Assembly: GCA_030530145.1 (NCBI GenBank)
Contig: JAUMVN010000002.1
Span: forward strand, 62,001-126,000
Direction: 5' to 3'
Origin: Coriobacteriia bacterium
GTDB lineage: Bacteria; Actinomycetota; Coriobacteriia; Coriobacteriales; Atopobiaceae
DNA length: 64,000 nt
Below the pieces are notes generated by a model. It searched no databases and had not been told where the DNA came from. It saw nothing but the letters and a program-made list of their open reading frames with translations. The position numbers were made by a program, and so were the translations under genes. Positions 1 to 64,000 of this stretch are shown here, piece by piece (positions within the stretch are counted from its first letter, which is position 1; the number at the start of each line of letters is the position of its first letter).

Positions 1-1
1 C

Positions 2-2500
2 CGCGTGATTGAGCGCCAGACCACCGACCAGGTGGCCGACAAGGTCCTCGCGCATGCCCAGGGCCGCCGCGCCTTCGTGCTCGCGCCCGTGGTGCTGGGC
101 CGCAAGGGCGAGTACACCAAGCTCTTCGAGGACCTCAAGCGCGAGGGCTTCTCGCGCGTGCGCATCGACGGCGAGGTCCGCGAGCTCGATGGAGAGGAGA
201 TCCGCCTCGAGAAGAAGCTCAAGCACACCATCGAGGTCGTCGTCGACCGCATCGTCGTGCGCGAGAACTCGCTCGGGCGCATCGCCGAGGCGGTCGAGCA
301 GGCGACCAAGCTCGCCCAGGGCAAGGTCGCGTTCTGGCTGCTGCCGGACCGTGACGACCCCGAGCGCATGCCCGGCGAGCTGTTGCAGTACTCGCTCGCC
401 CTCGCCTGCCCTGAGCACGGCCACTCCATGGACGACCTGCAGCCGCGCGACTTCTCGTTCAACGCTCCCTACGGCGCCTGCCCCGACTGCGACGGCCTCG
501 GTTTCCGAAAGATCGTGGATGCCGAGGCCCTGATCGAGGACCCGGCGCTCTCCGTGTCGGAGGGCGTCTTCGGCAGCCTCTTCGGCAACTCCAACTACTG
601 GCCGCAGATCCTTTCCGCCGTGTGTGAGCACCTCGGCGTGAGCGATCAGACCCCCTGGAAGGACCTGCCCAAGAAAGCGCAGGAGACCTTGCTCGCCGGC
701 CTCGGCGAGAAGAAGATCCGCGTCCAGTACCACACCCGCGACGGGCGCGACACCAGCTGGTTCACCACGTTCCCCGGCGTGCGCAAAGTGCTCTTCGACA
801 AGTACCAGGAGACCACGAGCGAGACCATGCGCACGCACCTGGAGAAGTACATCCGCGAGGTGCCCTGCACCACGTGCAACGGCGCGCGCCTCAAGCCCGA
901 GATTCTCGCCGTCACGGTGGGGGAGCGGTCCATCCAGCAGGTCTGCGACCTTTCCTGCAAGGACGCGCTCGTCTTCTTCCAGGAGCTCGAGCTCACTGAT
1001 CGTCAGCGCTTCATCGCCGGTCCCGTGGTCAAGGAGATCCTTGCGCGCCTGCAGTTCCTCGTGAACGTGGGCCTCGACTACCTTACGCTCTCGCGCGCGG
1101 CCGCGACGCTCTCGGGCGGCGAGGCCCAGCGCATTCGCCTGGCCACGCAGATCGGCGCCGGCCTCATGGGGGTGCTCTATATCCTCGACGAGCCCTCCAT
1201 CGGCCTGCACCAGCGCGACAACGACCGCCTGATCCAGACCCTGAAGCGCCTGCGCGACCAGGGCAACACTGTGATCGTGGTCGAGCACGACGAGGACACC
1301 ATCCGTGCCGCCGATTACGTTATCGATATGGGTCCCGGCGCCGGCGAGCTCGGCGGCTACGTGGTCGCGGCCGGCACGCCGGAGGAGATCGCAGCCTCGC
1401 CGGAGTCCGTCACGGGGGCCTACCTCACGGGTCGCAAGCAGATCGAGCTGCCGGCCAAGCGCCGCAACCCGCGCCGCGGCGCCATCAAGGTCACGGGCGC
1501 CTCGGCGAACAACCTCAAGAACGTCTCGGCCAAGGTCGAGCTCGGTACGCTCACGGTGGTCACGGGCGTCTCGGGCTCCGGCAAGTCCTCGCTCGTCACG
1601 GACACGATCGCGCCCGCGCTCACCAATGCGGTGCACCGCTCTAAGCGTGCCGTGGGACCGTACAAGAAGATCGAGGGCATCGAGCTCATCGACAAGGTCA
1701 TCGACATCGACCAGAGCCCCATCGGCCGTACGCCGCGCTCCAACCCGGCGACCTACATCGGCCTGTGGGACGACCTGCGCGCCCTCTACGCCTCCACGCC
1801 CGAGAGCCGCATGCGCGGCTACGGCCCGGGGCGCTTCTCGTTCAATGTGAGCGGCGGGCGCTGCGAGGCCTGCAAGGGCGACGGCCAGATCAAGATCGAG
1901 ATGAACTTCTTGCCGGACGTGTACGTGCCCTGCGAGGTCTGCCACGGCAAGCGCTACAATCGCGAGACGCTTGAGGTCACTTACCACGGAAAGACGATCT
2001 CCGACGTGCTGGACATGACCGTGCACGAGGCGCTGACCTTCTTCACGAACATCCCGAAGATCAAGAAGAAGCTCCAGACCTTGAGCGACGTGGGCCTGGG
2101 CTACATCCACCTGGGCCAGCCGGCGACCACGCTCTCGGGCGGCGAGGCGCAGCGCGTCAAGCTCGCCAAGGAGCTCCACCGCCAGCAGACGGGCAAGACC
2201 TTCTATATCCTCGACGAGCCCACGACGGGCCTGCACTTCGAGGACGTGCGCCAGCTCATCGAGGTACTCGAGCGCCTGGTGGACGCGGGCAACACCGTGC
2301 TGGTTATCGAGCACAACCTCGACGTGATCAAGATGGCCGACCGCATCCTGGACATGGGCCCCGAGGGCGGCGACGGCGGCGGCACGGTCGTGGCCTACGG
2401 CACCCCCGAGAAGGTCGCCGAGTGCGCCGAGAGCTACACCGGCCAGTTCCTCTCCCGCATCCTCGCCCGCGACAACGAGCGCGCAAAGGCGGCGAAGTAG
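2..2500 (+). CDS. uvrA: Excinuclease ABC subunit A (5' end outside window)
   Basis: UvrA is the damage-recognition ATPase of nucleotide excision repair; it loads UvrB onto lesions. The visible 832 codons lack only the first ~110 residues, including the first Walker A, which lie upstream of the window. Seen: the first ABC signature [15 protein letters not shown] with [10 protein letters not shown], the second Walker [10 protein letters not shown], the CEAC/CEVC zinc-finger cysteines in the second half, and the second signature [15 protein letters not shown] with [10 protein letters not shown]. The reading frame is open to the left edge, so no start can be given. The next gene starts 3 bases after the stop, suggesting cotranscription. 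Family identity is certain. Confidence 0.98.
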
Positions 2501-2503
2501 CGT

Positions 2504-2995
2504 ATGGCAAAGAAGGAAAAGCTGCAGAAGTCGAACGCGATGCGGGAGCTCGATCGGGCGGGCATTGCGTACGATGCCGAGGAGGTTGTTGAGGACGACA
2601 TCTCGCGCGGCGTCGGCGTGCGCATTGCCGAGCAGCTCGGGGAGGACCCCGACTCGGCGTTTAAGACGCTCGTCTGCGTGGCGCCGAGCGGCGACCACGT
2701 GGTCTGCTGCATCCCCGTGGCCGCCGAGCTCGACCTCAAGCGTGCGGCCGCCGCGTCCGGCGAGAAGTCCCTCTCGCTCATGCCCATCAAGGACCTGGAG
2801 GCCGTGACGGGCTACGTCCGCGGCGGCTGCACGCCCATCGGCATGAAGAAGCTCTTTCCGACGCTCTTCGACGAGACAGCGCAGCTCTTCGACACCATCG
2901 GCATCTCCGGCGGCCGCCGCGGTCTCTCGCTTCGCGTTGCCCCCGAGCCGCTGGCCGCCCTTCTCGGCGCCAAGTTCGTCGACATCGCGCGCTAA
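2504..2995 (+). CDS. ybaK: YbaK/EbsC-type Cys-tRNA(Pro) deacylase
   Basis: A 163-residue trans-editing enzyme that hydrolyses Cys wrongly attached to tRNA(Pro) in the cytoplasm (family knowledge). The YbaK fold covers almost the whole protein: the FKTLVC strand carries the conserved lysine, and GGCTPIGMKK near residue 107 matches the family GG-x-(S/T)P-(I/V)G-x-K loop. The length is normal for the family. It starts with ATG 3 bases after the uvrA stop, so it is probably translated from the same message. A weak hairpin follows the stop. Confidence 0.93.
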   Translation: MAKKEKLQKSNAMRELDRAGIAYDAEEVVEDDISRGVGVRIAEQLGEDPDSAFKTLVCVAPSGDHVVCCIPVAAELDLKRAAAASGEKSLSLMPIKDLEAVTGYVRGGCTPIGMKKLFPTLFDETAQLFDTIGISGGRRGLSLRVAPEPLAALLGAKFVDIAR

Positions 2996-3026
2996 ACCTG
3001 CATTGGGGACTGTCTCTTTTGCAGGT
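2996..3026. terminator. Short bidirectional hairpin between convergent genes
   Basis: ACCTGCA (2996-3002) and TGCAGGT (3020-3026) form a 7-bp stem between the rightward ybaK stop and the leftward RbsD-family stop. T-rich sequence is in the loop and after the stem. It is a plausible weak shared terminator; the short stem makes this tentative. Confidence 0.4.
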
Positions 3027-3028
3027 CG

Positions 3029-3499
3029 TTATTCCTCGCGCCTTCGGATGCCGTTCCAGAGCCACTCCATCGGGATATCGTCGCTGGGGTAGCCTGCGAC
3101 GAGGATTGCCTGTGCGTGTACGCCGTAGTCGCCGGTCTGGATGACCGCGCGACAGCGGTCACGCAGCTCATAGTAGTCGGGGATGTAGTTCATGCGGGTC
3201 ACTTTGTCCTCGCCGAAGAGGTCAACGACGAATTTATAGTCCTTGGGGTTCACTTCGGGCATCACATCGGTCACAATTGCCGACTCAAAGTCGCCGACCT
3301 CTGCGAGTGTTCCGGCGATGTCCTGGAAGCTCGGCGAACCCGTGACCGCCTCGAGGTCGAGATACTCGACGCTCGGATCGAGCGGGTAGAGCGCCTTGGC
3401 CGAGGTTCCGCTGCCCGCGTCGGCGATGAACAACATCTCTCCGTGGCGAAGGCTCGCGACGATGGCGGCCAGGCGTTCGTTCAGGATTCTTCTCTTCAT
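3029..3499 (-). CDS. RbsD/FucU-family sugar mutarotase
   Basis: A 156-residue protein of the RbsD/FucU fold. These enzymes interconvert pyranose/furanose forms or anomers of ribose, fucose and similar sugars so that isomerases or kinases receive the right form. The N-terminus RHGEMLFIADAGSG matches the family's catalytic His plus I-x-D-A-G motif, and the C-terminal half carries the expected Tyr/His-containing strands. GAGGAAGAAGGG lies before the ATG. It is the third gene of a leftward group (ROK regulator, acetyltransferase, this gene) that diverges from the rhamnose operon, so acting on a deoxyhexose is likely but inferred. Confidence 0.8.
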   Translation of the reverse strand: MKRRILNERLAAIVASLRHGEMLFIADAGSGTSAKALYPLDPSVEYLDLEAVTGSPSFQDIAGTLAEVGDFESAIVTDVMPEVNPKDYKFVVDLFGEDKVTRMNYIPDYYELRDRCRAVIQTGDYGVHAQAILVAGYPSDDIPMEWLWNGIRRREE

Positions 3500-3529
3500 A
3501 ACAGCCCTTCTTCCTCGAATAAATTGCTG

Positions 3530-4153
3530 CTAGAGGCCAAGATCCTCGTCGGTAAGGGCGTCGGCCTCGTTGAGCTCGCGGATTACGCGACAGGGGTTGC
3601 CGGCGGCGATGCACATCGGCGGCACGTCGCGCGTGACCACTGAGCCGGCGCCGATGATCGCACCCGATCCGATGGTGACCCCGGGCAGTACCGTGACGTC
3701 GCCGCCGAACCAGACGTCGTCACCGATGGTGATGGGACTCGCCAGCTCGAAGCCGCGGTTACGGTCGCGCGCGAGCTTGGGGTGGCTCGCCGTGTAGAAC
3801 CCGCACGACGGCCCGAAGTAGCAGTGCGAACCGATGGTGATGCGCGCGCCGTCCATCAGGTAGGTGCCGTGGTTGAAGAAAGTGCCCTCGCCGATGTAGC
3901 AGTTGTAGCCGTAGTCGATCTGTAGAGGCGCACATACCTCGACCCCGTCGGCCGCGTGGGGGAGGATCTGCGCTTGCAGCTCCGCAAGCCGTTCGGAATC
4001 TGATGGATGCGTCGTGTTGAACTCGAAGCAGAGGTCCTTCGCGCGGAGACGCTCGGCGGCGAGTTCAGCGTCGTTGTTCGCGTCGTACCAGAGACCGGCG
4101 TCCATGCGCTCGCGGGCGGTGGTGGGGACGGTCGTGTTCTCGGTGGTTTCCAT
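3530..4153 (-). CDS. Maltose/galactoside O-acetyltransferase family (left-handed beta-helix)
   Basis: 207 residues, with an N-terminal Mac domain (about residues 10-60) followed by hexapeptide repeats of the LbH fold (for example GSHCYFGPSCGFYTASHP and IGSGAIIGAGSVVTRDVPP). The family uses acetyl-CoA to O-acetylate sugars such as maltose, glucose or galactosides, often as detoxification of non-metabolised sugars. The catalytic His lies in YTASHP. The ATG at 4153 overlaps the ROK regulator stop (TGATG); the in-frame TTG just upstream is less likely. The substrate cannot be read from sequence. Confidence 0.88.
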   Translation of the reverse strand: METTENTTVPTTARERMDAGLWYDANNDAELAAERLRAKDLCFEFNTTHPSDSERLAELQAQILPHAADGVEVCAPLQIDYGYNCYIGEGTFFNHGTYLMDGARITIGSHCYFGPSCGFYTASHPKLARDRNRGFELASPITIGDDVWFGGDVTVLPGVTIGSGAIIGAGSVVTRDVPPMCIAAGNPCRVIRELNEADALTDEDLGL

Positions 4154-5160
4154 CAAAGTGTCCTTTCCAAATAAGCCAGCGCCGTCTGGTGCATGCCGGC
4201 GAGGTAGTACCGCTCAAAATCCTGCTCGAAGCGGAACTCGGGCAGGAATTCATCGGGAAGCGTCTGCGCGCATCCTTCGCGGAGCCATTCCGTGCAGTTC
4301 TCGTCGAGAAGCCCGCCCGTGAGAACGACGACGTCCGGATTGAGCACCGCGCAGAGCGATGCGACTGCTCGGGTTACGAGCGGTCGGCAGGTCTTGGGTC
4401 CAAGCAGCTCAATCAGGCGCTCGCGGCTCATCGGCCCGCCGCTCTCTTCGTAGGGGAGAAACCCAACCATTCCCGCGAACCCATGAGCGCCCCGGATCGG
4501 TTCGCCCGCGTGAACTGTCGCCGTGCCGGGCAGGACATGCAGCGGAAAGTTCGCGAGCGTGGCGACTTCGTCGCGGCTGCAGTGCATGTGGCAGTAGCCA
4601 CTTGCCTTGAGGTGCATGTCGTTCTCGATGTGGATGGGGATACCGATGCGCGCGGCCACGTCGGATGCGACTTCGGCGCCGTTGAGCTCGGCGACGTCAC
4701 AGTGGTCGATGACACCGTGCCGGACAGTTCCGGGAACGCCGAGTACGATCTGGCGGACGTTCCCGCGCAGACGGCACGCCTCCTCGAGCTGCGCGAGCAG
4801 GGCGTCGCCGTCGAACCGAGGGAGCGTGACGTCAAGCGCCTCAAGCACGTTTCCCGTAAGCGAGAGAACTTTTGCCCGGAACACGCGCTTCTCGCCTTGT
4901 AGGTCGATTTCGGCTGCGATGATGCTTGCGTAGTCCTCGGAGGCTCGGTAGGCATACCCGCCGCGCCCGGCGCTTCCGGTGCGGCGCGGCTCGAGGGCAA
5001 CCTCGCCCGTAGCTGCCATGTCGTTCAGCAGCGTGTTGCACGTCGCTACGCTGAGACCCAGTTCGGAGGCTATGTCCTTCTTGCTCCAAGGTCCGCCACG
5101 CCAAAGTAGGCGCCGTATAGCGGCGATGTTGCCGCGCCTGATCTCGCTCGTTGCCGTCAC
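4153..5160 (-). CDS. ROK-family transcriptional regulator
   Basis: 335 residues. An N-terminal winged helix-turn-helix (about residues 1-60, with WSKKDIASELGLS as recognition region) is joined to a ROK sugar-binding domain. The ATP-binding D-x-G-G-T motif of ROK kinases is missing at the domain start, so this is a NagC/XylR-like regulator and not a kinase. GTG at 5160 is chosen because AGGAGG sits 5 bases upstream; the other GTG at 5166 touches that site. It is first gene of a leftward operon diverging from the rhamnose operon, and probably senses a sugar relevant to its neighbours. Confidence 0.9.
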   Translation of the reverse strand: MTATSEIRRGNIAAIRRLLWRGGPWSKKDIASELGLSVATCNTLLNDMAATGEVALEPRRTGSAGRGGYAYRASEDYASIIAAEIDLQGEKRVFRAKVLSLTGNVLEALDVTLPRFDGDALLAQLEEACRLRGNVRQIVLGVPGTVRHGVIDHCDVAELNGAEVASDVAARIGIPIHIENDMHLKASGYCHMHCSRDEVATLANFPLHVLPGTATVHAGEPIRGAHGFAGMVGFLPYEESGGPMSRERLIELLGPKTCRPLVTRAVASLCAVLNPDVVVLTGGLLDENCTEWLREGCAQTLPDEFLPEFRFEQDFERYYLAGMHQTALAYLERTL

Positions 5161-5430
5161 GCGCACCTCCTAGCTAATCGGTATTATTACAACACTTGGA
5201 ATAATAGCGTAGGATGCTGCGGTTGCAACAAAGTGACGGGTGTGCGGCAGATTTTGAGTCGCAGCCTCGCTTGGAGGGGGCATTCTGGCCTGAGGATCGG
5301 CCATAACGGCCTAATTGTCGTGTCCAGAGGGCTGAGAAGGCCAATACTTGCCGCAGACCCGAAAATTCGTTGCAGGCGGAGCTCGAGCCGAACCGTTCAT
5401 GACGTTATCTTTACCGTTCACCGCCCTGTA

Positions 5431-5487
5431 TTGACGATTGAAACGCTTCAACTCATACTAACCACCAACGAAGTTGAAACGCTTCAA
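5431..5487 (+). promoter_or_regulatory. Rhamnose operon promoter with two LacI-type operators
   Basis: TTGACG (5431-5436) and CATACT (5454-5459) form a -35/-10 pair with a 17-base spacer. The 14-bp near-palindrome TTGAAACGCTTCAA occurs twice, at 5438-5451 inside the spacer and at 5474-5487 just past the expected start point, 36 bp apart. This layout fits LacI-family repression of the isomerase gene. The likely repressor is the LacI protein at 13501-14550, which has a similar site before its own gene. In the rest of the divergent region (5161-5430) I see only AT-rich sequence suited to the leftward promoter. Confidence 0.75.
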
Positions 5488-5508
5488 TCGAACCACAAGG
5501 AGGAAACC

Positions 5509-6936
5509 ATGCTCGTCAACACCAAGGCAAAGGTCGGCGTCTTCTCCATCGCGCTCGGCGCCTACCTGCCGCAGTTCCCGCAGCTCGTCCCCAACTTCGA
5601 GCAGCAGTACGCCGACTTCAAGGCGACCCTGCCCACGACCGTCGAGCTCGTCGACGGCGGCATGGTCACCACCAAGGAGGCGGCCCAGGAGGCGGGCGAC
5701 CTCTTCCGCGCCGCGGACGTCGACCTCGTGATCCTGCAGATGCTCACCTACGCCACGAGCTACAACGTGCTGCCCGCCGTGCGCGACCTCGACGTTCCCG
5801 TGGTCGTCGTCAACGTCCAAAAGAAGGCCCAGCCCGACTACGCCGCCACCGATATCCCCACCTGGCTCGGGGACCTCTACGCTTGCGGCGCCCCCGGCGA
5901 GGTCGTGGCCGACCTCAACCGCGCCGGTAAGCGCCACGCCGTCATCACGGGCGTCGTCGAGGGCGGCGACCCCGAGGTGGCCCGCCAGCTCGACGAGTGG
6001 TGCCGTGCCGCGAACGTCCGCCGTCGCCTGCGCCGCACGAACATCGCGCAGATCGGCCGCCCGTACCCCGGCATGATGGACCTCTACATCGACGAGACGA
6101 ACCTCTACAATCGCCTCGGCCTCTACACCAAGCAGTTCGACTGGGAGAAGATGTGGGCCATCGCCGACGACGTCAACGACAAGACCGACATCGACGCCAA
6201 GGCCGCCGAGATCCTCGACACCTTCGACGTCGAGGGCGGCGCGCAGGTCTCCGACGAGCCTATCCAGGAGATGGCCAAGTACGTTCTTGCCTTCGAGCAG
6301 TGGTGCCGCGACGAGGAGATCGGCCTCGTGGCCAGCCACTACGACGGCTTCGCCCAGGGTCAGGCCGGCGTGCTCGACTCCATGCTCATCCCCGCGTTCT
6401 CCATGCTCATCAAGCAGGGCACTTCCTGCGCCGTCGAGGGCGATATGAAGGTCGCCGTGGCCATGAGCATCCTCAAGACTATCGCCGGCACGGGCCAGCT
6501 CTCCGAGATGTACTCCATCGACTTCCCTGAGGACGTCGTGATCATCGGCCACTCCGGCTCCGGCGACGCCGACATCTCCACCGCCAAGAAGCCCACGCTC
6601 AAGGTCGTCCCCGTCTTCCACGGCAAGACCGGCGGCGGCTACCTCACCCAGTTCTACCCCGGTCTCGGCACGGTCACCTACCTGGGCATCACTCAGGACG
6701 GCGACGGCAACTTCAAGTTCGTCGTGGCCGAGGGCGAGAACGTCGAGGGCCCGATCTTCACCTTCGGCGACACCAACATGCGCATGAAGTTCTCCTGCGG
6801 CGCCCGCGAGTTCATGAACCGCTGGAACGAGACCGGCCCGACCCACCACATGGCCGCCGCCCTCGGCTCCCACACCGACACCATCCTCAAGGTGGCAAAG
6901 ATCCTGAACGTCCCCGTCGACGTTGTCTGCCGCTAA
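5509..6936 (+). CDS. L-fucose/L-arabinose isomerase-family protein, probable L-rhamnose isomerase
   Basis: 475 residues of the FucI/AraA superfamily, Mn-dependent aldose-ketose isomerases. CAVEGDMKVAVAMSI and GPTHHMAAALG resemble the metal-binding Glu and His regions. It is followed by rhaB and rhaD, so its job is probably L-rhamnose to L-rhamnulose, replacing classical RhaA, which belongs to another family. The ATG at 5509 is chosen because AAGGAGG sits before it; the frame is open further upstream but that part overlaps the promoter and operators. Family call is firm; substrate is inferred from context, and L-fucose or L-arabinose remain possible. Confidence 0.82.
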   Translation: MLVNTKAKVGVFSIALGAYLPQFPQLVPNFEQQYADFKATLPTTVELVDGGMVTTKEAAQEAGDLFRAADVDLVILQMLTYATSYNVLPAVRDLDVPVVVVNVQKKAQPDYAATDIPTWLGDLYACGAPGEVVADLNRAGKRHAVITGVVEGGDPEVARQLDEWCRAANVRRRLRRTNIAQIGRPYPGMMDLYIDETNLYNRLGLYTKQFDWEKMWAIADDVNDKTDIDAKAAEILDTFDVEGGAQVSDEPIQEMAKYVLAFEQWCRDEEIGLVASHYDGFAQGQAGVLDSMLIPAFSMLIKQGTSCAVEGDMKVAVAMSILKTIAGTGQLSEMYSIDFPEDVVIIGHSGSGDADISTAKKPTLKVVPVFHGKTGGGYLTQFYPGLGTVTYLGITQDGDGNFKFVVAEGENVEGPIFTFGDTNMRMKFSCGAREFMNRWNETGPTHHMAAALGSHTDTILKVAKILNVPVDVVCR

Positions 6937-6966
6937 ACGAGCACGTGGTCAGGAGGGGAGAAACGC

Positions 6967-8442
6967 ATGGCAGGACGTATCGAAACCAAGCATTACGCCG
7001 CCGTGGACATCGGCGCCTCGAGTGGCCGTGTGCTCATGGGCTGGGTCGAGGACGGCAAGATGTCCTACGAGGAGGTCTACCGCTTCGACAACACGCAGGT
7101 GCTGAGCTACGGCCACAGCTGCTGGGACATCGAGGGCCTTTACGAGCACGTCGTCCGCGGCCTCGCCGCCGCCCGCGAGAAGACCGGCCGCGTCCCGGTC
7201 TCGATCTCCATCGACACCTGGGGCGTCGACTTCGTGCTCCTCGACGAGAACGACGAGATGATCGGCGACGCCGTGGCCTACCGCGACGGCCGCACCGACG
7301 GCATCTTCGAGACGGCCGACAAGATCATGGCGCCGTCCGACCTCTACGAGCGCACCGGCATCCAGCGCCAGCCGTTTAACACCATCTACCAGCTGCTCGC
7401 CCTCAAGCGCGAGCACCCCGAGCACCTCGAGGCCGCCCGCACCTTCCTCATGGTGCCCGACTACCTGGTGTGGAGGCTCACCGGCGTCAAGACGAACGAG
7501 TACACCAACGCCAGCACCACGGGGCTTCTCGATGCTCGGACCTGCTGCTGGGACCAGGACGTTCTCGAGAAGTTCGGCATCCCGTCGCGCATCTTCCTTG
7601 CGCCGACGATGCCGGGCGCCGTGGCGGGCGAGCTTATCCCCGAGGTAGCGGAGGCCGTGGGCTATAACGCGCCCGTCGTGCTCTGCGCGAGCCACGACAC
7701 GGGCAGCGCGTATCTCTCCGTGCCGGCGCGCGACGAGCACGCGGCCTACCTCAGCTCCGGCACCTGGAGCCTGCTCGGCTGCGAGCTCCCCGAGCCCGTG
7801 ACCGGCCCGGCTGCCCGCGAGCAGAACTTCACGAACGAGGGCGGCTACGAGCGCCGCTACCGCTTCCTCAAGAACATCATGGGTCTGTGGATGAACCAGT
7901 CCGTGCGACGCGAGGTCAACGGCGTCGACTACGTCGAGGGCAAGACCGCGCACAAGGCCATGCTCGACCACCAGATCGGCTTCGGCGAGCTGATCGAGCT
8001 CACGCGCGCTGCCGAGCCCTTCTCGGCCTATGTGGACGTGAACGACGAGCGGTTCCTCTCGCCGGACTCCATGTTTGACGAGGTCAAGGCTGCGTGCGCG
8101 GAAGCAGGCCAGCCCGTGCCGCAGAGCATCGGCGAGGTTATGCGCACCGTCTACTGCAGCCTCACCGCCTCGTATGCCCGCGCGGTCGCCAACCTGGCCG
8201 AGCTCACGGGGCGCGAGTACACGAGCATCAACATCGTGGGCGGCGGCTGCCAGGATAACTACCTTAACCAGATGACGGCCGACGCATGCGGGCTGCCCGT
8301 CTTCGCCGGCCCCATCGAGGGCACCTGCATCGGTAACTTTGTCGTCCAGATGATCCACGACGGCGAGTTCGCGGACCTCGCGGGCGCGCGCTCCTGCATC
8401 GCCCGCAGCTTCGACATCAAGCGCTTCGACCCTTCTAAGTAA
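6967..8442 (+). CDS. rhaB: Rhamnulokinase
   Basis: 491 residues, FGGY kinase family. It phosphorylates L-rhamnulose at O1 with ATP in the cytoplasm. The N-terminal ATPase motif is DIGASSGRVLMG; STDTWGVDF-like IDTWGVDFVLLD, the substrate-domain stretch CASHDTGSAYLS and the C-terminal GGGCQDNYLNQMTADACG are characteristic of RhaB. Length matches the E. coli enzyme (about 489). AGGAGGGGAGA precedes the ATG. It lies 30 bases after the isomerase and 72 before rhaD, forming one catabolic operon. Confidence 0.95.
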   Translation: MAGRIETKHYAAVDIGASSGRVLMGWVEDGKMSYEEVYRFDNTQVLSYGHSCWDIEGLYEHVVRGLAAAREKTGRVPVSISIDTWGVDFVLLDENDEMIGDAVAYRDGRTDGIFETADKIMAPSDLYERTGIQRQPFNTIYQLLALKREHPEHLEAARTFLMVPDYLVWRLTGVKTNEYTNASTTGLLDARTCCWDQDVLEKFGIPSRIFLAPTMPGAVAGELIPEVAEAVGYNAPVVLCASHDTGSAYLSVPARDEHAAYLSSGTWSLLGCELPEPVTGPAAREQNFTNEGGYERRYRFLKNIMGLWMNQSVRREVNGVDYVEGKTAHKAMLDHQIGFGELIELTRAAEPFSAYVDVNDERFLSPDSMFDEVKAACAEAGQPVPQSIGEVMRTVYCSLTASYARAVANLAELTGREYTSINIVGGGCQDNYLNQMTADACGLPVFAGPIEGTCIGNFVVQMIHDGEFADLAGARSCIARSFDIKRFDPSK

Positions 8443-8514
8443 GACCGGCAAACCAAGGTAATCGGGGCAAGGGCGAGCGTCTCTTGCCTGCAGATAAGGA
8501 GAGAGGAAAACCTC

Positions 8515-9348
8515 ATGGCTATGGAAGACCTGCAGTTCATCAAGGGCTTTACCCGTATGTGCGACGACGGCTGGAACCAGGGCTGGCACGAGCGCAACGG
8601 CGGCAACCTGACCTATCGCATGACCGACGAGGAGGTCGCCGAGGCCCGTCCGTTCTTCGACGCCGAGCCCCGCGAGTGGGTCAAGATGGGCGTTCGCGGC
8701 GAGAACCTCGCCGGCCAGTACTTCGTCTCCACCGGCTCCGGCAAGTACATGCGCAACGTCGCCGGCGACCCTGCCCACAACATCGGCATCGTCGAGATCA
8801 ACGAGACCGGCGACGCGTTCCGCATCGTCTGGGGCCTGCTCAACGGCGCCCGCCCGACGTCCGAGTTCGAGAGCCACTACATGAACCACTGCGTGACCGC
8901 CGCCCGCACCGACGGCGCGAACCGCGTGATCTACCATGCCCACACCCCGGGCATCATCGAGATGTCCTTCATCGTGCCGCTCGAGGACCGCGCCTTCACC
9001 CGCGTCCTGTGGCAGATGATGACCGAGTGCGTGGTCGTGTTCCCGGGCGGCGTGGGCGTCGTGCCTTGGATGGTCCCGGGCGGTCCGGCCATCGCCGAGG
9101 CGAGCTCCGAGCTCATGAAGACCTACGACACCATCGTTTGGGCGCACCACGGCCTCTTTGCCGCCGGCCCCGACTTCGACACGACCTTCGGCCTGGCGCA
9201 CACCGTCGAGAAGGCCGCCCAGCTCTACGTGGCTGCCCGCGCGGCCAACGGCGGCAGCGACAAGTTCCTGAACGTCATCTCCGACCAGGGACTTAAGGAC
9301 ACGTGCCGCGACTTCAACATCGCCATCAACGAGGCGTTCGTGGACTAA
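8515..9348 (+). CDS. rhaD: Rhamnulose-1-phosphate aldolase
   Basis: 277 residues, class II zinc aldolase. It splits L-rhamnulose 1-phosphate into dihydroxyacetone phosphate and L-lactaldehyde. The zinc-binding HAH (in YHAHTPGI) and the later His of WAHHGLFA are present, as is the Glu/His-rich segment FESHYMNH. E. coli RhaD is 274 residues. The start has AAGGAGAGAGG before it. The short gap from rhaB contains GGCAAG and CTTGCC, a possible small stem. No lactaldehyde reductase or dehydrogenase gene is seen nearby. Confidence 0.95.
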   Translation: MAMEDLQFIKGFTRMCDDGWNQGWHERNGGNLTYRMTDEEVAEARPFFDAEPREWVKMGVRGENLAGQYFVSTGSGKYMRNVAGDPAHNIGIVEINETGDAFRIVWGLLNGARPTSEFESHYMNHCVTAARTDGANRVIYHAHTPGIIEMSFIVPLEDRAFTRVLWQMMTECVVVFPGGVGVVPWMVPGGPAIAEASSELMKTYDTIVWAHHGLFAAGPDFDTTFGLAHTVEKAAQLYVAARAANGGSDKFLNVISDQGLKDTCRDFNIAINEAFVD

Positions 9349-9368
9349 CCTCGCGCTGGACCCTGACC

Positions 9369-9468
9369 GGCCGAAAGCCCGCCGCCCTTCTTTCCATGTT
9401 CGGCGCTCGCGCTGCGCGCTCGCTCGCTTCGCGACTCACATGGCATGAAGGGCGGCGGGCTTTCGGCC
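9369..9468. repeat. Long hairpin with GC-rich conserved loop (copy 1)
   Basis: A perfect 22-bp inverted repeat (9369-9390 and 9447-9468) encloses a 56-base loop with a second inner pair CCATGT/ACATGG. The loop contains GCTCGCTCGCTTCGCGACTC, which closely resembles the loops of two hairpins at 22438-22527 and 22638-22731 although the stems are unrelated in sequence. It may serve as rhaD terminator but has no clear T-run. This fills much of the 320-base gap after rhaD. Confidence 0.7.
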
Positions 9469-9555
9469 TGCGGGGTCTCTCGGGTGGTCGAGCGAACGGG
9501 GGAAGGGTTGTCGAACATGCGGGTTTCTTGGCCTTGGGGCTTGCTCGGTACAGTA

Positions 9556-9647
9556 GCCAAACCCGAAAGTAAAACCGCGCCAAACCCGAAAGTAAAATTG
9601 CGCCAAACACGAAAGTAAAACCGCGCCAAACACGAAAGTTGTAGAAT
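9556..9647 (+). repeat. Four tandem 23-bp units before the ATPase gene
   Basis: Units at 9556-9578, 9579-9601, 9602-9624 and 9625-9647 share GCCAAAC(C/A)CGAAAGT followed in the first three by AAAA(CC/TT)GC. The last unit diverges into TTGTAGAATGTAG, which could hold the promoter -10. The array ends 23 bases before the ATPase start, so binding by a regulator, possibly the ATPase's own partner, or copy-number variation is plausible. No function is known to me. Confidence 0.8.
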
Positions 9648-9670
9648 GTAGACCATGAAAGGAGCAGGTC

Positions 9671-10945
9671 ATGGACTACATTCCTCGGATAGTTGATCAA
9701 CAGATTGAGCGCAAGCTTAAGCAGTCCGGCGCGCTTCTTGTGCGGGGGCCAAAGTGGTGCGGCAAGACCTCGACGTGCGAGCAGTTTGCGGCAAGCGCTC
9801 TCAAGCTGCGCGACCCGGACACTTATGCCGCGAGTATGCAGGCCGCCGCCGTCAAGCCGTCTTTGCTGCTTCGCGGAGAGAGGCCCCGTCTTATCGACGA
9901 GTGGCAGGTCGCGCCCGTTTTATGGGATGCCGTCATCTACGACATTGACCAGACGGGTGGCGAGCCGGGGCAGTTCTTGCTTACGGGCTCTGCGACACCC
10001 AAGGATTTCAACGACGACGAGGCGCCCAAGCACACGGGAACCGGGCGTATTGCCCGTGTCGATATGGACCCTATGTCGCTGGAGGAATCGGGCCACTCTT
10101 CGGCAGATGTAAGTCTCTCGTCGTTGTTTGACGGGGCTAGCTCATGCGAGGGCTTCTCGTCCCTCTCGGTCGAAGACTACGCGCATCTCATTTGTGCTGG
10201 TGGATGGCCCGCTCCGATTGCCCGGAGGGCCCTAAGCCCCCAGGTCGCCCGTGACTATCTTGACGCTCTATGCGAGACAGACATTTCCGAGGCGTCGGGC
10301 AGCGCAATTGACCCCGACCGTGCGCGCGCGCTTCTCCGCTCGATTGCGCGCAACACGGCCCAAGAGGCATCGAACGTGACGCTCCTTGCCGATGTCAAGA
10401 ATGTCGGCATTGGCATGAGCGAGCCGACGCTCAGGGTGTATCTCAATGCGCTTCGCAGGCTCTTTGTTGTCGAGGAGGCGAAGGCGTGGGCGCCTGCGTT
10501 GAGGTCGAAGACTCCGCTGCGTAGCTCGGCGGTTTGGCACCTGTGCGACCCCTCGTTGAGCGCCGCGGCCCTTGAGGCCGATGAAGAGGCGCTGCTCTCT
10601 GATTTGAACACCATGGGATATCTGTTTGAGTCTCTTTGCGTTCGTGACCTGCGTGTCTATATGAGAAATATAGACGGCGGTGTGTACCATTACCGTGATA
10701 AGACCGGCCTTGAGGCGGATGCGATTCTCCGTAAGAGCAACGGGGATTGGGCCGGCGTCGAGGTGAAGCTTGGCGGTCAAAAGCGAATCGACGAGGGCGC
10801 CTCGAACCTGCTGGCCCTTGCTGACCGCGTTGATTGCAGCAAGATGACCGCGCCGAAGTTCCTCATGGTGGTCACCGGCGGTCAGTACGCCTACACCAGG
10901 CCCGACGGCGTCCACGTGGTGCCGATTGGATGCCTGGGACACTAA
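9671..10945 (+). CDS. AAA-family ATP-binding protein with DUF4143 C-terminus
   Basis: 424 residues. Walker A is GPKWCGKTS near residue 27 and the Walker B-like strand is RLIDEWQVAP near residue 76, typical of the AAA_14/DUF4143 family. The C-terminal DUF4143 part has a nuclease-like GVEVKLGGQKRIDEG segment (E-x-K). Such proteins are common in gut bacteria and their role is not established; some resemble archaeal ATPases of mobile islands. It stands alone, preceded by the four-unit repeat and followed by a hairpin. ATG has AAAGGAGC upstream. Confidence 0.85.
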   Translation: MDYIPRIVDQQIERKLKQSGALLVRGPKWCGKTSTCEQFAASALKLRDPDTYAASMQAAAVKPSLLLRGERPRLIDEWQVAPVLWDAVIYDIDQTGGEPGQFLLTGSATPKDFNDDEAPKHTGTGRIARVDMDPMSLEESGHSSADVSLSSLFDGASSCEGFSSLSVEDYAHLICAGGWPAPIARRALSPQVARDYLDALCETDISEASGSAIDPDRARALLRSIARNTAQEASNVTLLADVKNVGIGMSEPTLRVYLNALRRLFVVEEAKAWAPALRSKTPLRSSAVWHLCDPSLSAAALEADEEALLSDLNTMGYLFESLCVRDLRVYMRNIDGGVYHYRDKTGLEADAILRKSNGDWAGVEVKLGGQKRIDEGASNLLALADRVDCSKMTAPKFLMVVTGGQYAYTRPDGVHVVPIGCLGH

Positions 10946-10995
10946 GACGATGGGCATTGTCGCCTGCGAAAGTCTTGGCAGTCAAATACGCGAAT

Positions 10996-11040
10996 AACGA
11001 AGTCGGCCCATATCTGCGTGGATACGGGCCGACTTGTCGT
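10996..11040. terminator. Hairpin terminator between convergent genes
   Basis: AAGTCGGCCC (11000-11009) pairs perfectly with GGGCCGACTT (11026-11035), extended by AACGA/TCGTT with a 2-base bulge. It sits between the rightward ATPase gene and the leftward membrane-protein gene, and T-rich sequence follows on the plus strand. Confidence 0.65.
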
Positions 11041-11071
11041 TGTTGCGCTGCGCCTGGGAATGAACGCTCTT

Positions 11072-12331
11072 CTAGATAGAACTAAAATCGTGGAGGACCC
11101 CGTCGCGCGTGCCTTCGACTGCCCATACTGTTCGAGGGGTTATTTCAAACACTATGTTTGGAACATCCGCATCGGTGATGTTTGCGGTGACGATCATGAG
11201 TATCCTCCGAATATGCAGGTTGTTTTCCAGCCCTGTTTCCACCTTGCCGATGAGGAAAATTTCATTTAGATCCTTGTTTAGAGAGGCGCTGTATCTCGGG
11301 CAATTATATAGAGGGCGGCAATAGGTTCTCGATCCAATTGTATTTCCATCGAGCTTTGCCGTGATATCAATTACGCCGTCGAGAAAGGCTTCTTTGCCAA
11401 GAATTTCAGGTTCATCTGTGATATTGAAGTCAATATCGAGCGCTAGATTTCCACCGCTGGTTAGCTCGGCCTTCGAGACGTGGCCCTCAATCATTGAGGC
11501 ATATTTATCAGAATGTTCAGTATCAATGAGTTTTGAGTTGATTGATCCGAGATACCCATTTATCTTTCTGAGCAGCCATTCTAGGTCTTCGGCCTTCCGC
11601 GAATAAGCAAACGACAGCTTTGACATGCCGGCGGCAATGTCGGCGCTCGCCGCAGAGCTTCGCGCGTTTAAGTTTTGGGCCTTGATTGCCTTGGCTGCGG
11701 CAAGCCCGGCTCCGCCGACAAGTTGCCCCTTCATCGCCTCTTTGGTCACGCTTACTTGCGGGGTTGGATGAGCTGAGGGATAGGTTGACATGACCTTTGA
11801 GGAGGCCTCGTAGCCTCCGATTTCCTTCTGGACTCTTGTCCTTAGGGCTAATGCCCATGCCGTATATTTGTCCCTGCCAATAAGATTTGGGGGGTAATCG
11901 GCCAGACTGCGTTTCAGTTCGTCGTGTTCATCCTTGCGCCAACTTGCGCGTCTTTCTGCGCGCTCTTTTTCAACAGCCTCAGTTGCCTCCTTGCTGGGGT
12001 TTTGGCCCTCCTTGTAGAGCGCGACGGCCTCTTCCTTTGACTTGACGCCCATGCTTTCCGCGATGGTCCACACATTGGATTTGTCGTCTTCGGTGTCGAG
12101 CGAGGAGATTCCGGCTTCTCGGCAACGCTTGAGAAGTTCCTTTGCCGTATTATGACGGGCCACCAGCGCTTTGACCGCGGCTTCTATTTTTCGCTTGGCA
12201 GCCTCAAGTTGCTCTTGTTCCGCTGCTTGGCGCTTGGCAGTTTCGAGTTTGCTAAGACGATAGTACATCCAAGCAGGAATGGAAAAAAGTATAAGAAAAG
12301 TAAATATAAATAAAAATAAAATGTCGCTCAT
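11072..12331 (-). CDS. Membrane-anchored coiled-coil protein of unknown function
   Basis: 419 residues, not recognised. An N-terminal membrane segment (LFLFIFTFLILFSIPAWMYY, residues about 4-23) is followed by a charged, Ala/Lys/Glu-rich coiled coil (about 25-70 and again 110-150) and a C-terminal beta-rich region of about 150 residues with two cysteines (CRPLYNC). The topology suggests the bulk is cytoplasmic. Base composition is clearly poorer in GC than its neighbours, suggesting transfer. ATG at 12331 is chosen: GGGGTAG precedes it, and it follows the stop of the helix-turn-helix gene directly. A longer in-frame version would overlap that gene. Confidence 0.75.
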   Translation of the reverse strand: MSDILFLFIFTFLILFSIPAWMYYRLSKLETAKRQAAEQEQLEAAKRKIEAAVKALVARHNTAKELLKRCREAGISSLDTEDDKSNVWTIAESMGVKSKEEAVALYKEGQNPSKEATEAVEKERAERRASWRKDEHDELKRSLADYPPNLIGRDKYTAWALALRTRVQKEIGGYEASSKVMSTYPSAHPTPQVSVTKEAMKGQLVGGAGLAAAKAIKAQNLNARSSAASADIAAGMSKLSFAYSRKAEDLEWLLRKINGYLGSINSKLIDTEHSDKYASMIEGHVSKAELTSGGNLALDIDFNITDEPEILGKEAFLDGVIDITAKLDGNTIGSRTYCRPLYNCPRYSASLNKDLNEIFLIGKVETGLENNLHIRRILMIVTANITDADVPNIVFEITPRTVWAVEGTRDGVLHDFSSI

Positions 12332-12333
12332 AA

Positions 12334-12555
12334 CTACCCCCTGGATTGAGCGTGGTTCGAGGACCGTGGTGCTTCTTCGCGTTTTGCGGTGGGAGGAATT
12401 GCGTCGCGGCGGATTCGCCAAGGAGAGCCGGGCTTATCCTGCTCGCACGGTTTTGTTCCGCTCTTGAGAGACCCGTCGCGGCACCATTTTCTGACCGTGT
12501 CTATGGAGACGTGCCATCGCTCGGCGGCTTCTTTCGTGCTCATCATCTCGCTCAT
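12334..12555 (-). CDS. Small helix-turn-helix (excisionase/MerR-like) DNA-binding protein
   Basis: 73 residues. MSTKEAAERWHVSIDTVRKW is a winged helix-turn-helix of the excisionase/MerR type, followed by a basic tail. It starts at ATG 12555 with AAGGGA upstream, and its stop is next to the start of the membrane-protein gene, so the two form one leftward operon. A 22-bp palindrome lies 20 bases before the start and could be its operator. It probably controls its own operon; an excisionase role is possible but no integrase is present. Confidence 0.8.
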   Translation of the reverse strand: MSEMMSTKEAAERWHVSIDTVRKWCRDGSLKSGTKPCEQDKPGSPWRIRRDAIPPTAKREEAPRSSNHAQSRG

Positions 12556-12575
12556 GGATTTCCCTTCTTTCTGCC

Positions 12576-12625
12576 GGCTTGATCTTAAGGTCAAGCCCTT
12601 CTACCTAAGGACAAGGTAGAAGGGC
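12576..12625 (-). promoter_or_regulatory. Palindrome plus hairpin before the helix-turn-helix gene
   Basis: Positions 12576-12597 form a 22-bp palindrome (GGCTTGATCTTAAGGTCAAG and two more bases) with one mismatched pair. It overlaps a perfect 12-bp inverted repeat, GCCCTTCTACCT (12595-12606) with AGGTAGAAGGGC (12614-12625). Both lie in the leader of the leftward operon and could be an operator and an RNA stem. Nothing further is seen in 12626-12854. Confidence 0.6.
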
Positions 12626-12854
12626 GGGGAATCTTCTTTGAGTGGTTTTTGGGTCCGACTCATGCGTCGAACGGAGGGGGAATCGCTGCATTTTGTGCAA
12701 TTTGGCAGGTAAATAACACCTCATTTTGTACAGATGCGCAGGTTGGAAGTGGTTTTCGCCAAGTTCGTAGTATGCATGTCAAAACTATGAGAATGGCGAA
12801 GGTACTAACTTACGTTGGACGAGCTGTCGTGCGCTTGGAAAGAGGGACTTCGGG

Positions 12855-13412
12855 ATGATCGAGACCGAGAGGCTGGTTCTGAGGAATTGGCAGGTAGATG
12901 ATGCGGAGGCGCTCTTTCTTCTTGCCTCAGACCCGCTCGTGGGGCCTGCTTGCGGGTGGCAACCGCGCGGCAGTGTCGAGGAGAGCCGCGAGCTCATCGC
13001 GAGCGGTCCCCTGAGCGGCGCCGAGAGCTACGCGATTTGCCTCAAGGCCACGGGCGAGGTCATAGGCAGCATCAGCCTCAAGGCGCCGTGCGAGCACTTC
13101 GACGTCGCGGATGAGAAGGAGCTTGAGGTCGGCTACTGGCTGGGGAGCGCCTATTGGGGCCGCGGCTATGCTTCCGAGGCGCTGGGCGCCATGGTCTCCC
13201 GCGCTTTCGACGACCTCGGCTGCCCCGCCCTGTGGTGCGGCTTCTTCGAGGGTAACGACCGCTCGAAGCATTGCATGGAGAAGCGCGGCTTCACCTACGT
13301 GAGGAGCTTCCCCGGCTTCGAGCGTCCCTTGCTGGGGGATACGGCGCTCGCGTATTTCTACCGGCTGGATGCGGCGGATTACCGAGCGGGCGGGGCGCGT
13401 CTCGCCAAATAA
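12855..13412 (+). CDS. GNAT-family N-acetyltransferase (RimJ/RimL type)
   Basis: 185 residues. The N-terminus METERLVLRNWQVDDAEAL-like start (MIETERLVLRNWQVDDAEAL) and the acetyl-CoA loop YWGRGYASEAL are typical of the RimJ/RimL branch of GNAT acetyltransferases, which acetylate protein N-termini, amino acids or drugs. The acceptor cannot be predicted. It is a lone gene; its stop lies within the left arm of a 14-bp inverted repeat. Confidence 0.9.
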   Translation: MIETERLVLRNWQVDDAEALFLLASDPLVGPACGWQPRGSVEESRELIASGPLSGAESYAICLKATGEVIGSISLKAPCEHFDVADEKELEVGYWLGSAYWGRGYASEALGAMVSRAFDDLGCPALWCGFFEGNDRSKHCMEKRGFTYVRSFPGFERPLLGDTALAYFYRLDAADYRAGGARLAK

Positions 13413-13471
13413 CGCACAAGTTTGTTGACTGAAGCGATTCAATCGGCGAGTTAAGGCCAAACTTGTGCGTT
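13411..13471. terminator. 14-bp inverted repeat whose loop holds an operator-like site
   Basis: AACGCACAAGTTTG (13411-13424) pairs perfectly with CAAACTTGTGCGTT (13458-13471) between the convergent GNAT and LacI genes. The 33-base loop contains CTGAAGCGATTCAA (13429-13442), similar to the LacI-type sites at 5438, 5474, 14569 and 37455. A shared terminator is the simplest reading. Confidence 0.6.
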
Positions 13472-13500
13472 GTTCCAGGCGAGAAGCCCCGCCTCAAGCC

Positions 13501-14550
13501 TTAGAGATACGCCCCCAAATCGAGTCCCGTCTCCGCCGCGCGCCGCGCGCCGGTGCTCGCGCGCTCGATGAGGCCGGTGCCCACGAGGTCCATGTGGCTC
13601 TGGGTCGCCGCCCCGCGTTGCTGGTTGATGCGCTTGACCAGGCGCTTCACGCCCTGACGGCCGATCTCGGCGCCAGGGGAGGCGATGGTGGTAAGAGAGA
13701 CGTCACCCGTCCAGGCGAGCGGGTTGCCGTCGCCGCCGCAAACGCGGATGTCGCCGGGGACGTCGAGGCCCTCGGCCTGCAGGCCCGCGATCACGCCCGC
13801 GGCCAGAACGTCGGTGAGGCAGATCACGAAGTCGGGGCGCTTGTCGGCGTCGCGCTTGGCAAGGCGGCGGCCGAACTCGAAGCCGTCCGACGCGGTGTTC
13901 CAGCTGCCCTCCTCGACGACCTCGAGCTCGACGTGCTTCTCGGCGGCAGCCTCGCGCACGCCCTCGGCGCGCAGAAGCAGCTGAGTGAAGTCGGCGGCGC
14001 CGATCATGCAGACGCGCTGCGCCCCGCAGTCGACGGCGTGGCCCAGCAGCATGCGGCCCTCGCCCAGGTTGTCGGCCGCCACGTAGATGCCCGGCGCCTC
14101 GCTGTGGACGTTGAGGTAGACGGTGGGGATGGGGGTCTTCTCCATCGACGGCGCCCACGACTCGCCGGCGGCCATCGGCTGCACGAGCACGCCGGCCATC
14201 TGCGCGCCCATGAAGTAGCGCAGGTAGCGGCCCTCGAGCACGTCGTCGTTGTCGGCGCTTGCGATGAGCAGGTCGTAGCCGTTTGCGCGGGCCTCGGCCT
14301 GGGCGCCGTTGGCCACCTGGAGGCTGAAGCCGTGGTCGAGGCGGGGGAGGACCAGGCCAAAGACGCGGCTCTGGCCGCCGGCGAGGGAGCGGGCGCTCTG
14401 CGAGGGGATAAAGCCCAGGCGGTCGACCGTGGCTTGGATGAGCTCGAGGGTCTCGGGGCGTACCTTCTCGGGGTGGTTGAGCGCGTTGCTCACCGTGCCG
14501 AGCGAGACCCCCGCCTCGCGCGCGACGTCGCTGATTTTGACCTTGGCCAT
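13501..14550 (-). CDS. LacI-family transcriptional regulator (candidate rhamnose repressor)
   Basis: 349 residues. The LacI helix-turn-helix is at the N-terminus (MAKVKISDVAREAGVSLGTVSNALNHPEKV begins residue 1; recognition part TVSNALN), followed by a periplasmic-binding-like effector domain (VFGLVLPRL, then LVEEG and CLTDVLAAG). ATG at 14550 is chosen because the helix-turn-helix starts there; the frame stays open upstream but reads intergenic repeats. An operator-like TTGATGCGTTTCAA lies 19 bases before the start, suggesting autoregulation. The same motif at the rhamnose operon and rhamnoside transporter promoters makes a role in rhamnose control likely (inference). Confidence 0.9.
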   Translation of the reverse strand: MAKVKISDVAREAGVSLGTVSNALNHPEKVRPETLELIQATVDRLGFIPSQSARSLAGGQSRVFGLVLPRLDHGFSLQVANGAQAEARANGYDLLIASADNDDVLEGRYLRYFMGAQMAGVLVQPMAAGESWAPSMEKTPIPTVYLNVHSEAPGIYVAADNLGEGRMLLGHAVDCGAQRVCMIGAADFTQLLLRAEGVREAAAEKHVELEVVEEGSWNTASDGFEFGRRLAKRDADKRPDFVICLTDVLAAGVIAGLQAEGLDVPGDIRVCGGDGNPLAWTGDVSLTTIASPGAEIGRQGVKRLVKRINQQRGAATQSHMDLVGTGLIERASTGARRAAETGLDLGAYL

Positions 14551-14568
14551 GGCTGCCCTCGCTGCTTC

Positions 14569-14582
14569 TTGATGCGTTTCAA
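14569..14582 (-). promoter_or_regulatory. LacI-type operator before the LacI gene
   Basis: TTGATGCGTTTCAA is a near-palindrome of the same form as TTGAAACGCTTCAA upstream of the isomerase gene. Its place just before the regulator start suggests negative autoregulation. Confidence 0.65.
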
Positions 14583-14674
14583 TTTGCTGCGTTCGAGTGT
14601 AGCAGGGCGTTCTTTGCGCGGCGCAGAACAAAATGCTGGTCGCGCATGTTTGCGGCCGCTTTGATGGCGTCAAG

Positions 14675-14814
14675 AAAATCGAGGTTCTGCGTGCTTTATT
14701 AAAAACCTGATATTTGCTCAACTGGGCAAATGCGATCGGGCCGGCCGCAAATCCCCGCGGCCGGCCCGTTTCTACTTCGCGAGGCGGCAAAAATCCACGC
14801 AGAACCTCGATTTT
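14675..14814. repeat. Intergenic long-hairpin element (variable-arm family)
   Basis: A 19-bp perfect inverted repeat (14675-14693 and 14796-14814; AAAATCGAGGTTCTGCGTG on the left) encloses about 100 bases that include CTCAACTGGGCAAA and a nested 11-bp GC stem (GGGCCGGCCGC/GCGGCCGGCCC). The inner CAACTGGGCAAA also occurs in the element at 41655-41791 and, changed or inverted, in those at 23799 and 37195. The gap 14551-14966 holds this element, the LacI operator and no gene. Confidence 0.75.
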
Positions 14815-14966
14815 TTGATCGCGAACTGTCGATTTCGTCCCCGGAGAGCCTGAGGAGGCGCCCTTAACGTGCAGCCGCCTTGCAATCGCTCGCGGCACGC
14901 TCGCGTCCGCCTAGCTCTCGGCCCTGGCGCGGGCTTCGCGTCGTCAGCGCCCAGGCCGCGACTCGC

Positions 14967-15524
14967 CTACAGCTCCGCGACGACCCTGCAGGGCAGGCCG
15001 GTCATGCCCTCATAGTTCATGGGGTAGGTGTGTGCGACGAACGCACTCCCGGTCTCGGCCAGCCTTCGCAGGTTGCACAGATTCTCGACCACGAACACCC
15101 CGTGGTCCGCGCAGCGCTGGTCCATGGGGGTGTGCTCTTTGCCCCTCCTCACGCCGGCGAAATCAACCCCGATGATGGAGACCTTCCGTCGCAGCAGCTC
15201 CTCGATCAGCGCGATGGAAAGCTGCGGGTGCTCGGTGAAGTAGCGCTTCGTCCCGTAGCCCACTTCCTCGATGAACCCGGTGCGGAAGGCAACGAACATG
15301 TCCGGCGCGACCAAGCTCAGGTCGACGTCGTCGATATCGATGTCCCTGTCCTTTACCCCGCTGACGTCGAAAACGATGCCGCGGCGCTCCGTGTACTCCA
15401 GCGGGAACTCCTTGTTCATAACGTCGAAGTGCGTTCCCAGGTGTCCTACCAGGGCCTTCTTCTCGTTGCCCTGGGCGTCCGCCGTCATCTTTGGCGTGAT
15501 CCTCAGCGTGATGTCAACCTTCAT
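14967..15524 (-). CDS. Cyclase-family metal hydrolase (kynurenine formamidase-like)
   Basis: 185 residues of the cyclase family (PF04199), which includes bacterial kynurenine formamidase and isatin hydrolase. The metal motif H-x-G-T-H-x-D is present as HLGTHFD near residue 28, while the usual following P-x-H is changed. EELLRRKVSIIGVDFAGVRR matches the family core. It is translationally coupled to the MarR gene (overlap of 11 bases), so the regulator probably controls it in response to an aromatic or amide compound. Substrate unknown. Confidence 0.82.
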   Translation of the reverse strand: MKVDITLRITPKMTADAQGNEKKALVGHLGTHFDVMNKEFPLEYTERRGIVFDVSGVKDRDIDIDDVDLSLVAPDMFVAFRTGFIEEVGYGTKRYFTEHPQLSIALIEELLRRKVSIIGVDFAGVRRGKEHTPMDQRCADHGVFVVENLCNLRRLAETGSAFVAHTYPMNYEGMTGLPCRVVAEL

Positions 15525-15981
15525 GTCCGTTTCCTCCCAACTCGGTTATCTGCGTCTCGAGATACTCGTTGAACGCCCTCATAAACGACTCGACCTGTCC
15601 AACGGCCTCCGCGCCGAACTGCGCCAAGAAGGAGTCGTCCCTCTTCAACCACAGCTCGTGGCGTTTCTCGTGCTCGTCGTACAGTACCCGGCCCGACTCG
15701 GTCAGCTGGAAGAAGACCTTCTGCTTGTTCCCGTCGCGTCGATACGGCTTGATGAGTCCTTGCCCCTGGAGGCGTTTGGCGATCTTGCTGATCGCGCCGC
15801 GCGTGACGCTCATGCGGTCCGCGATGTTGGTCACGTTGGGTTCCTCGAGGTCGCCTATGGCCGCGATTGTGTGGATCTCCGAATAGCTGAACCCGTGCAG
15901 CCGCTCGTCCTCTGTGAGTCGGGAGAGGACCTCCTGCTTCTCCATGTATTCGGCGAACAGGTTCAAAAGCTCTGTGTTCAT
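15514..15981 (-). CDS. MarR-family transcriptional regulator
   Basis: 155 residues with a central winged helix-turn-helix (about residues 45-110): EPNVTNIADRMSVTRGAISK is the recognition region, followed by the wing RRDGNKQKVFFQLTESG. ATG at 15981 has GGAGG 7 bases upstream; the GTG 3 bases earlier is a poorer fit. It is the first gene of a two-gene operon with the cyclase-family hydrolase. A palindrome upstream at 16008-16036 is the probable autoregulatory operator. Confidence 0.92.
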   Translation of the reverse strand: MNTELLNLFAEYMEKQEVLSRLTEDERLHGFSYSEIHTIAAIGDLEEPNVTNIADRMSVTRGAISKIAKRLQGQGLIKPYRRDGNKQKVFFQLTESGRVLYDEHEKRHELWLKRDDSFLAQFGAEAVGQVESFMRAFNEYLETQITELGGNGHEG

Positions 15982-16007
15982 CACCGCACCTCCAATCTTG
16001 ATTCCCT

Positions 16008-16047
16008 GGAAACAAGTATCACGGTGATTTGTTTCCTTGTCAACAAG
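16008..16047 (-). promoter_or_regulatory. Likely MarR operator and promoter region
   Basis: GGAAACAA (16008-16015) is mirrored by TTGTTTCC (16029-16036), and CTTGTCAACAAG (16036-16047) is a second near-palindrome. Such TTGTT/AACAA pairs are typical MarR sites. The place just upstream of the MarR gene suggests autoregulation. Between 16048 and 16166 I see only GC-rich sequence without a gene. Confidence 0.55.
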
Positions 16048-16166
16048 AATTTCGGGGCGCGGCTATTTCGTCGCGCTCGGTCGCTCGGCTGCGCCCCGGC
16101 CGCCCGGGCCCTGTCGCGCGCCCCTACGTTACGAAACGGTCTCGCGCCCCGCCCCGGCGCACCTGC

Positions 16167-16190
16167 GGCACTTTAGTGTGCTAAAGTGCC
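16167..16190 (+). promoter_or_regulatory. Perfect 10-bp inverted repeat before the histidine operon
   Basis: GGCACTTTAG (16167-16176) and CTAAAGTGCC (16181-16190) flank a TGTG loop, 44 bases before the hisZG start. It could be an operator for a histidine regulator or a leader stem. No T-box, His-rich leader peptide or attenuator T-run was seen. Confidence 0.6.
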
Positions 16191-16233
16191 AAACGCACAC
16201 ACGACCGTAGGCTCAGGAGAAGGGACAAGACCC

Positions 16234-17898
16234 GTGATTGCAGGCACCGCCAGAGGCTTCCGAGACATCCTCCCCAAGGAGGCGCTCGCCCGCGAGCGCA
16301 TCACCTCTACCGTGAAGGACTGCTTCGCCGGCCATGGCTACCTGCCCGTCGAGACGCCCCTGCTCGAGGACCGCGCGGCGCTCGAGCGCGGCGGCCGCAT
16401 CAAGAACACGCCGTTCCAGCTCTTCGACGCCGACGGCAACCTGCTCATGCTGCGCCCGGACCTCACGCTTCCCGTCGCGCGCCTGGTCGCGGGGCACGTC
16501 CGCGCCGACGAGTTCCCCGCGCGCTTCCGCTACAGCGCGCCCGTGGTCCGCGAGCAGCAGTCGCTGCGCGGCCAGCCCCGCCAGTTCACCCAGCTCGGCG
16601 TCGAGCTCGTGGGCACCGACGGCCCGGCCTCAGAGGTGGAGGTCGTCCGCCTGCTCGCCGAGGCGCTGACCACGCTCGAGGTCCCCGCGTGGCGCCTCGT
16701 CTTCGGCTCCGTCACGCCACTGACCTCGCTCATCGCCAACTGCTCGCCGAGCCCCGAGTTCTCCGCCGAGGTGCTCTCCCTCGTGCACGACTCCGACCTC
16801 GTCTCGCTCGACGAGCTCGTGGACGCCACCCCCGAGCTCAAGCCGTCGGCCGCCCGTGCCCTTCACGCCATCCCGCGCATGCACGGTGGCGTCGAGGTCA
16901 TTGAGCGTATCGACCAGCTCCTGGCCGAGGCCGACGTCGCGCCCGCCGAGCGCGGCTGCGCGGAGCTGCGCGCCCTTACCGAGCAGCTCGCCGACCTCTT
17001 TGCCGAGGGCCGCGCGAGCTTCGACTTCAGCATCATCAACAGCTTCGACTACTACACGGGCATCATCTTCAAGGGCTACTCCGAGGGCATCGCCGCGAGC
17101 CTCGCCTCCGGCGGCCGCTACGACGCGGTGCTCGCCAACCTCGGCCGACCGGGCCTCGCGGCCTGCGGCTTCGCGCTCTCGCTCGAGCGCCTGCAGGAGG
17201 TCCTCGGAGAGCAGGGCGCCTCGGGCGTCGTCACCCCGGGCGTGCGCGTGGCCGCCCGCCCGCTGCGCATCGCCGTCCCCAAGGGCAGCCTCTTCAAGGA
17301 CTCGCTGCGCGTGCTCGAGGCCGCGGGCCTGCCCGTGGACGAGCTGCGCGACCCGGGCCGCAAGCTGATCATCTCGGCGGGCGACGTCGAGTACATCATC
17401 GTGCGCGCCCAGGACGCCCCGGCCTTCGTGGGCGCGGGCGGCGCCGACTGCGGCATCTGCGGCAAGGACTCGCTGGTGGAGGCCGACCTCGACCTGCTCC
17501 AGCTCGTCGACCTCGGCTACGGCTGGTGCAAGTTCGTCGTGGCGGAGCCCGCCGCCAACGCCGGCATGGCCGACCGCAACTACGAGTGGCGCGGCACCGA
17601 GCGCGTGGCCAGCAAGTACCCGCGCATCACCCAGCAGTACTACGACCGCATCGGCCGCCAGGTGGACATCCTGACCCTGCACGGCAACATCGAGCTCGGC
17701 CCCATCGTGGGCATGGCCGACCGCATCGTGGACATCACGGCCACGGGCACGACCCTGCGCGAGAACGACCTCGTCGTGGTCGACGACGTGATGGAGTGCA
17801 CCGCGCGCTTCTTCGCGGGCCCGGCGGCGTATCGTTGCGACAAGAGAATCCGCGACCTGGCGGCGCGCCTCGCCGAGGTCGCCTCCGAGGAGGCATAA
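16234..17898 (+). CDS. hisZG: Fused HisZ-HisG: ATP phosphoribosyltransferase regulatory and catalytic subunits
   Basis: 554 residues. Residues about 1-335 are HisZ, the histidyl-tRNA synthetase-like regulatory subunit (RGFRDILPKEA, MLRPDLTLPVARL, FDYYTGIIFKGY, ASGGRYD). After a linker of about 20 residues comes short-form HisG (LRIAVPKGSLFKDSLRVLE, then VDILTLHGNIELGPIVGMAD and the PRPP-like ITATGTTLREN). Together they catalyse the first step of histidine synthesis, ATP plus PRPP to phosphoribosyl-ATP. Short HisG needs HisZ, so a fusion makes sense, but the two are usually separate genes. GTG at 16234 is chosen for AGGAGAAGGGA 8 bases upstream. First gene of the his operon. Confidence 0.94.
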   Translation: MIAGTARGFRDILPKEALARERITSTVKDCFAGHGYLPVETPLLEDRAALERGGRIKNTPFQLFDADGNLLMLRPDLTLPVARLVAGHVRADEFPARFRYSAPVVREQQSLRGQPRQFTQLGVELVGTDGPASEVEVVRLLAEALTTLEVPAWRLVFGSVTPLTSLIANCSPSPEFSAEVLSLVHDSDLVSLDELVDATPELKPSAARALHAIPRMHGGVEVIERIDQLLAEADVAPAERGCAELRALTEQLADLFAEGRASFDFSIINSFDYYTGIIFKGYSEGIAASLASGGRYDAVLANLGRPGLAACGFALSLERLQEVLGEQGASGVVTPGVRVAARPLRIAVPKGSLFKDSLRVLEAAGLPVDELRDPGRKLIISAGDVEYIIVRAQDAPAFVGAGGADCGICGKDSLVEADLDLLQLVDLGYGWCKFVVAEPAANAGMADRNYEWRGTERVASKYPRITQQYYDRIGRQVDILTLHGNIELGPIVGMADRIVDITATGTTLRENDLVVVDDVMECTARFFAGPAAYRCDKRIRDLAARLAEVASEEA

Positions 17899-17903
17899 AG
17901 GCG

Positions 17904-19316
17904 ATGAGAGAAGTCATCCTTTCCGACGGCCGCGCGCTGACGCAGGCCGACCTCAACCGCTCGGGCGCCCTGCCCGCCGAGATCATGGCGTCGGCCGAGG
18001 CCATCGTCGACGACGTCCGCGAGCGCGGCGACGCGGCGGTACGCGACTACTGCAACAAGTTCGACGGCGCCTGCCCGGCCGAGTTCCGCGTGCCGCAGGA
18101 GCTCATCGACGCCGCGCCCGGCATGGTCGACCCCGAGTTCCTGCGCGCCCTCACCCGCGCCCGCGACCAGATCCGCGCCTTCCACGAGAAGGAGCGCGAG
18201 GAGAGCTGGTTCACCACGCGCCCGGACGGCACGATCCTCGGCGTGAAGGTCACGCCCGTGGCCTCGGCCGCCGTCTACGTGCCGGGCGGCCGCGCGCAGT
18301 ACCCCTCGACCGTGCTCATGGACACGATCCCCGCCAAGGTGGCGGGCGTCGAGCGCGTGGTCATGGTCACCCCGCCGCAGAAGGACGGGTCTCTTTCCGC
18401 CTACACGCTGGCCGCAGCCAAGCTCGCGGGGGTGGACGAGGTCTACGCCGTCGGCGGCGCCCAGGCCATCGGCGCGGTGGCCTACGGCACCGAGTCCATC
18501 CCGGCCTGCGACAAGATCGTCGGCCCCGGCAACGCCTTCGTGGCCGCCGCCAAGCGCTACGTCTCGGGCGACGTGGGCATCGACATGGTGGCCGGCCCCT
18601 CCGAGGTCTGCGTGCTCGCCGACGCCACGGCCGACCCCGCCGTCGTGGCGGCCGACCTCATGGCGCAGGCCGAGCACGACCCTCTTGCCAGCTGCTACCT
18701 GGTCACGTGCGACCCCGAGCTGCCTGCGCGCGTCCTCGCGTGCGCCGAGAAGCTCGTCTCGCAGTCCCCGCGCGAGGAGATCACCCGCGCCTCGCTCGAC
18801 AACCGCGGCGTCATCGTCGTGGCGAACACGCTCGACGCCGCCGTCGACGCCGTCAACGTCGTCGCGCCCGAGCACCTCGAGCTGCACTGCGCCGACGCCA
18901 TGGGGCTTCTCGGCAAGGTCAAGAACGCAGGCGCCATCTTCGTGGGCGCCTGGAGCTCCGAGCCGCTCGGCGACTACGTGGCCGGCCCCAACCACACGCT
19001 GCCCACCGGCGGCACGGCGCGCTTCTCCAACCCGCTCGGCGTCTACGACTTCCAGAAGCGCTCGAGCGTGATCTGCTACACCCCGGAGGGCATGCTCGCC
19101 GACGCCCCCGCCACCCAGGCGATGGCTCAGGCGGAGGGCCTGTGGGCCCACGCGCTCTCCGTCGGCATGCGCCGCCGCCTCGCCGAGAAGGGCGCCGACG
19201 GCTACGAGGACGCGCTGGCCGCCTGCGAGGGCGCGCACCGCGTGGCCTGGCCGGAGGACCTCGCTGCTCCCGGCGTGCCCTACCTGCCCGGCTACGACGC
19301 CGCGAAGGAGGCCTAG
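17904..19316 (+). CDS. hisD: Histidinol dehydrogenase
   Basis: 470 residues. HisD oxidises L-histidinol to L-histidine in two NAD-dependent, zinc-requiring steps. Seen: [14 protein letters not shown], the NAD-site VGPGNAFV, the zinc-ligand segment [18 protein letters not shown] and the C-terminal [10 protein letters not shown]. The length is slightly long for the family (about 430) owing to a C-terminal extension of about 30 residues. ATG at 17904 follows hisZG by 5 bases; the frame is open further left but that part reads inside hisZG. Confidence 0.96.
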
Positions 19317-19317
19317 T

Positions 19318-20424
19318 ATGGCCGCGGATGCCAAGGCAGGTTTTGACGCGGTCGCCCGCGCGCGCACGGCGCTGCAGGGGTTCGAGCCCTATGACCCGGC
19401 CTTCACGCCGAGCCGCATCAACCTCTCGGCCAACGAGAACACCCACGAGCTGCCGGCCACCTTCACGGCCGCGCTGCGCGACGCCATGGTGGCCACGCCG
19501 CTCAACCGCTATCCCGACCCGATGGCCAACGAGCTGCGCGACCTTCTCGCCGAGCGCCACGGCGTCGAGCGCGGCAGCGTCATGGTGGGCAACGGCGGCG
19601 ACGAGCTGCTGTTCAACCTGTTCTTCACCTTCGGCGGGGCGGGCCACGCGCTCATCACCTGCCCGCCGGACTTCTCCGAGTACGCGAACTTCGCCAAGAT
19701 GTGCGAGATGCCCGTGCGAAGCGTCTGGCGCGACGCCGAGACCTTCGACGCCGACGCCGACGCCCTCGTGGCCGCGGCCCAGGCCGAGGACGCCGCCATG
19801 GTGGTCCTGACCTCGCCGAACAACCCCACGGGCAACCTCGCGGACCCCGCGCTCGTGCGCCGCCTGCTCGACGAGACGAACGTGCTCGTGCTGCTGGACG
19901 AGGCCTACGTCGAGTTCGCCGGCGAGGACAAGAGCCTCGTCTCGTGGGTGGCCGAGAACCCCCGCCTCATCGTCCTGCGCACGTTCTCCAAGGCCTTCGG
20001 CCTTGCCGGCCTGCGCGTGGGCTACCTCGTGGCCGACCCCGCCGTGGTCGACATGCTGGGCGCCATCCGCCAGATCTACTCGGAGGACGTCATCGCCCAG
20101 TCCGTGGCCTGCGCGGCCGTGGCCAGGCGAGAGGAGCTCGCGCCTGTGGTGGCCGACATCGTGGCCGAGCGCGCGCTTCTTGCCGAGGGCCTCGCGGCCA
20201 TCGAGGGCGTGAAGGTCTGGCCGAGCGCGGGGAACTTCCTGCTCGTCCGGCTTGCCGGCGCGAGCCGCGTCCGCGCGCGCCTGCGCGACGAGTACTCTAT
20301 CCTCGTGCGCGACTTCAGCTACGCGCCCGGCCTCAACGACTGCCTCAGGATCACCGTGGGCACGCACGACGAGAACGCCGAGCTTCTCGCCGCCGTCACC
20401 CAGCTTGCAAGGGAGGAAGCATGA
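19318..20424 (+). CDS. hisC: Histidinol-phosphate aminotransferase
   Basis: 368 residues, PLP-dependent fold-type I. It converts imidazole acetol phosphate and glutamate to histidinol phosphate. Seen: LNRYPDPMANELR, NGGDELL, LTSPNNPTGN, the cofactor Asp/Tyr region VLLDEAYVEF and the Schiff-base Lys in RTFSKAFGLAGLRVGY. It starts 1 base after the hisD stop (TAGTATG) and overlaps hisB by 4 bases (ATGA), so translation is coupled. Confidence 0.96.
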   Translation: MAADAKAGFDAVARARTALQGFEPYDPAFTPSRINLSANENTHELPATFTAALRDAMVATPLNRYPDPMANELRDLLAERHGVERGSVMVGNGGDELLFNLFFTFGGAGHALITCPPDFSEYANFAKMCEMPVRSVWRDAETFDADADALVAAAQAEDAAMVVLTSPNNPTGNLADPALVRRLLDETNVLVLLDEAYVEFAGEDKSLVSWVAENPRLIVLRTFSKAFGLAGLRVGYLVADPAVVDMLGAIRQIYSEDVIAQSVACAAVARREELAPVVADIVAERALLAEGLAAIEGVKVWPSAGNFLLVRLAGASRVRARLRDEYSILVRDFSYAPGLNDCLRITVGTHDENAELLAAVTQLAREEA

Positions 20425-21011
20425 CCAGGACCGCCAAGGTCGTCCGCGCCACCAAGGAGACGGACATCGGCCTATCCATCGACCTCGACGGCACCGGAGC
20501 CGCCGACATCGAGACGGGCGTGGGGTTCTTCGACCACATGCTCACCGCGTTCAGCCGCCACTCGCTCATCGACGTGACCCTGCGCGTCAAGGGCGACACC
20601 TACGTCGACGACCACCACACCGTCGAGGACACGGGCATCGTCATGGGCCAGGCCCTGCGCGAGGCGCTGGGCGACAAGGCCGGCATCCGCCGCTTCGGCT
20701 CCGTGATGGTGCCGCTCGACGAGGCGCTTGTGCTCGCGGCCGTCGACTGCTCCGGCCGCGGCGAGCTCTTCTGGGACGTGCCCATCGGCCCCGAGAAGGT
20801 CGGCACCTTCGACACCGAGCTCGGCCACGAGTTCTTCGCCGGGCTCGCGCGCGACGCGGGCATTACCCTTCACCTGCGGCTTATTTGCGGCGAGAACGCC
20901 CACCACATCCTCGAGGCCGCCTTCAAGGCCGCGGCGCGGGCGCTTCGCGAGGCGGTCGAGCCCGACCCGCGCTCCGACGGCTCGGTGCCCTCTACCAAGG
21001 GGAGCCTCTAA
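20421..21011 (+). CDS. hisB: Imidazoleglycerol-phosphate dehydratase
   Basis: 196 residues, monofunctional HisB. It dehydrates imidazole glycerol phosphate to imidazole acetol phosphate using Mn. The two metal motifs are DDHHTVEDTGI and GENAHHILEAAFKAAARAL, and GVGFFDHML is present near the N-terminus. There is no N-terminal histidinol-phosphatase domain, so another enzyme must supply that step. ATGA overlap with hisC and TAATG overlap with hisH. Confidence 0.97.
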   Translation: MTRTAKVVRATKETDIGLSIDLDGTGAADIETGVGFFDHMLTAFSRHSLIDVTLRVKGDTYVDDHHTVEDTGIVMGQALREALGDKAGIRRFGSVMVPLDEALVLAAVDCSGRGELFWDVPIGPEKVGTFDTELGHEFFAGLARDAGITLHLRLICGENAHHILEAAFKAAARALREAVEPDPRSDGSVPSTKGSL

Positions 21012-21688
21012 TGGCGGCCCCCATCGTCGTGGTCGACTACCACAAGGGCAATCTCCTCTCCGTTGTGCGCGGCCTCGCCGAGGTCGGGGGAGAGGCGAGC
21101 ATCTCCGACGACCCCGAGGCCATCCGCGCGGCGTCCGGCATCGTTTTGCCGGGAGTGGGCAGCTTCGAGGACGCCATGAGCTACATGAACGAGTCCGGCG
21201 AGGCCGACGCGGTGCGCGACGCCGTGGGCCGCGGGGTGCCGTTTTTGGGCATCTGCCTGGGGCTCCAGCTCCTTTTTGAGCGGGGAGACGAGCGTACCGA
21301 CGGCAAACTCCACGGCGTTAACGACCCCGAGCGCTGGGTGGCCGGCATGGGCATCCTCAGGGGCTCGGCCACGCGCCTGCGCTCCGGCCGCCTCAAGGTG
21401 CCGCACGTCGGCTGGGACCAGGTGCACCTGACCGCGCACGGCCAGGCCTGCCCGCTCTTCCGCGGCGTGCCCGAGGGCGCGAACGTCTACTTCACGCACA
21501 GCTACGCGCTCGACGCCGACGTCGAGGACGCCGTGGTGGCCACGCGCACGCACTACGTGCGCAGCTTCGCCAGCTCTGTCTGGAGCGAGAACGTCTACGG
21601 CGTGCAGTTCCACCCCGAGAAGAGCTCGGCCACGGGCCTGCGCATCCTTACCAACTACGTGGACATCGTGCGAGGTGAGGCCAAGTGA
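21011..21688 (+). CDS. hisH: Imidazole glycerol phosphate synthase, glutaminase subunit
   Basis: 225 residues, class I glutamine amidotransferase. It supplies ammonia to HisF. The nucleophile Cys is in PFLGICLGLQLLFE and the His/Glu of the triad in GVQFHPEKSS; the N-terminal YHKGNL motif is typical of HisH. Starts in a TAATG overlap with hisB and ends in a GTGA overlap with hisA. It is separated from its partner hisF by hisA and a 342-base gap. Confidence 0.97.
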   Translation: MAAPIVVVDYHKGNLLSVVRGLAEVGGEASISDDPEAIRAASGIVLPGVGSFEDAMSYMNESGEADAVRDAVGRGVPFLGICLGLQLLFERGDERTDGKLHGVNDPERWVAGMGILRGSATRLRSGRLKVPHVGWDQVHLTAHGQACPLFRGVPEGANVYFTHSYALDADVEDAVVATRTHYVRSFASSVWSENVYGVQFHPEKSSATGLRILTNYVDIVRGEAK

Positions 21689-22419
21689 TCCTCTTTCCGG
21701 CGATCGACCTGGTGGGCGGGCGCGTCGTGCGCCTGCAGCGCGGCGACCGCGCGAAGATGGACGTCTACTCTGACGACCCCGCCGCCGTTGCCCGCGACTT
21801 CGCGGCAAGAGGCACCGAGTGGATCCATGTGGTGGACCTCTCGGCGACGTTCGAGGAGGATGAGGAGGCCTGCGCGGCCAACGCGGCGGCCATCCGCGCC
21901 ATCTGCGAGGTCGGCGGGGTGAAGGTCGACTGCGGCGGCGGCGTCCGCTCGCTCGCGGCGGTCAAGCGCCTGGCTGACCTGGGCGTGCAGCGCATCGCCA
22001 TCGGCACCGCGCTCGTGCGCGACCCCGAGTTCGCCGAGGCGGCCGCGGCCGAGTACGGCGAGCTGCTCGTGGCCGACGTCGCGGCCGCGGACGGCGTCGT
22101 CAAGGTGAACGGCTGGCGCGAGGGCGCGGGCCTCACGGTGGACGAGCTTCTTCCCAGGCTCGCCGGCCTCGGGTACCGCCACCTGGTGTTTACCGACATC
22201 AACCGCGACGGCATGCAGACCGGCATCGACGTGGAGGCCTACCGACGCGTCGCCGAGCTCTGCGGCTTCCCCGTGGTAGCGAGCGGCGGCATCACGAGCG
22301 TCGACGACCTGCGCGCGCTCGCCGCCGCCGGCCCCGACGTCATCGAAGGCGCCATCACCGGCCGCGCCCTCTACGAAGGCAACTTCACCCTGGAGGAGGC
22401 CCTCGCGGTCTTGTCCTAG
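21685..22419 (+). CDS. hisA: ProFAR isomerase
   Basis: 244 residues, TIM barrel. It isomerises ProFAR to PRFAR. The start FPAIDLVGGRVVRLQRGD, the two phosphate-binding half-barrel loops (CGGGVRS and ASGGITS) and DINRDGMQTGID identify HisA. GTG start at 21685 overlaps the hisH stop. In some actinobacteria HisA also serves tryptophan synthesis (PriA); that cannot be decided here. Confidence 0.95.
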   Translation: MILFPAIDLVGGRVVRLQRGDRAKMDVYSDDPAAVARDFAARGTEWIHVVDLSATFEEDEEACAANAAAIRAICEVGGVKVDCGGGVRSLAAVKRLADLGVQRIAIGTALVRDPEFAEAAAAEYGELLVADVAAADGVVKVNGWREGAGLTVDELLPRLAGLGYRHLVFTDINRDGMQTGIDVEAYRRVAELCGFPVVASGGITSVDDLRALAAAGPDVIEGAITGRALYEGNFTLEEALAVLS

Positions 22420-22437
22420 CGCGTTCCGCCTGTGGAG

Positions 22438-22527
22438 CGAGGCGTTGGGGAGCTTGTCTTAGAGCTCAGCGCTCGCTTCGCTCGCTCGCTGCGCGATTCG
22501 CCCTAAGACAAGCTCCCCAACGCCTCG
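22438..22527. repeat. Long hairpin with GC-rich conserved loop (copy 2)
   Basis: A perfect 25-bp inverted repeat (22438-22462 and 22503-22527) encloses a 40-base loop containing GCTCGCTTCGCTCGCTCGCT. The loop is nearly the reverse complement of that in the next hairpin, and related to the one at 9369. It lies inside the his operon between hisA and hisF. There is no T-run after the right arm. Confidence 0.8.
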
Positions 22528-22637
22528 ACCCGCGAGCGCGTCTTCAATGCTTTTATTGGCCGCATCTTGGCCACGCGTCCTATCCGTCCCGTCACCCATC
22601 ACGCGCTTCTCGCCATGTAAGGCCCTTCAGCTTGCGA

Positions 22638-22731
22638 GGGCCTCTTCGGGAGACTCTCCCCCAGGGCGACTCGCGCAGCGAGCGAACGAAGTGAGCGCGG
22701 AGCCCTGGGGGAGAGTTTCCCGAAGAGGCCC
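22638..22731. repeat. Long hairpin with GC-rich conserved loop (copy 3)
   Basis: A 30-bp inverted repeat (22638-22667 and 22702-22731) with a single mismatch, which would be a G-U pair in RNA. The 34-base loop contains GCAGCGAGCGAACGAAGTGA. Stem sequence is unrelated to copy 2 while the loop matches it on the opposite strand. The right arm ends 30 bases before the hisF start, so an RNA stem here could affect hisF expression. Confidence 0.8.
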
Positions 22732-22761
22732 CAACCTCGCAGACCAGAAAGGATTCTCCCC

Positions 22762-23529
<768 letters not shown>

Positions 23530-23556
23530 GGGGCGTTAGGCGCCTCGTGGCCTTGC

Positions 23557-23705
23557 GTTGCGAAAATCGCGCTGATGGCAGCCGGGCGCCTGTTCCCGTT
23601 GCGAAAATCGCGCTGATGGCAATAAATCACTGCCATCAGCGCGATTTTTGCAACACATGGCCTTGCACGAGGGCATCTCGCTGCCATCAGCGGCATTTTC
23701 GCAAC
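23557..23705. repeat. Four-copy 24-bp repeat array, two direct and two inverted
   Basis: The unit GTTGCGAAAATCGCGCTGAT plus GGCA occurs at 23557-23580 and 23598-23621 in one direction and at 23631-23654 and 23682-23705 inverted. The inner pair can form a perfect-looking stem with a 9-base loop, except for one changed base in copy 3 and two in copy 4. The direct copies are spaced 41 bp, the same as in the array at 53434-53658. It lies between the convergent hisF and anti-sigma genes. Confidence 0.85.
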
Positions 23706-23798
23706 GCGAGGGCTTTCCGGTGAGGCACGGCATCTAGGCTGTTATGGGGAGCTGCTCGGGACGGTTTCTCGGCGCGCCCGGGACTCCGTGCAACAGAA

Positions 23799-23930
23799 CG
23801 ACGACTTTGCGGCAAGTTTCGAGGCAAACGGCTGCCCAAAGGCTTCGGTGGGGGCTGAGTCGCCGGTATTTCCCCAGTTGAGATGGACTCGGGCGGCCTC
23901 AAGTGCCCTTTTCTTGCCGCAAAGTCGTCG
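23799..23930. repeat. Intergenic long-hairpin element (variable-arm family)
   Basis: CGACGACTTTGCGGCAAG (23799-23816) pairs perfectly with CTTGCCGCAAAGTCGTCG (23913-23930), with a looser extension CAAC/GTTG outside. The interior holds CCCCAGTTGAG, the reverse complement of a CAACTGGG core seen in related elements at 14675 and 41655, and a GAGTC/GACTC pair. With the array before it, this explains the whole 450-base gap 23530-23978; no gene is seen. Confidence 0.75.
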
Positions 23931-23978
23931 ATTCGTTGTACGCGCTTTTGCCGCAGACGGCGCGCTCCGCGCTCGGCG

Positions 23979-25073
23979 TTACTCGAGCGTAACCGTAAAC
24001 TCCTCGACTTGGGCGGCTTGCCCTTCCTCACGGATGATGTGCAGCGCCGTTATCTCTACCTCGGTGACTTCCGAAGGCTCGATGAGCTTCGTGGGCACCA
24101 TAACGGTTGAGCCGTCGTTACGGATAAGGCCGAAGTAGCTATACCTCGTCGAACCGATTTGGTCGTCGACGATTTGCTCGGTGCCGTCTTGAAGCTTGAG
24201 GGTTACGCCACGGACGGCGTCAGCGGTCTCTGCTTGGGCGACTTCGCACCTGACCGAGAACGGACTGACCTCGGCCCATGAGCCGTTGGATGAAGAGAAA
24301 CGCCTGACTCCGATTTGCTTTGTGGAGTGGAAGGCCTCGGTCTGTGCATCGAGGCTTTGGGTGCTATAGATGTCGTCGCCCTCATGCCAGGATAGCTTCC
24401 ACGTGATGTCACGGTCCAGGTCGCTGGCACCGTTCCAGGAGGCGAAGTACATGGTGAAATGTACTTCGGTGTCGGTTGATGCGTCGCGGTCGATTGCGCA
24501 GTAGTCGTCGGCGAAGTCGTCCCCGAACAGCATCGCAACTTGATCGAGCCCATGGTCGCTGTCGGTGCCGTTGAGCACGAGTTCGCCGATTTCCGCCGCC
24601 GGTTCGTAATAGGGGACGCCGTCGGGGTTGGAGAGGGTCATCGTCACCGCGCCGGCGGCGTTGGCGTCCATCACCATTTCCTCGACGGTGAGGGTATAGC
24701 CGTTGGCCTCGAGCGTGATTCCCACGTGCTCGACGTAGTCCTCGAGCTCGGCCGATGCGGTGCCGTCGCCGTATTCCATGGTGTAGGTGTGGACGGTGCC
24801 GTCGTCATGCGTAAGCGTGTAGCTCTGCGTCTGCCCGCCGCCGTGGTCGCCCCAGGCGGTCGCGAAGAAGTCCGAGTTGACCACCGCGTATGCCGCTCCC
24901 CCGGTGGCAAGAAGCGCCGCGACGGCCATGGCCACCACCGCCGAGATCGGCTTGGCGGCTCCCCGGCGCCGATGTCGCCGCTGATCGGAGCGCGCCCTCG
25001 CGAGGGCGCGGTCGGCGAGGTCGTTGTCTGCGTGCAGGGCCTCGATGGCTGCATTGAACTGGTCGTTATTCAT
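23979..25073 (-). CDS. Anti-sigma factor with DUF4179-like N-terminus
   Basis: 364 residues. A short cytoplasmic N-terminus with an Arg-rich stretch (about 1-45) is followed by one membrane helix (AVVAMAVAALLATGGAAYAV, about 46-65) and a large extracellular beta-rich domain. This is the layout of anti-sigma factors paired with ECF sigma factors. The cognate sigma gene is directly upstream and overlaps by 8 bases. ATG at 25073 has GGAGG 6 bases before it, better than the ATG at 25076. The signal sensed outside the cell is unknown. Confidence 0.82.
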   Translation of the reverse strand: MNNDQFNAAIEALHADNDLADRALARARSDQRRHRRRGAAKPISAVVAMAVAALLATGGAAYAVVNSDFFATAWGDHGGGQTQSYTLTHDDGTVHTYTMEYGDGTASAELEDYVEHVGITLEANGYTLTVEEMVMDANAAGAVTMTLSNPDGVPYYEPAAEIGELVLNGTDSDHGLDQVAMLFGDDFADDYCAIDRDASTDTEVHFTMYFASWNGASDLDRDITWKLSWHEGDDIYSTQSLDAQTEAFHSTKQIGVRRFSSSNGSWAEVSPFSVRCEVAQAETADAVRGVTLKLQDGTEQIVDDQIGSTRYSYFGLIRNDGSTVMVPTKLIEPSEVTEVEITALHIIREEGQAAQVEEFTVTLE

Positions 25074-25539
25074 CATTGGCCTCCAGAATCGTCTTGAGCT
25101 TGGCGCGCCCGCGGCCGAGCCTGGTGCGCACGGTGGCCGCGGGGACGTGCAGGACGTCGGCGATCTCCTGGGTGGGAAGGTCCAGGTAGTAGAAGAGCAC
25201 GAGCGGAACGCGGTATTTCTCGGGCAAGGTCATGACGTCGACGAGCACCTGCCTGGTCTGGGCGTCGGGCACCTGTAGCGTGTTCGCATAGGCCTCGATG
25301 TCCTCGACGCGCCGCCACGGCTTTCGGAAAAGCGACCGGCATTCGTTGACCGTTACCCGTATGAGCCAGCTTCGCAGGTGGTCCGGGCCATGGAACGCCT
25401 CCTCGTGCTTGAGGAGCTTGACGAAGACCTCCTGCGTCACGTCGTCCGCGTCCGCGCCGTCGCGTAGGTAGGTGTACGCGACGCGGAACACGACGTCGCG
25501 GTAGGTGTGCACGGCTCGCCGGAACTCGGCTTCCTTCAC
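25066..25539 (-). CDS. ECF-family RNA polymerase sigma factor
   Basis: 157 residues. Sigma region 2 is YLRDGADADDVTQEVFVKLL (about residues 24-43) and region 4 is LPEKYRVPLVLFYYLDLPTQ with the helix-turn-helix EIADVLHVPAATVRTRLGRG. No region 3, as expected. GTG at 25539 is chosen because AGGAGG sits 6 bases upstream; the frame continues left without a good ribosome site. It is cotranscribed with the anti-sigma gene that overlaps its end and probably autoregulates. In 25540-25728 I see no gene. Confidence 0.93.
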   Translation of the reverse strand: MKEAEFRRAVHTYRDVVFRVAYTYLRDGADADDVTQEVFVKLLKHEEAFHGPDHLRSWLIRVTVNECRSLFRKPWRRVEDIEAYANTLQVPDAQTRQVLVDVMTLPEKYRVPLVLFYYLDLPTQEIADVLHVPAATVRTRLGRGRAKLKTILEANDE

Positions 25540-25728
25540 GCGCGCCTCCTTAATCGGTTGTTTGTATTCTCGGGCCCTTACCTTGAACACGCTTGAGGGG
25601 GCGGGAATGTTTCATCGACTGCTGTTTCGGCCGGCATTTTCGCCCCGCCCGGCGCGTTGGCTCGCGTCTCGCTTGCCCTCGCTCACGGCGCCGCGTCGGT
25701 CCGTCGCGCCCGGCTCCCCGACGAAAAA

Positions 25729-25762
25729 GCGGCCGGGAGAGGGCTTCTCCTCTCCCGGCCGC
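25729..25762 (-). terminator. Rho-independent terminator for the leftward membrane-protein gene
   Basis: GCGGCCGGGAGAGG (25729-25742) pairs perfectly with CCTCTCCCGGCCGC (25749-25762). On the minus strand the stem is followed by TTTTT (25724-25728), the classic form for the gene ending at 25786. Confidence 0.85.
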
Positions 25763-25785
25763 TGCCTTTTCGGCTGTGCGATTCG

Positions 25786-26193
25786 CTACCTGCGCTCGTC
25801 GAGCTCCTTGCGGACCTTGGTGTCGAAGACGGCCGCCGTCGCGTCGACGACCACGGTGATGCAGGGGACCACGGGCACGCCCGCGCCGGCACCGGAGACG
25901 ATCATGGCGACGATGCCGAAGACGACGCCGAGGATGCAGAGCAGGCGGTGGCTGCCGAGCGCGCTCGGGCGGTTGGCGCCGTGGATGCCCGTGACGGAGC
26001 CCGCGATAGAGAGGATGCCGAAGACGGCGAAAGCGGGCAGGTCGAGGTAGAGGCGCGCCGCCTCGCCCCAGTCCTTGGCCTCGACGGCCTCGTTGCCGCC
26101 GAGCTTGGACAGGACCGCGAGGATGATGACGCAGATGGAAAGGACGAACTGGATGAGGCTCAGGACCTTGAGCACCTTGCGATTGCTGGACAT
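25786..26193 (-). CDS. Small multi-pass membrane protein of unknown function
   Basis: 135 residues with four hydrophobic stretches: LSLIQFVLSICVIILAVL, LPAFAVFGILSIAGSVTGI, LLCILGVVFGIVAMIVSGAG and VPVVPCITVVVDATAAVF. The tail is short and charged (KVRKELDERR). I do not recognise a family. ATG at 26193 gives a compact protein; the open frame further left lacks a clear ribosome site. A good terminator follows. Confidence 0.75.
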   Translation of the reverse strand: MSSNRKVLKVLSLIQFVLSICVIILAVLSKLGGNEAVEAKDWGEAARLYLDLPAFAVFGILSIAGSVTGIHGANRPSALGSHRLLCILGVVFGIVAMIVSGAGAGVPVVPCITVVVDATAAVFDTKVRKELDERR

Positions 26194-26349
26194 GCGGGAC
26201 CGCTTTCTGTAGGGGGTTTCTCTCAGGCAGAAGTATACCTGCCGTATAGGGTCTCCGGGATTCTTGTCCCTTCTTCGTGGCATACTGAAACGCGTGTTTG
26301 AAGAACGTATGTGCTATTTACAACGCGCGGCGACGAGGGGAGGCGGTGC

Positions 26350-26640
26350 ATGACGGAGGGTCTGGAGAAGCGCGTGCGCCGCTATGTGCGCGTGCGCTGC
26401 GAGATCGACGCGGACGGCTCGCTCACCCCGATCGCCGTGCTCTGGAGCCCCGGCCACGCCTACGAGATCACCAAGGTGAGTCGCCGGGAGAGCTGGGCGT
26501 GCCTCGGGACCGGCCGCGGGGTGCGCTTTACCGTGTGGTTCGGCGGCTATCAGACGCACCTGTGGTGGGACACGAACCGCTGGTACGTGATGAGCCGGCC
26601 CCCGCGCGCGGCCCGCGTTCCCAAGGCGCCCGCGTTCTAG
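26350..26640 (+). CDS. Small conserved-looking hypothetical protein
   Basis: 96 residues, basic, rich in Arg and Trp, without membrane segments. TPIAVLWSPGHAYEITKVSR and RFTVWFGGYQTHLWWDTNRW suggest a small beta-barrel. I do not recognise a family with certainty. ATG at 26350 follows GAGGCGG weakly; the frame also opens at 26311. Codon and base use match the neighbours, which supports a real gene. Confidence 0.6.
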   Translation: MTEGLEKRVRRYVRVRCEIDADGSLTPIAVLWSPGHAYEITKVSRRESWACLGTGRGVRFTVWFGGYQTHLWWDTNRWYVMSRPPRAARVPKAPAF

Positions 26641-26708
26641 GGCCTCAAGCACGGTTTCGTTTTGCCGCTGAAGGCTCTTCGACGGGCCTGGCCTGCTAGA
26701 CTGTCCCA

Positions 26709-26793
26709 CAGCTGAATAAAACGAGGGCACGGTTCGAACAGCTGCTACGCCTAGTAGAGAAAAAAGGATTCCGGTTCGACTCCGGATCAGTTG
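26709..26793 (+). other. tRNA-like fold in the leader of the surface-protein operon
   Basis: TCCGGTTCGACTCCGGA (26770-26786) is a 5-bp stem with a 7-base loop of the T-arm type (TTCGANY). The 7 bases after it, TCAGTTG, can pair with CAGCTGA at 26709-26715 (one G-U), as an acceptor stem would. No proper anticodon or D arm could be fitted, so it is not called a tRNA. It may be a degraded tRNA or a leader structure. The rest of 26641-26924 shows no gene. Confidence 0.3.
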
Positions 26794-26924
26794 AATGACT
26801 GTGTTCAAGGCTCGCCCGCGCGGCGGCGCATCTTGCGCTGTGCGTGCCGGCGAGAAGGGCGGGTGCGCAGCCCGCCGATCCTACCTGCCCTCCCGAGCCC
26901 CTGCGGGGGAGGAGGAACAGGTAC

Positions 26925-29900
26925 ATGTCGTACAAGAGATCACTACAAGAGCGCCTGCTCGCGCTCGCGCTTGCGGGCGTGACGACGTTCTCGCTCGTGC
27001 CGACCCAGGCGCTCGCCGAGGTGGCCGACGAGCTCACGTCGCCGCAGGACGTGGCCGCGCAGGTCGCGGCCGTCGACGATTCCGGCGAGGAGGGGGCGGA
27101 ACTCGGCGAGCCGTCGGCCGAGCCCGAGGGCTCCGCAGCCGCCGATGACGGCGCCGACGCCGGCATCGCGGCAGGCGAGACGAACGAGCCTCAGGCCGCG
27201 GATACCGACTCGGCCGCCATGGGCGAGGAGCCGGCTGAGGACTCCGCCGACACCGCCAACGAGGACCCCTACGCCATCTCTGTGGCGTCAAGCTCGGTTA
27301 CTGTCGACTCGGTCGATATCGTCAACGAATCCAGCCAGAATCTGACATACGCCAACCGCACCGCCAAGGTCGGCGACACCATCAAGGTCGCCGCCTACTA
27401 CGAGGATGACTGGGGCGACGACGAGGAAATAACGTCCTCCGAGTACGCCCAGCTCACGTACCAGTGGTATGTGGGCGACAAGCAGTCCGCGGCCTTCACC
27501 GCGTCCAGCTATACCGCCATCGACGGCGCGACCTCCCGTGAGCTTGCGCTGACCTCCGACCTCGCCGGCAGGTACGTGGCCTGCCGCGTCACCTACGGCA
27601 CCAAGTCGTATGAGTACAAAGACACCGCCTCCCTCAAGAACGCCATCGAGGGCCAGAAGGAGACCGAGCCCGAGCAGACCGAGGACCAGAAGACGCTCGC
27701 GGCGGCCGTCGCCAAGGCAAAGTCCGTGAGCTATACCGGCTGGTACCCCGCCCCCACCTACGGCACGGACACCAACATCTGCGACATGCTCTCGGCCAAG
27801 CTCGCCGACTGGGGCTACAAGGGCATCGCGGTGAGCCTTCAGAGCGTGTCCTTCTCGGCGTCCGACCCTGCCCAGCAGGGCGGCATTGCCGATGACGGCG
27901 CGATCGCCTACTTCTTCCTCTCGCCGGCGGACAAGACCACGACGTACGACTATTCCGTCCTGCGCCAGTTCACGCCCACCTATAAGCTGACCCTCGGCGA
28001 CGCCACGGCTACCTACACGCCGGGACGCACCTCGACGCTCGCGTGGGATGACGACGCGGTTGAGGCGTACCTCTCTGCGCAGCTCTCTTCCGCTGAGTTC
28101 GGCGCCACCGTCAAGTCCGGCACCGCCGACGCCGCGGCCACCGAGGAGACGCTCCCCTCAACGCTCTACGCGAACGGCAAGAAGGTCGCGCAGATTACCT
28201 GGTCTTCCAGCAACGCCTCCGCGGCAAAAGTCACGAGCAGCTACGACTCCAACTGGAACTCCGTCTACAAGGTCGCCTACACCCACGGCAACGCCGCCGT
28301 CGACGTGACCCTGACCGCCACGGTCACTATGTCCGGCGCGTCGGGGCTCTCGTCGAGGTCGCTGACAAAGAGCTATGCCGTCAAGGTCGACCCCAAGTCC
28401 GCCGAGCAGATCGCCGCCGAGCAGAAGGAGCTCGAGGACGCGCTCGACGCCATCGACGGCAAGGTCGTCGCATACGAGGACTCGAGCCGCTCGGTCGACT
28501 TGGCGAGCGTGGAAGAGGACTTCGTCCTTCCGCGCGCCTCGAAGATCCTCAGGGGCGCGAGCATCAAGTACGCCATGAAGGGCGACAGCTCGGCGCTCTC
28601 GCTCAACGGTTACCACGGCGTCGTCACCCGCGACGTCGAGGGCGGCACGAACACCGCGGTCATCACGGCGACACTGACCAAGAACGGCCTGACCGCCACC
28701 CGCGACATCACGGTGAGCATCAAGCCCATCGACTCGACCGAGATCGACGCGGCCGTCGCGCAGATGGAGGCCGTCAAGGCCGACTACGCGCACGCGCTTC
28801 TCGGCAGCAACGAGTCTGCGTCGCAGGTGAGCTCCGATCTCTCGCCGTGGAGCTCCGCCGTCGTGGGCGAGGACGGCTCCATCACGTACTCCAAGAGCTA
28901 CGAGACCGGCGCCATCCACGCCGACGAGCTGCCCGGCTATGACTCCATGGCGGGCACGAGCTGGCGCACCTACAAGTCGAGCGACACCTCCGTCGTCGCC
29001 GACGAGACGCTGCGGGTGACGCAGCCCGCCGCCGACACCCTCGTGACCGTCACGAGCAACCTGACCTATGAGAAGTACGAGTCGCTCGCGAAGGCGCACC
29101 CCGAGAACGAGCAGCTCCAGAAGCTCGTCAACCAGACCGTGACGGCGACCTTCCGCGTTGTGGGCACGACCGACCACACCGACCCGCAGATTTCCGTCAA
29201 CTTCGAGCTCGTGGGCGTGGACGCCGACGGCGCTGATGAGGTCTGGTCCAACGCCGCCCAGCAGGTCGCGTACGGCTCCAACGCCGCCCAGCTGATCGAG
29301 CAGGTGCTCGACGCCGCGGGCCTTGCGCACACCTCGACCGACCCCGCGGTCGACGGCTACTACTACCTGTCCGACATCACGTCCGCCGACGGGCGCGTGC
29401 TCGGCTGGGACCAGGAGACCGGCAAGTACTGGCAGCTCTTCGTCAACGGTGGGGCCTCCCAGGTGAGCGCCGATTCCGTGGCGCTCGAGCCCGGCGACTC
29501 CGTGGTGCTCTGGTACTCCGCTTGGGGCGCCTCGATCGACGATATCGGCAAGGCGACGGTCAAGGCCTCGATGTCCTTCATCGGACCCGACGCCTCCGGC
29601 AAGAACACCGTCTGGGCGCAGGCGGCGGACGCGAAGGTGACCTCCGGCACGACGGCAGCCGAGCTCTCCGTCCAGCTCCTGGACGAGTCCGGCCTCACGT
29701 ACGAGGCCTACGGCGAAGGCGCCTCGTTCTATCTCAGCAGCATCACCTCGTCCGACGGTCGCAAGCTCGGCTGGGACGAGTCGACCGGCAAGTACTGGCA
29801 GCTCTTCGTCAACGGCGAGGTCTCGCAGGTCGGCGCCGGATCGGTCGTGCTCCAGCCCGGCGATACCATCCAGTGGGTCTACTCCGCTTACGGCGAGAAG

Positions 29901-31775
29901 CCCCTCGACGGCGTCATTTACAACCCGAGCGCCCCGCGCTCGGACGACGCCGCTGATTGGAGCGGCTTCAACAACGGCGGCTCGACGACGCTCGTGAACG
30001 TGCCCACGCCGACCGACTCGGCTTCTGAGCTGTGGAAGGTCAATCTTGCTACCGACTCCGACAAATGGGTCTCTCTCGGCGACCCGATCATCGTGGGCGG
30101 CTACGTCTACGTGACCACCAACTCGCAGATCGTCAAGGTGGACTCTAACGGCACCATCGTCGCGCGCGTCTCGAAGGGCGGCACCACGAGCTACTTCTCG
30201 CGTCCTGTCTACGCGGACGGCCTGATCATCTCCGCCAACGACGACGGCTCGATCTTCGCCTTCTCGGCGCAGACGCTCGAGTGCGTGTGGAGCACGCCTG
30301 CGCTCGAGGCGCCCGCGACTGGCGGCAAGTACCAGGCCAACAGCACGATGACCGTGGCGAACGGCTGCGTGTACGCCGAGTTCGAGGCCGGCGCCGGCTC
30401 CAGGGGGACCGCGAGCGCGGGCGCCATGGTCTGCGTCGATATCGCCACGGGCGACGTCAAGTGGACCAAGGCGACCGTCAAGTCCGGCGAGAGCACGGGC
30501 GAGGGGTACTACTGGGCGGGCGCCGCGGCGTCCGGCAGCGACCTCGTGATCGGCGACGAGGGCGGCCGCGTGCTTCTCGTCGACGGGGCCACGGGTGACG
30601 TCAAGTCCAGCGTGTCCATCGGCAATAACCCCATTCGCGCCACCATCGTCGAGGCGGGGACCGAGAACGGCAAGCAGGTGTACCTGGCCGTCGGCCGCCA
30701 GCCCGCCACGCTCTACAAGATCGTCCGCGACGGGAACACGCTGTCCGTCGCCGGGACCTGTGCGTTCGGCAACACCTCGACCTCAACGCCCGCCGTCGCC
30801 AACGGCAAGGTCTACGTCGGTGGCAACGACTCCGGGTACAACGGCCAGTTCACGGTCATCGACCTCGCGAGCATGGAGGTTGAGTCGACGTATTCGACGG
30901 GCAAGTACGCCGAGGTCAAGGCCTCTCCGCTCGTCTCCGTCCAAGGCGACGACACCTACGTGTACTTTACCTGCAACAAGACCCCCGGCTCCGTCCTGCG
31001 CTACAGCCAGAAGACCGGCGAGGTCGTCGAGATCTACACCCCGTCCGGGTCTGATGCCCAGTACTGCACCGCGAGCGTGATCGCTGACGCTGCGGGCAAC
31101 CTGTACTACACCAACGACTCCGGCACCCTCTTTGCCTTGAAGGCGGCCGCGGGCTATAAGGTGACGTTCAATACCCGGGGCGGGTCCGTGGTGCCCGCGG
31201 CGAACCCCGTCCAAGGCAAGCCCATGGTGGCCCCGTCCGACCCCGTGCGCGAGGGATACAAATTCCTCGGCTGGTACACCGACGCCGCCGGTACCACGGC
31301 GTGGAACTTCTCCGATCCCGTGGCGAGCGACATGACGCTCTATGCCAAGTGGGAGAAGAAGAGCTCGCCGAACCCCGGCGACGGCGAGTCCGGTAACGGC
31401 AACGGCGGTGGCGGCGCCGACAACGACAACAACGGATCGTCCGGCTCGATCAACCTCACCGGCAACGGCTCCGCGACCGGCGCCTCGGCCAAGTCCGCGC
31501 TTGCCATCACGATGAACGCGCAGTCCATGGCGACCGAGGAGGAGGCGACCACGACATCGCTTCTCGCCGGCTTCGCCTCCGTCACGGCGACGGGCACCTC
31601 GTCCGTCGAGGGTGAGCTCGGCTCGGCTTCCGAGGGCGCCCGCGGCGTAACCGAGGACACCGGCGCCGCGTCCGCTGCGGCCGGCATCCCCATCTGGCCG
31701 TTCGTCGGCATCGGCGCGGCGATCGCGGCGCTCATCGCCGTGCTCGCGACCAAGCGTCGCAAGGAGGAGGAGTAA
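26925..31775 (+). CDS. Large secreted protein with two DUF4430 domains and a beta-propeller
   Basis: 1616 residues. A signal peptide (LLALALAGVTTFSLVPTQALA) is followed by an acidic Ser/Ala-rich stretch and Ig-like modules (about 100-740). Two DUF4430 domains (about 756-867 and 882-989) each contain YYLSDIT/FYLSSIT, GKYWQLFVNG and GD(S/T)(V/I), the pattern of the transcobalamin/intrinsic-factor beta domain. A PQQ-like propeller (about 1034-1405) and an InlB-type repeat (YKVTFNTRGG to MTLYAKW, about 1411-1477) follow. The C-terminus has one membrane helix and KRRKEEE, without LPxTG. ATG at 26925 has GGAGGAGGAAC before it. It heads an operon ending in an ECF importer, so ligand capture, perhaps of a corrinoid, is likely but unproven. 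Confidence 0.85.
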   Translation: MSYKRSLQERLLALALAGVTTFSLVPTQALAEVADELTSPQDVAAQVAAVDDSGEEGAELGEPSAEPEGSAAADDGADAGIAAGETNEPQAADTDSAAMGEEPAEDSADTANEDPYAISVASSSVTVDSVDIVNESSQNLTYANRTAKVGDTIKVAAYYEDDWGDDEEITSSEYAQLTYQWYVGDKQSAAFTASSYTAIDGATSRELALTSDLAGRYVACRVTYGTKSYEYKDTASLKNAIEGQKETEPEQTEDQKTLAAAVAKAKSVSYTGWYPAPTYGTDTNICDMLSAKLADWGYKGIAVSLQSVSFSASDPAQQGGIADDGAIAYFFLSPADKTTTYDYSVLRQFTPTYKLTLGDATATYTPGRTSTLAWDDDAVEAYLSAQLSSAEFGATVKSGTADAAATEETLPSTLYANGKKVAQITWSSSNASAAKVTSSYDSNWNSVYKVAYTHGNAAVDVTLTATVTMSGASGLSSRSLTKSYAVKVDPKSAEQIAAEQKELEDALDAIDGKVVAYEDSSRSVDLASVEEDFVLPRASKILRGASIKYAMKGDSSALSLNGYHGVVTRDVEGGTNTAVITATLTKNGLTATRDITVSIKPIDSTEIDAAVAQMEAVKADYAHALLGSNESASQVSSDLSPWSSAVVGEDGSITYSKSYETGAIHADELPGYDSMAGTSWRTYKSSDTSVVADETLRVTQPAADTLVTVTSNLTYEKYESLAKAHPENEQLQKLVNQTVTATFRVVGTTDHTDPQISVNFELVGVDADGADEVWSNAAQQVAYGSNAAQLIEQVLDAAGLAHTSTDPAVDGYYYLSDITSADGRVLGWDQETGKYWQLFVNGGASQVSADSVALEPGDSVVLWYSAWGASIDDIGKATVKASMSFIGPDASGKNTVWAQAADAKVTSGTTAAELSVQLLDESGLTYEAYGEGASFYLSSITSSDGRKLGWDESTGKYWQLFVNGEVSQVGAGSVVLQPGDTIQWVYSAYGEKPLDGVIYNPSAPRSDDAADWSGFNNGGSTTLVNVPTPTDSASELWKVNLATDSDKWVSLGDPIIVGGYVYVTTNSQIVKVDSNGTIVARVSKGGTTSYFSRPVYADGLIISANDDGSIFAFSAQTLECVWSTPALEAPATGGKYQANSTMTVANGCVYAEFEAGAGSRGTASAGAMVCVDIATGDVKWTKATVKSGESTGEGYYWAGAAASGSDLVIGDEGGRVLLVDGATGDVKSSVSIGNNPIRATIVEAGTENGKQVYLAVGRQPATLYKIVRDGNTLSVAGTCAFGNTSTSTPAVANGKVYVGGNDSGYNGQFTVIDLASMEVESTYSTGKYAEVKASPLVSVQGDDTYVYFTCNKTPGSVLRYSQKTGEVVEIYTPSGSDAQYCTASVIADAAGNLYYTNDSGTLFALKAAAGYKVTFNTRGGSVVPAANPVQGKPMVAPSDPVREGYKFLGWYTDAAGTTAWNFSDPVASDMTLYAKWEKKSSPNPGDGESGNGNGGGGADNDNNGSSGSINLTGNGSATGASAKSALAITMNAQSMATEEEATTTSLLAGFASVTATGTSSVEGELGSASEGARGVTEDTGAASAAAGIPIWPFVGIGAAIAALIAVLATKRRKEEE

Positions 31776-32962
31776 TGGCCGGCATTGAGGACCTCGAGAA
31801 GAACAACGCGCAGGCAGAGGGCGCCGCTCCCGCGCCGAACGCACCTAGGCCCGCGTCGAGCGCCCGCCTCTGGCGCCCGGTCGTCGGCGTCGTCGCGGCC
31901 GTTGTGCTCGCATTCTGCGGTTGGTCGGCCTGGCAGTACGCCAACGGCAACGACCCGCTGGCGTTTCTTGCCGGCGACGCGTTCCAGACGGTCGCCGAGC
32001 CCAAGGACGATGCTGCCGCGACGCCGCAGATAACCGCCGTCTCGAACACCGTCACGGCCGACGACGTGTGCGCCGCCGCCGCGGGCCTTACCTTCGACGG
32101 CGCCGACGTCTCGGTCGCCTCCGATGAGGTCGTGGCCGTCATCTCTGATGGCGGCATCTGGGTCGAGCAGGCTACGACCGACGACGCCGCGACGATGGTC
32201 TCGGCCACCGTCCGCCGCGCCGCTGCGCTCGCGGCGTGGGCCGCAGACCAGAACGTCGGGTTCACGCAGGCCACCTGGATCGCCGAGGACGCCAACGGCG
32301 CGGTGCGCATGGTGGTGCGCTTCGTCTGCTCCGTGACGGTCACGTCCGGCAGCGAGCAGGCGCTTCTTTCCACGGCGACGGGCTACGCTATCAGCGGCAA
32401 CGCGTATGCCCAGCTCGGCGACGCGCCGGGCTTCGCGCAGTCGTCGGGGGAGGCCCCGACGCTTCCCGACGCCGCCGAGGTGACCGTCGTCGCGAACAAG
32501 ACCGCCGAAGGCGAGGCTCTCGAGAAGACCAAGACGACCAACCGCGTGGTCGACCAGAACGGCAAGGAGGTCTCGTCTAAGTCCTCGAGCTCGGACGACG
32601 ACAGCTCTGCCGGGTCGGGCTCCGGAAGCACGTCCTCCGCGCGCCAGGGCGACACCATCACCGTGTACATCACGGTGGACGGCTCGTCCGCCGGCGCCGG
32701 CAGCAGCTCCGCCACGCTCTCGCTGCCCGCGGGCGCCACGGTCTACGACGCCCTCGCCGGCTGCGGCGTGAGCTTCAACGCCTCCGTCACCGGGTACGGG
32801 ATGTACGTGAGCTCTATCGGGGGCCTTGCCGAGAAGGACCACGGCGGCATGAGCGGGTGGATGTACTCCGTCGACGGCGTGACGCCCAACGTGGCGTGCT
32901 CGAGCTATACGCTCTCCGGCGGCGAGAGCATCTATTGGTGGTACGCGAACGTCGAGTACTAA
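31775..32962 (+). CDS. Membrane-anchored DUF4430 (transcobalamin-like) protein
   Basis: 395 residues. Signal-anchor helix VVGVVAAVVLAFCGWSAW (about 35-52), a middle domain (about 70-240), a Ser-rich linker (SSKSSSSDDDSSAGSGSGS) and a C-terminal DUF4430 domain (about 292-395; TITVYITVDG, VYDALAGCGV, GMSGWMYSVDGV, GESIYWWY). The start codon overlaps the stop of the large surface protein (TAATG), so the pair is cotranslated. As in transcobalamin, the domain could bind a tetrapyrrole or related ligand. The ligand is inferred only from domain and context. Confidence 0.82.
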   Translation: MAGIEDLEKNNAQAEGAAPAPNAPRPASSARLWRPVVGVVAAVVLAFCGWSAWQYANGNDPLAFLAGDAFQTVAEPKDDAAATPQITAVSNTVTADDVCAAAAGLTFDGADVSVASDEVVAVISDGGIWVEQATTDDAATMVSATVRRAAALAAWAADQNVGFTQATWIAEDANGAVRMVVRFVCSVTVTSGSEQALLSTATGYAISGNAYAQLGDAPGFAQSSGEAPTLPDAAEVTVVANKTAEGEALEKTKTTNRVVDQNGKEVSSKSSSSDDDSSAGSGSGSTSSARQGDTITVYITVDGSSAGAGSSSATLSLPAGATVYDALAGCGVSFNASVTGYGMYVSSIGGLAEKDHGGMSGWMYSVDGVTPNVACSSYTLSGGESIYWWYANVEY

Positions 32963-33096
32963 GGACGCGCCGCGCCGATTGGACGGGGCGGCAGGGTATC
33001 GGGCGGGCGTCGGCCAGGTGCCGGCGCCCGCCCGTGCATATAATGGCCTTCGCGCAGGCGCTCGGAGGCTGTTTGCGGGGTCCGCGGAAGCAAAAC

Positions 33097-33214
33097 CCGA
33101 CTTTTGCACGACTTAATTCGAAACGGGTGAGTATCGGGGCCGATTGGGGGTCCAAATGGCCAGGATTTGGTTGGCTGCTACTCGATGAATCGTGGCAAGT
33201 CGTGCAAAAGTCGG
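33097..33214. repeat. Intergenic long-hairpin element (variable-arm family)
   Basis: CCGACTTTTGCACGACTT (33097-33114) pairs perfectly with AAGTCGTGCAAAAGTCGG (33197-33214), with CAAAAC/GTTTG-like extensions. Inside are GAGTATCGG (left) and CTACTCGATGAAT (right). Arms resemble those of the elements at 37195 and 41655 but carry changes that are matched in both arms. It fills the gap before ecfT. Confidence 0.85.
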
Positions 33215-33247
33215 AGTTTGGTTTGTGAGAGCGAGGTGGGACGGCAT

Positions 33248-34123
33248 ATGAGACGTAAAGAACAGCGCGCGGCGTTCGCCTCGTGCCATGCGAGCGTGCC
33301 GGCGACGCTGTTCGCGGGTATCCTCGCGCTGACGATGTTCTGCGTGCAGCCTGTGCTCGTGGCGATTTCGCTCATGGGGGCGCTCGCGTTCTCGGCGCTC
33401 GCCCGAGGGGGCCGCGCCACGCTCGCGGGCCTGCGCTGGCAGCTGCCGATGCTCGTGCTCGTGTGCCTGGCGAACCCGTTCTTCTCGGCGTCTGGCTCCA
33501 CGCTGCTGTTGCGGCTCGGCCCGGTGTGCATCTACCTGGAGAGCCTCGCGTACGGCGCCGTGATGGGCGCGCTCATGGTCGCGGTCGTGCTGTGGTTCGA
33601 GGGCGCCGCCGCGGTGCTCACGCAGGACCGCCTGCTCGGGCTCGCGCACGGGCGCGCGGCGTCGATCTCGCTTGTGATCTCTATGTCGGCGCAGCTCATG
33701 CCCCAGATGTTGCGACGCGGCCGCGGGGTCGAGGCGTCGCTCGCGGCCTGCACGGCGGCGGGCCCGTGCCCGGGGCTGCGCGATCGGCTCACGCGCGAGT
33801 CGGGGCAGCTCATGGGCTGGGCGCTCGAGGATTCACTCGAGCGGGCGGACGCCATGCGGGCGCGCGGCTGGGAGTCGGGCGCGCGGCGCACGAGCTACCA
33901 GCCGGACGTGCTGTGCGAGTCGGACGCGGCGAGGCTCTGTGGGATCGTGCTGGCGCTGGCGGCGTGCGCGCTCCTTGCCGTCGCGGCGTGCGCGCAGTGG
34001 CGGTTCTATCCGACGATGCCGTCGCTTCTTGCTTGGTGGGGATACGTGCCCTACGCTGCGTTGATGTTCTTGCCGGCCGGCGCGGCGCTGTCCGAGCGGC
34101 TTCGATGGAGGGGATTGGAATGA
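33248..34123 (+). CDS. ecfT: ECF transporter transmembrane (EcfT) component
   Basis: 291 residues, about six membrane segments. It couples the ATPases to the substrate-binding S component in the membrane. The C-terminal cytoplasmic part contains LERADAMRARGWESG, matching the Ala-Arg-Gly coupling motif of the family. ATG at 33248 gives the complete first helix. Overlaps the ATPase gene by 4 bases (ATGA), and the S component follows, so this is a dedicated single-operon ECF system. Confidence 0.88.
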   Translation: MRRKEQRAAFASCHASVPATLFAGILALTMFCVQPVLVAISLMGALAFSALARGGRATLAGLRWQLPMLVLVCLANPFFSASGSTLLLRLGPVCIYLESLAYGAVMGALMVAVVLWFEGAAAVLTQDRLLGLAHGRAASISLVISMSAQLMPQMLRRGRGVEASLAACTAAGPCPGLRDRLTRESGQLMGWALEDSLERADAMRARGWESGARRTSYQPDVLCESDAARLCGIVLALAACALLAVAACAQWRFYPTMPSLLAWWGYVPYAALMFLPAGAALSERLRWRGLE

Positions 34124-35517
34124 GCGCGGCGCTTGAGTTCGACGCGGTGAGCTTCGGGTACGCGGGCGGCGGCACGCTCGTGCTCGACGGCGTGGGCTTC
34201 TCGGTGCCTGAGGGCGCGTTCGCGCTGCTCTGCGGCGCCACGGGGTCGGGGAAGTCGACCTTGCTGCGCCTTGCCAAGCCGGAGATTCGGCCGGCGGGGG
34301 AGCTTGCCGGTACGGTGCGGGTCTTCAGTGAGGACGTCGCGGGCCTCTCGCCCGTGGCGTCCGCGGCGGCAGTCGGCTACGTGTTCCAGAGCCCCGATGC
34401 GCAGATCGTGTGCGACACCGTGTGGCACGAGATGGCCTTCGGGCTCGAGAACCTCGGCGTTCCCGAGGCCGAGATGCGCCGCCGTGTGGCCGAGACCTGC
34501 AATTTCTTCGGTATGGAGCCGTGGTTTCGCGCACAGACGGCGGAGCTCTCCGGCGGGCAACGGCAAACGCTCGCGCTCGCGGCGACGCTCGCCATGCGCC
34601 CGCGCCTGCTGCTGCTAGACGAGCCCACGAGCATGCTCGACCCCATCGCCGAGAAGGCGTTCCTCGGCCTGCTCTTCCGCGCGAACCGCGAGCTCGGCAT
34701 CACGGTCGTCGTGGCCACGCACGCGCCGCGGGCGATGGCGGAGTACGCCACCTGCGCGTTCGTCGTCGATAGGGGAGAGGTGCGCGAGGCGTCGGTCGCC
34801 GAGGTGGCCTTGCGGCGGCCGTTGACGGTTGACAAAGGGGCCGTTCACCCGGCCGGTTCCGAGGTAGTGTCCGCGCGAGAGCTCTGGTACCGGCACGGCC
34901 GCGACTGCGACTGGGTGCTTCGCGGCCTTGACCTGCGGCTCGTTCGTGGTGAGGTCCGCGCGCTCGTGGGTGGCAACGGCTGTGGCAAGACGACCCTGCT
35001 CTCGGTGCTCGCCGGCGTCGCCAAGCCGCAGAAGGGCCGCGTGAAGAACGCGCTCGCCGCCTCGCAGGCGCTTCTGCCGCAGTCACCGAAGGCGATCCTC
35101 GCGCGCGAGACGGTGCGCGAGGAGCTTTCCGAGTGGGGGAGCGGCGCGGGGTACGGCGCGGCCGAGGTCGACGCGGCACTCGAGGAGTTGGGCCTTGCGG
35201 ACGCGGCCGACCGCCACCCGTACGATCTTTCCGGTGGCCAGCAACAGCTGCTTGCGCTGAAGAAGCTGCTGCTCTGCCGCCCGCAGTTCCTCCTGCTGGA
35301 TGAGCCGACCAAGGGGCTCGACGCCGCGGCGCGCGAGCGGGTGGCGCGAGCGGTCGTCGCTGCGCGAGAGGCGGGCGCGACGGTGCTTCTTGCCACGCAC
35401 GACATGGCGTTCGTCGAGGCGGTGGCGGACCGTGTGAGCCTCATGTTCGACGGGGACGTGACCTGCACGCAGCCGACGGCGGAGTTCTTCGCCGACTCGT
35501 GGCTCTACCGGCCGTGA
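34120..35517 (+). CDS. ecfA: ECF transporter ATPase with two fused ABC domains
   Basis: 465 residues with two nucleotide-binding domains. Domain 1 (about 1-225): Walker A GATGSGKST, signature LSGGQRQTLALA, Walker B LLLLDEPTSMLD. Domain 2 (about 245-465): Walker A GGNGCGKTT, signature LSGGQQQLLALKK, Walker B FLLLDEPTKGLD. This joins EcfA and EcfA' in one chain. ATG at 34120 overlaps the ecfT stop; the long upstream open frame reads inside ecfT. It powers vitamin uptake with the neighbouring T and S proteins. Confidence 0.93.
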   Translation: MSAALEFDAVSFGYAGGGTLVLDGVGFSVPEGAFALLCGATGSGKSTLLRLAKPEIRPAGELAGTVRVFSEDVAGLSPVASAAAVGYVFQSPDAQIVCDTVWHEMAFGLENLGVPEAEMRRRVAETCNFFGMEPWFRAQTAELSGGQRQTLALAATLAMRPRLLLLDEPTSMLDPIAEKAFLGLLFRANRELGITVVVATHAPRAMAEYATCAFVVDRGEVREASVAEVALRRPLTVDKGAVHPAGSEVVSARELWYRHGRDCDWVLRGLDLRLVRGEVRALVGGNGCGKTTLLSVLAGVAKPQKGRVKNALAASQALLPQSPKAILARETVREELSEWGSGAGYGAAEVDAALEELGLADAADRHPYDLSGGQQQLLALKKLLLCRPQFLLLDEPTKGLDAAARERVARAVVAAREAGATVLLATHDMAFVEAVADRVSLMFDGDVTCTQPTAEFFADSWLYRP

Positions 35518-35542
35518 ATAGGGGAGGCGAAAGGGGGCGTTG

Positions 35543-36334
35543 ATGGCCAAGAAGGACACAAACTGCTTGAAACGTGACACTTTTTTTGAAAAAAATGGGC
35601 CAAACGAATCAGTTTGCGCTCAACTGAGCCTAGATACCCCTATTTCGCGTATCCTGGCCGCCTTTGAGGTCCCCGCGCTGCTCGCGGTGCCGTTGGTGAT
35701 GGTTGCCACGGCGGCCGTGGGCCTCGATGTGACGGCGGGACTCACGCTGCTTGTGGCCGTCCTCGCCGTCGGGCTCCTCTTCGCGAGCTTCGAGGCGTCG
35801 CGTCCGCCGCTGCGCCAGCTCATGCCCACGGCGGTGCTCGGCGCGACAGCTGCGGCGGGGCGCGTGCTCTTCGCGCCGATCCCGGACGTCAAGCCGGTGA
35901 GCGCCATCGCCATCGTGGCGGGGGCCGCGCTCGGGCGTCGCTCGGGGTTCGTGGTGGGCGCCGTCGCGGCCCTGGTGTCGAACTTCTTCTTTGGCCAGGG
36001 ATCGTGGACGCCCTGGCAGATGTATGCGTGGGGACTCGTGGGCTACCTCGGCGGGGTGCTTGCCGACCGCGGGGCGCTCGAGCGGCGCGGCGTGCTCTAC
36101 GGGTGGGGCTTCGTGAGCGCCCTCATGTACGGTGCCATCCTCAACGGCTACTATGTGCTCGGCTTCGTGAGGCCGCTTACCTGGCCCGCGATCGTCGCAG
36201 CCTATGCGGCCGGTGCCCCGCTCGACGTCGTCCACGGCATCGCGACCGCCGGGTTTCTCGCCGTGATCTGGCAGCCCTGGGGCCGCTCCATTCGCCGCGT
36301 CGTCGCCAAGTACGATCTCTCCACGCGCGGTTAG
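35543..36334 (+). CDS. ECF transporter substrate-specificity (S) component
   Basis: 263 residues with about six hydrophobic helices after a 30-residue hydrophilic N-terminus. IVAGAALGRRSGFVVGAVAALVSN and WMPWQMYAWGLVGYLGG-like WTPWQMYAWGLVGYLGGVLA are typical of S components of the cobalamin/CbrT-related type, and the DUF4430 proteins upstream fit a corrinoid, but the ligand cannot be read from sequence. The early coding part contains a T7-G-A7 run (35581-35595) prone to slippage. ATG at 35543 has GGGGGC upstream. Confidence 0.82.
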   Translation: MAKKDTNCLKRDTFFEKNGPNESVCAQLSLDTPISRILAAFEVPALLAVPLVMVATAAVGLDVTAGLTLLVAVLAVGLLFASFEASRPPLRQLMPTAVLGATAAAGRVLFAPIPDVKPVSAIAIVAGAALGRRSGFVVGAVAALVSNFFFGQGSWTPWQMYAWGLVGYLGGVLADRGALERRGVLYGWGFVSALMYGAILNGYYVLGFVRPLTWPAIVAAYAAGAPLDVVHGIATAGFLAVIWQPWGRSIRRVVAKYDLSTRG

Positions 36335-36363
36335 GACCGTCTCGCTCGTAACAATGGTGACCT

Positions 36364-37059
36364 CTATCGGCAACCCTCCCACTGCGGCAGCGGAAAGAGG
36401 AAATCCTCGAACCGCGCCCATTCGGCAAGAAGGTCGACCTCGTCCGGACGCGAAAGCCAACGGCCCTCAAGGCCGTACATCGCTGCGAGCGCGCACGAGT
36501 AGGCGACCGCGGCGTCGACCCCTTCGGGCACGTCCCACCTGAGCTCCTCGTCCCTGTCCAGCATGTTCCGGGTGCGGTCGGCGAAGTAGTCGTGAAGCGG
36601 GCTCTCGGGTAGGTGTGAATCGTTGTTTAGCGTATGGAAGAGCAGCACGAGCTCGGGACGGTCGTTGTTCTCCTCGATGACGATGCGGCAGTACTCGGGC
36701 AGGTTCGGCCGCTCGCCCTCGCGCGAGCCGCCCGGGCGAAACGACGCGACGTAGCCGGTCTGCCGCTCGGCCTTGTCGTAGACGCGCTTGACGACCTCAA
36801 GGAGCAAGCCGTTCTTGCTGCCGACGTAGTGGAGCACGCCCACGTGGCTGATGCCGACCTCGGCCGCGACGGCCGGCAGCGAGAAGCCCGTGAGGCCCGA
36901 CTCGTTGATTACCTTGACGGCCGCCGAGACAATCTGGTCGAGGCGTTCCTGCGCCGCCGCCGTGCGTGCGACGGGCGCTGTGCGCCCGGCGGCCTTCGTC
37001 GGCGTTTTCGCGGCGGTTTTCGTTGCCGTCTTCTTCGTCTGGTTCTTGCTGCTCGGCAT
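36364..37059 (-). CDS. TetR-family transcriptional regulator
   Basis: 231 residues. A Lys/Ala/Thr-rich tail of about 30 residues precedes the TetR helix-turn-helix (AAVKVINESGLTGFSLPAVA, then HVGVLHYVGSKNGLL). The C-terminal ligand domain ends in ARFEDFLFPLPQWEG. It is transcribed away from the MFS-rhamnosidase-kinase operon, and two TTACA-TGTAA palindromes lie before that operon, so it is a candidate second regulator of rhamnoside use. The ligand is unknown. Confidence 0.9.
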   Translation of the reverse strand: MPSSKNQTKKTATKTAAKTPTKAAGRTAPVARTAAAQERLDQIVSAAVKVINESGLTGFSLPAVAAEVGISHVGVLHYVGSKNGLLLEVVKRVYDKAERQTGYVASFRPGGSREGERPNLPEYCRIVIEENNDRPELVLLFHTLNNDSHLPESPLHDYFADRTRNMLDRDEELRWDVPEGVDAAVAYSCALAAMYGLEGRWLSRPDEVDLLAEWARFEDFLFPLPQWEGCR

Positions 37060-37194
37060 CGCGTCTTCCTGCTCGTGATCTCGATTCTCTTTCGGTTACT
37101 TAACTGTAAGGCTAAACGTTCGAATCTGCGTTCGGGAATATGCCTCGCGCCTCGTTTGGCAGTTGATTGGGCGGCGCCTGCGGTTCGACGATCG

Positions 37195-37335
37195 CAAACT
37201 CTGACTTTTCGCACTTTGGAATGATGGTTGCAGAGTAGCTCGGGGATTATCGTCGGCGTTTGCCCTGTTGGTGACCATCGGATTCGGGCTCTTACTCGAC
37301 GAATCCTGTTTCAAAGTGCGAAAAGTCAGAGTTTG
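37195..37335. repeat. Intergenic long-hairpin element (variable-arm family)
   Basis: A perfect 24-bp inverted repeat (37195-37218 and 37312-37335; the left arm begins CAAACTCTGACTTTTCGCAC). Inside are GAGTAGCTCGGG, TTTGCCCTGTTGG (reverse complement of a CAACAGGGCAAA core) and TTACTCGACGAAT. The arms closely resemble those at 33097 and 41655 with paired changes. It lies in the 533-base divergent gap between the TetR and MFS genes. Confidence 0.87.
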
Positions 37336-37454
37336 TGCCTGCGGATACGTTTGATGGCCTTCTTGTACGGTACCCGTCCGCCGCGGTCGAGATCCCGCCC
37401 TGCTTCCTGGTCCAACCGTTAACTTGCACAGCCAAAAACTCGCCCAAACTACCA

Positions 37455-37468
37455 TTAAAGCGCTTCAA
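37455..37468 (+). promoter_or_regulatory. LacI-type operator before the rhamnoside operon
   Basis: TTAAAGCGCTTCAA differs at two positions from TTGAAACGCTTCAA at the rhamnose operon. Its position upstream of the MFS gene suggests control by the same LacI repressor. A matching -35/-10 pair is not clear. Confidence 0.6.
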
Positions 37469-37491
37469 TCTACCGTTCGCCGTTATTTGGC

Positions 37492-37551
37492 TTACAACCC
37501 TGTAAGCGAAACGTACTATCCGTCTTGTCGATTGGACTTACAGCGCTGTAA
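37492..37551 (+). promoter_or_regulatory. Two TTACA-TGTAA palindromes, candidate TetR operators
   Basis: TTACAACCCTGTAA (37492-37505) and TTACAGCGCTGTAA (37538-37551, perfect) lie 46 bp apart, directly upstream of the MFS start. The form suits a TetR-family dimer, and the divergent TetR gene is the obvious candidate. Confidence 0.6.
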
Positions 37552-37592
37552 CCATCAAAACCACTGGTACAACACCCGAAAGGATACGTACA

Positions 37593-38882
37593 ATGAGCCA
37601 AGAGACCACTCTCGACCCTGCGGTTATCGCTCCGGACACGGGCGAACCCATGCCCAAGCTCTCTATGTGGCGCTTCATGGTCGGCTTCATCATCTTCGGT
37701 ATCATGTGGATGGGCGCGGGCTCCATGGCGTCCAACGTCCTTCTCCCCGAGCGCTTCAACACGCTGAACATCGGCATGACCGGCGAGCAGATCCTCGCCG
37801 CGATGAACTCCTTCGGCATGGTCTTCGCGCTCGTCTCCAACCTGGTCTTCGGCGCGCTCTCCGACCACTGCCGCAGCCGCTTCGGCAAGCGCACCCCGTT
37901 CATCGTCGCGGGCGGCGTCATCTGCGCGGCGTCCTACTACAGCACGTCGATCGCCACCTCGCTGCCCATGATCGTCGGCTCCTGGTGCGTGCTGCAGATC
38001 GGCCTGAACTGCATGCTCGGCCCCTCGATCGCAGTCCTCTCCGACCGCATCCCGCTGAACAAGCGCGGCACCCTCTCGGCCTTCTACGGCGCCGGCGCCA
38101 CCATCGGCCAGTCTGTGGGCTCCATCCTCGGCTCGATCTTCCTCACGAACCCCGTCCCCGGCTTCCTCTTCGGCACCGTCGCCTGGGTCTGCTCCGGCAT
38201 CCTCACCGTGATCATCTGGCCGACCGAGAAGTCCGCCGCCCTCGTCCCCGGCGAGCAGGCCGAGAAGTTCGAGCTCTCCTCGATCCTGCGCATGTTCATC
38301 CCGCCGACCAAGAACTGCCGCGACTTCTACCTGGCCCTCTTCGGCCGCCTGCTCTTCATCTTCGGCTACTTCTGCATCAACGGCTACCAGCTCTATATCC
38401 TCGAGAAGTACATCGGCCTCTCCGTCACCGACGCCGGCGCCGTGCTCGCCACCATGTCCGTCGTGACCATGGTCGTCTCGTTCGTGGCCTCCCTCACCTC
38501 CGGCACCATCTCCGACAAGATCGGCCGCCGCAAGCCCATCATCGTGGTCGCCTGCGTCATGATCTGCATCGGCATCGTTGCCCCGTGGCTGCTCAAGAGC
38601 TCCTTCTCCATGTATATCTTCGCCCTGTTCGCGGGCCTCGGTTACGGCGTGTACTCCTCCGTCGACCAGGCGCTCAACGTCGACGTCCTGCCCGACCAGG
38701 AGAACGCCGGCAAGGACCTCGGCATCCTGAACATCGCCAACACGATCGGCCAGATCCTCGGCCCCGTGCTCACCTCCATCATCGTCGTGAACACCGGCTC
38801 CTACTTCCTCGCGTTCCCCGTCGCCGCGGTGCTCATCCTCGTGGGCGTGGTCTTCATCCTGCTCATCAAGAACGTGGACTAG
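37593..38882 (+). CDS. MFS transporter, probable rhamnoside carrier
   Basis: 429 residues, 12 predicted membrane helices of the major facilitator superfamily. SDHCRSRFGKRTPFIVAGG (loop 2-3) and SDKIGRRKPIIVVA (loop 8-9) are the MFS signature repeats, in the form common in the GPH/glycoside-cation symporter-like branch. It precedes a cytoplasmic rhamnosidase-like enzyme and a sugar kinase, so it probably imports a rhamnose-containing disaccharide or glycoside. ATG at 37593 follows CGAAAGGAT. Regulated by the sites described upstream. Confidence 0.88.
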   Translation: MSQETTLDPAVIAPDTGEPMPKLSMWRFMVGFIIFGIMWMGAGSMASNVLLPERFNTLNIGMTGEQILAAMNSFGMVFALVSNLVFGALSDHCRSRFGKRTPFIVAGGVICAASYYSTSIATSLPMIVGSWCVLQIGLNCMLGPSIAVLSDRIPLNKRGTLSAFYGAGATIGQSVGSILGSIFLTNPVPGFLFGTVAWVCSGILTVIIWPTEKSAALVPGEQAEKFELSSILRMFIPPTKNCRDFYLALFGRLLFIFGYFCINGYQLYILEKYIGLSVTDAGAVLATMSVVTMVVSFVASLTSGTISDKIGRRKPIIVVACVMICIGIVAPWLLKSSFSMYIFALFAGLGYGVYSSVDQALNVDVLPDQENAGKDLGILNIANTIGQILGPVLTSIIVVNTGSYFLAFPVAAVLILVGVVFILLIKNVD

Positions 38883-38897
38883 CCCGCGCTTCCCTTG

Positions 38898-38931
38898 GGC
38901 GGGCGGCGACATCCCCCTGCCGCCGCCCGCC
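38898..38931 (+). terminator. GC-rich hairpin after the MFS gene
   Basis: GGCGGGCGGCG (38898-38908) pairs perfectly with CGCCGCCCGCC (38921-38931). No T-run follows, so it may attenuate rather than end transcription into the rhamnosidase gene. Confidence 0.45.
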
Positions 38932-39014
38932 GCTCCTCGCCGCGTCCGTTGCCTTTGAGCGGCCGCGCGCCAAGCCATCCACCAGCGCTTCATTGCCCTA
39001 GAAAGAAGAACCCC

Positions 39015-40595
39015 ATGGCTGAGTTCAACGTACAGATCAACCAGGACGTCGTGTTCAACCACGACGAGGCCCTTCTCGCCAAGGCCGAGGCGAACACCCC
39101 GGCCATCCACAAAACGCCCGTCGTTCCCGCCGCCATCGTCGAGCTCGCGCCCGACGCGACCAAGCAGGACGGCTGGGGCACTGTGCCCGCCGCCACGCCC
39201 ATCGCCGAGCTGGACACCATCGGCCTCACGCGCGGCAAGAGCCTCATCCTCGACTTCGGCGACCACCAGGTCGGCACCTTCTCGGTAGACATCGAGTCCG
39301 TGGGCTCGCCGATGGACGCCCCGCTCTATCTCAAGCTGAGCTTCGCCGAGATCCCCGCCGAGCTCGCGGCCGACCCCGCCGATTACGACGGCTGGCTCAG
39401 CAAGTCGTGGATCCAGGACGAGTACGTCCATCTCGACGTTCTGCCCGCGCGCCTCGAGCTCCCGCGCCGCTACAGCTTCCGTTACGTGCGCATCGAGGCC
39501 GTCGACACCTCCCTTAAGTGGGCCGCGCACTTCTCGAACCCGCTCGTCATGGCCGAGAGCGCGGTCGATATGGGTGCGCTCACCGTGCCCGAGCTGGGCG
39601 ACCCCGAGCTCGAGGCCATCTACCGAGTCTCGGCAAAAACCCTCGCCGACTGCATGCAAGAGGTCTTCGAGGACGGCCCCAAGCGCGACCGGCGCCTCTG
39701 GCTCGGCGACCTGCGCCTGCAGGCCCTCGCCAACTACGCCACCTTCGACAACGTCGAGCTGGTCAAGCGCTGCCTCTACCTCTTTGCCGGCATGACCGCC
39801 GAGGACGGCCGCATCAGCGCGAACGTCTTCACCAAGCCCGAGCCCGTGCCCGACGACACGTTCCTCTTCGAGTACAGCCTCTTCTTTACCAGCGTGCTGT
39901 CTGACCTGCACGCGGCGCACCCCGACCTCGACCTCGTGCGCGAGCTCTACCCGGTCGCAAAGAAGCAGATGGACTACACGCTCGGCATGGTGGACGCCGA
40001 CGGCCGCCTCGTGACGAGCGACGCGTATCCCGTCTTCGTCGACTGGTCCCATGAGTTCAACAAGGACACCTGCGGCCAGGCCGAGACGATCTATGTCCTG
40101 CGCCAGTTCGTCGAGCTTGCGCGCCTCGTGGGCGACGCGGACGCCGACGCCTACGCCGCCCGCCTCGAGCAGATGGTCGCCTACGCCCGCGAGCAGCTCT
40201 TCGTTGCCGAGCGCGGCCTCTTTGTGACGACGGGGGAGGAGTTCAACATCGCGAGCCAGGTCTGGATGGTGCTCGCTCATGTGCTCGAGGGCGACGAGGC
40301 CCGCGCCCTTATGGAGCGCGCGGCGGCCGAGCTCTTCCCGGTGCGCGGCATCGCGACGCCCTACATGTACCACCACGTGGTCGAGGCGCTCTTCGAGGCA
40401 GGCCTTGCCGGCGAGGCCACGAGCCTCATGAAGAGCTATTGGGGCAAGATGATCGCCCTGGGTGCCGACACCTTCTGGGAGGCCTTCGACCCGGACAAGC
40501 CCGACTTCAGCCCCTACGGCTCGCCGATCGTGAACAGCTATTGCCACGCCTGGAGCTGCACGCCGGTGTACCTTATCCACAAGTACCTGCTCTAG
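39015..40595 (+). CDS. GH78-like alpha-L-rhamnosidase
   Basis: 526 residues, without signal peptide, so it acts in the cytoplasm. A short N-terminal beta domain (about 1-195) is followed by an (alpha/alpha)6 barrel. EDGPKRDRRLWLGDLR (near residue 220) matches the GH78 motif around the catalytic acid, with Arg in place of the usual Glu of R-D-E-R, and DTCGQAETIY resembles a further active-site stretch. The family removes terminal L-rhamnose; here it probably acts on a sugar imported by the MFS neighbour, feeding the rhamnose operon. ATG at 39015 has AGAAAGAAG before it. Activity is inferred and the motif change leaves some doubt. Confidence 0.8.
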   Translation: MAEFNVQINQDVVFNHDEALLAKAEANTPAIHKTPVVPAAIVELAPDATKQDGWGTVPAATPIAELDTIGLTRGKSLILDFGDHQVGTFSVDIESVGSPMDAPLYLKLSFAEIPAELAADPADYDGWLSKSWIQDEYVHLDVLPARLELPRRYSFRYVRIEAVDTSLKWAAHFSNPLVMAESAVDMGALTVPELGDPELEAIYRVSAKTLADCMQEVFEDGPKRDRRLWLGDLRLQALANYATFDNVELVKRCLYLFAGMTAEDGRISANVFTKPEPVPDDTFLFEYSLFFTSVLSDLHAAHPDLDLVRELYPVAKKQMDYTLGMVDADGRLVTSDAYPVFVDWSHEFNKDTCGQAETIYVLRQFVELARLVGDADADAYAARLEQMVAYAREQLFVAERGLFVTTGEEFNIASQVWMVLAHVLEGDEARALMERAAAELFPVRGIATPYMYHHVVEALFEAGLAGEATSLMKSYWGKMIALGADTFWEAFDPDKPDFSPYGSPIVNSYCHAWSCTPVYLIHKYLL

Positions 40596-40678
40596 CGAAT
40601 GGCCTGGGCCGTCCCGACGATCCCCGGGGCGGCCCTTCCCACGTGCTGCCATAACCCGTTCCAGCTAAGGAGAAACGC

Positions 40679-41590
40679 ATGAAGAACTACTTCGGCATCG
40701 ACATCGGCGGCACGGCCGTCAAGTGGGCGATCCTCAACGAGGAGTTCCACGTGGTCACGCGCGGCAGTCTTCCGACGGCGTTCGAGACGGCCGATGAGCT
40801 GGTCGCGGTTCTCGCCGACCTCGTGCGCCCGCACCTGAGCGAGGTCGAGGCCGTGGGCGTCTCGGTCCCCGGCGGCATCTACGAGGACGACCCGGACGGC
40901 ACGATCCACCGCGGCGGGGCGCTCCTGTATATGGACGGCTGCCCGCTGGGCCGCCGCCTGCGCGAGGAGCTGGGCCTGCCCGTGGCCGTGAACAACGACG
41001 GCAAGTGCTGCGCGCTCGGCGAGTATGCGGCCGGCGCCCTGCGCGGTGTGAGGACGGGTGTCGTGCTTGCCATCGGCACGGGCATCGGCGGCGGCATCGT
41101 CATCGACGGGCACGTCCTGCGCGGCGCCCATTGTTTCGCCGGTGAGTTCAGCTTCTTGCGCAACGACGTCCGTCCCGCTTCCGACCTGGGGCTCGATCTC
41201 TTCTCCGGCGCTTGCGGCTGGATGGGCCTGCGCGATATGGTCGCCGCCGAGAAGGGCATCAAGGCCGACGAGTCGCTCGACGGCCACCGGATCTTCGAGT
41301 GGGTCGAGGCCGGCGATCCGGCCGCCCTGCGTGCTCTCTCGCGCTACGCGCGCGCCTTCGACGCGACGCTCCTCAACCTCCAGTGCGTGATCGACCCCGA
41401 GGTGTTCGTCATCTCGGGCGGCATCTCCGCGCGGCCTGAGCTTCTCGCCGCGATGCGAGCCGAGATGCCTGGCGTGGTCGAGGCCTACAAGGCCTTCGGC
41501 GGGATCCCGGTGCCGCAGGTCAAGGCCGCCGAGCTCGGCAACGACGCGAACCTCGCCGGCGCCGTCCAAGAGGCCATGCGCCTGGTTTAA
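40679..41590 (+). CDS. ROK-family sugar kinase
   Basis: 303 residues. The ATP motif FGIDIGGTAVKWAIL at the N-terminus and the catalytic Asp in VNNDGKCCALGEY mark an active ROK kinase, and IGTGIGGGIVIDGHVLRGAH is typical. The usual zinc motif C-x-C-G-x-x-G-C is absent. No helix-turn-helix domain, so it is an enzyme and not a regulator. Third gene after the MFS carrier and rhamnosidase; phosphorylating the glucose released from a rhamnosyl-glucose is a good guess. AAGGAGAAACGC precedes the ATG. Confidence 0.9.
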   Translation: MKNYFGIDIGGTAVKWAILNEEFHVVTRGSLPTAFETADELVAVLADLVRPHLSEVEAVGVSVPGGIYEDDPDGTIHRGGALLYMDGCPLGRRLREELGLPVAVNNDGKCCALGEYAAGALRGVRTGVVLAIGTGIGGGIVIDGHVLRGAHCFAGEFSFLRNDVRPASDLGLDLFSGACGWMGLRDMVAAEKGIKADESLDGHRIFEWVEAGDPAALRALSRYARAFDATLLNLQCVIDPEVFVISGGISARPELLAAMRAEMPGVVEAYKAFGGIPVPQVKAAELGNDANLAGAVQEAMRLV

Positions 41591-41654
41591 CGAGCGGGGG
41601 GCGGCGGCTCCCCTCCGCCCACTTTCCGGGTCCCGATGCGCCTCGTGCGACACA

Positions 41655-41791
41655 AACTCTGACATTTCGCACTTTAGAACTGGGTTTGCCGAGTAAAGCC
41701 AAGGTGCCGGCACTTGCCAACTGGGCAAACACCGGCACCTTTCCCGTAGCTACTCGTCGAGTCGAGTTTTAATGTGCGAAATGTCAGAGTT
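41655..41791. repeat. Intergenic long-hairpin element (variable-arm family)
   Basis: AACTCTGACATTTCGCAC (41655-41672) pairs perfectly with GTGCGAAATGTCAGAGTT (41774-41791). Inside are GAGTAAAGCC, CCAACTGGGCAAA, an inner GGTGCCGG/CCGGCACC stem and GTAGCTACTCGTCGAGT. Compared with the element at 37195, one base differs in the left arm (TTTTCGCAC to ATTTCGCAC) and the right arm has the matching change. Lies between convergent ROK and LacI genes; nothing else in 41591-41841. Confidence 0.87.
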
Positions 41792-41841
41792 CATGCGCGG
41801 CGGAGGCTCCGTCACCCCGTTTCCGGCCCTAGCCCGCCGCT

Positions 41842-42876
41842 CTACTCGTCCGCTGGCGGCGCGGCGACGCTCGCGCGCTGGACGATCTCGGGCAGGACGG
41901 CGATGCGCATGACCTCGCCGCCGGTCGCGCCGTGGATCTGGTCCACGAGCCGGCGCACGGCGAGCGCGCCCATGCTCGCCTTGGGCACGCGCATCGTGGT
42001 GAGCGGCGGGTTGCACGTGGCCGACGACGTCTCGTCGTCGAAGCCCAGGATCGAGATGTCCTCCGGCACGCGGTAGCCGTGGTCCTGCAGCGCGCGCATA
42101 CAGCTGATGGCGATGACGTCGTTGTCCGCGTAGAACGCCGTGGGGAGGTAGGGGTCGCGGTCCAGGTACTCGCTCATGTCGGTATAGGCGCTCTCGAGCG
42201 TCGAGCCCACGCCGACGATGGCATGGACCGGGTTCACGTCCAGGTCCATGCCCCGCGCCGCCGAGAGATACCCCTCGCGCCGCTCCAGGAAGTTGCGAAT
42301 CTCGGTAGAGCTGTGAAGGTAGCCGATCTCGCGGTGGCCGACGTTGGCCAGGTAGCGCACCGCCGACCAGGCGCCGCGCGTGTTGTCGATGACCACGCTG
42401 TCCAGGTGCTTGGTGGGAAACCAGTTGTCCAGAAGCACGATGGGCACGCCGAGCCGCTCGAACTGGGTCACGTCGCCCGCGCGCATCTCGGTGGCCAGCA
42501 GGATGATGCCTGCGCACTTGACGGTGCGGATGGCCGCCAGCTGCTCCTCGCGGTCTTGCTGCGCGTAGAAGTACGAGATCGAGAGCCGGTGGTAGCCCTG
42601 CGCGTAGGTCGCGTCGCTCACGCCCTTGATCAGGCTCTCGAAGAAGGACGTGTCCGACACCACACGCCCGTGCGCCTTGTAGATGACAAGCAGCAACGTG
42701 CTCGTCTTGCGCGGGGCCTCGGGCACCGTGTATTCGAACCCCAGCTCACGCGCGGTGGCAAAGACGCGCTCACGCGTATCGGCGCCCACGCCGGGTTTAT
42801 TGCGGAACACGAGCGAGACGGTCGCCGGGCTCACGCCGGCCGCCTTCGCCACGTCCCTCGCGGTCACCTTTGCCAT
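41842..42876 (-). CDS. LacI-family transcriptional regulator of the apiose-type locus
   Basis: 344 residues. N-terminal LacI helix-turn-helix (TARDVAKAAGVSPATVSLVF) and a sugar-binding domain (AGIILLATEMRA, TAFYADNDVIAIS, DISILGFDDE). It diverges from the isomerase-transketolase-kinase operon. GTTTAGT half-sites lie in the shared gap and again before the PTS gene, so it probably controls both units. The inducer may be a sugar of that pathway (inference). Confidence 0.92.
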   Translation of the reverse strand: MAKVTARDVAKAAGVSPATVSLVFRNKPGVGADTRERVFATARELGFEYTVPEAPRKTSTLLLVIYKAHGRVVSDTSFFESLIKGVSDATYAQGYHRLSISYFYAQQDREEQLAAIRTVKCAGIILLATEMRAGDVTQFERLGVPIVLLDNWFPTKHLDSVVIDNTRGAWSAVRYLANVGHREIGYLHSSTEIRNFLERREGYLSAARGMDLDVNPVHAIVGVGSTLESAYTDMSEYLDRDPYLPTAFYADNDVIAISCMRALQDHGYRVPEDISILGFDDETSSATCNPPLTTMRVPKASMGALAVRRLVDQIHGATGGEVMRIAVLPEIVQRASVAAPPADE

Positions 42877-42954
42877 ACCAACCCCTCGTCTCTATGGATC
42901 GCGACCAGCCAAACGTAGGCCCCTCGCCGCGTGCCGCGTCTACTCTCCGCAAAG

Positions 42955-43098
42955 TTTAGTACTAAAGATTTAGTAATCAGTCTTGCCATCGGTGAGCGGA
43001 CGGCCCTCTCTCTAAGATGCAATTCAGCTGGTAAACGCGCCGCGACTGGGCTTGTAAACCCTCATATTTGCCATCCAGCGGCAACTGAGGCGTTTAGT
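42955..43098 (+). promoter_or_regulatory. Operator-like GTTTAGT sites in the divergent gap
   Basis: TTTAGTACTAAA (42955-42966) is a perfect palindrome overlapping a GTTTAGT half-site; GATTTAGTAATC follows at 42967-42978; and ACTGAGGCGTTTAGT (43084-43098) lies before the isomerase start. The last matches ACTAAACCGTTTAGT at 47931-47945 in 11 of 15 bases. These are candidate sites for the LacI regulator transcribed leftward from this gap. Confidence 0.55.
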
Positions 43099-43134
43099 AA
43101 TCGCGGCTCCACCGAGGGAATTGGAGAGAGGAAC

Positions 43135-44538
43135 ATGGACAAGATCAAGCTTGGCTTCGTGCCCACGCGCCGAAGCATCTTCAGTGCGCCGGACGCCGTC
43201 AAGTACCGCGGCCTCACCGCCGAGCGCCTGCGCGAGCTGGGCGTGGACTTCGTGGACATCGACGACATCAACGACGAGGGCCTGCTCTTCGACGACTCGC
43301 ACATCGAGCCTATCGTGAAGAAGTTCCGCGAGGCCGGCGTCGACGGCATCATGCTCTGCCACGCCAATTTCGGCACCGAGTACGTCTGCGCCCGCCTGGC
43401 CCGCGAGCTCGGCCTGCCCGTCCTGCTCTGGGGCCCGCGCGACGAGCGCCCTGAGCCCGACGGCACCCGCCTGCGCGACTCGCAGTGCGGCCTCTTCGCC
43501 ACCGGCAAGGTCCTGCGCCGCTTCCAGGTGCCCTTCACGTACATGACCAACTGCCGCCTGACCGACCCCGAGTTCGAGCGCGGCGTCTGGGACTTCCTGG
43601 CCGTGTGCAACGTGGTCAAGACCTTCCGTCACACTCGCATCCTGCAGATGGCCACGCGCCCGTTCGATTTCTGGTCCACCATGTGCAACGAGGGCGAGCT
43701 GCTCGAGAAGTTCAACATCCAGCTCTCGCCCATCCCCATGACTGAGCTCGTGCAGGCCGTCCGCGCTGCCCAGGCCGACAAGCCCGCCATGGACGCCATG
43801 CTCGCCCACATCCGCGATAGCTTCGAGATCTGCATCCCCGAGGACAAGGTTCCCGAGGTCGCGGGCCTGGCCATCGCCATGAAGAACCTCGTCGACAAGT
43901 ACGGCTGCAACGCCGGCGCCATCCAGTGCTGGAACGCGCTTCAGGACGAGCTGGGCATCATGCCCTGCGCCGCCAACTCCATCCTGAACGAGATGGGCAT
44001 CCCCATCGTCTGCGAGACCGACATCCACGGCGCCATCACCGCCCTTCTGGTCGAGGCCGCCGACCTCGGCCGTCACCGCGGCATGTTCGCCGACTGGACC
44101 GTGCGCCACCCCGACAACGAGAACGGCGAGCTGCTCCAGCACTGCGGCCCGTGGCCCTGTTCCGTGGCGTGCTGCAAGCCCAAGCTCACCTACCCGCTCG
44201 CCTTCGAGCACCCCGGCGCCCTCACCGCCGAGGCCAAGCACGGCGACCTCACCCTGGCCCGCTTCGACGGCGACAACGGCGAGTACTCGCTTCTTCTCGG
44301 CAACGCGCGCGGCATTGACGGCCCGGCCGGCATGGGCACCTACCTCTGGGTCGAGGTGGAGAACCTCAAGCGCCTCGAGGCCAAGATCGTCGAGGGCCCC
44401 TACATCCACCACTGCGTCGCCATTCACGCCGACGTCGTGCCGGTTCTCTACGAGGCCTGCAAGTACATCGGCATCAAGCCCGACCTTTACGACCCCATCG
44501 AGGAGGACGTGAAGGCCTACCTGAGAGGAGAGAACTAA
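43135..44538 (+). CDS. L-fucose isomerase-family protein, candidate D-apiose isomerase
   Basis: 467 residues, FucI-like isomerase superfamily (COG2407 type). Conserved stretches include DGIMLCHANFGTEYVCARLA, NAGAIQCWNALQDELGI, the acidic/His cluster VCETDIHGAITALL and HHCVAIHADVVPVL near the end. It is only distantly similar to the isomerase at 5509. Directly upstream of split transketolase genes and an FGGY kinase, it would supply the ketose in that pathway; D-apiose to D-apulose is my inference. ATG at 43135 follows TTGGAGAGAGG. Overlaps the next gene by 1 base (TAATG). Confidence 0.75.
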   Translation: MDKIKLGFVPTRRSIFSAPDAVKYRGLTAERLRELGVDFVDIDDINDEGLLFDDSHIEPIVKKFREAGVDGIMLCHANFGTEYVCARLARELGLPVLLWGPRDERPEPDGTRLRDSQCGLFATGKVLRRFQVPFTYMTNCRLTDPEFERGVWDFLAVCNVVKTFRHTRILQMATRPFDFWSTMCNEGELLEKFNIQLSPIPMTELVQAVRAAQADKPAMDAMLAHIRDSFEICIPEDKVPEVAGLAIAMKNLVDKYGCNAGAIQCWNALQDELGIMPCAANSILNEMGIPIVCETDIHGAITALLVEAADLGRHRGMFADWTVRHPDNENGELLQHCGPWPCSVACCKPKLTYPLAFEHPGALTAEAKHGDLTLARFDGDNGEYSLLLGNARGIDGPAGMGTYLWVEVENLKRLEAKIVEGPYIHHCVAIHADVVPVLYEACKYIGIKPDLYDPIEEDVKAYLRGEN

Positions 44539-45374
44539 TGGCTAGCATCGCTGAGCTCGAGCACCTCCGCTGGCGCCTTCGCCGCGACTGCGTCGACATC
44601 ATCATGGCGGGCGGAGGCGGCCACATCGGCGGCGACATGTCCGTCATCGACGCCCTGATGGTTCTCTACAAGAACCACCTCAACATCACGCCCGCCACCG
44701 TCGACGATCCGAACCGCGACCGCTTCGTCCTCTCCAAGGGCCACGCCATGGAGGCCTACTACGCGGTGCTCTGCGAGGAGGGCTACCTCGACCTCGACGA
44801 CGTCAAGGCGCGCTTCTCCAAGTTCGGCAGCCCCTACATCGGCCACCCGAACAACAAGCTCCCCGGCATCGAGATGAACTCCGGTTCGCTCGGCCACGGC
44901 CTGCCCGTCGCCGTCGGCATGGCCCTCGCCGCCAAGATGGACGGCCGCGATTACCGCAGCTACGTCTTCATGGGCGACGGCGAGCTCGCCGAGGGCTCCG
45001 TCTGGGAGGGCGCGATGTCCGGCGGCAACTACGCCCTGGATAACCTCTGCGCCCTCGTGGATCGCAACCGCCTTCAGATCTCCGGCACCACCGAGGAGGT
45101 CATGAAGCAGGACTCCCAGGAGGAGCGCTGGGCCGCCTTCGGCTGGAACGTGCTCTCCATCCCCGGCAACGATCTCGCCGCGCTCGACTCCGCCTTCACC
45201 CTTGCCGCCCAGACCAAGGGTAAGCCCACGGTGATCATCGCCAACACGACCAAGGGCTACGGCTCCTCCCTCATGGAGAACAAGGCCTCCTGGCACCACC
45301 ACCTGCCCAACGACGACGAGTACCAGAGAATCGTCGCCGACTTCACCGCCCGAGAGGGGGCCCTCAATGCCTAA
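44538..45374 (+). CDS. aptA: Transketolase N-terminal subunit, candidate apulose-4-phosphate transketolase A
   Basis: 278 residues. This is the thiamine-diphosphate-binding half of transketolase: GGGGHIGGDMSVIDALMVLY, SKGHAMEAYYAVL, GSLGHGLPVAVGMALAAKM and the ThDP/metal motif MGDGELAEGSVWEGAM. Housekeeping transketolase is one chain of about 660 residues; split N and C subunits often serve special pathways, such as AptA/AptB, which turn apulose 4-phosphate and glyceraldehyde 3-phosphate into xylulose 5-phosphate and DHAP. The gene overlaps the next by 8 bases. Subunit identity is firm, pathway inferred. Confidence 0.78.
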   Translation: MASIAELEHLRWRLRRDCVDIIMAGGGGHIGGDMSVIDALMVLYKNHLNITPATVDDPNRDRFVLSKGHAMEAYYAVLCEEGYLDLDDVKARFSKFGSPYIGHPNNKLPGIEMNSGSLGHGLPVAVGMALAAKMDGRDYRSYVFMGDGELAEGSVWEGAMSGGNYALDNLCALVDRNRLQISGTTEEVMKQDSQEERWAAFGWNVLSIPGNDLAALDSAFTLAAQTKGKPTVIIANTTKGYGSSLMENKASWHHHLPNDDEYQRIVADFTAREGALNA

Positions 45375-46314
45375 CAAGATCGCCAACCGCAAGGCCATCT
45401 GCGACGTGCTCCTCGAGCACGCGGCCACCGACAAGGACATCGTCGTCCTGTGCTCCGACTCGCGCGGCTCGGCGTCGCTCGCTCCCTTCTTCGAGCAGTT
45501 CCCCGAGCAGTCCGTCGAGGTCGGCATCGCCGAGCAGGACCTTGTCTCCATCGCGGCCGGCCTCGCCTCCTGCGGCAAGAAGGCCTTCGCCGCGAGCCCG
45601 GCGTCGTTTGTCTCCACCCGCTCCTACGAGCAGGCCAAGGTCGACTGCGCCTACTCCAACACCAACGTCACCCTCATCGGCATCTCGGGCGGCGTCTCCT
45701 ACGGCGCCCTCGGCATGAGCCACCACTCCGCGCAGGACATCGCCGCCATGGCCGCGATCCCCAACATGCGCGTCTACCTGCCGAGCGATCGCTTCCAGAC
45801 GGCCAAGCTCATCGAGGCGCTGCTGGAGGACGAGAAGCCCGCCTACGTCCGCGTGGGCCGCAACCCCGTCGAGGACGTCTACGACGAGAACAACTGCCCC
45901 TTCGAGATGGACAAGGCCACCGTGCTCTGCAAGGGTTCAGACGTCGCCATTGTTGCCTGCGGCGAGATGGTCAAGCCCGCCTACGACGCCGCGGCGCTGC
46001 TCGAGCAGCAGGGCGTCTCGACCACCGTGCTCGACATGTACTGCGTGAAGCCGCTCGACACCCTCGCCGTGGTCAACGCGGCCAAGGGCGCCCGCGTGGT
46101 CCTCACCGTGGAGGAGCACTCGCCCTTCGGCGGCCTCGGCTCCATGGTCGCGCAGGTCGTGGGCGAGAATTGCCCGCGCCCGGTCAAGTGCCTCTCGCTT
46201 CCCGACGCGCCCGTGATCACCGGTACCTCGCCGGAGGTCTTCGCGCACTACGGCCTCGACGCCCGCGGCATCGCCGCGTCGGCGCGCGAGTTCCTCGAGA
46301 AGGCGGGGGAGTAG
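45367..46314 (+). CDS. aptB: Transketolase C-terminal subunit, candidate apulose-4-phosphate transketolase B
   Basis: 315 residues, covering the pyrimidine-binding and C-terminal transketolase domains. The catalytic Glu region is VEVGIAEQDLVSIAAGLA, with GGVSYGALGMSHHSAQDIA and YVRVGRNPVEDVY following, and TVEEHSPFGGLGSMVAQVV in the C-terminal domain. It forms a heterodimer with the protein encoded immediately upstream. Overlap with that gene and a 3-base gap to the kinase place it in one operon of isomerase, A, B and kinase. Confidence 0.78.
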   Translation: MPNKIANRKAICDVLLEHAATDKDIVVLCSDSRGSASLAPFFEQFPEQSVEVGIAEQDLVSIAAGLASCGKKAFAASPASFVSTRSYEQAKVDCAYSNTNVTLIGISGGVSYGALGMSHHSAQDIAAMAAIPNMRVYLPSDRFQTAKLIEALLEDEKPAYVRVGRNPVEDVYDENNCPFEMDKATVLCKGSDVAIVACGEMVKPAYDAAALLEQQGVSTTVLDMYCVKPLDTLAVVNAAKGARVVLTVEEHSPFGGLGSMVAQVVGENCPRPVKCLSLPDAPVITGTSPEVFAHYGLDARGIAASAREFLEKAGE

Positions 46315-46317
46315 GCC

Positions 46318-47838
46318 ATGGCGGCCGCTGTTTCCGGGGTCGCGGGGGGCGGCGGCCGCTCCCTCGTCCTCGCCATCGACCAGTCCACGCAGGGCACCAA
46401 GGCGCTTCTCTTCGACGCCGAGGGCAACTTCGTGGAGAAGGCCTCGCGACCGCACGAGCAGTACGTGAGCGAGGCCGGCTGGGTCGAGCACGACGCCGAG
46501 GAGATCATGACGAACGTGCTCGCCTGCGCCCGCGACGTCTGCAAGAAGGCCGGCGTCGCGTCGGGCGAGGTCCGCGCGGTGGGCATCTCCAACCAGCGCG
46601 AGACCTGCCTGGCGTGGGACCGCGCGACCCGCGAGCCGCTCGCGCACGCCATCGTGTGGCAGTGCGGCCGCGCGAAGGGCATCTGCGACCAGATGGCGTC
46701 CCGCGAGGGCGTGGCCGAGCGCGTGGGGAGGCTTTCCGGTATGGCGCTCTCGCCGTACTTCTCGGCGGCCAAGCTCGCGTGGCTCCTGCGCAACGTGCCC
46801 GAGGTCGCGGCGGCAAGAGATGCCGGGACGCTGTGCCTGGGCACCATCGACTCGTGGCTCGTCTTCAAGCTGACGGAGGAGCACGCCTTCGCCACCGAGC
46901 CGTCGAACGCCTGCCGCACGCAGCTGCTGAACATCCGCGAGGGCGCCTGGTCGCGGGCGCTTTGCGACGACTTCGGCGTGCCCATCGCGGCGCTGCCCGA
47001 GGTGCGCTGCTCCGATTCCGTCTTCGGCCACACCACGATGGGCGGGCTCTTCGCCGAGCCGGTGCCCATCTGCGGCGTGCTCGGTGACTCGCAGGCCGCC
47101 CTCGCCGCGCAGAACTGCCTCGCGCCCGGCGACACCAAGGCCACCTACGGCACCGGCTCTTCGGTCATGATGCAGACGGGCGCCGAACTCAAGCAGTCCA
47201 AGAGCGGTCTGGTCTCAAGCATCGCCTGGGACTTCGGCGGCGAGCGCTCCTACGTGCTTGAGGGCAACCTTAACTACACGGGCGCGACCATCTCCTGGCT
47301 CAAGGACCAGATGGGGCTTATCGAGAGCCCGGCCGAGGTCGAGGGCATCATCGCCAGCGCGAACCCCGCCGACCGCGCCTACTTCGTGCCCGCCTTCACG
47401 GGCCTCGGGGCGCCGTGGTGGGACACCGAGGCGACGGGGCTTCTCACCGGCGTGACGCGTACGACGGGCCGCGCCGAGATGGTGCGTGCCTGCGCCGAGT
47501 CTATCCCGTACCAGATCGCCGACGTGCTCGACGCCCTGCGCGCCGACACGGGGCTTGAGGTGGGGGAGCTGCGTGCCGACGGCGGCGTGACGGCCAACGC
47601 CTACCTCATGCAGTTCCAGGCCGACATGGCGGGGGCCGACGTCGTGGTCTCGAGCTTGAACGAGCTCTCCGCCGCGGGCGCCGCCTTCGTCGCGGGCCGC
47701 TCGGCGGGGCTCTACGAGGGCAACGCCATCTACGAGAAGGTCTCTCGTCGCGCGTTCAAGCCGTCCATGGACGCCGAGGCCGTCGCCGCCAAGCGCGCCG
47801 GCTGGCATCGGGCCTTGAAGCAGGCCACGACGCACTAG
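46318..47838 (+). CDS. FGGY-family carbohydrate kinase, candidate apulose kinase
   Basis: 506 residues, glycerol/xylulose kinase fold. ATP motifs: AIDQSTQGTKALLFD at the N-terminus and ADGGVTANAYLMQFQADM in the C-terminal domain; SNQRETCLAWD, TYGTGSSVMMQTG and FTGLGAPWWD match the glycerol-kinase branch. An N-terminal Gly/Ala stretch of about 15 residues is unusual. Last gene of the isomerase-transketolase operon, so its substrate is probably the ketose made by the isomerase; in the known apiose route this is apulose, phosphorylated at O4. Glycerol or xylulose cannot be excluded. Confidence 0.8.
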   Translation: MAAAVSGVAGGGGRSLVLAIDQSTQGTKALLFDAEGNFVEKASRPHEQYVSEAGWVEHDAEEIMTNVLACARDVCKKAGVASGEVRAVGISNQRETCLAWDRATREPLAHAIVWQCGRAKGICDQMASREGVAERVGRLSGMALSPYFSAAKLAWLLRNVPEVAAARDAGTLCLGTIDSWLVFKLTEEHAFATEPSNACRTQLLNIREGAWSRALCDDFGVPIAALPEVRCSDSVFGHTTMGGLFAEPVPICGVLGDSQAALAAQNCLAPGDTKATYGTGSSVMMQTGAELKQSKSGLVSSIAWDFGGERSYVLEGNLNYTGATISWLKDQMGLIESPAEVEGIIASANPADRAYFVPAFTGLGAPWWDTEATGLLTGVTRTTGRAEMVRACAESIPYQIADVLDALRADTGLEVGELRADGGVTANAYLMQFQADMAGADVVVSSLNELSAAGAAFVAGRSAGLYEGNAIYEKVSRRAFKPSMDAEAVAAKRAGWHRALKQATTH

Positions 47839-47930
47839 GGCGTGCAGGCTAAGGAGGCGTCTCTCCGCGCCGCGCGAAGCATGTTTAGCTGCGGTTAGCA
47901 AATAGTAAGCACTTAAGTGCGTTACCTGCG

Positions 47931-47945
47931 ACTAAACCGTTTAGT
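47931..47945 (+). promoter_or_regulatory. LacI-type operator before the PTS gene
   Basis: ACTAAACCGTTTAGT is a perfect 7-bp inverted repeat around a central C. A second palindrome, GCACTTAAGTGC (47909-47920), lies just upstream. The half-site GTTTAGT also occurs before the isomerase operon, linking the two units. The remaining gap to 48090 shows only the PTS leader. Confidence 0.65.
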
Positions 47946-48090
47946 AAATCGCTTACGAATCCGTTGAGCGCCTCTTGCTCACGCATGATGTGTTCAAGCA
48001 ACGCACGGTCCCGACAGGGGGAAACGCTCGGGACCGAGCAGTATAACCGTCCCATAGAAATATGGGCGAATAAGGAAAGAGAGGATCAAC

Positions 48091-49524
48091 ATGGCAATCG
48101 ACAACCATCAGATCGCCGCCGACGTCCTTCCGCTCGTGGGAGGTGCCGAGAACGTAACCATCGCCACGAACTGCATGACGCGCCTGCGCCTCACGCTCAA
48201 GGACCAGTCCAAGGCCGACACCGACGCCATCAAGAAGGTCAAGGGCGTCCTCGGCGCCCAGTTCGCCGGCTCCCAGCTGCAGGTCATCGTCGGCCAGAAC
48301 GCGCCGAAGGTGCTCGCCGAGTTCGTCGCCATTTCCGGCGTCAAGCAGGGCGACGAGGTCAAGGAGAACCTCGATGAGCCTGCGAAGAAGCTCGAGCTCA
48401 AGGACGTCCCCAACATCATCCTGGACTACCTCTCCGGCTCGATGACCCAGCTCATCCCGCTGCTCATGGCCGGCGGCCTCTTCCGCACCATCGCCGCCAT
48501 CCTCGGCCCCACGATGCTCGGCGTTCTCTCCGATACCGACCCGACCTACACCTTCCTCTACACCACCCTGTATGAGGCCACCTTCACCTTCATCCCCATC
48601 TACCTGGGCTACGCCGCGGCCAAGAAGCTCGGCGCGAGCCCCGTCCTCGGCATGCTCCTCGGCGGCGCCCTCATGGCCCCGTCCGTGGTGAGCGCGGTGG
48701 CCTCCAACGGCGGCGACGGCATCATCTCGGTCTACGGCATCCAGATCACCGCGGCCAACTACCAGCAGTCCGTCCTGCCGATCATCCTCTCGGTGCCCGT
48801 CCTCTACGTGGTCGAGAAGTTCTTCAAGAAGCACATGCCCGACGTGCTCTCCACCGTCTTCACGCCGTTCTGCACCATGATCGTGACCATCCCCATCGCC
48901 TTCATCATCCTTGCCCCCATCGGCAACGAGATCGGCAACGTCATCGCCAACGCGCTCTTCGGCCTGGCTGACCTCGGCGGCATCGGCATCCTCATCGTCA
49001 TGGCCGTGCTCGGCGCCTTCTGGCAGCTCTTCGTGGTCTGCGGCATGCACATGCCCGTCATCCTGCTCGCCCAGGTCCAGATCATCGCCGCCGGCTACGA
49101 CCCATTCGTCTTCGTGTCCACCAACTGCGCCATGACCGCCGTCTGGGGCTGCGCGTTCGGCGCCTTCCTCAAGATGAAGAACAAGGACGAGAAGGGCCTC
49201 GCAATCGGCTACGTCATCTCCGCCATCGCCGGCGGCGTGACCGAGCCCGCCCTCTTCGGCATCCTCATGCGCTTCCGCCGCACCATGTTCGGCATGTTCA
49301 TCGGCGGCGCCATCGGCGCGGTGTTCTCCGGCATCATGGGCGTCACCTACTACCTTGCGGGCGGCGCGACCAACTTCCTGGTCTTCACCAACTACCTGCA
49401 GGGCGGCCAGATGAACACCGTCTGGGCTATCGTCGGCATGGCCATCTCCTTCGTGATTGCGGCCGTCGTGGTCTACTTCACCGGCTTCTCCAAGGAGGAG
49501 CTGGCCGAGATGGACGAGGCGTAA
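48091..49524 (+). CDS. PTS permease EIIBC, glucose/beta-glucoside superfamily
   Basis: 477 residues. EIIB domain (about 1-90) with the phospho-acceptor Cys in ATNCMTRLRLTLKD, then EIIC (about 100-475) with about ten membrane helices and the conserved GGVTEPALFGILMRF. It takes up and phosphorylates a sugar or glycoside using an EIIA that is not encoded in the window. Operator-like ACTAAACCGTTTAGT upstream ties it to the apiose-type operon. A terminator follows, then the DUF4038 hydrolase. Substrate unknown; an apiosyl-glucoside is one possibility. Confidence 0.92.
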   Translation: MAIDNHQIAADVLPLVGGAENVTIATNCMTRLRLTLKDQSKADTDAIKKVKGVLGAQFAGSQLQVIVGQNAPKVLAEFVAISGVKQGDEVKENLDEPAKKLELKDVPNIILDYLSGSMTQLIPLLMAGGLFRTIAAILGPTMLGVLSDTDPTYTFLYTTLYEATFTFIPIYLGYAAAKKLGASPVLGMLLGGALMAPSVVSAVASNGGDGIISVYGIQITAANYQQSVLPIILSVPVLYVVEKFFKKHMPDVLSTVFTPFCTMIVTIPIAFIILAPIGNEIGNVIANALFGLADLGGIGILIVMAVLGAFWQLFVVCGMHMPVILLAQVQIIAAGYDPFVFVSTNCAMTAVWGCAFGAFLKMKNKDEKGLAIGYVISAIAGGVTEPALFGILMRFRRTMFGMFIGGAIGAVFSGIMGVTYYLAGGATNFLVFTNYLQGGQMNTVWAIVGMAISFVIAAVVVYFTGFSKEELAEMDEA

Positions 49525-49547
49525 GGCCGCATCCGCTCGACCTTCTC

Positions 49548-49584
49548 GCCCCGCCTGGGTCCCTTTACATGGCCCGGGCGGGGC
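49548..49584 (+). terminator. Terminator after the PTS gene
   Basis: GCCCCGCCTGGG (49548-49559) pairs with CCCGGGCGGGGC (49573-49584) with one G-U pair, followed by TTCTTA. A typical Rho-independent form though the T-run is short. Confidence 0.7.
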
Positions 49585-49703
49585 TTCTTACCAGGGAATT
49601 GTTTACCTTGCGCCCCGGGCTTTCCCGCGGCAAGAAAAGCGCGTAGCGTAAGGCACACGAGACTGGCGGCGCGAGCGCGCGTCGCCGATGAGAGGAGAAG
49701 CGC

Positions 49704-50999
49704 ATGGCGTTGGGGAAGCTGGGCGTGAACGCCCGCAAGGACGGTTTTCTGCTCGACGGCGAGCCGTGGTTCTGGTTCGCGGACACCTGTTGGAGCGCCT
49801 TCACGAGCATCACGCTCGAGGACTGGGACTACTACCTGGCCCGCCGCGCCGAGCAGGGGATGAACGCCCTGCAGATAAACACCCTGCCGCAGTGGGATCG
49901 CTGCACGCCTGACCTCGGCATCTGGCCCTACGCGAGCGAGGACGGCGTCCACTTCGACTGGTCGGCGCCCAACCAGGCGTACTGGGACCGCGCCCGCACC
50001 ATGTGCCAGATGGCCGTCGCGCGCGGGATCCGCCCGGCGCTCGTGGTCATGTGGTGCAACTACGTTCCCGGCACCTGGGGCTCGCGCATCGCGACCATGC
50101 TCGGCGCCGACGTCATGCCCGAAGGCGAGGTTCGCGCCCACGTCGAGCGCGTGGTCGAGAACCTCGGCGACCTCGACCCGGTCTACGTGGTCACGGGCGA
50201 CACCGACTTCGCCAGCGACGAGGCCATCGCGTACTACGAAAAGACGCTTTCCGCCGTGTGCGAGCTCGCGCCTGACGCGCTGCGCTGCATGCACATCAAC
50301 CGCGGCAACCGCTCCATCCCCGAGCAGTTCGTCGACCGCCTGGACTTCTACATGTTCCAGCCGGGCCACAACTACGAGGGCCAGGCCGAGGCGTGGCGCC
50401 TGCCCGAGGACTTCCTGGCCAACTACCCCAAGAAGCCCCTGGTCAACTCCGAGCCCTGCTACGAGCAGATGGGCGCGTCGCGCAACGTGTACTGGCGCTT
50501 CACCGCACAGGACTGCCGCGCGAGCGTGTGGTCGTCGGTGCTCGCCGGCGCCTCGGCGGGCGTGACCTACGGCGCCCACGGCGTGTGGAACTGGCAGACG
50601 TCGCGCTCCACGGGCTCGGCTTTGGGCGAGGGGTTCGATGCGCCGTTCCGCTGGCAGGAGTGCCTGCAGTTCCCGGGCGTGTGGGACTTCGGCCTGATTC
50701 CGCACGTGCTCGGCGGCCTGGGCGCGAGCTCGGCCGACGACGCCGCGGCCGTGGTGCCGGCGCAGGAGCTTCTTGACGACACGCGCGAGGCCATCCGCTG
50801 CGCCCGCGTGGGCAAGAAGACCGTGGTCTACCTGCCGCGCGCGACGAAGGTGCGGCTTAAGCTGGACGGGGTTTCCCGCGCGACGGCGCTCGACCTCGAG
50901 AACAAGCGCGTGGCCAACCTGCCCGTGAGCGTCGCCGACGGTGCGGCTGTGGTCGCTCAGCACCCCTTCGAGCACGACGCGCTTGTCGTCGTCGAGTAG
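49704..50999 (+). CDS. DUF4038/GH140-like glycoside hydrolase, candidate apiosidase
   Basis: 431 residues, no signal peptide, so cytoplasmic. The N-terminal (beta/alpha)8 part has FLLDGEPWFWFADTCWSAF, YVVTGDTDFA (candidate acid/base Asp) and LVNSEPCYEQMG (candidate nucleophile Glu), the DUF4038 pattern; a small C-terminal beta domain follows (ARVGKKTVVYLPRATKVRL). GH140 contains the gut Bacteroides apiosidase that acts on rhamnogalacturonan II. Position beside an isomerase, kinase and split transketolase supports release of D-apiose. ATG has GAGGAGAAGCGC before it. The fold is likely; the substrate is inferred. Confidence 0.8.
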   Translation: MALGKLGVNARKDGFLLDGEPWFWFADTCWSAFTSITLEDWDYYLARRAEQGMNALQINTLPQWDRCTPDLGIWPYASEDGVHFDWSAPNQAYWDRARTMCQMAVARGIRPALVVMWCNYVPGTWGSRIATMLGADVMPEGEVRAHVERVVENLGDLDPVYVVTGDTDFASDEAIAYYEKTLSAVCELAPDALRCMHINRGNRSIPEQFVDRLDFYMFQPGHNYEGQAEAWRLPEDFLANYPKKPLVNSEPCYEQMGASRNVYWRFTAQDCRASVWSSVLAGASAGVTYGAHGVWNWQTSRSTGSALGEGFDAPFRWQECLQFPGVWDFGLIPHVLGGLGASSADDAAAVVPAQELLDDTREAIRCARVGKKTVVYLPRATKVRLKLDGVSRATALDLENKRVANLPVSVADGAAVVAQHPFEHDALVVVE

Positions 51000-51010
51000 G
51001 GGAGGCCGCC

Positions 51011-52318
51011 ATGTCTTCCTATGCAACCCTTGTGACCTGCGGCGACTTTGGCCCTTGGATCTCCAAGGTCGTTCTTGACCTACCCTGCGAGGTGCGCGCT
51101 TCCGAGGTCGTGCCCGCTGGTTTCAACGTTTTCTGCGAGCGTTTCGAGCCGGGCGGGGAGCCGCTTATGCGCAAAGAGCGCGGCGCCGACCGCGCTGTTC
51201 ACAGCGCCGGGTATGTGCCTGTGCTCGCTGCTTATCCCTGCGACGAGCGCGGCGAGCGCGTCGCAGCCGGCGCCCACGTCGCGCTCGAGGTTCCCGAGAC
51301 GCGCCTTACCAAGCGCATCGAGGGCGGCGTCCTGGGCTCCCGCTACATCGAGAACCGCCTGCGCGTGACGCAGCTCGCACCGCTCGGCGAGGGCGGCGAT
51401 CCCGTGTGCGGCCTGGTCTTCGACGAGCCGCGCGAGGAGTACGTGCCCGCGCTCGCCGGGTGGAAAGCGGGCGTGCAGGCGGCCGCCGTCGACGGCATCG
51501 CGCTCGAGTACGGCTACTTCGAGCCGAGCTTCGAGCCGCGGCGGGCGAACCCCTTCGCGCCGCCCGCGCCCGTAAGCCAGAAAGCGCCGCTCATCGTCTA
51601 CCTGCACGGCGCCGGCGAGGGTAGGGGAGAGACTCAGGGCGAGGGCCCTGCGCGCGCCTACACGGGCAACCGCGTGACCGCCCTTTCGCAGGACCCGGTC
51701 CAGGGCTATTTCGGCGGCGCCGCGTGGGTGCTCGTTCCGCAGAGCCCGACTTTCTGGATGGACAACGGCGTCGAGCAGATGGGCCGCTCCAACCAGAGCA
51801 TCTACGCGCCCGTGCTCAAGGCCCTTATCGACGAGTTCGTGGCCGCGCACGCCGAGCACGTGGACACGAGCCGCATCGTTATCGCCGGGCTTTCCAACGG
51901 CGGCTTCATGACGCTGCGCATGTGCCGCGACTATCCGGGCTTCTTCGCCGCGGCCGCGCCCTGCTGCGCACCGTGGTACGACGCGACCGACGAGGACGTC
52001 GCCGAGCTCGCGAAGACCCCGCTGTGGTTCACGCACTCCAAGGGAGACGAGCTCGTCGACCCGCGCGAGACCGTGCTGCCGCTTTACGCCGCGCTCAAGG
52101 CCTCCGGCGCGGACGTCCACTGCACGTACTTCGATCACGTCGAGGACCTGACTGGCCGTTATCGCGAGCCCGACGGCAGCCCCAAGCGCACCTTCAACCA
52201 TGGCGTGTGGATCCACCAGTTCAAAGATTTCTGCCGCACCGACATGGACGGGCGCAACGTCCGACTCGATGGCGAGCCCGTCGGCCTCTGGGAGTGGTGC
52301 GCCCGCGTCAGTCGTTAA
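51011..52318 (+). CDS. Alpha/beta-hydrolase esterase with N-terminal Ig-like domain
   Basis: 435 residues without signal peptide. The N-terminal part (about 1-180) resembles the beta-sandwich found before some carbohydrate esterases. The hydrolase domain has the oxyanion loop YLHGAGEGRGE, the nucleophile Ser in IAGLSNGGFM, an Asp in HSKGDELVD and the His in FNHGVWIHQF. Such proteins remove acetyl or feruloyl groups from plant glycans or glycosides. It starts 11 bases after the GH140-like gene, so the two probably act on one substrate. A hairpin follows. Confidence 0.8.
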   Translation: MSSYATLVTCGDFGPWISKVVLDLPCEVRASEVVPAGFNVFCERFEPGGEPLMRKERGADRAVHSAGYVPVLAAYPCDERGERVAAGAHVALEVPETRLTKRIEGGVLGSRYIENRLRVTQLAPLGEGGDPVCGLVFDEPREEYVPALAGWKAGVQAAAVDGIALEYGYFEPSFEPRRANPFAPPAPVSQKAPLIVYLHGAGEGRGETQGEGPARAYTGNRVTALSQDPVQGYFGGAAWVLVPQSPTFWMDNGVEQMGRSNQSIYAPVLKALIDEFVAAHAEHVDTSRIVIAGLSNGGFMTLRMCRDYPGFFAAAAPCCAPWYDATDEDVAELAKTPLWFTHSKGDELVDPRETVLPLYAALKASGADVHCTYFDHVEDLTGRYREPDGSPKRTFNHGVWIHQFKDFCRTDMDGRNVRLDGEPVGLWEWCARVSR

Positions 52319-52335
52319 CCTGTCCTCAAATGTCT

Positions 52336-52403
52336 CTCTACCGCTCTAGAATGCGTTTTTCGGCCCTTTAGGGGGTCTAAAAACGCAATTTGGAGCGGTA
52401 GAG
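52336..52403. terminator. Interrupted hairpin after the esterase gene
   Basis: CTCTACCGCTC (52336-52346) pairs with GAGCGGTAGAG (52393-52403), and an inner TGCGTTTTT (52352-52360) with AAAAACGCA (52379-52387). TTTCTTT follows. It may be the operon terminator; its size also fits the other long intergenic hairpins. Confidence 0.65.
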
Positions 52404-52503
52404 TTTCTTTATGTGGAGAGAAGCGCGCAAAAGGCGGCGGCACGCGGCCCCGGTTTCGGTGCATCATGGGGCCAATCGGAAGTTGCTTGGCCGGGAGGCG
52501 CCC

Positions 52504-53409
52504 ATGACGACTGCTAAGGTCCTTACGCTCGGCTCGCTTAACCTTGACTTCATCTACCGGGTCGACCACATCGTGGCGTCGGGGGAGACCATCGGCGCTG
52601 GCGACGTTCAGACCCGCTGCGGCGGCAAGGGGCTCAACCAGTCCATTGCGCTTGCTCGCGGCGGCGCCGATGTGGCGCATGCCGGCATCGTTGGCGCCGA
52701 CGGAGACATGCTGCTCGACATTTGCCGCGAGTCGGGCGTCGACGTCTCGCGCGTCCGCGTGGACGAGGGCCGCAGCGGGCATGCGATCATCCAGGTCGAT
52801 AGCCGCGGCCAGAACTCGATCATCCTCTTCGGCGGTACGAACCGCGCCGTGACGCAGGACTACATCGACCGGGCGCTCGACGGCTACGGCGCGGGCGACG
52901 TCATCGTGCTGCAGAACGAGATCAACATGCTGCCGCAGGTTATCGCCGCCGCGGCGGCGCGCGGCATGCGCGTCGTTCTCAACCCGAGCCCGTACGACGA
53001 TCGCATCGACGAGTGCGACCTCGGCCTCGTCTGGCTCTTCTTCGTGAACGAGATCGAGGGAGAGCAGCTCACGGGCGAGAGCGAGCCGGCAAGGATCCTC
53101 GACGTGTTCGCCGAGCGTTACCCGAAGGCGAACGTGGTGCTGACCCTCGGCTCCGAGGGGGCGGTCGCGCAGTTCGGCGGTGAGCGCTTCGAACAGCCCA
53201 TCATCCCCACGACCGCGGTGGACACCACGGGCGCGGGGGACACCTTCACGGGCTTCTTCCTGGCCGAGTACCTGCGCGGCGGCGACGTTGCGCGCGCCAT
53301 GCTCACGGCCGTGCAGGCGAGCTCGATCGCCGTCTCGCGCGCGGGCGCGGCGCCGAGTATTCCGACTTTGGCCGAGGTTCGCGCCGCGCTGGAGGCCCGC
53401 GCCGAGTAA
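52504..53409 (+). CDS. PfkB-family carbohydrate kinase (ribokinase-like)
   Basis: 301 residues. GSLNLDFIYRVDHIVASGE at the N-terminus, CGGKGLNQSIALARGGADV (PfkB signature 1) and DTTGAGDTFTGFFLAEYL (signature 2, with the catalytic Asp) identify a ribokinase-type enzyme. It phosphorylates a pentose or similar sugar with ATP. It stands after the sugar-hydrolase pair but beyond a hairpin and 185 bases, so a link to that operon is possible only. ATG at 52504 has GGGAGGCGCC before it. Confidence 0.9.
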   Translation: MTTAKVLTLGSLNLDFIYRVDHIVASGETIGAGDVQTRCGGKGLNQSIALARGGADVAHAGIVGADGDMLLDICRESGVDVSRVRVDEGRSGHAIIQVDSRGQNSIILFGGTNRAVTQDYIDRALDGYGAGDVIVLQNEINMLPQVIAAAAARGMRVVLNPSPYDDRIDECDLGLVWLFFVNEIEGEQLTGESEPARILDVFAERYPKANVVLTLGSEGAVAQFGGERFEQPIIPTTAVDTTGAGDTFTGFFLAEYLRGGDVARAMLTAVQASSIAVSRAGAAPSIPTLAEVRAALEARAE

Positions 53410-53433
53410 CCGGCAGGTGGTCGGCCGGAAGCC

Positions 53434-53658
53434 GCGCCCCGAAAACGACGCTTGCAGCAACGCGACCCGGCGCCGCGCCCCGAAAACGACGCTTGCAGCG
53501 ACGATGGCAAGAAATCCGCCCCGCAAACGACGGTCGCAGTAACGCTCGATTGCTGCAAGCGTCGTTTCCGGGGCGCTTCTCGCCACGGGATTGCTGCAAG
53601 CGTCGTTTGCGGGGCGCGGCTCGCCCGTGCGTTGCTGCGACCGTCGTTTCGAGGGCGC
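53434..53658. repeat. Six-copy 27-bp repeat array, three direct and three inverted
   Basis: Units related to GCGCCCCGAAAACGACGCTT plus GCAGCAA lie at 53434-53460, 53475-53501 and 53516-53542, and inverted at 53550-53576, 53591-53617 and 53632-53658. Spacing within each half is 41 bp. The spacers TTCTCGCCACG after units 4 and 6 are also alike. Unit 3 and unit 6 share the variant GGTCGCAG. It fills the convergent gap before the antiporter gene; no gene is seen there. Confidence 0.9.
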
Positions 53659-53711
53659 TTCTCGCCACGAGGCCATGCCGAGAAACCCCGCCGCGGCCGC
53701 TCGCGCGACGC

Positions 53712-55166
53712 CTAGCGCCGCCGGCGCCGCCGCCGGAGCTCCCCGCGCCGTGCCAAGAAGTCCGCCGAGCTCAGGTGCACGCCCTCCTCGCGCAGGTGGC
53801 GGCGCTCCTCGAGCAGCTCCTCGGCCATCTCGTGCGCGTGCTCGTGGTGCTCGTGGATGATCTCGCGAACGTGGTGGGGGTGCTCGGCCATCTCGTGGAC
53901 CGCCTCGACCGGGTGGGCTGCGACGGCGCGTACCGAGAGGCTCGTGATCACGGGGATGACGAGCACGGTGAGGGCGCCTGCGCACACGAGCACGCTCGCC
54001 ATAGCCTCATCCATGGCGCCTGCGCTCGTGGCCGCCTCGGTGAGGGCCACGATGAGCGGCAGCGCCATCGTGCAGTAGAGCGCCGCGGAGATTTTCTCGC
54101 CAGTGGGCATGGTGCGCGTCTCGGCGAACACGTGGAGGCTCGCGAGCAGAGGCAGCGCGCGCACGAGCAGAAGCAGCGCCATGAACCCGATGAGCAGGCC
54201 GGGGTTCTCGCCGACCGCGCGGAAGTCGATGCCGATGCCCGAGTACACGAAGAAGACCGGCACGAAGAGGCCGTTGCCCATAGCCTCGACCTTATCCATG
54301 AGGCGATGCCCGTGGTCGGCCGGGATCACGTGGCGCAGGATGAAGCCGGCGGCGAAGGCGGCGAGAACCGCGTCGAGGTCGAGCACCGCCGCGAGCGCGA
54401 GCAGCGCGCAGAGCAGCGCGACCGTCGCGCGCAGCGTCGGCTGCGAGCTGCTCTCGGCGTTCTCGTGCAGGAAGCGTGAGAGGCGCGAGCCCAGCTCGCT
54501 CGCCGCCTTGCCCCGCACGGCCACGAGCACGCAGAACACGATGAAGGCTGCGAGCACAAGGACGTTCGCGCCGAGCGAGCGGCTGGGGGAGAGCAGGACC
54601 GACATCGCCACGACGGGCCAGATCTCGCCCATGGCTCCGTAGGACTCGATAACCTCGCCGACGCTCGTTCCCGCGAGCTCGCGGTCGCGCATGATGGGGA
54701 CGAGGGTGCCGTAGGCCGTCGTGGTGAGCGCGATGGCGAAGGCGGCGCAGCCCGTCTGGTCGAGCCCCAGGCCCAGCAGGGGCGTGACGATGAGCGCGAT
54801 GCCGAAGCTCACGGCCCAGCACACGGTGGCGTGTCGGCCCATCTTTCCCGTGAGCTCGCGCAGGTCGAGCTCGTAGCCGGCCATGAGGAAGAGGAACCCC
54901 ATGCCCAGGCGGCTCACCAGGTCGAGGCCGAGGGTGGATGAGACGATGCCCAGGCAGTGCGGCCCGACGACGACGCCCGCGATGACGAAGAAGACGACCT
55001 CGGGCACGGGGCGGCCCGGGATGAGGCTCGCGACGAACGAGCAGAGCACGACGGCGACCATCATCACCGCGAGCATACAGAGGTTGGCGACCAAGACGAT
55101 CCTTACGACGAAGGTGCGGACGCATCTTCTCTTACCCAATCGGCGTGGGCGGCCAGCCGCCGGCAT
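53712..55166 (-). CDS. Cation:proton antiporter (CPA2-type)
   Basis: 484 residues with about 12 membrane helices of the Na+/H+ exchanger domain (FVIAGVVVGPHCLGI, FLFLMAGYELDL, FAAGFILRHVIP, VFFVYSGIGIDF). It exchanges monovalent cations and protons across the membrane. The cytoplasmic tail (last ~65 residues) is rich in His, Glu and Arg (HPHHVREIIHEHHEHAHE) and forms a likely helix, perhaps metal- or pH-sensing. The start is uncertain: ATG at 55166 gives an Arg-rich leader; ATG at 55076 would cut into the first helix. Confidence 0.88.
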   Translation of the reverse strand: MPAAGRPRRLGKRRCVRTFVVRIVLVANLCMLAVMMVAVVLCSFVASLIPGRPVPEVVFFVIAGVVVGPHCLGIVSSTLGLDLVSRLGMGFLFLMAGYELDLRELTGKMGRHATVCWAVSFGIALIVTPLLGLGLDQTGCAAFAIALTTTAYGTLVPIMRDRELAGTSVGEVIESYGAMGEIWPVVAMSVLLSPSRSLGANVLVLAAFIVFCVLVAVRGKAASELGSRLSRFLHENAESSSQPTLRATVALLCALLALAAVLDLDAVLAAFAAGFILRHVIPADHGHRLMDKVEAMGNGLFVPVFFVYSGIGIDFRAVGENPGLLIGFMALLLLVRALPLLASLHVFAETRTMPTGEKISAALYCTMALPLIVALTEAATSAGAMDEAMASVLVCAGALTVLVIPVITSLSVRAVAAHPVEAVHEMAEHPHHVREIIHEHHEHAHEMAEELLEERRHLREEGVHLSSADFLARRGELRRRRRRR

Positions 55167-55291
55167 GCCGCCGTATTTGCAGGTCTTGTTGCGAGAAGAC
55201 CGCGCACTTTACAGTCGGTACCCGTTTCCTTTAGCATATGGACGTTTCATGCCATGCGCGGCAAAGGGCCGCATACAAAGAGGAGATGTGC

Positions 55292-56092
55292 ATGTCCGGA
55301 CACTCTAAGTGGGCAACCACTAAGCACAAGAAGGCCGCTATCGACGCTAAGCGCTCCGCGCTCTTCTCCAAGCTTTCCCGCAACATCACCGTTGCCGCCA
55401 AGCTCGGTGGCGACCCCAACCCCGACAACAACGCGTCTCTTGCCGCCGCCGTCGCGCGCGCCCGCATGGTCTCCATGCCGAACGCCAAGATTAAGGCCGC
55501 CATCGACAAGGCCTTCGGCGCCGGCGCCGACGCCGCCGTCTACTCCGAGATCGTCTACGAGGGCTACGGCCCCGCGGGCATCGCGGTCTACGTCGACTGC
55601 CTGACCGACAACAAGAACCGCACCGCGGCCGACGTCCGCTCCGCGTTCGCCCACTCCGGCGGCTCGCTGGGCACCTCCGGCTCCGTCGCGTTCCAGTTCG
55701 AGCGCAAGGGTTCCATCGCCGTCGACAAGATCATCAAGTCCGACGACAAGAAGGTCGCCGACCGCGAGAACGCCGTGGACGAGGACGAGTTCATGATGGC
55801 CGTCGCCGAGGCCGAGGGCGAGGACTACGAGGACGCCGGCGAGGAGTGGATCGTCTGGACTGCCTACGACAAGATGCAGGACGTCCAGAAGGGTCTCGAG
55901 GCCCAGGGCATCGAGGTCAAGGGCTCCGAGCTCACCATGGTCCCGACCACCCCGACCGACGTCTCCGTCGCCGACGCGAAGAAGGTCCAGCGCCTCGTCG
56001 ACCGCCTCGACGAGCTGGAGGACGTCCAGAACGTCTACCACACCATGAACATCACCGACGAGATCGCCGAGGCCCTGGCCGAGGACGAGTAG
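55292..56092 (+). CDS. yebC: YebC/PmpR-family transcriptional or translation factor
   Basis: 266 residues. MSGHSKWATTKHKKAAIDAK at the N-terminus is the family hallmark, with GYGPAGIAVYVDCLTDNKNR and LGTSGSVAFQFERKG following. Family members act as DNA-binding regulators or help ribosomes at proline stretches. It is about 15-20 residues longer than usual because of an acidic insert near residue 185. ATG at 55292 has AGAGGAG upstream; the frame open from 55238 precedes the hallmark motif. A strong terminator follows. Confidence 0.95.
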   Translation: MSGHSKWATTKHKKAAIDAKRSALFSKLSRNITVAAKLGGDPNPDNNASLAAAVARARMVSMPNAKIKAAIDKAFGAGADAAVYSEIVYEGYGPAGIAVYVDCLTDNKNRTAADVRSAFAHSGGSLGTSGSVAFQFERKGSIAVDKIIKSDDKKVADRENAVDEDEFMMAVAEAEGEDYEDAGEEWIVWTAYDKMQDVQKGLEAQGIEVKGSELTMVPTTPTDVSVADAKKVQRLVDRLDELEDVQNVYHTMNITDEIAEALAEDE

Positions 56093-56119
56093 GCTCGCCG
56101 GCAAACCACCTTGCACCGC

Positions 56120-56158
56120 AAAAAACGGCGGCATCCATACGGATGCCGCCGTTTTTTT
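56120..56158. terminator. Strong Rho-independent terminator after yebC
   Basis: CGGCGGCATCC (56126-56136) and GGATGCCGCCG (56141-56151) form an 11-bp stem with an ATAC loop, flanked by A6 and T7, so it works in both directions. Confidence 0.95.
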
Positions 56159-56202
56159 CCATGAGAGAACGTTAACTCGACCGATGCTCAAATGAAGAAC
56201 TC

Positions 56203-56326
56203 GTGTATTGTGTAACTTAAATCGAATACCACGAGTAGCCACCCGTTTAGAGGCCAAATCATGTCGACTATTTGACCCAAATCACCTCGGCTACTCGGTA
56301 AGTTCAAATAAAGCTACGCAATACGC
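56203..56326. repeat. Long hairpin element with wobble-paired arms
   Basis: GTGTATTGTGTAACTT (56203-56218) can pair with AAGCTACGCAATACGC (56311-56326): 13 Watson-Crick pairs, two G-U pairs and one mismatch. Inside are CACGAGTAGCC and GGCTACTCGG, the GAGTA/TACTC pair also seen in the elements at 33097, 37195 and 41655. It fills most of the gap 56159-56398, where no gene is seen. Confidence 0.6.
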
Positions 56327-56398
56327 GTCGTTTCTTTAGGAGAAACGCGGAAAGTGACCGGATGGGCACTCCGCGCGGCACAAAATGAGCCTCGGCGC

Positions 56399-56665
56399 CT
56401 ACTCCACCGTCCCGTACACGCCGCCCCAGCCGTGGCCCGAGAGAATCGAGTTCATCTGGTCGCAGAGCTGGGCGCGCGTGAAGCTGCGGGAAGGAAGAAG
56501 GTCGATGACCTCCTGCAGGTCTTCGCAGAGGTCGAACGCCTCGGCGCGCGTGAGGACGTCGATCTTGGTCACGGTGGCACGGCTCGAGATCCCGGGGCGA
56601 AAGATCGTGTCGACCACGCGCTGGAGCTCGCCGTACTCCTCGGAACGCACCTCGAACATGTCCAT
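56399..56665 (-). CDS. Small acidic hypothetical protein
   Basis: 88 residues, mostly helical by composition, no membrane segment. RAEAFDLCEDLQEVIDLLPS and RAQLCDQMNSILSGHGWGG are its most striking stretches. I do not recognise the family. ATG at 56665 has AGAAAGG upstream; an ATG two codons later is an alternative. Diverges from the aminotransferase gene, and base use matches the neighbours, supporting a real gene. Confidence 0.65.
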   Translation of the reverse strand: MDMFEVRSEEYGELQRVVDTIFRPGISSRATVTKIDVLTRAEAFDLCEDLQEVIDLLPSRSFTRAQLCDQMNSILSGHGWGGVYGTVE

Positions 56666-56750
56666 CTATAAACCTTTCTGACGCCGCCCGCGGCCCGAGG
56701 CCGCGCCAATACTATACTCACGGATTGGCCAACGACGAAGGAGGACTTCC

Positions 56751-58034
56751 ATGCCCAACATGTACGAGGCAATGACCGATGCCGAGCTCGACGCGGCGAT
56801 CGCGGAGCTCGAGGCCGAGGCGGACAAGGTCCGCGCGCTCAACCTCAAGCTCGACATGGCCCGCGGCAAGCCGAGCCCCGAGCAGACTGCGCTCTCCAAG
56901 CCGATGCTCGACCTTCTGACCTCCGAGACCGATCTCACCGACGAGGGCGTCGCGGTCGACAACTACGGCCTGCCCGACGGCATCCCCTCCGCCCGTAAGC
57001 TCGCCGCCCAGATCCTGGGCGTCGACGCCGCGAACGTGATCGTCAACGGCTCCTCGAGCCTGAACCTCATGCACGACACCGTCTGCCACGCCTTCCTCCA
57101 CGGCATCGGCGGCGAGAAGCCCTGGTCGCAGCAGGGCGAGGTCAAGTTCCTCTGCCCCGCGCCCGGCTACGACCGCCACTTCACCGTGACGCAGAGCTTC
57201 GGCATCAAGAACATCCCCGTCCCCATGACCGCCGACGGCCCCGACATGGACGTCGTGCGCGAGTACGTGGAGAACGATCCCGCCGTCAAGGGCATCTGGT
57301 GCGTCCCCATGTACGCGAACCCCACCGGCATCACCTACTCCGACGAGACCGTGCGCGCCTTCGCCGCGCTCAAGCCCGCAGCCCCCGACTTCCGCGTTTT
57401 CTGGGACAACGCCTACTGCGTCCACACCTTCGCGGAGGAGGGCGACACGCTCCTCAACATCTTCGACGCGCTCGCCGAGGCCGGTGCCGACAACCTCGTC
57501 TATGAGTTCGGCTCCACCGCCAAGGTCACGTTCCCGAGCTCCGGCATCGCCTTCATGACGGCGAGCCCCGCCGATATGGCCGAGATCCGCTCCGCCTTCT
57601 CCGTCATGCGCGTCGGCCCCGAGAAGATCGGCCAGCTCGCCCACGTCAAGTTCCTCCGCGACCTCGACGGCGTCCACGAGCACATGAAGAAGCACGCCGC
57701 CGTCGTGGGTCCGCGCTTCGCCCTCGTGCAGGAGAAGCTCTCCGCCGGCCTCGCCGAGACGGGCGTGGCCACCTGGACCGAGCCGCGCGGCGGCTACTTC
57801 GTGAGCTTCGACGGCCCGGAGGGCTCCGCCAAGGCCATCGTCGCCCTCATGGCCGAGCTCGGCGTCAAGCTCACCGGCGCCGGCGCCACCTGGCCCTACG
57901 GTGAGGACCCCAAGGACACGAACATCCGCATCGCGCCGACCTTCCCGACGCTCGAGGAGCTGGGGCAGGCGCTCGACGTCTTCGTCATCGCCGTCAAGCT
58001 CGTCTCCGCGCGTTTGGCCAAGGCGTCTCGCTAG
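56751..58034 (+). CDS. PLP-dependent aminotransferase, aspartate aminotransferase (PF12897) type
   Basis: 427 residues. It belongs to the MocR-like/aspartate aminotransferase branch that is distinct from classical AspC. NLKLDMARGKPSPEQTALS near the N-terminus, VNGSSSLNLMHD, MYANPTGITYSDE, RVFWDNAYCVHTF and the PLP Lys in YEFGSTAKVTFPSSG are seen. It transfers amino groups between aspartate (or a related amino acid) and 2-oxoglutarate. AAGGAGGA precedes ATG 56751. A lone gene; GGGACAGG and CCTGTCCC after it (58072-58120) could form a weak terminator. Confidence 0.9.
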   Translation: MPNMYEAMTDAELDAAIAELEAEADKVRALNLKLDMARGKPSPEQTALSKPMLDLLTSETDLTDEGVAVDNYGLPDGIPSARKLAAQILGVDAANVIVNGSSSLNLMHDTVCHAFLHGIGGEKPWSQQGEVKFLCPAPGYDRHFTVTQSFGIKNIPVPMTADGPDMDVVREYVENDPAVKGIWCVPMYANPTGITYSDETVRAFAALKPAAPDFRVFWDNAYCVHTFAEEGDTLLNIFDALAEAGADNLVYEFGSTAKVTFPSSGIAFMTASPADMAEIRSAFSVMRVGPEKIGQLAHVKFLRDLDGVHEHMKKHAAVVGPRFALVQEKLSAGLAETGVATWTEPRGGYFVSFDGPEGSAKAIVALMAELGVKLTGAGATWPYGEDPKDTNIRIAPTFPTLEELGQALDVFVIAVKLVSARLAKASR

Positions 58035-58265
58035 CGCGGCGGCCGGCGACGGGTTTTCCGCGCTGCATCACGGGACAGGTTTAACAGCGGGGCGTTCTTC
58101 CTCGCCGGGCGGCCTGTCCCTATTTGGTGCGTCGGGAGCCCGTCGTCCAGTGACGGTGTGGGGGATTCGGCGAATTCCGGCGTATCGGCGCTTCTCGTGC
58201 CATACTCTATAAACTTGTGGGCGAACACCCCGCGGATAGAGCAGCAATAAGAAAGGCGCCGTCGC

Positions 58266-59096
58266 ATGGCCCAGCAGAGCAAGAAGAAGAGCACCTCCAA
58301 CATCGGGCCGGCCGGCAAGGCCCTCATCGTCGTCTTCGCCGTGCTCATGGCGCTCTCGCTCATGCTGCCCTCGCTCTCGTCCATCTTCTCGTCCTCGTCC
58401 AGCAGCTCCTCGAGCTCCGAGCAGACGACCGACGCCGACTCCAGCTCCGACTCCGACAGCTCCGAGACCGACTACGTGGCCAAGGCCGACGAGAAGTACG
58501 GCGCCCAGGTAGCGACCCTCGAGGAGAAGTACGCCTCCGACCCCGTGAACCTCGCCACCTTGCTCAACCTCGGCAAGGACTACATGACCTGGGGCGCCTA
58601 CGTGCGCTACTTCGGCTCCACCGACGCCGACACCTCCCACGCCAACGAGCTTCTTTCCACGGCGGTCAAGTACTACGACGAGTACCTGGCCATCAAGGAC
58701 TCCGACGCCGTGCGCGTGGACAAGGCCCTGTGCGCCTACTACCAGGAGGACGGCACCTCCGCCCTCCAGCAGCTCAAGGAGCTGACCGAGTCCTCTCCCG
58801 ACTACGGCCCCGCCTGGGCCAACCTCGGCCTGGTCTACGAGGCCTCGGGCGACGACGACTCCGCTAAGGCCGCCTACGCCAAGGCCCAGGAGACCGACCC
58901 CAACGACGAGTACGGCGCGAAGACCTACGCGACCCAGCGCCTGGCCTCGATGGAGTCCTCCGACGAGACGAGCGACTCCGATGACTCCTCCGCCGCCGAC
59001 GCGACCGCCGACACGACCGACGATTCCGCCAGCTCCTCCACGGGCGCCCAGGGCCTTACCGACACCCTGAGCGACCTGACCGGCTCGAGCCTGTAA
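58266..59096 (+). CDS. Membrane-anchored TPR-repeat protein
   Basis: 276 residues. A signal-anchor helix (ALIVVFAVLMALSLMLPSL, about 19-37) leads into a run of serines and a Ser/Asp linker (about 38-70), then TPR-type repeats (about 75-235; SPDYGPAWANLGLVYEASGD and SAKAAYAKAQETDPND) and a Ser/Asp/Ala-rich tail. It probably scaffolds other proteins outside or at the membrane. It precedes the STAS gene by 35 bases and may share its transcript. Confidence 0.8.
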   Translation: MAQQSKKKSTSNIGPAGKALIVVFAVLMALSLMLPSLSSIFSSSSSSSSSSEQTTDADSSSDSDSSETDYVAKADEKYGAQVATLEEKYASDPVNLATLLNLGKDYMTWGAYVRYFGSTDADTSHANELLSTAVKYYDEYLAIKDSDAVRVDKALCAYYQEDGTSALQQLKELTESSPDYGPAWANLGLVYEASGDDDSAKAAYAKAQETDPNDEYGAKTYATQRLASMESSDETSDSDDSSAADATADTTDDSASSSTGAQGLTDTLSDLTGSSL

Positions 59097-59131
59097 ACCA
59101 CGACCTTCTACCACGAACTAGGAGGATTTCC

Positions 59132-59440
59132 ATGAGCCTTTCCATCCAGACCACCGAAGACGCCGTCCGCAAGGTGCTCGTCGTCGGGGAGGTCGACGTC
59201 TCGAACGCCGACGAGCTCCGGGCCGCCCTCGACGCGGCGCTCCTCGAGACCGCGGGCGAGCTCGTGGCCGACCTCTCGCAGACCACCTACATCGACTCGA
59301 CCGGCATCGGCGTGCTCGTTGGCGCCGCGCACCGCGCCGCCGAAGCGGGCAAGAAGCTCGTGGTCGCCCAGCCCCAGAAGAACGTCGCCCGCGTGCTCGA
59401 GCTTCTCGGCGTGGCCGGCGACCTCAACATCCAGCAGTAA
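59132..59440 (+). CDS. STAS-domain anti-sigma factor antagonist
   Basis: 102 residues, one STAS domain. The phosphorylatable Ser lies in the loop YIDSTGIGVLVGAAHRA, as in SpoIIAA and RsbV. Such proteins free a sigma factor by binding its anti-sigma kinase when unphosphorylated. No kinase, phosphatase or sigma-B-type gene is in the window next to it. AGGAGG precedes the ATG. Confidence 0.92.
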   Translation: MSLSIQTTEDAVRKVLVVGEVDVSNADELRAALDAALLETAGELVADLSQTTYIDSTGIGVLVGAAHRAAEAGKKLVVAQPQKNVARVLELLGVAGDLNIQQ

Positions 59441-59454
59441 AGAAGGGACCGAAG

Positions 59455-60147
59455 TTGTTTGGCATCGGAGAAACAGAGCTGGTACTCATCCTGCTCTTCG
59501 CGTTCATGATCTTCGGCCCCGACAAGCTGCCGGGCATGGGCAAGACACTCGGCCGCGCCCTGCGCCAGTTCAGGACCGCCCAGGAAGGCTTCACGCAGGT
59601 CGTCCAGACCGAGATCGTCGACCCCGCCACCGAGGCGATGAGCGACAAGAAGCCCAACCGCAACCGCGCGGAGTTCGACGAGGACGCCGATATTGAGGGC
59701 GAGGGCGCCTCTGCCCCCGCCGCGAAGAAGACCGAGACCTTCGCCGAGCGTAAGAAGCGCCTCGAGGCCGAGCGCAAGGCCAAGGAGGCCGCCGAGAAGG
59801 AAGCCGCGGAGGCCGCCGAGCAGGCCAGCCTCGCCGACGAGGCCGACGCCCCCGCCGCCGACGACGCCCCCGCAGCCGAGTCCCCCGCCCCTACCTCTGA
59901 GGCGGAGCCCGCCGCCCCGAAGAAGCCCAGCGTCGCCGACCTCTACACCATGAAGCGCCCGGCCCCCGAGCCCGCGGCCGAGCCTCAGCCCGAGGCCGGG
60001 GAGGCCGCCGCCGAGGATCTCGACGCGAGTCGCGAAGCGAGCGACGAGCGCAGCGAGGAGCGCCGAGCAGGCGAGGCTCTCCCCGCCGCTGACGCCGGCC
60101 CCAGCGCTGACGTCGCAGCCGCCGACACCACCGAGAAGGAGGCCTAG
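59455..60147 (+). CDS. tatA: Sec-independent translocase TatA/TatB-type subunit with long tail
   Basis: 230 residues. One membrane helix (LVLILLFAFMIFGPDKLPGMG, with the FGP hinge) and an amphipathic helix (KTLGRALRQFRTAQEGF) are typical of TatA/B. The tail (about 65-230) is Ala/Glu/Pro-rich and much longer than in ordinary TatA. It starts with TTG at 59455 (MFGIGETEL). An Arg/Ser/Glu stretch SREASDERSEERRAG near residue 193 is encoded by a sequence like the loops of the long hairpins elsewhere in the window. tatC follows after 4 bases. Confidence 0.92.
   Translation: MFGIGETELVLILLFAFMIFGPDKLPGMGKTLGRALRQFRTAQEGFTQVVQTEIVDPATEAMSDKKPNRNRAEFDEDADIEGEGASAPAAKKTETFAERKKRLEAERKAKEAAEKEAAEAAEQASLADEADAPAADDAPAAESPAPTSEAEPAAPKKPSVADLYTMKRPAPEPAAEPQPEAGEAAAEDLDASREASDERSEERRAGEALPAADAGPSADVAAADTTEKEA
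60027..60067 (+). repeat. Hairpin-loop-like element inside tatA
   Basis: This 41-base stretch, beginning GAGTCGCGAAGCGAGCGACG, matches the reverse complement of the loop of the hairpin at 9369-9468 closely and the loops at 22463 and 22668 more loosely. Flanks (around 59994-60012 and 60069-60086) are partly complementary. It adds an in-frame segment to the disordered tail of TatA. Confidence 0.55.
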
Positions 60148-60151
60148 CCCC

Positions 60152-60940
60152 ATGCCTATCGGTCCCGCACGCATGCCGCTTTTCGACCACCTCGGCGAGC
60201 TCCGCCGAAGGGTCACCATTATCGTCGTCTCCGTCCTGGTGGCGGCCGTCGTCGTCTACTTCGCCACCCCCGCGCTCATCGACCTGATGGTCGACCAGAT
60301 CCGCGAGGCCATGCGCGGAGGCCAGCTCACCGTCATGACGGCGCTCGGCGGCTTCACCATCCGCTTCAAGGTCGCGTGCTTCTTCGCCGTGATCATCTGC
60401 ACGCCGATCATCATATGGGAGCTCATGGCCTTCTTCCTGCCGGCGCTCAAGCCGAGCGAGCGCAAGTGGGTCGTGCCCACCGTCGCAGCCATGGTGTTCC
60501 TCTTCTTCCTCGGCATGGTGTTCTGCTACTTCGTGATCCAGCCCGCCGCCTTCGGCTGGCTGCTCGACCAGACCTATGAGTTCGCCAACTCCATCGCGGA
60601 CGCCGAGGACTACCTGAACATCTATATGATGCTCGAGATCGGCTTCGGCATCGCGTTCCAGCTGCCGCTCGTGATCTTCTATCTCACGATCTTCCACCTG
60701 GTGCCGTACTCCACGCTGCGCGGCCAGTGGCGCTACGTCTACGTGGGCCTCATGGTCCTCTCGGCGGTCGTCACCCCGGACGCCAGCCCCGTGACCATGC
60801 TGCTCATGTTCGCGGCGCTGATCGCGCTCTACGAGGTCGCGCTTGCCGTCGCCCGTTACGTGCTCATCGCGCGCGACGGCAAAGCCTCGCTCAAGTGGAC
60901 CCGCGAGGACTACGAGGAGCACGCCTTCAACGAGGCGTAG
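60152..60940 (+). CDS. tatC: Sec-independent protein translocase TatC
   Basis: 262 residues, six membrane helices. MPLFDHLGELRRRVTIIVVS is the family N-terminal motif (H-L-x-E-L-R-x-R), with FFLPALKPSERKWV and GFGIAFQLPLVI further on. TatC binds twin-arginine signal peptides and with TatA forms the pore for folded proteins. A terminator follows. Confidence 0.97.
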   Translation: MPIGPARMPLFDHLGELRRRVTIIVVSVLVAAVVVYFATPALIDLMVDQIREAMRGGQLTVMTALGGFTIRFKVACFFAVIICTPIIIWELMAFFLPALKPSERKWVVPTVAAMVFLFFLGMVFCYFVIQPAAFGWLLDQTYEFANSIADAEDYLNIYMMLEIGFGIAFQLPLVIFYLTIFHLVPYSTLRGQWRYVYVGLMVLSAVVTPDASPVTMLLMFAALIALYEVALAVARYVLIARDGKASLKWTREDYEEHAFNEA

Positions 60941-60956
60941 CCAACGACCGAATGGC

Positions 60957-60990
60957 GAGCGGGCGGCAGGGGAGACCTTGCCGCCCGCTC
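60957..60990 (+). terminator. Terminator after tatC
   Basis: GAGCGGGCGGCA (60957-60968) pairs perfectly with TGCCGCCCGCTC (60979-60990), followed by TCTTATCTTTAT. Confidence 0.85.
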
Positions 60991-61061
60991 TCTTATCTTT
61001 ATAATGTGCGCTACTTGCACCCAACCGCACCGCATCTGCACCACCGAAGTAAGGACCACGT

Positions 61062-63575
61062 TTGAAGCTCATCATCACCGAGAAGAACGACGCCGCGGGC
61101 CAGATCGCCCGGCTTCTTTCCGAGTCGGGCAAGCCCACGGCGGACAAGGTCTACGACACCCCTGTCTACCGTTTCCGGATGGGCGGCGAGGACTGCGTCA
61201 CCATCGGCCTGCGCGGGCATATCCTGCAGCCCGACTTCCCGACCGAGCTCAAGTTCAACGACCGCGAGGGCTGGTTCGCCGTCGACGCCGAGGGCGAGAT
61301 CATGCCCGCCGACCTGCCCGACGGCCTCGAGCGCCCCCCGTACAAGTCCAAGCGCAAGCCCTACCTCAAGGACGGCATCGACATCAAGGGCTGGAAGATC
61401 GCGAGCCTCCCGTACCTCGTGTGGGCCCCGATCCAGAAGCTCCCGGCCGAGAAGGGCATCATCCGCGCCCTCAAGAACCTCGCGAAGAAGGCCGACTCGG
61501 TGGTCATCGGCACCGACTTCGACCGCGAGGGCGAGCTCATCGGCTCCGACGCCCTGCGCCAGGTGCTCGACGTCAACCCCGAGGTCCCGGTTTCCCGCGC
61601 GCGCTACTCCGCCTTTACCAAGGCCGAGATCGACCATGCCTTCGCGAACCTGGTCGACCTCGACCAGGACCTCGCCGACGCAGGCGAGAGCCGCCAGTAC
61701 ATCGACCTCATCTGGGGCGCGGTCCTCACGCGCTACCTGACCACGGCGCGCTTCTCGGGCCTGGGCAACACCCGCTCGGCCGGCCGTGTGCAGACCCCGA
61801 CGCTCGCCCTCGTGGTCGAGCGCGAGCGCGAGCGCATGGCCTTCGTGCCCGATGACTACTGGGTCATCTCGGGCGAGGCTTCGCACGAGGGCTCCGACCC
61901 CTTCAAGATCACGCACGCCGAGGGCCGCTTCTGGAAGAAGGACGAGGCCGACGCCTCCTGGGCGCGCGTCGCCGAGGCCAAGCAGGCCGAGGTCAAGGCC
62001 GTCGAGAGCAAGAGCCGCCAGCAGCGCCCGCCCGCGCCGTTCAACACCACGAGCCTGCAGGCCGCCGCGGCCGCCGAGGGCATCAGCCCCGCGCGCACCA
62101 TGCGCTTGGCCGAGAGCCTCTACATGGACGGCCTCATCTCGTACCCCCGCGTGGACAACACCGTCTACCCGGATTCGCTCGACCTCAAGGACTGCGTGCG
62201 CACCATCGCCAAGGTCCTGCAGTACGCGAGCTGCTGCAACGCGCTTCTTGCCCAGCCCAAGCTCACGGCCACGCGCGGCAAGCAGGAGACGACCGATCAC
62301 CCGCCCATCTATCCCACGGGCGCGGCCGACCCGGATAAGCTCCAGCCCGCTGCCTGGAAGCTCTACAACCTGATCGCGCGCCGCTTCCTGGCCACGCTCA
62401 TGGGGCCCGCGACCATCGAGGGCACGAAGGTCACGCTCGACGTGGCCGGCGAGCCCTTCACCGCCTCGGGCAACGTCCTCGCCACGCCCGGCTTCCGCAG
62501 CATCTACCCCTACGGCCTCAAGAAGGACGACCAGCTGCCCGAGCTCAAGGCCGGCGACGTGTGCGCCATCGAATCCATGGACTTCGCCGCAAAGCAGACC
62601 GAGCCGCCGGCGCGCTACAGCCAGGGCAAGCTCATCCAGGAGATGGAGAAGCGCGGCCTCGGCACCAAGTCCACGCGCGCGAGCATCATCGACACGCTCT
62701 ACCAACGTAAATACCTCAAGAACGACCCCTGCGAGCCGAGCCAGCTCGGCATGGCCATCATCGACGCGCTGCACACCTACGCGCCGCGCATCACCACGCC
62801 CGAGATGACCTCTGAGCTCGAGGACGACATGACCAAGGTCGCCGAGGGCAAGGACACCCAGCTCGCGGTGGTCAACCACTCCCGCGCGCTTCTCGCCGGC
62901 ATGATGGACGGGCTCATCGAGCACACCGAGGACCTCTCTGAGGCCATCGCCGACGCCGTCACGGCCGACGCGAAGATCGGCGTTTGTCCCAAGTGCGGCC
63001 GCGACCTGGTGGTCAAGACGAGCGCGAAGACCCGCGGCAGCTTCGCCGGCTGCATGGGCTGGCCCGACTGCGACGTGACCTACCCGCTTCCGCAGGGCCG
63101 CATCGAGGCGCTCGAGGGGGAGGCCGCCGTGTGCCCGGACTGCGGCGCCCCGCGCGTGAAGGTCCATCCGTTCCGCAGCCGCGCCTTCGAGCAGTGCGTG
63201 AACCCCGCGTGCCCCACGAACATGGAGCCTGACGTCGAGGTCGGCGCCTGCAAGGCGTGCGCCGAGGCCGGCCGCGAGGGCAAGCTCGTCGCCCACAAGT
63301 CCGAGAAGACGGGCAAGCGCTTTATCCGCTGCACGAACTACGACGACTGCGGGACGAGCTATCCCCTGCCGGCGCGCGGCAAGCTCGAGGCCACAAGCGA
63401 GGAGTGCCCGGAGTGCGGCGCGCCGATGGTCGTGGTCACCACGGCGCGCGGCCCCTGGAAGCTCTGCCCGAACATGGAGTGCCCCGGCCGCGAGAAGAAG
63501 GAGGCCGCCAAGGCCGCGCGCGGCGGCGCGAAGAAGGCCACTTCCGGCACGAAGAAGGCCGCCGCGGACAAGTAA
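61062..63575 (+). CDS. topA: Type IA DNA topoisomerase, archaeal-like TopA
   Basis: 837 residues. It relaxes negative supercoils by single-strand passage. The TOPRIM domain begins MKLIITEKNDAAGQIARLLS and has GTDFDREGELIG; the catalytic Tyr lies in GLISYPRVDNTVYP; AGRVQTPTLALVV is conserved. The TEKNDAAG start is the archaeal TopA form, unlike the bacterial VIVESPAKAKT. Four C-terminal C4 zinc fingers are seen (CPKCG to DC near residue 645, then CPDCG, CKAC, CPECG), and a Lys/Ala tail ends the protein. TTG start at 61062. No other topA is in the window, so it may or may not be the only one. Confidence 0.9.
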   Translation: MKLIITEKNDAAGQIARLLSESGKPTADKVYDTPVYRFRMGGEDCVTIGLRGHILQPDFPTELKFNDREGWFAVDAEGEIMPADLPDGLERPPYKSKRKPYLKDGIDIKGWKIASLPYLVWAPIQKLPAEKGIIRALKNLAKKADSVVIGTDFDREGELIGSDALRQVLDVNPEVPVSRARYSAFTKAEIDHAFANLVDLDQDLADAGESRQYIDLIWGAVLTRYLTTARFSGLGNTRSAGRVQTPTLALVVERERERMAFVPDDYWVISGEASHEGSDPFKITHAEGRFWKKDEADASWARVAEAKQAEVKAVESKSRQQRPPAPFNTTSLQAAAAAEGISPARTMRLAESLYMDGLISYPRVDNTVYPDSLDLKDCVRTIAKVLQYASCCNALLAQPKLTATRGKQETTDHPPIYPTGAADPDKLQPAAWKLYNLIARRFLATLMGPATIEGTKVTLDVAGEPFTASGNVLATPGFRSIYPYGLKKDDQLPELKAGDVCAIESMDFAAKQTEPPARYSQGKLIQEMEKRGLGTKSTRASIIDTLYQRKYLKNDPCEPSQLGMAIIDALHTYAPRITTPEMTSELEDDMTKVAEGKDTQLAVVNHSRALLAGMMDGLIEHTEDLSEAIADAVTADAKIGVCPKCGRDLVVKTSAKTRGSFAGCMGWPDCDVTYPLPQGRIEALEGEAAVCPDCGAPRVKVHPFRSRAFEQCVNPACPTNMEPDVEVGACKACAEAGREGKLVAHKSEKTGKRFIRCTNYDDCGTSYPLPARGKLEATSEECPECGAPMVVVTTARGPWKLCPNMECPGREKKEAAKAARGGAKKATSGTKKAAADK

Positions 63576-63593
63576 GGTCCGGATATGCCCGCA

Positions 63594-63624
63594 ACAGGCT
63601 CTCGCCGGCTCGGCGGGAGCCTGT
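63594..63624 (+). terminator. Terminator after topA
   Basis: ACAGGCTCTCGCCG (63594-63607) pairs with CGGCGGGAGCCTGT (63611-63624) with one G-U pair and is followed by TT, the stem end itself being TGTTTTA. Confidence 0.85.
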
Positions 63625-63646
63625 TTTACGATAGGGGAGGACCCCC

Positions 63647-64000
63647 ATGCTCGATATCCTGCGCGTGCTCAAGGCCGCGCCGAAAAAGCCGGTCGACGAG
63701 CCGCTTATCCCGCTGACGACGCCGTGGGGCGATCGCACCCTGGCCGGGCAGGAGCCCGCCTGGGAGCACCCGCGCCCGCGGTTCGCGCGCGACGGCGCCG
63801 TGAGCCTCAACGGCTGGTGGGAGTTCTCGGCCTGCTCGCGCGCGCTCGACCGGCGCATTCGCGTGCCCTTCTCGCCCGAGGCGGCGCTTTCCGGCATCGG
63901 CGAGAAGACGGAGCCAAACACGGAGCTGTGGTATCGACGGGAGCTGCCCGCGCCCGACCTCTTGGGCGGCAGGCGGGCGCTTCTTCACTTCGAGGCGGTC
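63647..64000 (+). CDS. Glycoside hydrolase family 2-type protein (3' end outside window)
   Basis: The first 118 residues are visible. WEHPRPRFARDGAVSLNGWWEFSACSR is not quoted in full here: the pattern P-R-P-x-F-x-R-D-x-x-x-x-L-N-G-x-W-x-F and the later NTELWYRRELPAPDLLGGRR match the sugar-binding N-terminal domain of GH2 enzymes (beta-galactosidase, beta-glucuronidase and relatives). No signal peptide. ATG at 63647 has AGGGGAGGA upstream. The catalytic domain lies beyond the window, so substrate and activity cannot be judged. Confidence 0.8.
   Translation, partial: MLDILRVLKAAPKKPVDEPLIPLTTPWGDRTLAGQEPAWEHPRPRFARDGAVSLNGWWEFSACSRALDRRIRVPFSPEAALSGIGEKTEPNTELWYRRELPAPDLLGGRRALLHFEAV

Follow-up and report, generated by a model that had tools for sequence, protein, structure and literature searches.

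What kind of element lies between two convergent genes of a Coriobacteriia genome in the form of a dyad-symmetric array of short repeats, and what would hold its units at such regular distances? The locus belongs to a stretch of 64,000 nucleotides (here called the window) on contig C4 of a 2.47-Mb genome (G000), for which a preliminary description had reported six head-to-head units with a 41-bp spacing. All six were found where they had been placed: three units of ~26 bp on the minus strand, a 7-bp centre and three units on the plus strand, with steps of exactly 41 bp within both arms and the starts of the inner units 33 bp apart. The unit pattern TTGCTGCAASCGTCGTTTNCGGGGCG, with zero to three mismatches, matched six times in the window and not once in 100 dinucleotide shuffles. 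The features are as follows, with genes called by a simple codon-score script.

52411-53409, plus strand: PfkB-family sugar kinase gene, stop 25 bp before the array
53435-53657, no strand: whole array, 223-bp footprint, dyad symmetric
53435-53460, minus strand: outer unit of the left arm, CTTGCAG type, 0 mismatches to TTGCTGCAASCGTCGTTTNCGGGGCG
53476-53501, minus strand: middle unit of the left arm, CTTGCAG type, 1 mismatch to TTGCTGCAASCGTCGTTTNCGGGGCG
53517-53542, minus strand: inner unit of the left arm, GTCGCAG type, 2 mismatches to TTGCTGCAASCGTCGTTTNCGGGGCG
53543-53549, no strand: dyad centre, 7 bp
53550-53575, plus strand: inner unit of the right arm, CTTGCAG type, 0 mismatches to TTGCTGCAASCGTCGTTTNCGGGGCG
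53591-53616, plus strand: middle unit of the right arm, CTTGCAG type, 0 mismatches to TTGCTGCAASCGTCGTTTNCGGGGCG
53632-53657, plus strand: outer unit of the right arm, GTCGCAG type, 3 mismatches to TTGCTGCAASCGTCGTTTNCGGGGCG
53461-53475, 53502-53516, 53576-53590 and 53617-53631, no strand: four 15-bp spacers, fixed length, free sequence
53712-55166, minus strand: sodium/hydrogen exchanger gene, convergent, stop 54 bp after the array

The two sequence variants that had been named, CTTGCAG and GTCGCAG, are both present. Of their supposed partnership across the halves, one part stands, in that either type occurs in either half; however, the positions are not mirrored, with the GTCGCAG type being the inner unit on the left arm and the outer one on the right, and a full hairpin would therefore not pair each variant with its own kind. 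As had been recognized from the outset, the layout is neither that of a CRISPR array, with one-direction repeats and long unique spacers in place of two opposed arms and 15-bp spacers, nor, being ordered head to head, that of a simple tandem repeat.

The absence of any similar array elsewhere would have refuted the preliminary description, and about 22 further ones were found in the same genome. A search of G000 with the unit pattern at up to three mismatches returned 53 units, against none for the reversed pattern, and a relaxed scan together with a covariance model of the centre gave a total of about 23 arrays with 108-116 units. Several of them are located at contig ends, and the array on contig C8 ends before its centre. 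With 27-55 bp allowed, 65 of the 72 intervals between neighbouring units measured exactly 41 bp and four more 40 or 42 bp; with 20-60 bp allowed, the distance between inner units was 33 bp in 22/22 arrays in which both are present. The number of units per arm, in turn, ranges from one to four, three being the commonest (25 of 44 arms). Units from different arrays are identical at ~19.6 of 26 positions, and CTG (positions 4-6), C11 and GGGC (22-25) are near-invariant, whereas identity between the 15-bp spacers is 4.6 of 15 positions, which is about random. Thus, the sequence of the unit and the distance between units are what is kept. Mirrored spacers, compared across the G000 family, were likewise no more alike than random, whereas partial spacer conservation had been noted for the window array. 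Two pairs of neighbouring arrays, at L150:7040-7693 (contig C27) and L156:3924-5663 (C54), resemble local duplications.

The arrays of G000 are extragenic and dispersed, with one of them reaching 26 bp into the 3' end of a called gene. For 18 of 23 arrays, the closest end of any called gene is a 3' end (binomial p ~0.005; 18/22 in a second count). Gaps between convergent genes, such as that between the PfkB sugar kinase and sodium/hydrogen exchanger genes in the window, hold seven of the 18 arrays for which both flanks are known, compared with five of the 31 intergenic gaps in the window being of this kind. The neighbouring genes have no common function (GDSL lipase, TPP enzyme, PHP, GDPD, LytB, queuosine synthesis, PII, RsgA and others), which argues against a regulon of related genes. 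Array position showed no clear pattern with respect to GC skew.

In another species of the same genus (G001), of which the 2.085-Mb main contig was read, the G000 unit is absent. Instead, this species has a 25-bp unit of its own, TGTGCAGAAGTCCCCTTCGTGTGAG, which was found de novo and matched 95 times at up to six mismatches, against a single match for the reversed control. It forms 24 arrays, in each of which a core separates two units from two inverted ones, and for 19 of them the nearest gene end is again a 3' end. The unit step is 40 bp (in a few cases 41), and the arm-to-arm start distances are 118 bp (seven arrays), 148-150 bp (11) or 159 bp (six) and no others, so that the classes differ by about 31, 10 and 41 bp. 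GCCAACTGGGNTTTTG is present in the core of the 118 class, and TTTATGCAG...CTGCGGTTTC...AATATTCATT...TTTTGATAT in the cores of the other classes. A further motif, GCCAACTGGGCTTTTG, is found between two G000 arrays (L150:7372, C27), in the cores of the 118 class and, alone, at a few G001 sites. The footprint of the 118 class (40+118+40+25) is identical to that of the G000 arrays with three units per arm (82+33+82+26), namely 223 bp, and the other classes are about 31 and 41 bp longer, near whole helical turns. That a different repeat yields the same total length in the sister species suggests a scaffold of protein that retains its DNA layout while changing the sequence it recognizes. In five of 14 cases, the orthologue of a gene next to a G000 array is no more than 2.5 kb away from an array in G001 (rotation p = 0.016), a weak association among gaps that are not exactly orthologous and some of which have a neighbour in common. 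At one site with conserved convergent neighbours, there is an array in G000 and an unrelated long hairpin in G001, whose chromosome contains many other long perfect hairpins (L231-L335).

Beyond these two species, the G000 unit was not found by pattern in 39 relatives, and the covariance model returned weak matches only, in three other genomes out of 140 in the family and in four out of 397 in the order. One such weak match led to arrays in G082 and G094, two species from a different genus of the family (L179:4827-5114 and L338-L350). These arrays consist of eight half-sites, CCGAACAAACG, of alternating orientation, whose starts are 42-43, 29, 42-43, 51, 42-43, 29 and 42-43 bp apart (14 arrays read, a few of which lack a site at the cut-off or end at a contig end). 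Many of their units contain CGTCGTTTTGGGG or near variants and resemble the core of the G000 unit. In the two arrays common to both species, the motifs are 95-99%, the interior 92-97% and the flanks 80-87% conserved. Besides, a perfect 35-bp hairpin ~24 bp past a stop codon in a further genome (G142, L177:5155-5232) contains GGCACCGTCGTTGCCGGGGC, which is like the array unit core. Searches of viral contigs, phages and plasmids with the G000 unit, and for a phage, plasmid or viral origin of the G001 unit, gave no match, and such an origin was rejected. A literature search, mostly without subscription journals, found no description of arrays of this kind.

The usual appearance of extragenic repeats is that of mobile debris with loose spacing, whereas these arrays conserve their distances better than most of their sequence. 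We consider them best read as helically phased binding arrays for a candidate multimeric DNA-binding protein. A multimeric protein on duplex DNA would require exact distances, with no constraint on spacer sequence, and class lengths that differ by whole turns, and these features favour protein assembly over the alternatives. Each 26-bp unit would be the probable binding site of a host DNA-binding protein, and the 41-bp repeat (about four turns of B-DNA) would place the bound subunits on one face of the helix. The two rows of units, meeting head to head at a fixed centre, would give a symmetric complex, which, mostly just downstream of genes and often between convergent ones, may act as a topological or transcription boundary; this action is proposed by analogy with the RIP/IHF and BIME/gyrase sites of enterobacteria. 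Whether the window array is a member of a lineage-specific family of such extragenic protein-assembly sites appears to us evenly balanced. More tentative, and in our judgement somewhat short of even, is the wider proposal of a new class of chromosomal nucleoprotein-assembly elements, mirrored and phased, with a fixed footprint at gene ends, in which related species would share the geometry but differ in the recognition sequence and, presumably, in the DNA-binding surface of the protein, both having been replaced. The 223-bp frame built from different units in two sister species points to an architectural protein or complex at gene ends, and the arrays offer a system in which to ask how DNA-binding specificity changes at two dozen sites at once. 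Counting against a protein are those G000 arrays that are located upstream of a gene or between two divergent ones, and certain signs of pairing between the arms.

These signs belong to the main rival, an RNA hairpin in 3' untranslated regions, which would form at the transcript end and stabilize the mRNA, block read-through from the opposite gene or aid termination. The preliminary description had seen one large potential hairpin in the array, and the inverted array does fold stably as RNA (z = -11 against shuffles), as is expected of any inverted array; as the defining property, however, the hairpin is less well supported, since the spacers do not pair above chance. Along with the placement at gene 3' ends, the RNA reading gains from the centre pair of G000, where the change affects both members in 11 pairs, compared with 5.4 in shuffles (the units within an array being related), and from the mirrored units of G001, which match beyond permutation (p = 0.003 and 0.005). 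Mismatches in the likely transcript are also more often G-U than A-C (72 vs 43; p = 0.004, with two sets pooled and orientation taken from gene calls). The mirror match, in G001 and at the G000 centre pair, and the G-U bias are predicted by an RNA model and not by a protein model. Yet outside the centre pair, at the second position in G000, mirrored units resemble each other no more than crossed ones do, and the plus-strand subset of G000 goes the opposite way (eight G-U, 13 A-C). Moreover, the G000 spacers are fixed in length despite their lack of pairing, array lengths differ by about 31, 10 and 41 bp, that is, by turns of B-DNA, and the local hairpins within the arrays of eight half-sites are separated by gaps of exactly 18 and 40 bp. 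Correction of a DNA quasi-palindrome could equally yield the mirror similarity, and the arms may pair either as RNA or as DNA corrected during replication. The strongest conserved property, the exact unit distance, fits a protein on duplex DNA better than a hairpin; we regard the RNA element as rather unlikely. A known Rfam RNA was rejected, with no match to Rfam 15 above gathering score in the window or on the arrays of L150 and of the five G001 stretches searched.

Unlikely, too, is a non-autonomous MITE- or REP-like element that was spread by a transposase and is decaying without a host function. The arrays are dispersed, inverted, extragenic and lineage-specific, they have inverted termini as MITEs do, contigs C27 and C54 hold one local duplication pair each, and RAYT genes are present. 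However, no target-site duplication was seen at any offset up to 30 bp, and in three lineages flanks were no more shared than in shuffled pairs, so that a MITE with target-site duplication was rejected. The RAYTs are flanked by other REPs: the G000 locus lacks the array unit and is bordered by another repeat of about 18 copies, the same applies in G001, and a RAYT-linked REP was rejected. Nor is the 26-bp unit an imperfect palindrome, as a REP unit of 20-40 bp would be, its fold taken singly being no more stable than that of shuffles (z +0.4), even though the arrays share the extragenic, dispersed occurrence of REPs and BIMEs. Decay would blur units and spacers alike, and the retention of units and distances next to random spacers speaks against a decaying element. 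The preliminary description had considered membership in a known REP or MITE family as a finding that would overturn it, and no REP, MITE or Rfam family matched. The G000 RAYT (Y1_Tnp) gene itself, on C52 at about 19.3-20.6 kb (L159:900-2230), is flanked by its own REP, CCCCAAAGCTCTCAAATGAGAG, in 35-bp steps and with 18 matches genome-wide; by eye, the array unit and this REP seem to bear a loose likeness (TGCAAC...TTTNNGGGG..CG and TGCAAC...TTT..GGGG). G001 has two abundant REP-like repeats (AAGGGACAGTCCCTTTGTCAAC and ACGTCCCCAATTTGCG), the first of which flanks one of its two RAYTs.

A bidirectional intrinsic terminator between convergent genes is highly improbable despite the position of the array 25 and 54 bp past two convergent stops, as the units carry no T tract but at most a short T run after the stem, terminator-like matches in the region are near chance (14 vs 9.9, with a weak one inside the array), several arrays lie elsewhere than between gene ends and termination does not need three units per arm.

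Among known systems, lambda attP and the ends of Tn7 carry several phased protein sites, set out in inverted arms around a core. The G001 arrays come closest to this layout, by resemblance only; the arrays exist in more than 20 copies per genome and have no recombinase linked to them. With MITEs, the arrays have in common that they are small, dispersed inverted-repeat elements, but they differ in that no target-site duplications and no parent transposase were found and in the variable number of units at a fixed step. In function, they are best regarded as closest to BIMEs and RIPs while falling outside the REPs. BIMEs bind gyrase, IHF and Pol I and, like REPs in general, are dispersed, extragenic, lineage-specific, inverted and near 3' ends (PMC2817692, PMC3733652), as the arrays are. 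The array unit, however, is not a palindrome and has no cognate RAYT, and about 100 units stand in mirrored arrays rather than as alternating REPs. RIP/RIB elements, as cited in PMC2817692, are IHF sites at the 3' ends of transcription units and would share with the arrays a protein-binding repeat at gene 3' ends, which for the arrays is a proposed function; as far as that citation describes them, they are IHF-REP composites of enterobacteria, in contrast to the several equal units per arm found here. Finally, the spacers of Stenotrophomonas BIMEs vary substantially in length (PMC2817692), whereas the distance between the units of the present arrays is fixed to the base pair.
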